Shown: positions 1-22,918 of the stretch, in pieces
How positions within the stretch are numbered: position 1 is the stretch's first letter
Layout of the letters: the number at the start of each line of letters is the position of its first letter
Virus record (IMG/VR): IMGVR_UViG_3300035703_003127
Span: 1 to 22,918 of that record
From: a virus
Direction: 5' to 3' (one strand)
Length of the DNA: 22,918 nt
The notes under the pieces: model-generated
What the model saw: only the letters and a program-made list of their open reading frames with translations
Databases searched by the model: none
Told to the model about the DNA's origin: nothing
Position numbers and translations under genes: made by a program

Positions 1-2
1 TG

Positions 3-539
3 GGACACGCTCTCGAAGAACTGGCCATTCGTTGGCTGCGCATGGCCGGATTCGATCTGTACACCCAAAAGGCCAGCGGCGGTCAGTTCGGCTTTTCCGT
101 TGCAGGCGGCCGTATTCAAGGGCACGTAGATGGCGTCCTGAACGGCGGCCCCGCAGAGCTACGAATGAGCTATCCGGCCCTGTGGGAGTGCAAGACCATG
201 AACGACAAGTCCTGGCGGGATACGGTCAAGCACGGCGTCAGCAAATCCAAACCGGTCTATGCCGCGCAGATGGCCATCTATCAGGCCTACATGGAAGCCA
301 GCATCCCGGGCATTTCCGCGAACCCGGCGTTGTTTACCGCGATCAACAAGGACTCCGAGGAGATCTGGTTCGAGCTGGTGCCGTTCGATGGCGGCCTGGC
401 GCAGCGGATGTCCGATCGCGCGGTTCGTGTCATCACGGCGACTGACAGCCAGGAACTGTTGCCACGCCATGCGACTACACCGACGCATGTCGAGTGCAAG
501 TTCTGCCCCTGGCAGGACCGCTGTTGGGGTTCGACATGA
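3..539 (+). CDS. PD-(D/E)XK exonuclease, Cas4/RecB-like (5' end outside window)
   Basis: The frame is open from the first bases, so the N-terminus lies outside the window. The visible part reads GHALEEL at its start (the glutamate of the nuclease core), then GHVDGVL around 120-140 (metal-binding aspartate), then ECKT at 186-197 (the E-x-K pair). These form the PD-(D/E)XK active site. The C-terminus carries the cysteines of ECKFCPWQDRC, as in the iron-sulphur cluster of Cas4/AddB-type nucleases. An upstream cluster cysteine may lie in the missing part. Phage proteins of this type usually act as 5'-3' exonucleases in recombination or replication, which fits the helicase/primase and resolvase that follow. 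The stop overlaps the next start (ATGA at 536). The ATG at 42 is probably internal because conserved residues precede it. Confidence 0.85.
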   Translation, partial: GHALEELAIRWLRMAGFDLYTQKASGGQFGFSVAGGRIQGHVDGVLNGGPAELRMSYPALWECKTMNDKSWRDTVKHGVSKSKPVYAAQMAIYQAYMEASIPGISANPALFTAINKDSEEIWFELVPFDGGLAQRMSDRAVRVITATDSQELLPRHATTPTHVECKFCPWQDRCWGST

Positions 540-2725
540 TGGCCGACAACATCATCTGGCTCGACTTCAATGACGCCCCCGAGCAGCGCGACGAACTGCC
601 ATCCGATACCGATGCGCTGCGTGCGGGGCTACTGGACCGGCTCGAAGCCGTTCTCCACTACCTGTTTCCGCAGGGGCGCATCCGAGGTGGGAAGTTCTAC
701 GTCGGCGATGTCGATGGCAACCCTGGCAAGAGTCTGGTGGTTGAACTCGACGGACCACGGCGCGGCCTGTGGAAGGACTTCTCCACCGACGAGGGCGGCG
801 ATGTCATCGATCTGTGGGCGCGGTCGCAGGGTCGCTCCGCACGCAGCGACTTCCCGCGCATCGCTGGCGAGATCCGGCAGTGGCTCGGTCTTGCTCCACC
901 GAACATCACGCCGATGCGCCGCGATGTTCGCAGCGTGCCAATGGACGACCTCGGCGCTTACACCGCCAAGTGGGACTATCTGTCACCCGAGGGCGAACTG
1001 ATCGCATGCGTCTACCGCTACGACCCACCGACGGGCAAGGAATATCGCCCCTGGGATGTTCGTGCCCGCATGTGGCGCGCGCCCGACCCTAGGCCGCTCT
1101 ACAACCTCCCGGTCATCTCGAGGGCGCGAGAGGTCGTCCTGGTCGAAGGCGAGAAGTGTGCGGCTGCATTGATCGCTTGCGGTATTGCGGCCACCACCGC
1201 GATGAACGGCGCCAAGGCTCCTGTCGACAAAACCGACTGGCATCCGTTGGCGGGGAAATCCGTGGTCATCTGGCCGGACCGGGACGCACCCGGCTGGGAC
1301 TACGCCGAGAGCGCCGCGCGTGCTTGCGTGGCTGCGGGCAGCACATCCGTGGCCATCCTGGTGCCGCCCACCGACAAGCCAGCCAAGTGGGATGCCGCAG
1401 ACGCTGTCGACGAAGGGTTCGACTGCGCGGCATTCATCGCCCAGGGCGAACGTCGCGTGGTCAAGGCGGCGGCTGCCTCTCTGCCCACGTTCACGCTCGG
1501 TGAACTGCTCGACGATAACTCGCCGCTGCCACCCGATCTTATCTCGCCGCGCGTACTGACGCCCGCAGGCATGTTGGTGTTCGGCGGTGCGCCCAAGGTC
1601 GGCAAGAGTGACTTCCTGTTGTCGTGGCTGGCTCACATGGCGGCTGGCGCTGCATTTCTGGGCATGCATCCACCCCGTCCGCTACGGGTGTTCTACCTGC
1701 AGGCCGAGGTCCAGTACCACTACCTGCGCGAGCGTGTGAAGGATGTCCGCCTGCCGTCGCACCGGCTGCTGGACGCACGCACCAACTTCGTCGCCACACC
1801 ACAGTTGCGTCTGGTGCTGGACGACGCCGGTCTGGCGCAGGTGATCCCCGCGATCACGAACGCCTTCGGCGGTGAGCCACCGGACATCATCGCCATCGAT
1901 CCGATTCGCAACGTGTTCGACGGCGGCGATGCCGGTGGAGAGAACGACAACGGCGCCATGCTGTTCTTCCTCTCGCAGCGGGTGGAGCGGATTCGCCAGG
2001 CGGTCAATCCCGACGCCGGGGTGATCCTCGCCCACCACACCAAGAAGCTCGGCAAGAAGCAGTTCGAGGAGGACCCGTTCCAGGCACTAGCCGGCGCAGG
2101 AAGCCTGCGCGGTTACTACTCGACCGGAATGCTGCTGTTCCGACCCGATGAAACGCGCACTACTCGCCAGCTCATCTTCGAGCTGCGCAATGGCGCGGGT
2201 ATCCCGCAACGGCACGTCGACAAGATCAACGGTGAGTGGCGAGAAGTCGACGCCAACGAGCGGCTGGTGATGAAGGACTACGGCCAGCGCTTGGATGCCG
2301 AGCGCCGCCGCAAGCGCGACGCCATCCTACAAATCCTGTTCGACGAAGCCGGCAAGGGGCGCTGCTACACCGCCAATCAGTTTGCTGAAGGCTATGAGGG
2401 CAAAGCGGGGCTCGGTGGCGAGCGCACCATCCGCGAGCGGCTTTCCGCGCTCTCAACCCAAGGCTACATCAAGTATTTCCGTAACGCAGCTGATTACGGA
2501 CTGCCTGCTGCACGCACGAAGTTTGGGTACCTGTGCGTGGAGGGCATGGTGTTGCAAATGGCAATCGGACCCCCTGATTCACAGACCGGGGAAGTGTTGT
2601 TCGAGAGCAGAACGGTCCTCCCCACCCACTACAAATGCCCGCAGTCAGGGGCCGCAATGCCGGTCGAGAACCCCGAAGTGTGGGTTTACCAAGATGACAT
2701 CAACGACACCCAGGAGCCCTCATGA
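536..2725 (+). CDS. Toprim plus RepA-like AAA ATPase (phage primase-helicase)
   Basis: This is a 729-residue protein. Its N-terminal part resembles primase-associated domains. A Toprim-like fold is marked by VEGEK at about 203-207 and DRD at 248-250. The C-terminal half is a RecA/RepA-type ATPase with Walker A GGAPKVGKS at 350-358, a Walker B-like IIAIDP at about 451-456 and AHHTKK at about 499-504. A basic, probably winged-helix segment follows at about 590-650. Proteins of this kind unwind or prime phage DNA at replication. The start at 536 overlaps the nuclease stop as ATGA; an ATG at 539 is also possible. A farther upstream start would overlap conserved nuclease codons. The stop overlaps the resolvase start, so the three genes are translationally coupled. 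The family is clear, but whether the Toprim domain still primes is not known. Confidence 0.88.
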   Translation: MMADNIIWLDFNDAPEQRDELPSDTDALRAGLLDRLEAVLHYLFPQGRIRGGKFYVGDVDGNPGKSLVVELDGPRRGLWKDFSTDEGGDVIDLWARSQGRSARSDFPRIAGEIRQWLGLAPPNITPMRRDVRSVPMDDLGAYTAKWDYLSPEGELIACVYRYDPPTGKEYRPWDVRARMWRAPDPRPLYNLPVISRAREVVLVEGEKCAAALIACGIAATTAMNGAKAPVDKTDWHPLAGKSVVIWPDRDAPGWDYAESAARACVAAGSTSVAILVPPTDKPAKWDAADAVDEGFDCAAFIAQGERRVVKAAAASLPTFTLGELLDDNSPLPPDLISPRVLTPAGMLVFGGAPKVGKSDFLLSWLAHMAAGAAFLGMHPPRPLRVFYLQAEVQYHYLRERVKDVRLPSHRLLDARTNFVATPQLRLVLDDAGLAQVIPAITNAFGGEPPDIIAIDPIRNVFDGGDAGGENDNGAMLFFLSQRVERIRQAVNPDAGVILAHHTKKLGKKQFEEDPFQALAGAGSLRGYYSTGMLLFRPDETRTTRQLIFELRNGAGIPQRHVDKINGEWREVDANERLVMKDYGQRLDAERRRKRDAILQILFDEAGKGRCYTANQFAEGYEGKAGLGGERTIRERLSALSTQGYIKYFRNAADYGLPAARTKFGYLCVEGMVLQMAIGPPDSQTGEVLFESRTVLPTHYKCPQSGAAMPVENPEVWVYQDDINDTQEPS

Positions 2726-3507
2726 ACACGTATCGCCAAGTTGGCAAAACGTTTGCCAACTTCCCCCCATTTTTAACTGAAGTTGGCAAGTTGGCAGACG
2801 CCTGCCAACTTGAACTGCAATCACATCAACGAGTTACAGCGTTGTCGGCAGATTGGCAAATTGGCAGCGCTGCCAACTTGCCAACTGGCGCAAACCCGCA
2901 TGAATACTGGACTTTCGCCTATTCTGAAGTTGGCGAAAACTCCCCCTCCTACTACGTAGGAGAGGGACCAGAGGGTCCCTCTACCCTACGTGGAGGTTTT
3001 GCTCACCACTCGGACTGCGGGTGTCGCCCCCCATCCAAACCATCGGTCCTGGCACTGGACCTGGGATCTCAAACCGGATGGGCTGTGCGCGATCGCTCTG
3101 GTGTTGTGACCAGCGGATCGGAGTCCTTCAAGCCGCAACGCTTCGAGGGCGGCGGTATGCGCTACCTTCGGTTTAGGCGCTGGCTCACAGAAATCAAGCA
3201 GTGTTGCGATGGCATAGACGCCGTGTACTTCGAAGAAGTGCGACGCCATGCGGGCGTTGATGCGGCACACGCCTACGGTGGCTTCATGGCTCACCTGACG
3301 GCCTGGTGCGAACATCACCAAATTCCGTACCAGGGCATACCGGTGGGCACGATCAAGAAGCACGCCACAGGCAAAGGCAATGCCAGCAAAGAACAGATGA
3401 TCGTGGCGATCAAAGCGCGCGGCTTCGACCCGATCGACGACAACCATGCCGATGCGCTGGCACTGCTGGATTGGGCGATTTCGCAAGGGGGTGAGTCATG
3501 CGAATGA
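2722..3507 (+). CDS. RuvC-like Holliday junction resolvase with unusual N-terminal extension
   Basis: From residue about 109 the protein has an RNase H/RuvC fold: VLALDLGSQTGWA (D113), YFEEV (E171/E172) and a C-terminal DDNHADALAL (D240/D244), the expected acidic catalytic set. It would resolve branched DNA after replication or recombination. The ATG at 2722 overlaps the previous stop (ATGA) and has AGGAG at 2712-2716, so this start looks real. It adds about 107 residues that match no family known to me and are encoded by palindromic repeats (separate entry). Typical members start a few residues before the DLG motif. No in-frame ATG, GTG or TTG lies between the repeats and that motif. Either the extension is translated or a rare start codon is used. 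The catalytic domain is confident; the start is not. Confidence 0.8.
   Translation: MNTYRQVGKTFANFPPFLTEVGKLADACQLELQSHQRVTALSADWQIGSAANLPTGANPHEYWTFAYSEVGENSPSYYVGEGPEGPSTLRGGFAHHSDCGCRPPSKPSVLALDLGSQTGWAVRDRSGVVTSGSESFKPQRFEGGGMRYLRFRRWLTEIKQCCDGIDAVYFEEVRRHAGVDAAHAYGGFMAHLTAWCEHHQIPYQGIPVGTIKKHATGKGNASKEQMIVAIKARGFDPIDDNHADALALLDWAISQGGESCE
2738..2935 (+). repeat. Cluster of TTGGCA palindromes (iteron/operator-like)
   Basis: Nine exact TTGGCA/TGCCAA hexamers lie between 2741 and 2884. Six belong to the 9-mer AAGTTGGCA or its complement, at 2738, 2754, 2780, 2788, 2803 and 2871, and a near copy is at 2927. They pair into three palindromes. One has 11-bp arms at 2738-2748 and 2752-2762. One has 11-bp arms at 2787-2797 and 2802-2812. 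One is a 32-bp palindrome at 2853-2884 with one mismatch per arm and no spacer. By chance about 0.07 such hexamers would be expected here. The array lies just after a replication helicase gene, inside the 5' part of the resolvase frame. An origin iteron array or operator is inferred; the repeats themselves are directly visible. Confidence 0.85.
2954..2991 (+). other. Bulged hairpin inside resolvase 5' coding region
   Basis: ACGTAGG at 2954-2960 and AGAGGGACC at 2961-2969 pair with GGTCCCTCT at 2974-2982 and CCTACGT at 2985-2991. This leaves a 4-nt loop and a 2-nt bulge (2983-2984). The 16-bp stem is followed by GGAGG at 2992-2996, but no usable in-frame start codon follows it. It could be an RNA structure controlling the resolvase or part of the adjacent repeat-rich origin-like region. 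There is no U-tract, so it does not look like a simple terminator. Confidence 0.6.
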
Positions 3508-3731
3508 GCACACCTTCGATTCCCTGCACTCTTGGAAAGATCGCCCCTCAATCTCCAGCCAGTCCAGAGGAACTCGCCGCAATGCGTGCTGCTGCCTGGC
3601 ACAAACAAGGCGTTGTTGTGATTCCGCTCGAGGAGATTCGCGACACATGGGACCGCGAGTTTCTCACCGCCATCGCGGTGCGGATGTATGGACATCGCAA
3701 AGAACCGAACAAAAGCGGAGAACTCAAATGA
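3498..3731 (+). CDS. Small unknown phage protein
   Basis: This 77-residue protein matches no family I recognise. The sequence is soluble-looking, with no membrane segment. A conserved-looking core, VVVIPLEEIRDTWDREFL, lies near the middle and the C-terminus is basic. The ATG at 3498 has an AGGGGG-type ribosome site at about 3486-3491. A second ATG at 3504 overlaps the resolvase stop. The gene overlaps the previous one by 10 bp and the next start overlaps its stop (ATGA at 3728), so it is embedded in the coupled operon and very likely real. A role in replication or regulation can only be guessed from position. Confidence 0.65.
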   Translation: MRMSTPSIPCTLGKIAPQSPASPEELAAMRAAAWHKQGVVVIPLEEIRDTWDREFLTAIAVRMYGHRKEPNKSGELK

Positions 3732-4255
3732 GCAAACGCAAAAAGGTCAAATCAAATAAACCACGACTGGGCGATTGTGTTGTGCGACCTGACGGTTCTA
3801 TCGTCGAGTTTGTTCGTGAATCGGATGACCAGGAGCAGCCTGCTGAGCATTTTCGATGCGTAGATTCACTGGCGATCATGCTTCGCAATCAAACCATCAC
3901 TGTCCAGATGCACGATGCGGGTCGGATGTTTGAGGAGGAGTTCTATGCGGCGCAACTCTCAGGCATTAAGGCACCATCGCTGATCAGGGTTGACCAAGGG
4001 CCACGCCTACCAGACTCGATGACAGATCGGTGTGCATTTGCTCATCGACGTATTGGAAAGACGCTTGAGGTGATTGGCGGCGCGTCCAGTCCAGGCGGCG
4101 CTGCGCTGTGGTTCGTGGTTGGTCTTGGTATGTCCGTTCGAGAGTGGGCGTTCAGACAAGGCTGGAACGGATCACCGCTGCGAGCGGACGAAGCACGTGG
4201 AATCCTGGTCGCTTCGTTAGGGGTATTAGCAAAGCATTACGGGCTCGTGCGGTGA
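3728..4255 (+). CDS. DUF6456-like protein, possible late-gene regulator
   Basis: This 175-residue protein has a basic N-terminus (MSKRKKVKSNK). The middle has AGRMFEEEFYAAQLSG, and the C-terminus has a helical segment, about 131-172, with GLGMSVREWA and LGVLAKHYGL. The pattern of an AG-x-x-F-x-x-x-F/Y segment, a later R-R pair and a final L-A-x-H-Y-G-L resembles DUF6456, whose C-terminus looks helix-turn-helix-like. Function is not established. It starts at an ATG (3728) overlapping the previous stop, with GGAG at 3717-3720. It is the last gene before the late (virion) block, a place where phages often encode a late activator or antiterminator; that is inference. Base composition is lower in GC (near 50% in places) than the virion genes, suggesting a different origin. 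Confidence 0.6.
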   Translation: MSKRKKVKSNKPRLGDCVVRPDGSIVEFVRESDDQEQPAEHFRCVDSLAIMLRNQTITVQMHDAGRMFEEEFYAAQLSGIKAPSLIRVDQGPRLPDSMTDRCAFAHRRIGKTLEVIGGASSPGGAALWFVVGLGMSVREWAFRQGWNGSPLRADEARGILVASLGVLAKHYGLVR

Positions 4256-4283
4256 GGTGCGAAAACGCAGACCGTAGGGCCTC

Positions 4284-4312
4284 TTGGAGCGTGTCACACC
4301 ACAAGGTACAGT
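4284..4312 (+). promoter_or_regulatory. Weak candidate late promoter
   Basis: TTGGAG at 4284-4289 and TACAGT at 4307-4312 are separated by 17 bp. Each matches the sigma-70 consensus at four of six positions. They lie in the 160-bp gene-free stretch between the regulatory and late genes, just upstream of a strong hairpin. The match is weak and could be chance. Confidence 0.2.
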
Positions 4313-4333
4313 AATCCCGTACTGCTGAAAAAT

Positions 4334-4362
4334 GCGCCCACCGAGGAGACCTTGGTGGGCGC
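4334..4362 (+). terminator. Strong hairpin, probable terminator or antitermination site
   Basis: GCGCCCACC at 4334-4342 pairs perfectly with GGTGGGCGC at 4354-4362. The pairing continues inward (one G-U) to a 13-bp stem with an AGA loop at 4347-4349. The plus strand continues with TATCGTTT, a poor U-tract. On the minus strand the stem is followed by CATTTTTC, a better one. It could end leftward transcription, act in both directions, or be a weak terminator that late transcription must read through to reach the gene starting at 4416. Confidence 0.5.
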
Positions 4363-4415
4363 TATCGTTTCTGGGTCTGGCGTTCGCCTGCCTGCCCAGC
4401 GCTGGAGACTCCCCC

Positions 4416-4619
4416 ATGAAACTTCTCATCACCCGTCCGCTGATCATCACCGGCGACGGCGGCACGCGCGCGTTCGCCCCCGGCCTGACGGTCGAGGTCG
4501 ATCCCGCCACTGCCGAACAGATCCTGGCGCAGCAGGCAGGCATTACTGCCGAGCCTTCTGCCGAAACCGAAGCGCCTGCCACCCCGCGCCGCAGGAAGCC
4601 CGCCGATGCTGAAACTTGA
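4416..4619 (+). CDS. Small unknown late-region protein
   Basis: This 67-residue protein has a first part predicted as beta-rich (KLLITRPLIITGDGG, GLTVEVDPATAEQIL) and a C-terminal tail rich in alanine, proline and basic residues. The ATG at 4416 has GGAG at 4404-4407 with good spacing. Longer in-frame starts would run through the hairpin at 4334-4362 and are rejected. The 3' end overlaps the next gene by 14 bp. It is the first gene of the virion block. Small proteins of this style are common in phage structural regions, but I recognise no family. Confidence 0.65.
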   Translation: MKLLITRPLIITGDGGTRAFAPGLTVEVDPATAEQILAQQAGITAEPSAETEAPATPRRRKPADAET

Positions 4620-5178
4620 TGTCACCGCCGATGTGGCCAAGGCGACCGAGTACCTATCGGACGTAGCAGCCAAGCGCATCCCGGATGCCGCTGCCAAGGC
4701 GCTGACCCGCACCGCATTCGATGCCCGCGATGCGGTGCGCGATGGCCTGCCCGAGCGCTTTAACCTGCGCCGGCCGTGGGTCAGCCGGGGCATCGGTGTG
4801 ACGCCTGCCAAACCGCGCACGTTGATGGCCGAGGTCTGGTCGCGAGATCGGTTCATGGCGTTGCAGGAGTCTGGCGGCACCAAGACCGGCAAGCTGGCAA
4901 TCCCCGTCGGGCCGATGGCACAGACCGCTAAGACCCGCGTCATCCCCAAGAGTCAGTGGCCGGGTCCGATGCTGGCCAAGAAGAACGTGTTCTACCGGGC
5001 AGGCAGCGTGTTCGAGCGCCGGGACGAGAAGCGCATCCTGGCCTTGTACCTGCTGCGCCGTCAGCAAAAGGTCGAGCCGCGCTTTGGCATGGCCGACACG
5101 GTACGCAGCGTGGCGCTGCGTGAGTACCAGCGGCGGATACAACGGGCGCTGCGGGAAGAACTCACCCGTGCGACCTGA
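4606..5178 (+). CDS. Putative minor tail protein, gpZ-like
   Basis: This 190-residue basic protein starts with ADVAKATEYLSDVAAKRIPDAAAK and continues KALTRTAFDARDAVRDGLPERFNLRRPWV. The layout of an N-terminal helix, an alanine-rich segment beginning with a proline, then R-x-x-V/F and basic residues, and a length near 190, resembles lambda gpZ (Prophage_tail_Z). gpZ-type proteins complete the tail tip for joining to the head. The start at 4606 has AGGAAG at 4592-4597 and overlaps the preceding gene. Its place ahead of the terminase, far from the other tail genes, is unusual. Another virion morphogenesis protein is possible; similarity was judged by eye only. Confidence 0.45.
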   Translation: MLKLDVTADVAKATEYLSDVAAKRIPDAAAKALTRTAFDARDAVRDGLPERFNLRRPWVSRGIGVTPAKPRTLMAEVWSRDRFMALQESGGTKTGKLAIPVGPMAQTAKTRVIPKSQWPGPMLAKKNVFYRAGSVFERRDEKRILALYLLRRQQKVEPRFGMADTVRSVALREYQRRIQRALREELTRAT

Positions 5179-5364
5179 CGCATCGGACACATCAAACGGG
5201 TCCTCCCGGGCCATCTGAAGCGCGGGGGCCGCGCGCAGCGCGACGCTTGCCTAGCGACAGAGCCGCAAATAGGTTGCCAGTTTCCACCCAGGTTTACACG
5301 CACAGGGGACCCCCGCGATCCAGCCAATTTTCTCTTGAATGACCGCCTGGCCCGGAGGAATGCG
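5179..5364 (+). other. Intergenic region before small terminase, possible cos/pac site
   Basis: No gene fits in these 186 bp. The stretch contains GC-rich symmetric elements (GGGTCCTCCCGGGCC near 5198-5212 and GCGGGGGCCGCGCGCAGCGCG near 5222-5242). These are followed by a more mixed segment with GGGGACCCCC at 5305-5314. In lambda-type phages the packaging site lies directly upstream of the small terminase gene, so this is the expected place for cos. No cohesive-end sequence can be assigned from sequence alone. Confidence 0.3.
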
Positions 5365-5910
5365 ATGGGACTATCCATCCGGGCCTATGCCCAACACCGT
5401 GGCGTGAGCCACACCGCTGTGGCCAAGGCCATCAAGGCCGGGCGCATCAGCAAAGAATCTGACGGCACCATTGACCCGACCAAGGCCGACACACAATGGG
5501 AGCGCAATACGCTGCCGTCGCAGAACCTGAACACCGACGCCGCGAAACCTGCGGCCAAGGTGGCAACCCCGGCGGTTTCCACCCCGGTTTCCAGTCGTGA
5601 GGCGCAAGCGCCCCTGGAAACCCGGGCCACCGCTCCCGACTACCAGACCAGCCGCGCCATTCGCGAGGCCTACGCCGCGCGTCTGGCCAAACTCGAATTC
5701 GAAGAACGCACGGGCAAGCTGCTCAACGCCGACGAGGTGAAGGTCAAGCACTTCAACCTCGCGCGGCTGCTGCGTGACCGCATCCAGCAAATCCCTCGCA
5801 AGCTCGCTCCCCAGATCGTGGCGGCGGTGGTCGCACAGCCCGACCAGCGCGTGGTGGAAGACCTGCTGGTGGACGCGATCCGCGAAGCCCTGGAGGAACT
5901 CTCCCGATGA
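5365..5910 (+). CDS. terS: Terminase small subunit, Nu1-like
   Basis: This 181-residue protein has an N-terminal helix-turn-helix (SIRAYAQHRGVSHTAVAKAI, about residues 4-23). A flexible Ala/Pro/Thr linker follows at about 50-95. The C-terminal half is helical and contains REAYAARLAKLEFEERTGKLL, typical of Nu1-like phage DNA-packaging proteins. It would bind the packaging site and recruit the large subunit. The start at 5365 has GGAGG at 5354-5358. The ATG at 5335 lacks a ribosome site and adds non-conserved residues. The stop overlaps the methyltransferase start. The usual partner, the large terminase, is 4 kb downstream instead of adjacent. Confidence 0.85.
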   Translation: MGLSIRAYAQHRGVSHTAVAKAIKAGRISKESDGTIDPTKADTQWERNTLPSQNLNTDAAKPAAKVATPAVSTPVSSREAQAPLETRATAPDYQTSRAIREAYAARLAKLEFEERTGKLLNADEVKVKHFNLARLLRDRIQQIPRKLAPQIVAAVVAQPDQRVVEDLLVDAIREALEELSR

Positions 5911-7331
5911 CCGTCACCCCCACCATGGCCAGCCGTATCGAGATGTGGCCACTGGATCGGCTCAAGCCCTACCAGAGAAATGCCCGTACCCACTCTGACG
6001 CCCAGGTGGCGCAAATTGCTGCCAGCATCGTCGAGTTCGGATTTACCGCCCCGCTGCTGGTGTCGGACGACGGCGGCATTCTTGCCGGCCACGGTCGCCT
6101 GGCCGCCGCAAAGAAGCTCAATCTGGACGCCGTGCCTGTGGTGGTGCTCGACCACCTGACACCCACCCAGAGACGCGCCTACATCCTGGCCGACAACCAG
6201 CTGGCCTTGCAGGCCGGCTGGGATCAGGAACTCCTTGCCGTCGAGTTGGCCGACCTGTCGGCGGCAGGCTTCGATCTGGCATTGACCGGATTCAGCGATG
6301 AGGAACTGGCCGACCTGCTTGGCGACATCGAAGAGGCCGAGCGTGCCGATGAGGATTCGCCCATTGGCGAACCCGTCGACGAGGACATTCCGGAGGCGCC
6401 AGTCACCCCGGTCAGCCAGCCGGGTGACATCTGGCAATTGGGTGTCCACCGCCTGATTTGCGGCGACTCGACCGACCCCGCCGTGGTCGCGGCGTTGATG
6501 GCCGGCGACACTGCTCGCCTGTGCTTCACCAGCCCACCCTACGGCCAGCAGCGTGACTACACGCAAGGCATCGCCGACTGGGATGCGCTGATGCGGGGCG
6601 TCTTCGCCAACTTGCCGATGGCCATGGATGGTCAGGTGCTGGTGAACCTGGGGCTGATCCACCGCGACAACGAGTTCATCCCGTACTGGGATGGCTGGCT
6701 CGCCTGGATGCGTACCAATGGCTGGCGGCGCTTTGGTTGGTACGTCTGGGACCAGGGACCGGGGATGCCGGGCGACTGGGCCGGGCGCCTGGCCCCCAGC
6801 TTCGAGTTCGTCTTCCACTTCAACCGCGCCAGCCGCAAACCGAACAAGATCGTGCCGTGCAAGCACGCCGGCCATGATTCACACCTGCGCGCAGACGGCA
6901 GTTCCACCGCGATGCGCGGCAAAGACGGCGAAGTCGGTGGCTGGACCCACGCTGGGCAACCCACCCAGGACTACCGCATCCCGGACAGCGTGATCCGCAT
7001 CATGCGCCACAAGGGCCGAATAGGCCGCGACATCGACCATCCGGCGGTGTTTCCGGTGGCGCTGCCTGAGCACATCTTGCTGGCGTACTCGGAACCGGGT
7101 GATGTCGTCTTCGAACCCTTTGGCGGCTCCGGCACCACGATCCTGGCCGCCCAGAAGACCGGACGCCAGGCCCGCGCCATCGAACTCGCCCCGTCCTATA
7201 CCGATGTGGCGGTCAAGCGCTTCCAACAGAACCACCCCGACGTCCCGGTGATGCTCATGGCCACCGGGAAGACCTTTGCCGAGGTCGAACACGAACGATT
7301 GGAGAACGCCGATGCAAGCCTGGCTCGCTGA
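5907..7331 (+). CDS. ParB-domain DNA methyltransferase (SPPY type, N4-cytosine-like)
   Basis: This 474-residue fusion has an N-terminal ParB/Srx-like domain at about 14-130, with LDRLKPYQRNARTH, EFGFTAPLLV and AGHGRLAAAKKL. The C-terminal beta-class methyltransferase has catalytic TSPPY at 208-212 preceding the AdoMet motif FEPFGGSGTT at 402-411. TSPPY is typical of N4-cytosine enzymes, though N6-adenine activity cannot be excluded. The start overlaps the small terminase stop as ATGA. Such fusions are common in phages, are probably orphan (no restriction partner seen), and may protect phage DNA. It overlaps a second, related enzyme by 20 bp. The segment between the two motifs (about 310-355) is long and glycine-rich. 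Confidence 0.9.
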   Translation: MTVTPTMASRIEMWPLDRLKPYQRNARTHSDAQVAQIAASIVEFGFTAPLLVSDDGGILAGHGRLAAAKKLNLDAVPVVVLDHLTPTQRRAYILADNQLALQAGWDQELLAVELADLSAAGFDLALTGFSDEELADLLGDIEEAERADEDSPIGEPVDEDIPEAPVTPVSQPGDIWQLGVHRLICGDSTDPAVVAALMAGDTARLCFTSPPYGQQRDYTQGIADWDALMRGVFANLPMAMDGQVLVNLGLIHRDNEFIPYWDGWLAWMRTNGWRRFGWYVWDQGPGMPGDWAGRLAPSFEFVFHFNRASRKPNKIVPCKHAGHDSHLRADGSSTAMRGKDGEVGGWTHAGQPTQDYRIPDSVIRIMRHKGRIGRDIDHPAVFPVALPEHILLAYSEPGDVVFEPFGGSGTTILAAQKTGRQARAIELAPSYTDVAVKRFQQNHPDVPVMLMATGKTFAEVEHERLENADASLAR

Positions 7332-8577
7332 CAAACTGGAGCACTGGCCCATCGAGCGCCTGTTGCCCTACATCCGAAATGCTCGAACCCACTCTGAAGA
7401 ACAGATTGCGCAGATCGCGGCGAGCATCGCTGAATTTGGGTTCACAGCGCCAATCCTGGCTGGGTCGGACGGCGTGATTGTCGCTGGTCATGGTCGTTTG
7501 GCAGCGGCGCGCAAGCTGGGGCTCGCTACTGTGCCGGTGGTGGTGCTGGAGCATCTCACCCCGACCCAGCGTCGGGCCCTGGTCATCGCGGACAACAAGA
7601 TTGCCGAGAACGCTGGGTGGGATGAGGAACTGTTGCGCCTGGAGCTGGCCGACCTGCAGGAGGCCAACTTCGATCTGGCACTCACCGGATTTGACGTCGA
7701 CGAGCTGCTGGAAATCATGGCAGGCGAGGAAACCACTACCGAGGGCCACACCGATGAGGATGCTGCGCCCGAGGTCCCGGTCATTCCGGTGTCCAAGGCG
7801 GGCGACGTCTGGATCTGCGGGCAGCACAGGCTGCTGTGTGGCGACAGCACTGAGGCCACGAGCTACGACACGCTGCTCGGCAACGATCGGGTGGCGATGA
7901 TCTTTCAAGACCCACCCTACAACGTGGACTATGCCAACACGGCGAAGGACAAACTGCGCGGCACCAACCGTCCGATCCTGAACGACAACCTCGGGGATGG
8001 ATTCCAGGAATTCTTGTTAGCGGCTTTCAAGCCGGCGCTGGCAAGGTGCGATGGCGCAGTCTACGTTGCGATGTCCTCGAGCGAACTCGACACCCTGCAG
8101 TCTGCCTTTCGCGCGGCTGGTGGCAAATGGTCGACCTTCATCATCTGGGCCAAGAACACTTTCACGCTCGGGCGCTCGGATTACCAGCGCCAGTACGAGC
8201 CGATCCTCTACGGTTGGCCAGAGGGCGCTAACCGTCACTGGTGTGGCGACCGCGACCAGGGGGATGTGTGGCACTTCAATAAGCCGCGCGTAAACGACTT
8301 GCACCCAACGATGAAACCGGTGGAGCTGGTCGAGCGGGCCATTCGCAACTCAAGTCGCCCGGGCGATGTAGTGCTCGACCCATTTGGCGGTTCAGGCACG
8401 ACGCTGATCGCGGCCGAGAAGTCAGGTCGTAAGGCACGGCTGATAGAGCTTGATCCCAAGTACGCCGATGTAATCGTGCGTCGCTGGCAGGATTGGACTG
8501 GACAGCAAGCCACCCGCGAGGCGGATGGTGTAGCCTTCGATCAGGCGGGGGAACTTTCTTCAGCGATCTCGCAGTGA
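7312..8577 (+). CDS. ParB-domain DNA methyltransferase (DPPY type, N6-adenine-like)
   Basis: This 421-residue protein is a paralogue of the preceding one. The ParB-like part is nearly the same (RNARTHSEEQIAQIAASI, EFGFTAP, VAGHGRLAAARKL). The catalytic motif is DPPY at 200-203, followed by LDPFGGSGTT at 355-364, again beta-class order. DPPY points to N6-adenine methylation, so the pair may have different targets. The start at 7312 has GGAG at 7301-7304. A TTG at 7276 is less likely. The last 37 bp overlap the end of the minus-strand gene at 8541-8906, tail to tail. Expression is probably coupled to the upstream enzyme through the overlap. Confidence 0.9.
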   Translation: MQAWLADKLEHWPIERLLPYIRNARTHSEEQIAQIAASIAEFGFTAPILAGSDGVIVAGHGRLAAARKLGLATVPVVVLEHLTPTQRRALVIADNKIAENAGWDEELLRLELADLQEANFDLALTGFDVDELLEIMAGEETTTEGHTDEDAAPEVPVIPVSKAGDVWICGQHRLLCGDSTEATSYDTLLGNDRVAMIFQDPPYNVDYANTAKDKLRGTNRPILNDNLGDGFQEFLLAAFKPALARCDGAVYVAMSSSELDTLQSAFRAAGGKWSTFIIWAKNTFTLGRSDYQRQYEPILYGWPEGANRHWCGDRDQGDVWHFNKPRVNDLHPTMKPVELVERAIRNSSRPGDVVLDPFGGSGTTLIAAEKSGRKARLIELDPKYADVIVRRWQDWTGQQATREADGVAFDQAGELSSAISQ

Positions 8578-8906
8578 ATCACAAAGCCCGTCAGGTAGGG
8601 CATGCCCTTGGGGATGCCGTACTGCTTGGCAGTCTGGCGACCGATCGTCCAGCCCATCCAACGTTGGGTGGCGGCGTTGACTGCGTCTGTCAGTGTGGAA
8701 CCAGCGTAGAGGCCGTTTTGCACGTCATCAGCAAAGTGGCGGCCGTGGCGGCTGTCGAGGAAGATCCGAGCTGACTCGAGGGACTGGCCAGTGGCGTCTG
8801 AGACGGCGTTCATCGCCAAGGGCCAAGCGGCATCCGCATGCTCGTTCATCGTTCCCCAAAAGCCCCAAGTATCGTTCTGGGTGGCTGGGATCTGGCTCTT
8901 TGTCAT
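8541..8906 (-). CDS. Unknown accessory phage protein
   Basis: This 121-residue protein contains NDTWGFWGTM, AAWPLAMNAV, RIFLDSRHGRHFADDV and RWMGWTIGR followed by GIPKGMPYLTGFV. These blocks look well conserved and I have seen similar hypothetical proteins beside DUF3489 genes, but I know no function or domain name. There are no membrane segments. The ATG at 8906 has AGGAG at 8915-8919. It is the last of three minus-strand genes with similar leaders; the shared element lies 42-70 bp upstream of the start. The 3' end overlaps the methyltransferase end by 37 bp, which suggests insertion next to, or trimming of, one of the two genes. Confidence 0.75.
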   Translation of the reverse strand: MTKSQIPATQNDTWGFWGTMNEHADAAWPLAMNAVSDATGQSLESARIFLDSRHGRHFADDVQNGLYAGSTLTDAVNAATQRWMGWTIGRQTAKQYGIPKGMPYLTGFVIHCEIAEESSPA

Positions 8907-8947
8907 GGTGGCTACTCCTGTGGATTGATCGTTGCGACACCCGTAGT

Positions 8948-8994
8948 AACGCGCTGTTCGATTGAGAAGCCAAGCGTCGCTTGGCCTCTTTCTC
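8948..8994 (-). promoter_or_regulatory. Shared leader element, copy 1
   Basis: On the plus strand AACGCGCTGTT (8948-8958), an 8-bp spacer and AAGCCAAGCG (8967-8976) are followed by TCTTTCTC at 8987-8994. Copies 2 and 3 have the same arrangement. In this copy GCCAAGCG and CGCTTGGC (8969-8985) form a near-perfect hairpin that transcripts of the minus strand would carry. It sits between the DUF3489 stop and the start at 8906. A promoter/operator or RNA leader is inferred. Confidence 0.7.
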
Positions 8995-9005
8995 GCTCTT
9001 TTTGA

Positions 9006-9569
9006 TCAGGCAATGCGGTAGACCCGCCCGCCGCCTTGCGGCTTGTCCGACACGATGGTCAGGCCCAGCTTTTTCTTCAAGGCCCCGGCGAAGGTGCCGC
9101 GCACTGTGTGCGCCTGCCAACCGGTGGCAGCGCAGATCTGGCTGATGGTTGCGCCTTCGGGGCGTTGAAGCATCCGGATCACTTCAGCTTGCTTACTGTT
9201 CTCGCGGGTGCTGGGCTTGACCCATGTTGCTTCGGCGGCGGTCACGGCGGCTTCTAGCTCAGGATCGCTTATATCGGCTGGTACGCCTTCTGCGTTAGCG
9301 ATGATCTGGTCGAGCTTGGCTTCGAATTGACCGACGTCATTCTTGTTAATCCTCGGGCGTGGCATTCCTAGGGCATCGTAGCCCTCGGCGGCCACGAACC
9401 AGTCGGTGCCGTTGGTGGTGATCAAAGCGCGGTTCAACATCCCGTCGAGCACCTTTTTGCGCGCGCCGCCTTTGATGTTGTCAGGGAACCAGACGATCTT
9501 GCCACCGTTGTTTTCGATTGCGTAAGCCAGTATCGCGTGCTGGGAAGGTGTCAATTCGGTAGTGGTCAT
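9006..9569 (-). CDS. DUF3489 protein
   Basis: This is a 187-residue protein. The N-terminal half (LTPSQHAILAYAIENNGGKI, then a helix-rich part with FVAAEGYDALG) looks like a winged-helix-type domain. The C-terminal half holds the DUF3489 signature: SKQAEVIRMLQRPEGATISQ followed by ATGWQAHTVRGTFAGALKKK and a final GGGRVYRI. DUF3489 is predicted to be helix-turn-helix-like, so DNA binding is plausible but not shown. The ATG at 9569 has AAGGAG at 9575-9580. The gene lies in the middle of the minus-strand cassette and has leader copy 2 upstream. Its function in phage biology is not established. Confidence 0.85.
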   Translation of the reverse strand: MTTTELTPSQHAILAYAIENNGGKIVWFPDNIKGGARKKVLDGMLNRALITTNGTDWFVAAEGYDALGMPRPRINKNDVGQFEAKLDQIIANAEGVPADISDPELEAAVTAAEATWVKPSTRENSKQAEVIRMLQRPEGATISQICAATGWQAHTVRGTFAGALKKKLGLTIVSDKPQGGGRVYRIA

Positions 9570-9606
9570 TTGTGCTCCTTAAGGAAATTGATCGAGTGAC
9601 GTCATG

Positions 9607-9652
9607 AACGCGCTGTTTGCCTATGAAGCCAAGCGGTTTCAGCTTCTTTCTC
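9607..9652 (-). promoter_or_regulatory. Shared leader element, copy 2
   Basis: AACGCGCTGTT (9607-9617), an 8-bp spacer and AAGCCAAGCG (9626-9635) are followed by TCTTTCTC at 9645-9652. This is the arrangement of copy 1, with one base less before the pyrimidine tract. TGACGTC at 9597-9603 lies next to it and recurs beside copy 3. It starts 37 bp upstream of the DUF3489 ATG and overlaps the last bases of the DUF6900 gene. Confidence 0.7.
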
Positions 9653-9848
9653 AATCGGATTTAGCTGCTTGCTTCCCCGCTTCGTAGGCAGCCATCAGGG
9701 CGCTTTTCACTCCCCATACGCTGACCTCGTGGAAGTCCAGGCTATCGCTGCTGTGGGTGACCAAGGTCTCAATAAAAAGATGGTCCAGTGCGATCTTGGT
9801 GAGCAGAAGTTCAAGCTTCTGCTCATTTTGGATGGCGGCTTTTGGCAT
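9651..9848 (-). CDS. DUF6900-like small protein
   Basis: This 65-residue protein has the core LTKIALDHLFIETLVTHSSD followed by SLDFHEVSVWGVKSALMAAYEAGK. The pattern of I-A-x-x-H-L-x-I, T-L, S-D-S-L-D-F-H and A-L-x-A-A-Y-x-A-G is what I recall for DUF6900, a short phage/plasmid family of unknown function. The ATG at 9848 has AAGGAG at 9856-9861. A longer in-frame version back to 10046 would run through the leader element and into the terminase coding region and is rejected. It is the first gene of the minus-strand cassette, with leader copy 3 upstream. Confidence 0.75.
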   Translation of the reverse strand: MPKAAIQNEQKLELLLTKIALDHLFIETLVTHSSDSLDFHEVSVWGVKSALMAAYEAGKQAAKSD

Positions 9849-9889
9849 CTTGCTTCTCCTTGGAGCGTGTTGTTGATGACGTCTGTATG

Positions 9890-9935
9890 AACGCGCTGTT
9901 CCCAACACAAGCCAAGCGTTCGGTGCATCTTTTTC
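9890..9935 (-). promoter_or_regulatory. Shared leader element, copy 3
   Basis: AACGCGCTGTT (9890-9900), an 8-bp spacer and AAGCCAAGCG (9909-9918) are followed by TCTTTTTC at 9928-9935. TGACGTC lies at 9877-9883. The element begins 42 bp upstream of the DUF6900 start on the minus strand. Its far end stops three bases before the large terminase ATG on the plus strand. A divergent regulatory region is therefore possible. Confidence 0.7.
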
Positions 9936-9938
9936 GTC

Positions 9939-11807
9939 ATGGAGTGGCTTGTGTTCGACACTGCTGAATCGGCGGTCGAATCCGCCTGGAAACGGGGTAT
10001 CGCGCCCGATCCCATCCTCACCGTCGATGACTGGGCCAACCGCCATCGGATGCTTTCGTCGGTAGCTTCCGCCGAGCCGGGGCGCTGGTCGACCAGCCGC
10101 ACGCCGTACCTCAAAGCGGTGATGGAAACGCTGTCAGCCACCTCGCGCGTGGAGCGCGTGGTGCTGATGGCCGGGGCGCAGATTGGCAAAACCGAAGCGG
10201 GACTCAACTGGCTGGGCTATGTGATCCACCACGCCCCGGGGCCGATGTTGCTGGTGCAGCCCACGGTGGAAGGGGCCAAGCGCGTCTCCAAGCAGCGCGT
10301 CGATGCGCTGATCGAAGCCAGTCCGGAACTGGCCAGCCGGGTGAAGGACCCACGGTCACGCGACTCCGGCAACACCCAGCTGATGAAGGAGTTTCCCGGA
10401 GGCGTGCTGATCATGACCGGCGCCAACTCGGCGGTCGGTCTGCGCTCGATGCCGGTGCGCTACCTGTTTCTGGATGAGGTCGACGGCTATCCGGGCGATG
10501 CCGATGGTGAAGGCGACCCGGTGGCGCTGGCCGTGCAGCGCGCCGCAACCTTCATCAATCGCAAGGTCTATCTCTGTTCCACCCCGACCCTGAAAGGGTT
10601 CTCTCGCATCGAGACGACCTATTTGGAGTCAGACCAACGAGTGTTCGAGGTGCCCTGCGATCACTGTGGGGCTTTCAGCCAGATTCAATGGCGCGACATC
10701 CGTTGGCCCCAGGACAAAATGGCCGAGGCTGCATGGCACTGCCCAGCCTGTAACGGCATTCATCCCGAATACAGAAAGCCTGCGTTGCTCGCCAATGGTC
10801 GCTGGAACGCCAAAGCCGAAGGCGATGGCAAGACGGTGGGCTTTCACCTGTCGAGCCTTTACAGCCCGTGGCTCACCTGGGGCGAGATCGCCCAGGAACA
10901 CCACGCGGCCAAGGACGATCCGGTGCGGTTGAAGGTCTGGGTGAACACCAAACTGGCCGAGACCTGGGAAGACCGGGAGGGGGAGACCTTGGACGCCGAA
11001 GGTCTGATGGAACGCCGCGAAGCCTACGGGCCGGCCATCCCTGCCGAGGTGGCCCTGCTCACCTGCGGCATTGACGTGCAGGACGACCGCCTCGAATTGG
11101 AAGTGGTCGGCTGGGGGCGGGACGAGGAGTCCTGGTCGGTGGATTACAAGGTGCTGTGGGGCGATCCGTCGGCACCTGATACTTGGGCGCAGCTCGATGC
11201 GTTTCTCTCCAACCGCTTCGAGCACGAAACGCTCGCCAGCGGCCTGACCATCGAAGCCGCGTGTCTGGACACCGGCGGTCACCACACCCTGGCGGCCTAC
11301 GCCTTCTGCAAGGGCCGCGAACGCAAACGAATCTGGGCCATCAAGGGTGGGTCGGGCAAACGGCCGATCTGGCCCAAGCGCCCGAGCAAGGCCAACAAGG
11401 GCAAGGTCAATCTGTTCACCGTCGGGGTGGATGCAGCCAAGGAGGCGATCTATGCGCGGCTCAAGAAGTCCGAGGCTGGTGCTGGTGCGATGCATTTCCC
11501 GCTGGATCGGGATGCGCAGTATTTCGAGCAGCTGACCGCCGAGCGGATTCGCACCCGCTACGTGAAAGGCTTTCCGCAGCGCTTCTGGTGGAAGCCCGAC
11601 GGCCGACGTAACGAAGCGCTGGACTGCCGGGTGTACGCCTACGCTGCACTGCACGGCCTCTTGTCGATGGGCCTGAACCTGAACAAGCGGGCCGATGCCT
11701 TGCCGCCGGCGCCCACCACCCGTCACAGCAAGAGCACATCTGTCTCGGCCCCGATGACCGCTAGCCCGCGCCGTCGGCGCATGGCCATTTCTTCCAACTA
11801 CCTCTGA
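9939..11807 (+). CDS. terL: Terminase large subunit, lambda gpA family
   Basis: This 622-residue packaging motor has an ATPase domain with a Walker A-like AGAQIGKT (78-85), Walker B YLFLDEVD (175-182) and STPT coupling motif (214-217). A zinc-ribbon-like pair CDHC (240-243) and CPAC (268-271) follows. The C-terminal nuclease begins with CGIDVQDDR (D379) and CLDTGG (D444). This is the GpA architecture that cuts cos and drives DNA into the prohead. The ATG at 9939 has no clear ribosome site; GTG at 9951 is an alternative. The gene begins immediately after leader copy 3 of the minus-strand cassette. The tail SPRRRRMAISSNYL is probably the portal-contacting end. Confidence 0.93.
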   Translation: MEWLVFDTAESAVESAWKRGIAPDPILTVDDWANRHRMLSSVASAEPGRWSTSRTPYLKAVMETLSATSRVERVVLMAGAQIGKTEAGLNWLGYVIHHAPGPMLLVQPTVEGAKRVSKQRVDALIEASPELASRVKDPRSRDSGNTQLMKEFPGGVLIMTGANSAVGLRSMPVRYLFLDEVDGYPGDADGEGDPVALAVQRAATFINRKVYLCSTPTLKGFSRIETTYLESDQRVFEVPCDHCGAFSQIQWRDIRWPQDKMAEAAWHCPACNGIHPEYRKPALLANGRWNAKAEGDGKTVGFHLSSLYSPWLTWGEIAQEHHAAKDDPVRLKVWVNTKLAETWEDREGETLDAEGLMERREAYGPAIPAEVALLTCGIDVQDDRLELEVVGWGRDEESWSVDYKVLWGDPSAPDTWAQLDAFLSNRFEHETLASGLTIEAACLDTGGHHTLAAYAFCKGRERKRIWAIKGGSGKRPIWPKRPSKANKGKVNLFTVGVDAAKEAIYARLKKSEAGAGAMHFPLDRDAQYFEQLTAERIRTRYVKGFPQRFWWKPDGRRNEALDCRVYAYAALHGLLSMGLNLNKRADALPPAPTTRHSKSTSVSAPMTASPRRRRMAISSNYL

Positions 11808-11810
11808 TAC

Positions 11811-11829
11811 GGCCAGCCTCCCGCTGGCC
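11811..11829 (+). other. Hairpin beside ribosome site of head-joining gene
   Basis: GGCCAGC at 11811-11817 pairs with GCTGGCC at 11823-11829 around a CTCCC loop. The ribosome site GGGAG (11830-11834) of the next gene follows directly. The loop CTCCC is complementary to GGGAG, so the structure may tune translation of the small head-joining protein; this is inference. There is no U-tract, so it is not a terminator. Confidence 0.45.
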
Positions 11830-11842
11830 GGGAGTGCTGTCC

Positions 11843-12055
11843 ATGACCCTCGAACAACTCAAGGCCCAGCGGGAAGGCCTGCAGGCCGCCCGCTTCAATG
11901 GTGTGCTCACCGTGAAGGCTGGCGACAAGTGGGTGACCTACAAGTCGGATGCCGAACTGCAGTCGGCTCTTCATGACCTGGACCGCGAGATCGCCCAAGC
12001 TGAAGGCCGCCCACGTGCCCGACGCATCCGCACCTATGCCGGGAAGGGACTGTGA
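11843..12055 (+). CDS. Head-tail joining protein, lambda gpW-like
   Basis: This 70-residue protein starts TLEQLKAQREGLQAARFNG, continues VLTVKAGDKWVTYKSDAEL and ends with a helix and a basic tail (RPRARRIRTYAGKGL). This is the alpha-beta gpW layout and normal length. gpW plugs the portal after DNA packaging and allows tail attachment. The ATG at 11843 has GGGAG at 11830-11834; GTG at 11834 falls inside that site. It lies between the large terminase and the portal, as in lambda. The stop overlaps the portal start (TGATG). Confidence 0.9.
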   Translation: MTLEQLKAQREGLQAARFNGVLTVKAGDKWVTYKSDAELQSALHDLDREIAQAEGRPRARRIRTYAGKGL

Positions 12056-13491
12056 TGAAGGTCTTCCAGAGCCTGCGCCGCAAGGTCGGTGCGATGATCG
12101 GCGGCTTCGAGGGCGGACTGTCCGCGCGACGCATCAAGACTTTTCAAGCCAGCCGTGCCCACGTCAACACACTGATCCAGGCGGCCGGCGCTGACATGAC
12201 AGCCCGTGCCCGCTACCTGATCCGCAACAACGGCTACGCCGCCAATGCGGTGGAGTCCTGGGCCGGTAATGCGGTCGGTACCGGTATCAAGCCCTCGTCG
12301 GGCATTGCCGATGCCGTGCTCAAGGACCGGGTGCAACGCCTGTGGCTGCGCTGGACCGATGAGTCGGATGCCGAAGGGCTGACCGATTTCTACGGTCAGC
12401 AGCGCCGGGCCGCCCGAGAACTGTTCATCGCCGGCGAGGTGTTTTTTCGGATTCGTCCGCGCCGCCCCGAGGATGGCCTGTCGGTCCCGCTGCAGTTGCA
12501 GATGCTGCCGGCCGAGATGCTGCCTTTGAACCACAACCAGCAGTTGGAGAACGGGCACCGTATCCGTCAGGGCATCGAGTTCGACCGCATTGGTCGGCGC
12601 GTCGCCTACCACTTTCTGCGCCGCCATCCGGGCGATATCACCGATCCGGGATTAGCTGGTGAGACCGTTCGGGTGCCCGCCGAGTCGGTGCTGCACATCG
12701 TCGATCCAGTGGACGCTGGGCAGTTGCGCGGCGTCTCGCGCTTCTCGCCGGCGCTGGTGAAGCTGTTCCTGCTCGACCAGTACGACGACGCAGAGCTCGA
12801 CCGCAAGAAAGTCGCGGCGATGTTCGTCGGTTTCGTGCGCCGGCCTGAACGTGACTTCGACAACAGCAACGAGACCGATGACCGAGGCGAGCCGCTGCTG
12901 CCGCTCGAACCCGGCCAACTCCAGATCCTGGATGACGGCGAAGACATCACCTTCTCGACGCCCGCCGATGTCGGCGGCAATTACGAGTCCTTCCAGTACC
13001 GCACGCTCCTGCAGGTAGCCGCCGCGCTGGGCTTGCCCTACGCGAACCTGTCAGCCGATATGTTGAAGGCCAACTACTCGAACACCCGGGCGGCACTCCT
13101 GGAGTTCCGCCGACGCATTGAAGCCTTCCAGCATTCGGTGCTGGTGTTTCAGCTGTGCCGGGCTGTGTGGGGGCGCTGGATGGACACGGCGATGCTCTCG
13201 GGGAAGCTCGACTTGCCTGATTACGAGACCCGCCGCGCCGAGTATCTCGACTGCAGTTGGCTGCCTCCACGCTGGGACTGGGTCGATCCGCTTAAAGACA
13301 TCCGTGCCGAGATCGAAGCCATAGAGGCAGGACTCAAGTCGCGTACCCAGGCGATTGCCGAGCGAGGCTTTGACGCTGTGATGGTGGATGCCGAAATCGC
13401 CGGTGACCGCGGGCGAGAGGACAGCCTGGGGCTCTCCTTTGGGCGTAAGCCTATACCTGCATCGACGCCCACACCCACTCCCTCGAACTGA
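12055..13491 (+). CDS. Portal protein, lambda gpB family
   Basis: This 478-residue protein has SRAHVNTLIQAAGADMTARA, then RYLIRNNGYAANAVESWAGN in the N-terminal part, and QLQMLPAEMLPL and GIEFDRIGRRVAYHFL in the middle. VLHIVDPVDAGQLRGVSRFS and GLPYANLSADMLKANYSNTR follow. These are characteristic of lambda-type portals. Twelve copies form the ring through which DNA enters and leaves. The ATG at 12055 overlaps the previous stop. The C-terminus after about 445 is a Pro/Thr-rich tail. Length is slightly below lambda B (533). The neighbours on both sides match the lambda order. Confidence 0.93.
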   Translation: MKVFQSLRRKVGAMIGGFEGGLSARRIKTFQASRAHVNTLIQAAGADMTARARYLIRNNGYAANAVESWAGNAVGTGIKPSSGIADAVLKDRVQRLWLRWTDESDAEGLTDFYGQQRRAARELFIAGEVFFRIRPRRPEDGLSVPLQLQMLPAEMLPLNHNQQLENGHRIRQGIEFDRIGRRVAYHFLRRHPGDITDPGLAGETVRVPAESVLHIVDPVDAGQLRGVSRFSPALVKLFLLDQYDDAELDRKKVAAMFVGFVRRPERDFDNSNETDDRGEPLLPLEPGQLQILDDGEDITFSTPADVGGNYESFQYRTLLQVAAALGLPYANLSADMLKANYSNTRAALLEFRRRIEAFQHSVLVFQLCRAVWGRWMDTAMLSGKLDLPDYETRRAEYLDCSWLPPRWDWVDPLKDIRAEIEAIEAGLKSRTQAIAERGFDAVMVDAEIAGDRGREDSLGLSFGRKPIPASTPTPTPSN

Positions 13492-13500
13492 GGAATTTCC

Positions 13501-14817
13501 ATGACCGATTTGCCTTACCTGGCGTCCCGCCTGTACGGGACGCCGCTCCTCATTGCGCGCCCGAAACTCGAAGTGATCCTTGGCGTGGTGGCCAGAAAGA
13601 TGGCGGGCGACACGCTTGCCACGCCACCGCCGGCCAACGTCGATGCCGGCATGATCGGTGGCCTCCAAATCCTGGAGGGCATCGCCGTCCTCCCGGTCCT
13701 CGGCACGCTGGTGCGTCGCTCTTCTTATATTGGCGCGGCCAGCGGCCTCACCAGTTACCACGACATTGAGGCGCAGGCCTGCCAGGCCTTCGCCGACGGA
13801 CAAGTCAAGGCCGTGCTCCTGGAGGTCGATTCCAGTGGTGGCGAGGCGGGCGGTGTGTTTGATCTCGCCCAGCGCCTACGGCAGCTGGCGCAGACCTCGG
13901 GCAAACCGCTGTGGGCGATTGCCGATGAGGCTGCACTCTCTGCCGCCTACGCGATTGCCTGTGCGGCTGACCGAGTGTGGCTCACCCGCACTGCGGAAGT
14001 TGGCTCCATCGGCGTAGTGGCCGTCCACGTCGATGAATCAGTTGCCGATGCAAAGGCGGGGCTCAACTACACATTTCTGCACGCAGGTAGACACAAGGTC
14101 GATGGCCACCCTCACGCACCACTCCCCGAGCCGGTCGCAGCAAGCATCCAGGACGACATCGATCAGTTGCACGACCAGTTCATCGGTCTGGTCGCCGGGT
14201 TTCGCCGCCTGACGGTGGAGGCCATCCGCGACACCGAAGCCCGCGTCTATCGCGGTGAGGCTGCCATTCAGGCAGGCCTAGCCGATCAGATCGGCACCCG
14301 TTCAGAGGTGCTGGCCGCTCTGCAACGGCAGCTCGCTATGTCTGCCGTCCGCAGCCTGCGCAACAAGGCCGCTTCGCTGTCGGCCGCTCGCACCACTTCC
14401 CGATCCCAACCCTTCCCGAAGGAGATCTCCATGAATGATCACAACCCCGTTACGCCGGTGGACGACACCGAAGAGAACAGCACACCGACCCCGGCGCAGT
14501 CACCGCAGACCCCACCGCCGCTCGATGAAGCAGCCATCACCGCCCAGGTCGAGCAGCGACTGCGCCGCCAACTCGTGGAGCTCACCGAGATCGCCGCCCA
14601 AGCCAAACGCCTCGGTGTCACGGTCGATCCGGCGCAGGCCCTGGCGCGTGGCGTCACCCCGGATGCGCTGCGCCAGTCAGTCCTTCAGCAGGCCGCTGAG
14701 CGTGATGTCGCGCAAGACATCGTCGCCGAGGCCCCGCAGCAACCTCAAACCAAACCCCAATCCGTCGCTAATAGCCCACTGGTCAAAGCGGCCCAAGCCT
14801 ATGGAGGTCGTAAATGA
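13501..14817 (+). CDS. Prohead protease (S49/SppA-like) fused to scaffold, lambda gpC type
   Basis: This is a 438-residue protein. The S49 peptidase domain covers about residues 60-270. The likely nucleophile is Ser147 in ALSAAYAIA and the likely base is Lys199 in AGRHKVDGH. SSGGEAGG at 111-118 and EVGSIGV at about 166-172 fit the family. It would process the scaffold and portal during prohead maturation. After about 310 the sequence changes to a charged, Pro/Gln-rich, helical scaffold region. The ATG at 13501 has AGGA at 13491-13494. The gene overlaps the decoration protein start by 4 bp. An internal start yields the scaffold alone (separate entry). Confidence 0.92.
   Translation: MTDLPYLASRLYGTPLLIARPKLEVILGVVARKMAGDTLATPPPANVDAGMIGGLQILEGIAVLPVLGTLVRRSSYIGAASGLTSYHDIEAQACQAFADGQVKAVLLEVDSSGGEAGGVFDLAQRLRQLAQTSGKPLWAIADEAALSAAYAIACAADRVWLTRTAEVGSIGVVAVHVDESVADAKAGLNYTFLHAGRHKVDGHPHAPLPEPVAASIQDDIDQLHDQFIGLVAGFRRLTVEAIRDTEARVYRGEAAIQAGLADQIGTRSEVLAALQRQLAMSAVRSLRNKAASLSAARTTSRSQPFPKEISMNDHNPVTPVDDTEENSTPTPAQSPQTPPPLDEAAITAQVEQRLRRQLVELTEIAAQAKRLGVTVDPAQALARGVTPDALRQSVLQQAAERDVAQDIVAEAPQQPQTKPQSVANSPLVKAAQAYGGRK
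14431..14817 (+). CDS. Internal scaffold protein, lambda Nu3-like, same frame
   Basis: ATG at 14431 lies in frame within the protease gene and has a strong AAGGAG at 14419-14424 with 6-bp spacing, rare inside a coding region by chance. It would give a 128-residue protein with an acidic Pro/Thr-rich start and a long helix (EAAITAQVEQRLRRQLVELT), ending at the common stop. In lambda, scaffold Nu3 is made exactly this way inside gene C. The scaffold organises capsid protein E and is removed before packaging. The internal start is inferred from the ribosome site and precedent. Confidence 0.7.
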   Translation: MNDHNPVTPVDDTEENSTPTPAQSPQTPPPLDEAAITAQVEQRLRRQLVELTEIAAQAKRLGVTVDPAQALARGVTPDALRQSVLQQAAERDVAQDIVAEAPQQPQTKPQSVANSPLVKAAQAYGGRK

Positions 14818-15206
14818 GCACACCTTTGATTTCTCCCGCGACCCTCGGTGATCTGGTCAAGCGCGAGTCCGACCCGGACTACACCCGCGAAACCGTGACC
14901 TTGAAGGCAGGTACCGCCTATCCCTTGGGTGCCGTGCTTGGCCGCATCACTGCCACGGGTGTCTATGCCTTCTCACCAGCGGTATCGACTGCAGGCATCG
15001 AAGGCGCCGAGATTGCCTGCGCCGTGCTGCTGCATCCAGTTGCCGTCAGTGACACCGACACCCAAGCGGTGGTGCTCGCCCGTGGCCAAGTCATCGTCGC
15101 CGACCGTGCCTTGGTCTTTGATGCCTCGGTCACGAATGCCTCCGCCGAATCCCTCAAACACCAGCAACTGTCTGCTCACGGCATTGTCGTGCGCGCCGCT
15201 GCCTGA
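14814..15206 (+). CDS. Head decoration protein, lambda gpD-like
   Basis: This 130-residue protein starts MSTPLISPATLGDLVKRESD with the region VTLKAGTAYPLGAVLGRIT. It ends with a segment containing AVVLARGQVIVADRALVFD, as in the gpD family. Trimers bind the outside of the expanded capsid and stabilise it against the pressure of packed DNA. The ATG overlaps the protease stop (ATGA at 14814), with GGAGG just upstream. The length is close to lambda gpD (110) with small insertions. It lies immediately before the major capsid gene, as in lambda. Confidence 0.92.
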   Translation: MSTPLISPATLGDLVKRESDPDYTRETVTLKAGTAYPLGAVLGRITATGVYAFSPAVSTAGIEGAEIACAVLLHPVAVSDTDTQAVVLARGQVIVADRALVFDASVTNASAESLKHQQLSAHGIVVRAAA

Positions 15207-15220
15207 ACAGGAGTTTCCTC

Positions 15221-16249
15221 ATGACTGTGATCGTCAATCCTTTCGACGCCGGCGGCTTCACGCTGGCCGAGATGTCGGCTGCCATCCAACTGCTGCCCAA
15301 CCCTTATGGCCGGGTCGGCCAGCTGGGGCTGTTTGCCCCCGAGCCGATTTCACAACGCAATGTCACCATCGAATCCATCGAGGGCGAGCTGCGTCTGCTG
15401 CCCGCCGTGGCGCCCGGTGCCCCGGCGACCGTCGGCACGACCGACAAGCGTTCGGTACGCTCGTTTGCCGTGCCGCACATTCCGCACAACGACGTGGTGC
15501 TGCCCGAGGAAATTCAAGGCATCCGGGGGCTGGGTCTCGCCGCTGGTGAAGACCCGCTGGTCACGGTGATGACCCGCAAGCTCGCCCGAATGCGCGCCAA
15601 ACACGCACAGACGCTCGAGTACATGCGCGTCAATGCGCTGTTGGGTATCACCAAGGATGGTGCTGGAAACACCCTCTACGACTGGCATGACGAGTTCGAC
15701 ATCCAGAAGCCCGAGGTGGATTTTGTGTTCGGGGGCGCTGAGGACATGGTCATCCACTGCACCCAGGTCGCCCGCCACATCGAGGAGAACTTGAAGGGCG
15801 AGATGATGACCACCATCCACGCCCTGGTCAGCCCCGAGTTCTTCGATGCGCTGGTCAAGCACAAGACCGTCAAGGAGGCCTACACCTTCTACCAGGGAAC
15901 CGCTGGCACCAACCCGCTAAGAGACGATGTGCGCCGGGGCTTTCGTTTTGGCTCCATTCTGTTCGAGGAGTATTTCGGTACGGTGACGCTGGCCAACGGT
16001 ACATCCGTGCGTCTGATCCCTCCGCGCGAAGGGGTGGCCTTCCCGCTGGGCACGCTGGATACCTTCCGCACTTACTTCGCCCCGGCGAACCTGATGGAAG
16101 CGGTGGGCACCTACGGCCAGGAGCTCTACGCCCACCAGCTGGCCCGCCCCAACGGCACCGGCGTGGATATCTACACCCAGTCCAACCCGCTGCCCATCGT
16201 GAAGCGCCCGGCACTGACCGTGCGGCTCTTCTCCAGCAATGGCTGGTGA
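15221..16249 (+). CDS. Major capsid protein, lambda gpE family
   Basis: This 342-residue protein, almost the same length as lambda E (341), has the expected early GGFTLAEMSAAIQLLPNPYG and RSFAVPHIPHNDVVLPEEIQ. The later part has GFRFGSILFEEYFGTV, a LIPPREGVAFPLGT loop and a TYGQELYAHQ segment. It forms the HK97-fold capsid shell. The ATG at 15221 has AGGAG at 15209-15213. It lies between the decoration protein and the head-tail joining gene. Nothing is missing or truncated. Confidence 0.95.
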   Translation: MTVIVNPFDAGGFTLAEMSAAIQLLPNPYGRVGQLGLFAPEPISQRNVTIESIEGELRLLPAVAPGAPATVGTTDKRSVRSFAVPHIPHNDVVLPEEIQGIRGLGLAAGEDPLVTVMTRKLARMRAKHAQTLEYMRVNALLGITKDGAGNTLYDWHDEFDIQKPEVDFVFGGAEDMVIHCTQVARHIEENLKGEMMTTIHALVSPEFFDALVKHKTVKEAYTFYQGTAGTNPLRDDVRRGFRFGSILFEEYFGTVTLANGTSVRLIPPREGVAFPLGTLDTFRTYFAPANLMEAVGTYGQELYAHQLARPNGTGVDIYTQSNPLPIVKRPALTVRLFSSNGW

Positions 16250-16267
16250 TCGTGATGAGAGGTGACC

Positions 16268-16624
16268 ATGACCGTCTTTGGTGACCTGACCCGGGCGATG
16301 TCCGCCATCGTGCTCACCACCTTCGGTGAGCCGGTGGTGTTTCACCTTGAGGAACAAGCCGAGGCGCTGCCGGGCCGGGGCGTGTTCACCGCTGCACACC
16401 AGGAGGTGGATGCGAGCACGGGAGTGCCGGTGTCCATGATCCAGCCGGTACTGGATGTGCGGCAGGCCGATCTGCCCGCCACCCCGACCGAGGGCGATGC
16501 CGTCACGGTGCAAGGTGTGCTCTACCTGATCGTTGAGGTACGCCCCGATGGGCACGGCTTTCTGAAACTGATGCTGCACAAAGGGGGCAGTGGTCATGAA
16601 ACACCCACGCACCCTGATCCGTGA
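16268..16624 (+). CDS. Head-tail joining protein, lambda gpFII-like
   Basis: This 118-residue protein has VFGDLTRAMSAIVLTTFGEP at the start, GRGVFTAAHQEVDA in the middle, and DLPATPTEGDAVTVQGVLYL before VEVRPDGHG, all in the order and length of lambda FII. FII-type proteins bind the gpW-plugged connector and create the tail-docking surface. The ATG at 16268 has GAGG at 16259-16262. The GTG at 16262 overlaps that site and is rejected. The 3' end overlaps the tail terminator gene by 29 bp. There is no separate FI-like gene between E and this gene. Confidence 0.75.
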   Translation: MTVFGDLTRAMSAIVLTTFGEPVVFHLEEQAEALPGRGVFTAAHQEVDASTGVPVSMIQPVLDVRQADLPATPTEGDAVTVQGVLYLIVEVRPDGHGFLKLMLHKGGSGHETPTHPDP

Positions 16625-17150
16625 GGCGGTCAAGCATCGACTGGTGGCGCAGTTGCCGGCGATTGATCCGCGCATCAGCGCCAACCGGATCAGCATCCAC
16701 CGCAGCACCCCGTTGTTTCAGGCCAAGCTGCCCGCCATCCTGATCTACACCCGCGATGAGCGCATCGAGGATCAGCCCAATGCCGATCCAGGGCTGCGTT
16801 ACAGGAAGCTCGAACTCTCCATTGAGATCATCGCCAGTGGCGACGCCGCTGCCGAAGAGGTAGATCTCCTGGCGCAAGCGGTCGAAGCCATCCTCGATGC
16901 CGACGAGACGCTTGGGCTCCTGGTGGAAGGTACGCGCCTGACCCGTACCGAAGTCGATCAGGGTGGTGATGGCGATACGCCGGTGTTGGCGGCGCGACTG
17001 TCTTTCGAGGTCAGCTACTGGACCAAGCACGTGATCGATGACGGGGTGCTGCCCTTGCAGGTTCTGGTGAGCTGGGTGCCGGAGGTTGGCGTCAGCCATG
17101 AGCACAGCTATCAGCCGGTCGACACCCACTACCGGGAGCCAAGTTCATGA
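16596..17150 (+). CDS. Tail terminator/minor tail protein, gpU-like
   Basis: This 184-residue protein begins MKHPRTLIREAVKHRLVAQL, then has LPAILIYTRDERIED and RYRKLELSIEIIASG, and later AEEVDLLAQAVEAILDADET and LSFEVSYWT. The pattern of an N-terminal helix, a conserved P-A-I-L-I-Y-T strand, an L-x-I-x-I strand and a long helix resembles the tail terminator (gpU-like) fold. Such proteins stop tail-tube growth and contact the head. The ATG at 16596 has a GGGGG-type ribosome site near 16582. The frame ends in an ATGA overlap with gpV. Function is inferred from fold pattern and position. Confidence 0.6.
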   Translation: MKHPRTLIREAVKHRLVAQLPAIDPRISANRISIHRSTPLFQAKLPAILIYTRDERIEDQPNADPGLRYRKLELSIEIIASGDAAAEEVDLLAQAVEAILDADETLGLLVEGTRLTRTEVDQGGDGDTPVLAARLSFEVSYWTKHVIDDGVLPLQVLVSWVPEVGVSHEHSYQPVDTHYREPSS

Positions 17151-17623
17151 GCGAGCGCAACCTGCACCAGGACATGACCGAGGCCGAGCGGCGCATCAGC
17201 AATGTGGCCCTGATGGGCCAGGTGGTGGCACTCGACACCGCGCGTGCCCGTGTGCGGGTGCAGGCCGGTCCCATCACCACCGGCTGGTTACCCTTTGCGA
17301 CGATGCGCGCTGGACCGGATCGAACCTGGCATCCGCCCGAGCCGGGTGAGCAGGTGCTGCTGGTTGCCCCCGGTGGCGATCTCAATCAGGGCGTGGTGGT
17401 GGGCTCAATCTACCGGGCAGACCATCCGGCTCCGGCCGACTCGGCCGATGTCTCGCGCACCCTGTTCAAGGATGGCGCGGTGATGGAGTACGACCGTGCT
17501 CAGCACCACTGGCGCTTGGCGGTACCGGCGGGCGGCAAGATCGTGCTGGAGATTGGCCCCACGCGACTGGAGCTCAACGATCAGGGCGCGCGGCTCACCG
17601 CCCCCCGGATAGATCTGAACTGA
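17147..17623 (+). CDS. Baseplate assembly protein V (spike), P2-like
   Basis: This 158-residue protein has RRISNVALMGQVVALDTARA, RVRVQAGPITTGWLPFATMRAG after it, and PPEPGEQVLLVAPGGDLNQG followed by VVVGSIYRADHPAP: an OB-fold N-terminal half typical of phage baseplate gpV. The C-terminal part (about 110-158) has the short repeated beta strands of the spike needle. A trimer forms the membrane-piercing spike at the end of the contractile tail. The start overlaps the previous stop. The gene marks the change from lambda-type head genes to P2/Mu-type tail genes. Confidence 0.9.
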   Translation: MSERNLHQDMTEAERRISNVALMGQVVALDTARARVRVQAGPITTGWLPFATMRAGPDRTWHPPEPGEQVLLVAPGGDLNQGVVVGSIYRADHPAPADSADVSRTLFKDGAVMEYDRAQHHWRLAVPAGGKIVLEIGPTRLELNDQGARLTAPRIDLN

Positions 17624-17634
17624 AGGAGGTTGCC

Positions 17635-17919
17635 ATGCCAGCAATCACGCGCCTGGGCGATAACTGCACCGGTCACGGCTGTTTCCCTGCACGCCCCAGT
17701 ACCTCGGCGGCGGCCTCGGTGTTCATCAATGGCATCGCGGTGCACCGGGTAGGGGATGCTTGGGCGACCCACTGCTGTGGTCCCGCCTGCCACGCCAGCG
17801 TGCTGGCAGAAGGCAGCGCTTCGGTCTTTGCCGAGGGACAGGCGGTCGGACGCATCGGTGATCCGGTGGCCTGTGGATCAGTGGTGACGCAGGGTTCGTT
17901 GAACGTCTTCGCCGGTTGA
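17635..17919 (+). CDS. PAAR-motif spike-tip protein
   Basis: This 94-residue protein has MPAITRLGDNCTGHGCFPAR, then SVFINGIAVHRVGDAWATHC. GSASVFAEGQAVGRIGDPVA follows, before CGSVVTQGS. Repeated G-x-x-V/A-x-R-x-G-D blocks and His/Cys residues that could bind zinc are typical of PAAR proteins. PAAR forms a sharp cone on the gpV spike. The ATG at 17635 has AAGGAGG at 17623-17629. It directly follows gpV as expected. Its end is overlapped by the ParD-like remnant on the opposite strand. Confidence 0.9.
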   Translation: MPAITRLGDNCTGHGCFPARPSTSAAASVFINGIAVHRVGDAWATHCCGPACHASVLAEGSASVFAEGQAVGRIGDPVACGSVVTQGSLNVFAG

Positions 17920-18082
17920 TGTACTTGGCTCGTCGAAAGCGTGGGTGTCCAGCCTGGACAGCATTCTTTGTTTGAATGCGGCGATATCCAATTTCTTTGG
18001 TTCGCCACTGGCTTCGCCTTCGATCAGCGCTTTGCGAATAGCCATCATTTCAACGTCGCAGTCCTGTTCTTGTGAGCGCACT
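17878..18082 (-). pseudogene. ParD-like antitoxin remnant
   Basis: Reading on the minus strand just after the yhaV stop, the frame gives QEQDCDVEMMAIRKALIEG followed by EASGEPKKLDIAAFKQRML. This resembles the C-terminal region of ParD antitoxins (an A-L-I-E-G-E-x-S-G-E-P box followed by an A-F-K-x-R-M box). The N-terminal ribbon-helix-helix DNA-binding part is absent. The reading frame runs on past the usual end into the PAAR gene. An ATG at 18048 exists but has no good ribosome site. No ParE toxin is visible. A short functional protein from that ATG (56 residues) cannot be excluded. Confidence 0.5.
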
Positions 18083-18538
18083 TTATTTCTTCCAGTCGAC
18101 TTTTGAGCAAGCCAGCAACGCATCCCAATTATCGGGAGGATGGCCGGACTTGAGCATTTTCTGGAAGACCACGTAAGGGTCGGTCTTGGCGCCGGAAGAG
18201 CGCAAGGTGTGCTCGTCGTTCACCCAGGCGAAGATGATGATCTTGGTTTTGGAGTCAAAGCGGAAGAACAACCGAAAGCGCCTGCCGATCTTGGCTCGCC
18301 GCCAGTGGCGAAACGCAGGCCCCATGGTGTTGCCTTGTCGGTATTCGTCTCGGTTCGGGTCGCTCGGAACTACCTCTAGGATCAGCGTCGCAATGGCATC
18401 AAAAAGTTTGACGTTGGCGTTGGACTCAAAACCTGCTGGGTCTTGTGCCTCGGCACGCGACGCTGCCGCCTCCAGTTTCTGCAGCTGCTCTATGAGGCAT
18501 TCGTGGAAGAGCAGATTCCATCCGTGACGCTGAATCAC
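18083..18538 (-). CDS. yhaV: Toxin YhaV (type II toxin-antitoxin mRNA-interferase family)
   Basis: This 151-residue protein has GWNLLFHECLIEQLQKLEAA, then GPAFRHWRRAKIGRRFRLFF. The segment IIIFAWVNDEHTLRSSGAKT, followed by DPYVVFQKMLKSGHPPDNW, is a close match in order and spacing to Escherichia coli YhaV (154 residues). YhaV is a RelE-superfamily ribosome-dependent ribonuclease that inhibits growth unless bound by PrlF. The start is GTG at 18538, overlapping the prlF stop as GTGA, so toxin synthesis is coupled to antitoxin translation and the weak start may limit it. The pair lies antisense inside the phage tail operon. Confidence 0.93.
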   Translation of the reverse strand: MIQRHGWNLLFHECLIEQLQKLEAAASRAEAQDPAGFESNANVKLFDAIATLILEVVPSDPNRDEYRQGNTMGPAFRHWRRAKIGRRFRLFFRFDSKTKIIIFAWVNDEHTLRSSGAKTDPYVVFQKMLKSGHPPDNWDALLACSKVDWKK

Positions 18539-18855
18539 AGCGCCACGTCGCCTTGAATGTCCTCGTTCAGATCCACCCGTTTGCCAAGTCTGGCGAGCAT
18601 GGTGCGCGCCAGATCATCAGGCAGTGTTGTGATGTGTTGGCCGGACTGAATGTCTTTTTCGAGCAAAGCGAGGAAGCTGCCGATGGCTGGGTCTTCGTGA
18701 GGCTCGTCGATCACGCGGGTGACGATGACGCGGTCACCCGTGAAATCAAAGGCCACCTTGCCACCGGCATCCACGCCCAGAGCCTGACGGATCGGTTTGG
18801 GCAGGGTGATCTGCCCCTTTGATGTGATGGTGGCGACTTCGTGAATGGCGGGCAT
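18535..18855 (-). CDS. prlF: Antitoxin PrlF (AbrB/MazE-type)
   Basis: This 106-residue protein has an N-terminal swapped-hairpin AbrB domain: ATITSKGQITLPKPIRQALG, then VDAGGKVAFDF and RVIVTRV. The C-terminal part (SFLALLEKDIQSG) fits PrlF and should wrap the toxin. PrlF neutralises YhaV and, as a complex, represses its own promoter. The ATG at 18855 has a strong AGGAGG at 18861-18866 with 5-bp spacing, much better than the coupled GTG of the toxin, giving antitoxin excess. A palindromic operator lies just upstream. Confidence 0.92.
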   Translation of the reverse strand: MPAIHEVATITSKGQITLPKPIRQALGVDAGGKVAFDFTGDRVIVTRVIDEPHEDPAIGSFLALLEKDIQSGQHITTLPDDLARTMLARLGKRVDLNEDIQGDVAL

Positions 18856-18883
18856 GACGGCCTCCTATGAATCTGGATTGAAT

Positions 18884-18915
18884 ATTATGGTAAGGAATAA
18901 TCCTTACCTTGTCAA
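18884..18915 (-). promoter_or_regulatory. prlF-yhaV promoter with palindromic operator
   Basis: Reading leftward, TTGACA (18910-18915) is a perfect -35. TACCAT (18887-18892) lies 17 bp away and CATAAT (18884-18889) 20 bp away as candidate -10 sites. Between and over them lies a perfect 8-bp inverted repeat, GGTAAGGA (18889-18896) and TCCTTACC (18901-18908), spaced by ATAA. It is placed where a PrlF-YhaV complex could block transcription. The region ends a few bases before the ribosome site of the plus-strand gpW gene. Confidence 0.65.
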
Positions 18916-18928
18916 GATGAGGTCCCCG

Positions 18929-19264
18929 ATGTTCGGAATCAACGCCCAAAACGGCCAGCCCCTGGCGGGCATAGACCATCTTCGCCAGAGCATCCGCGAC
19001 ATCCTGACCACCCGTATCGGCACTCGGGTCATGCGACGTGACTATGGCTCGCGCCTGCCGGCTCTGGTCGACAACCCCATGACCCCGAGGCTTGCCATGG
19101 ACCTGTATTCGGCGACCGCCGAAGCGCTGGCCCGCTGGGAGCCGCGTTTCAAACTCACCCGGGTGCGTATTGCTTCAGCCACGGTCGGGCAAGTCGTGCT
19201 CGATCTGGAAGGCATCTACCTGCCTGATGGCAAAGCAGCCGCGCTCACCGGCTTGGAGGTGTAA
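18929..19264 (+). CDS. Baseplate wedge protein, P2 gpW/T4 gp25-like
   Basis: This 111-residue protein has GIDHLRQSIRDILTTRIGTR followed by VMRRDYGSRLPALVDNP and later PRFKLTRVRIA. These are the hallmarks of the gp25/gpW family, including the D-I-L-x-T-x-x-G-x-R-x-x-R-R-D-Y-G-S block. It joins the baseplate to the sheath and is essential for contractile tails. The ATG at 18929 has GAGG at 18919-18922. Upstream in-frame starts at 18845 and 18917 would run through the toxin-antitoxin promoter and are less likely. It is separated from gpV/PAAR by the inserted cassette. Confidence 0.9.
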   Translation: MFGINAQNGQPLAGIDHLRQSIRDILTTRIGTRVMRRDYGSRLPALVDNPMTPRLAMDLYSATAEALARWEPRFKLTRVRIASATVGQVVLDLEGIYLPDGKAAALTGLEV

Positions 19265-20107
19265 ATGACGACACTCAACGATCTGGCCAGCCTGCCCACC
19301 CCGGCCGTCATCGAGCCCTTGTCCTTCGAGACGATCTTCTCGGAACTGCAAACCGAGTTTCAATCCCGCTACCCGGACTATTCCGCGCTCCTGGCTTCGG
19401 ACCCGGCGGTGAAGCTCCTGGAGGTGGCGGCCTACCGGGAGGTTCTGCTGAGGAACCGTATCAACGCCGCTGCCAAAGCCTCCCTCTTGGCTTTTGCCAC
19501 CGGCAGCGATCTGGATCACCTCGCCGCTTTCTACGGTGTCACCCGTCTGGTCGATGAGACGGATGAGGCGCTGCGCCTGCGAACACGCCAGCGAATCATC
19601 GGCTTTGCCAATGCCGGCGGCGCGGCGCACTACCGCTACTGGGCGCTCTCGGCTTCCCCCGACGTCGCCGATGTCGAGGTCGACAGCCCCGAACCCGGCC
19701 GGGTGCGCATCAGCGTGCTGGCCAAGGGAGAGGAGGAGACGGTACCGGATGCCGTGCTGGAGGCCGTCCGCGCGGTGGTGCTGCGAGACGACATCCGGGT
19801 GCTAACCGACACCGTTGAGGTGGTGGCGGCCGAACTCATTCCCGTCACCGTCACCGCCCGCATCTGGCTTTATCCCGACACGCCGATGGCCGCCTTCGAG
19901 GCCATCGCCCCACGTTTCAAGGACGCACTGGCGGCGCAGTCGGGGCTGGGCTGGGATCTGACACCGTCCTGGGTGATTGGCGAGTTGCAGCGCCCCGGCG
20001 TGCACAAGGTCGAGCTGCATTCACCCACGACCGATATCCGTGCCAACGCCAACCAGGCGGTGCGGCTCTTGAATCTGAATCTGGAATTTGCGGGGCGGGA
20101 TCGATAG
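19265..20107 (+). CDS. Baseplate assembly protein J, P2-like
   Basis: This 280-residue protein has the family features: SFETIFSELQTEFQSRYPDY at the start, DPAVKLLEVAAYREVLLRNR, then FATGSDLDHLAAFYGVTRL and DEALRLRTRQRI. SASPDVADVEVDSPEPGRVR and a VTVTARIWLYPDT segment follow. GpJ-like proteins build the edge of the baseplate wedge and link to the fibres. The ATG follows the gpW stop directly, with GGAGG at 19255-19259. Length is near P2 gpJ (302). It follows gpW in the P2 order. Confidence 0.92.
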   Translation: MTTLNDLASLPTPAVIEPLSFETIFSELQTEFQSRYPDYSALLASDPAVKLLEVAAYREVLLRNRINAAAKASLLAFATGSDLDHLAAFYGVTRLVDETDEALRLRTRQRIIGFANAGGAAHYRYWALSASPDVADVEVDSPEPGRVRISVLAKGEEETVPDAVLEAVRAVVLRDDIRVLTDTVEVVAAELIPVTVTARIWLYPDTPMAAFEAIAPRFKDALAAQSGLGWDLTPSWVIGELQRPGVHKVELHSPTTDIRANANQAVRLLNLNLEFAGRDR

Positions 20108-20133
20108 CGCCCCCATCTTAAGCGGGAGGGCAC

Positions 20134-21708
20134 ATGACTGCTGACCATCTGCTGCCCGCCAATGCCACGTCGCTGGAGCAGGCGCTCTCGCTGGCGACCG
20201 ACCCGCTCGCCCGGCTGGCACTGCCGGCGGACGCGATTCGTCAGTTCAAGACCGATCCGACGGATCCGCTCTTGCCCTGGCTGATCTGGGAGTACGGACT
20301 GGGCGAGTTGCTGCCGTATTTACCGGAGCCAAGACAAGCGATAGCCGAAGGGATTCTGTGGCAGCGGCTGCGCGGCACACCGGCTGCGCTATCGACGGCC
20401 TTGTCCTGGATCGGGATGCGCGCCACGGTCGAGCAGGAACCGCCCGGTGTTCACTTCGCCGAGTTCCAACTCGACCCGGGGCAGGTGCTCGACAGCGACA
20501 CGGCAATTGCCAACCTGATCGCCATTTCCCGACTGTCGGCTCCGGCACGCTCTCGTCTGTCACGGATCTACCACGGCCATGACCTGCGTCGCGTTGTGCT
20601 GGACGAGAGTCGACTGGGCGAGGCACTGTTGTCCGATCACAGCGGCGTGTTCTGGCGGGACGGGCAGACCAAGCTGTCGTTTGGCCGGGTGCGCAAATTT
20701 GCGCATCCACCCCAAGAGATCATCCTGACGCCCACGCGCGAAGCGACACGCTTTGCGGTGGCGAGGTTGATCGACCGGTATCTGCTCGATTTCTCGGCCC
20801 TGGGCGATCATGGGCATACGCGCAACGAGGAGATCCTGCATTCGCACCTCTTTACGCTTGCCAATGCGCTGGGACTACCGGATGCGCAGTCATTAATGCC
20901 TGAGCGTCGCTTCGCACGAGCGATGGTGGTGCCCTCCGACAGCACACCCCTGGGTGACATCAATGCCAACCTGCCGCGCTTTGCCTGGCGTGAAGAGGGG
21001 CAAGCGATCACCCTCGGTGGCCGTGACCAGCTTTCCGCCACACCGCATCGGCTGATCCGCATCGAAGTGCTGGAGCGAAGCTTTCGTGGCCACCTGGGTG
21101 ATCTGGTCGTGCCGAGCTTGAGTCTGCAGGCGCACCGTGACCATCTCGTCGTCCATCGAGTTCAGGCCCGTGCCGATCAGGCGCTGGGGGTGTGGTCCTT
21201 GGGCGAATCGGTGCCCAGCCTGGACCGGGGGTTTGTGCGGCGTGACCACACCCGAGGCAATCCAGCCTTGCCCGATGCGGCCGGCTGGCGGCCACGGTTG
21301 TACCAGCGAGCCCAGGTGGTGCTCTCGGAGGTCGTGCTGGGTGAGGTCAATACCCGCACACCCCGGCGAGCGCTGCTTCGTATCCGGTCGCTGCCGACCC
21401 TGGGTGACCTCACGCTGGGTGAAATTGCAGAGGTCGAATGGCGCACGCTGACCGAGATGGACGTCACTGTCTCAGGCTTCACCGATGTGACGCCTTACGG
21501 ATTTGCCGAAACGCCTTCCAGCCTGCAACGGCTGCTGACCCGAAGCACGGAGCGCAACACCCACACGCAGGCTGCGCCCTCGCGTATGGCCTTAGCCAGT
21601 GGCCGTGCCAACTGGAGCGGCCAGAGCTGGACCGGCGTGCGCTGGCCATCTTCAACCTGGACCGACACCCGCGAGCTGATTGGCGCGACACATCAGACGC
21701 TGAACTGA
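20134..21708 (+). CDS. Tail protein I-like, with long C-terminal extension
   Basis: This is a 524-residue protein. The first 190 residues or so (ATSLEQALSLATDPLARLAL, LPWLIWEYGLGELLPYLPEP, LRGTPAALSTALSWIGM) fit the P2 tail protein I family, which links the baseplate edge to fibres. The remaining 330 residues are rich in beta segments with recurrent L-G-D/L-G-E turns and may form an adaptor or fibre-binding arm. P2 gpI itself is about 176 residues. The ATG at 20134 has a GGGAGGG-type ribosome site at 20124-20130. The C-terminus ends TDTRELIGATHQTLN. Its position after gpJ supports the call; the extension is unexplained. Confidence 0.75.
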   Translation: MTADHLLPANATSLEQALSLATDPLARLALPADAIRQFKTDPTDPLLPWLIWEYGLGELLPYLPEPRQAIAEGILWQRLRGTPAALSTALSWIGMRATVEQEPPGVHFAEFQLDPGQVLDSDTAIANLIAISRLSAPARSRLSRIYHGHDLRRVVLDESRLGEALLSDHSGVFWRDGQTKLSFGRVRKFAHPPQEIILTPTREATRFAVARLIDRYLLDFSALGDHGHTRNEEILHSHLFTLANALGLPDAQSLMPERRFARAMVVPSDSTPLGDINANLPRFAWREEGQAITLGGRDQLSATPHRLIRIEVLERSFRGHLGDLVVPSLSLQAHRDHLVVHRVQARADQALGVWSLGESVPSLDRGFVRRDHTRGNPALPDAAGWRPRLYQRAQVVLSEVVLGEVNTRTPRRALLRIRSLPTLGDLTLGEIAEVEWRTLTEMDVTVSGFTDVTPYGFAETPSSLQRLLTRSTERNTHTQAAPSRMALASGRANWSGQSWTGVRWPSSTWTDTRELIGATHQTLN

Positions 21709-21770
21709 TCCAGCGGCGCTCTGCGCGCTGCTGCTTTGTATTTCTCCCCATTCATTTTCTGGAGCACCCC

Positions 21771-22463
21771 ATGGCCATCTTGACTGCCAGCGGTCGCGCT
21801 GCGCTTGCCGCCGCGATCAAAGAACAAACCCTGCACCTCGCCCTGGGCGAGGGCGACCCGCTGTGGGACACCACCAAAGCGATCAGCACACCTTTTGATG
21901 AGGCGGGGGTAATCGAGCTGGGCTTTACGCATCTGGCCGACATCCGCCTCACCACGCTGGATGACCAGACCGAGTACCTGCTCGATGTCGACTACAGCGC
22001 CAATGCCCGCGAGGGCGTGATCCGGCGTTTGCCAGATAGCAGCATCCCTGAACAGGGCGATGTCACCGTCCACTTCAAGGTCGCGCATCCGCCTGAGCCG
22101 ATTGGCCAGACGGCGCTCCTGCGCGAGGTCGGTCGCCGGGTGGTCGATGAGGTGCATTTCGTTGCCGCCGACCCCGAGGGGGAGATCGTGGTGCCGACCG
22201 GGCGCTATCGACTCGTCACGGAGCCGACGAATCACCTGTTCATCCGGGTGCGCTTTGACTTCGAGGATGCCGCGACCAGCGTCGTGCGCGAGCAAGGCCT
22301 ATTCGTCAGCACCCAGACCGACCCCGAGTTACCCCTCGGGCAGAAATTTTTCATTCCGGCCCAGATCACGGATGCCGGAATCCTTCTCGTGCTGCAGAAC
22401 TCGGTGCCCATCGTGCGCCAGCCCAGCACCCGCGAGACCTTCGAATTTGTTGTCACTTTCTAA
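21771..22463 (+). CDS. Putative tail-fibre/collar-associated protein
   Basis: This 230-residue protein begins ILTASGRAALAAAIKEQTLH followed by LALGEGDPLWD. The N-terminal pattern T-x-x-G-x-A-A-L followed by a short strand and L-A-L-G-x-G recalls DUF3751 phage tail-collar domains at the N-termini of gpH-like fibres. Later segments (GDVTVHFKVAHPP, VDEVHFVAADPEGEI, HLFIRVRFDFEDA) look like beta-sandwich domains. The ATG at 21771 has GGAG at 21761-21764. A longer in-frame version overlaps the gpI coding sequence and is rejected. Position before a DUF4815 protein suggests a baseplate or fibre anchor; exact role unknown. Confidence 0.5.
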   Translation: MAILTASGRAALAAAIKEQTLHLALGEGDPLWDTTKAISTPFDEAGVIELGFTHLADIRLTTLDDQTEYLLDVDYSANAREGVIRRLPDSSIPEQGDVTVHFKVAHPPEPIGQTALLREVGRRVVDEVHFVAADPEGEIVVPTGRYRLVTEPTNHLFIRVRFDFEDAATSVVREQGLFVSTQTDPELPLGQKFFIPAQITDAGILLVLQNSVPIVRQPSTRETFEFVVTF

Positions 22464-22478
22464 TCCGCGAGGCCATCC

Positions 22479-22918
22479 ATGATCGAGCGTTACTACAACC
22501 TGTTTGACCCGGCCAAGCACTACACCCAGCTGCTGTTCCGTGCCGGCGACGGCCTGCAGTCCCGAGAACTCAACGAGATCCAGACCACCCTGATCCACCG
22601 CCTGCAAGGCGTGGCCGATGCGCTCTTGAAGGATGGCGACATCGTCAGCGGCGCCAACCTGCAGATCGACGCCGAGACCGGCTTGGTCACACTGGAGGCC
22701 GGACGCGTCTATTTGCGCGGCGCGGTACGCGAAGTGCCGGCAGCGACCTTCACTGTCCCCACGGAGGGACGTGTCGCGGTTGGCGTGCGGTTCTCCACCC
22801 GCACCATCACCGAACTGGAAGACCCCCATCTGCGCGAGCCCGCAGTGGGCGTGCGCAACTACCAGGAGCCCGGCGCCGGGCGTCTTCAGGAGACGCTCGC
22901 CTGGGGCTGGGAAGGCGC
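22479..22918 (+). CDS. DUF4815 tail protein (3' end outside window)
   Basis: The open frame starts at ATG 22479, with GAGG at 22469-22472, and runs off the window after 146 codons without a stop. The N-terminus YYNLFDPAKHYTQLLFRAGD followed by LQSRELNEIQT is the signature of DUF4815 phage proteins, which are linked to tail-fibre or baseplate regions in contractile phages. After it, VADALLKDGDIVSGANLQ and VTLEAGRVYLRGAVREVP fit the same family. The gene lies in the expected place after the baseplate genes. Function is inferred from position only. Confidence 0.75.
   Translation, partial: MIERYYNLFDPAKHYTQLLFRAGDGLQSRELNEIQTTLIHRLQGVADALLKDGDIVSGANLQIDAETGLVTLEAGRVYLRGAVREVPAATFTVPTEGRVAVGVRFSTRTITELEDPHLREPAVGVRNYQEPGAGRLQETLAWGWEG

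What the first reader, a model, noticed from the sequence alone, without database searches (positions are those of the whole stretch)
2738..2935. Dense TTGGCA palindrome array within the resolvase reading frame
Nine exact TTGGCA/TGCCAA hexamers in 144 bp form three strong palindromes, including one of 32 bp with a single mismatched pair. The array follows a RepA-like helicase/primase gene directly. Such arrays usually bind a replication initiator or a repressor. Being inside an apparently translated frame is unusual and suggests a phage origin or autoregulatory operator overlapping coding DNA.
Basis: partly seen in the sequence, partly recalled or inferred. Interest (0 to 1): 0.7.

Follow-up and report, generated by a model that had tools for sequence, protein, structure and literature searches.

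The report
Phage replication origin inside a gene
A cluster of short repeated DNA words in this phage is most likely where the phage's own DNA-copying enzyme (a primase-helicase) docks to start replication; it sits inside the start of the next gene, and across relatives the word and two amino acids of the enzyme change together, so the docking code can be read from sequence.

Summary
The array is real: nine exact TTGGCA/TGCCAA hexamers at 2741-2884, after a primase-helicase gene (494-2725) and inside the frame of a RuvC-like resolvase (2722-3507). The frame is genuinely open, but the array peptide evolves neutrally (dN/dS 0.98, against 0.17 for the RuvC domain). Hexamers lie in all three codon phases and are conserved as DNA: 4-fold sites differ in 2.5% of comparisons inside hexamers, 17.6% outside. 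Relatives carry the same architecture after the same gene, but with different words (AGTTGGCA, AGATTGCA, AGTTTGCA, AGTGGGCA, AGAATCCA and others). In a blind scan of about 719 primase-helicase columns, residue 647 ranks first for word base 5 and residue 644 first for base 6. Both lie at the start of the recognition helix of the C-terminal winged helix. R647 goes with G5 and N647 with T5, with about 15 switches on the tree, 11 on the same branch. An IHF-like site lies in the middle and hairpins follow. Wolbachia phage WOVitB, not used to derive the code, obeys it. Best explanation: an iteron-type replication origin recognised by the phage's own primase-helicase, overlapping coding DNA. Binding partner: strong inference. 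Origin rather than operator: likely, not shown.

The parts
494..2725 (+). Primase-helicase (TOPRIM-like N-terminal part, RepA-like AAA_25 helicase core, C-terminal winged helix). Residues are numbered from GTG 494 (743 aa); the real start is probably ATG 536, overlapping the upstream stop.
   Evidence: AAA_25 E 1.6e-20; phrog_239 DNA primase/helicase E 5e-69; relatives
2420..2461 (+). Recognition helix of the C-terminal winged helix (aa 643-656); E643 2420-2422, R644 2423-2425, R647 2432-2434
   Evidence: AlphaFold2 model, mean pLDDT 85; residues 644 and 647 rank first for word bases 6 and 5
2739..2746 (+). word AGTTGGCA
2754..2761 (-). word AGTTGGCA
2781..2788 (+). word AGTTGGCA
2789..2796 (+). 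word AGTTGGCA
2803..2810 (-). word AGTTGGCA
2824..2836 (+). IHF-like site CATCAACGAGTTA in the spacer between left and right sub-arrays (one mismatch, first base, to WATCARNNNNTTR)
   Evidence: sequence; consensus enriched in relatives, 13 sites in 28 clusters against 0.6 in shuffles
2851..2858 (+). word GATTGGCA
2859..2866 (+). word AATTGGCA
2871..2878 (-). word AGTTGGCA
2879..2886 (-). word AGTTGGCA
2928..2935 (+). last, degenerate word AGTTGGCG before the hairpins
   Evidence: sequence; same position relative to the hairpins in most relatives
2946..2962 (.). hairpin I CTCCTACTACGTAGGAG
   Evidence: a perfect stem of 6 or more with a 3-5 base loop in 26 of 28 clusters against 7.9% of shuffles (a few of the 26 are array palindromes themselves)
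2962..2981 (.). hairpin II GAGGGACC-AGAG-GGTCCCTC, directly abutting hairpin I
   Evidence: compensating sequence in L040/L043
2722..3507 (+). RuvC-like resolvase frame; ATG overlaps the helicase stop (ATGA); the first about 105 codons hold the array and hairpins, RuvC domain from about 3037
   Evidence: phrog_159 E 6.8e-31 to aa 103-255; dN/dS 0.98 over aa 7-55 and 0.17 over the RuvC domain

Best explanation
The array is an iteron-type replication origin. The phage's primase-helicase binds the 8-bp words (AGTTGGCA, both orientations, two sub-arrays around an IHF-like bend) through its C-terminal winged helix. R647 specifies base 5 (G) and R644 base 6 (G). Binding of many copies would load the RepA-type helicase ring, aided by IHF bending, and the fused primase would start DNA synthesis, perhaps at the hairpins just downstream. 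In this lineage the origin has come to lie in translated DNA because the resolvase frame is coupled to the helicase stop (ATGA) and runs through the array; only openness of the frame, not the peptide, is kept. Shown by sequence analysis: DNA-level conservation, conserved architecture, word-to-recognition-helix co-variation, neutral peptide. Inferred: physical binding, loading, origin function, IHF binding, role of the hairpins.
For: Conserved position directly after the primase-helicase stop down to about 45-50% protein identity, unique in 7 relatives read over their first 40 kb (6-9 hexamers per 250 bp, next best 1-3). Blind scan of about 719 columns: 647 first for base 5, 644 first for base 6. 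Tree: 15 base and 16 residue changes, 11 on the same branch; 647 is top of about 720 columns by branch overlap. Residue 647 R with G 45 tips, N with T 24, N with G none. Within arrays base 5 is the least variable position (4 single mismatches against 49 at base 3 and 80 at base 8), yet it switches between lineages. Residues 643, 644 and 647 fall at the start of the predicted recognition helix. Resolvase columns score far lower (0.12 against 0.33). IHF consensus enriched about 20-fold. Wolbachia phage WOVitB RepA (33% identical), not used to derive the code, has AGTTGGCA/AGATGGCA words, AATCAATAGCTTA and helix LGSERSIRERI. Winged-helix recognition of origin repeats by a primase-helicase is established for phage P4 (PMC4234260).
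Against: No binding or replication assay exists. GC skew gives no origin signal. Exceptions to the code: helix GGKDTIRGRL with AGTTTGGA, GGQ(S/T)-IRDRL with AGATTTCG, Shinella L478. The 644/base-6 pairing rests on only 4-5 tree changes, 2 on the same branch. The cassette could be exchanged as a unit, which shows a matched pair but not stepwise co-evolution. No plasmid using this module as its only replicon was recognised. The decayed WOVitA2 copy has no array. The IHF match in the window itself has one mismatch.
Confidence: 0.78

Rival explanations
1. The array is an operator: the primase-helicase binds it to control transcription of the replication/resolvase operon, with no origin function.
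For: A DNA-binding protein bound beside its own gene often autoregulates; the hairpins could terminate or attenuate transcription.
Against: The array lies downstream of the gene for the identified binder, not at its promoter; 6-14 sites plus an IHF-like site resemble an origin more than an operator; no other initiator was recognised among the ten ORFs classified from a relative.
Confidence: 0.13
2. The repeats are bound by a different phage or host protein (for example the prophage repressor) and the co-variation is only shared ancestry.
For: Word and helix are adjacent, so linkage and phylogeny can create correlation.
Against: 647 and 644 are the top columns of the whole protein and sit in the predicted recognition helix; about 15 switches with 11 coincident branches; sister pairs such as L312/L323, L252/L248 and L190/L194 differ in both together; resolvase columns do not show it.
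Confidence: 0.06
3. The repeats are protein-coding repeats of the resolvase N-terminus, kept for the peptide.
For: The frame is open in 107 of 115 AGTTGGCA loci with a recognisable resolvase and nearly always starts at the ATGA overlap (98 of 100).
Against: Hexamers lie in all three codon phases and both orientations; dN/dS 0.98; in L086, L095 and L222 the frame is closed, the resolvase has its own start codon and the array is still there.
Confidence: 0.01
4. The region works mainly as a structured RNA (attenuator or regulatory leader for the resolvase); the palindromes are RNA stems.
For: Hairpins I and II are conserved with unrelated sequences and can form mutually exclusive folds.
Against: Words vary in number, orientation and spacing between relatives and match a DNA-binding helix; no Rfam match in the window. 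It may apply to the hairpins but not to the word array.
Confidence: 0.04

Closest known systems
Phage P4 alpha protein and its origin repeats
   Same: One protein with primase, helicase and a C-terminal winged helix that binds origin repeats, then unwinds and primes (PMC4234260).
   Different: Helicase core here is RepA-like AAA_25, not the P4/D5 type. The words are in no relevant paper of the library that was searched for them, and the array lies in the next gene's frame.
Phage lambda origin within gene O
   Same: Initiator-binding repeats inside translated DNA (PMC4488673, PMC7466680).
   Different: In lambda the repeats lie in the initiator's own gene; here in the downstream resolvase frame, with a neutral peptide. 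Here the binder is itself the helicase-primase.
RSF1010 (IncQ) RepA/RepB/RepC system
   Same: RepA-type helicase plus own primase and an origin with repeats (from knowledge; Wolbachia WO gp5 is annotated 'similar to RepA of plasmid RSF1010').
   Different: RSF1010 uses three separate proteins; here primase, helicase and DNA-binding domain are one polypeptide.
pRN1 plasmid ORF904 and its origin
   Same: Replication protein with C-terminal winged helix; essential origin just downstream of its own gene, including a stem-loop (PMC4234260).
   Different: Archaeal primase-polymerase with SF3 helicase and no iterons.

Membership tests
P4-family phage/plasmid primase (TIGR01613) | P4/D5-type helicase domain | tested here: not met
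   Window protein has AAA_25 and no TIGR01613 or D5_N match; L063-type relatives do match
P4-family phage/plasmid primase (TIGR01613) | C-terminal winged helix that recognises origin repeats | tested here: inconclusive
   Winged helix predicted and its recognition helix co-varies with the words; binding not assayed
Iteron-type replication origin | Several copies of one short word bound by the replicon's own initiator | tested here: inconclusive
   The repeats are met: 6-14 copies beside the primase-helicase gene in relatives, co-varying with it; that the protein binds them is inferred, not assayed
Iteron-type replication origin | Supports autonomous replication | not testable with these tools
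   Needs a plasmid assay
Iteron-type replication origin | IHF or other bending-protein site in or beside the array | tested here: met
   WATCARNNNNTTR 13 sites in 28 clusters against 0.6 expected; the window copy has one mismatch
Lambda-type origin in coding DNA | Repeats inside the initiator's own gene | tested here: not met
   Repeats lie after the primase-helicase stop, in the resolvase frame
RSF1010-type replication system | Separate helicase, primase and iteron-binding proteins | tested here: not met
   Single fused protein
RuvC-like Holliday junction resolvase (phrog_159) | RuvC-like domain by profile match | tested here: met
   E 6.8e-31 over aa 103-255

The most novel reading that the evidence does not exclude
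A widespread family of temperate phages, including Wolbachia phage WO, carries an uncatalogued origin whose word is read by a simple two-residue code (644 reads base 6, 647 reads base 5). The word of a whole array switches in concert with the enzyme, about fifteen times on the tree, creating many separate origin specificities, perhaps so that related prophages can share a cell.
Probability: 0.45. Interest if true: 0.75.

Novelty: new variant of a known kind. Interest (0 to 1): 0.62.

Why it matters
It gives a predicted origin and initiator for a large group of phages whose origins appear not to have been described (none found in the searches made here), including the Wolbachia phage WO. It also offers a natural data set of dozens of matched protein-DNA pairs, in which about fifteen specificity switches make a recognition code, and the question of how every copy of a repeat changes together, directly testable. 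It is another clear example, besides lambda, of a putative origin hidden inside a translated gene.

Tried and rejected
GC skew as origin evidence: no consistent switch at the array in the window or in seven relatives. Rfam: no match in the window. Solved-structure sequence search for the C-terminal domain: only a weak unrelated match. Fold comparison gave generic winged-helix proteins (MarR, Z-alpha, Fur types; Z up to 7, none at 8 or more), which fits the fold but names no relative. Plasmid collection: no small plasmid recognised as using this module alone; the only near full-length hit is on a megaplasmid. The idea that the peptide is what is conserved was rejected by dN/dS and codon phase. 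The idea that the resolvase is the co-varying binder was rejected. Literature searches for the words themselves found nothing relevant. The 644/base-6 link is first by mutual information but only fourth by branch overlap, so it is weaker than 647/base 5.

Full report
Observation. The nine exact hexamers and the palindromes are present at the stated place and far exceed chance: local dinucleotide shuffles give a mean of 0.46 and a maximum of 4. The array lies right after the stop of a primase-helicase (494-2725) and in an open frame (2722-3507) that ends in a RuvC-like domain starting near codon 105. There is no start codon between 2722 and that domain, so if the resolvase is made, the array is translated.

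Coding or DNA signal. The hexamers occur in all three codon phases, so no repeated peptide explains them. In 100 open-frame relatives, 98 of which start at the ATGA overlap, dN/dS is 0.98 over the array (aa 7-55) and 0.17 over the RuvC domain. 4-fold degenerate sites inside hexamers differ in 2.5% of comparisons and those outside in 17.6%. Of 115 AGTTGGCA loci with a recognisable resolvase, 107 keep the frame open. Some relatives (L086, L095, L222) have closed the frame and given the resolvase its own start codon, with the array intact. The DNA is what is kept, not the peptide.

Family-wide architecture. Relatives of the primase-helicase were fetched from viral contigs and from named bacterial genomes. 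Nearly all have, directly after its stop, 6-14 copies of one 8-bp word in mixed orientation, but the word differs between lineages: AGTTGGCA, AGATTGCA, AGTTTGCA, AGATGGCA, AGATGGAA, AGTGGGCA, AGTCGGCA, AGTTGCTG, AGTTGCCA, AGAATCCA, AGAATGCA, AGAATTCA, AGTTTCCA and others. Between the two sub-arrays lies a match to the IHF consensus (13 in 28 clusters, 0.6 expected). After the last word come two abutting hairpins whose sequences are unrelated between lineages but whose shape is kept (26 of 28 clusters, although a few of the counted stems are array palindromes). The array is the only such cluster in the first 40 kb of seven relatives; a pattern scan of 17 whole records gave the same picture, with a few isolated pairs elsewhere.

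Who binds it. A scan of about 719 primase-helicase alignment columns against each word position, weighted for relatedness, put residue 647 first for base 5 and residue 644 first for base 6. The pattern had been noticed by eye before this scan, but the scan itself favours no column. On a tree built without the C-terminal domain, base 5 (G or not) changes about 15 times and residue 647 (R or not) 16 times, 11 on the same branch, and 647 is the best of about 720 columns. Across 86 representatives, R647 goes with G in 45 and with T in 6; N647 goes with T in 24 and never with G. Sister pairs that differ in both include L312/L323, L252/L248 and L190/L194. Within arrays base 5 is the least variable position (4 single mismatches, against 49 at base 3 and 80 at base 8). 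The AlphaFold2 model of aa 576-743 (pLDDT 85) is a winged helix whose recognition helix starts at residue 643. Arginine reading G and asparagine reading A (the partner of T5) is the usual chemistry of such helices (established knowledge). Resolvase columns show far weaker association. For 644/base 6 there are only 4-5 tree changes, so that half of the code is less secure.

Tests outside the training set. Wolbachia phage WOVitB RepA (33% identity) is followed by AGTTGGCA and AGATGGCA words and an IHF-like AATCAATAGCTTA, and its helix LGSERSIRERI has R at both positions, as the code requires. A megaplasmid copy in Eleftheria (GGERTIRER) has AGTTGGCT three times, and a Shinella copy (GGKDTIRER) AGTTGGGA four times; both have G at base 5 as predicted. 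A second Shinella copy has no clear array, and the decayed WOVitA2 copy has none. Known exceptions to the code are helix GGKDTIRGRL with AGTTTGGA and GGQ(S/T)-IRDRL with AGATTTCG.

Mechanism. The most economical reading is origin recognition by a self-loading primase-helicase: winged helix on the words, IHF-assisted bending, helicase loading, priming near the hairpins. P4 alpha protein is the established precedent for winged-helix recognition of origin repeats by a primase-helicase (PMC4234260). L063-type phages carry a related primase N-terminus fused to a P4-type helicase in the same slot, followed by a different repeat array. Lambda shows that initiator repeats can lie inside a gene (PMC4488673, PMC7466680). 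Replication, loading, priming and IHF binding are inferred, not shown.

Limits. Viral contigs are fragments. Word and helix are adjacent and could be exchanged as one cassette; that still shows a matched pair but not stepwise co-evolution. GC skew was uninformative. Operator function is not excluded. The statement that the origin is undescribed rests only on the open-access library searched here.

Noticed in passing
L063-L083; AcaML1 JX507079 (L473 6296-6425): Related primase N-terminus (about 55% identical) fused to a P4-type helicase in the same slot, followed by a different inverted-repeat array (CTGACGGGT or TGAAGGATTTGAAGG types) before RuvC; the P4-type C-terminus may co-vary with its array too.
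   Followed up: partly
window 2946-2981 and relatives: Two abutting hairpins with conserved shape and unrelated sequences; the second can re-pair with an arm of the first, so two exclusive folds are possible.
   Followed up: partly
L472 5149-5345 (Wolbachia phage WOVitB, HQ906665): Word array and IHF-like site directly after RepA of a well-studied Wolbachia phage, with no feature annotated as an origin in the stretch; the decayed WOVitA2 copy (L474) lacks it.
   Followed up: yes
within arrays of relatives, e.g. L190, L199, L225: Base 3 of the word varies freely (A/T) within single arrays while base 5 is nearly uniform, yet base 5 switches in all copies between lineages; how all copies change together is unexplained.
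   Followed up: partly
window 5907-8577: Two neighbouring genes that look like ParB-N plus N6/N4 DNA methyltransferase fusions (only the first was profile-searched; the second judged from its translation).
   Followed up: no
window 18083-18855, minus strand: Two overlapping small genes that look like a YhaV/PrlF-type toxin-antitoxin pair (from memory of the sequences, not tested).
   Followed up: no
window 9006-9569, minus strand: DUF3489 protein with a helix-turn-helix part, family phrog_10315 of unknown function.
   Followed up: no
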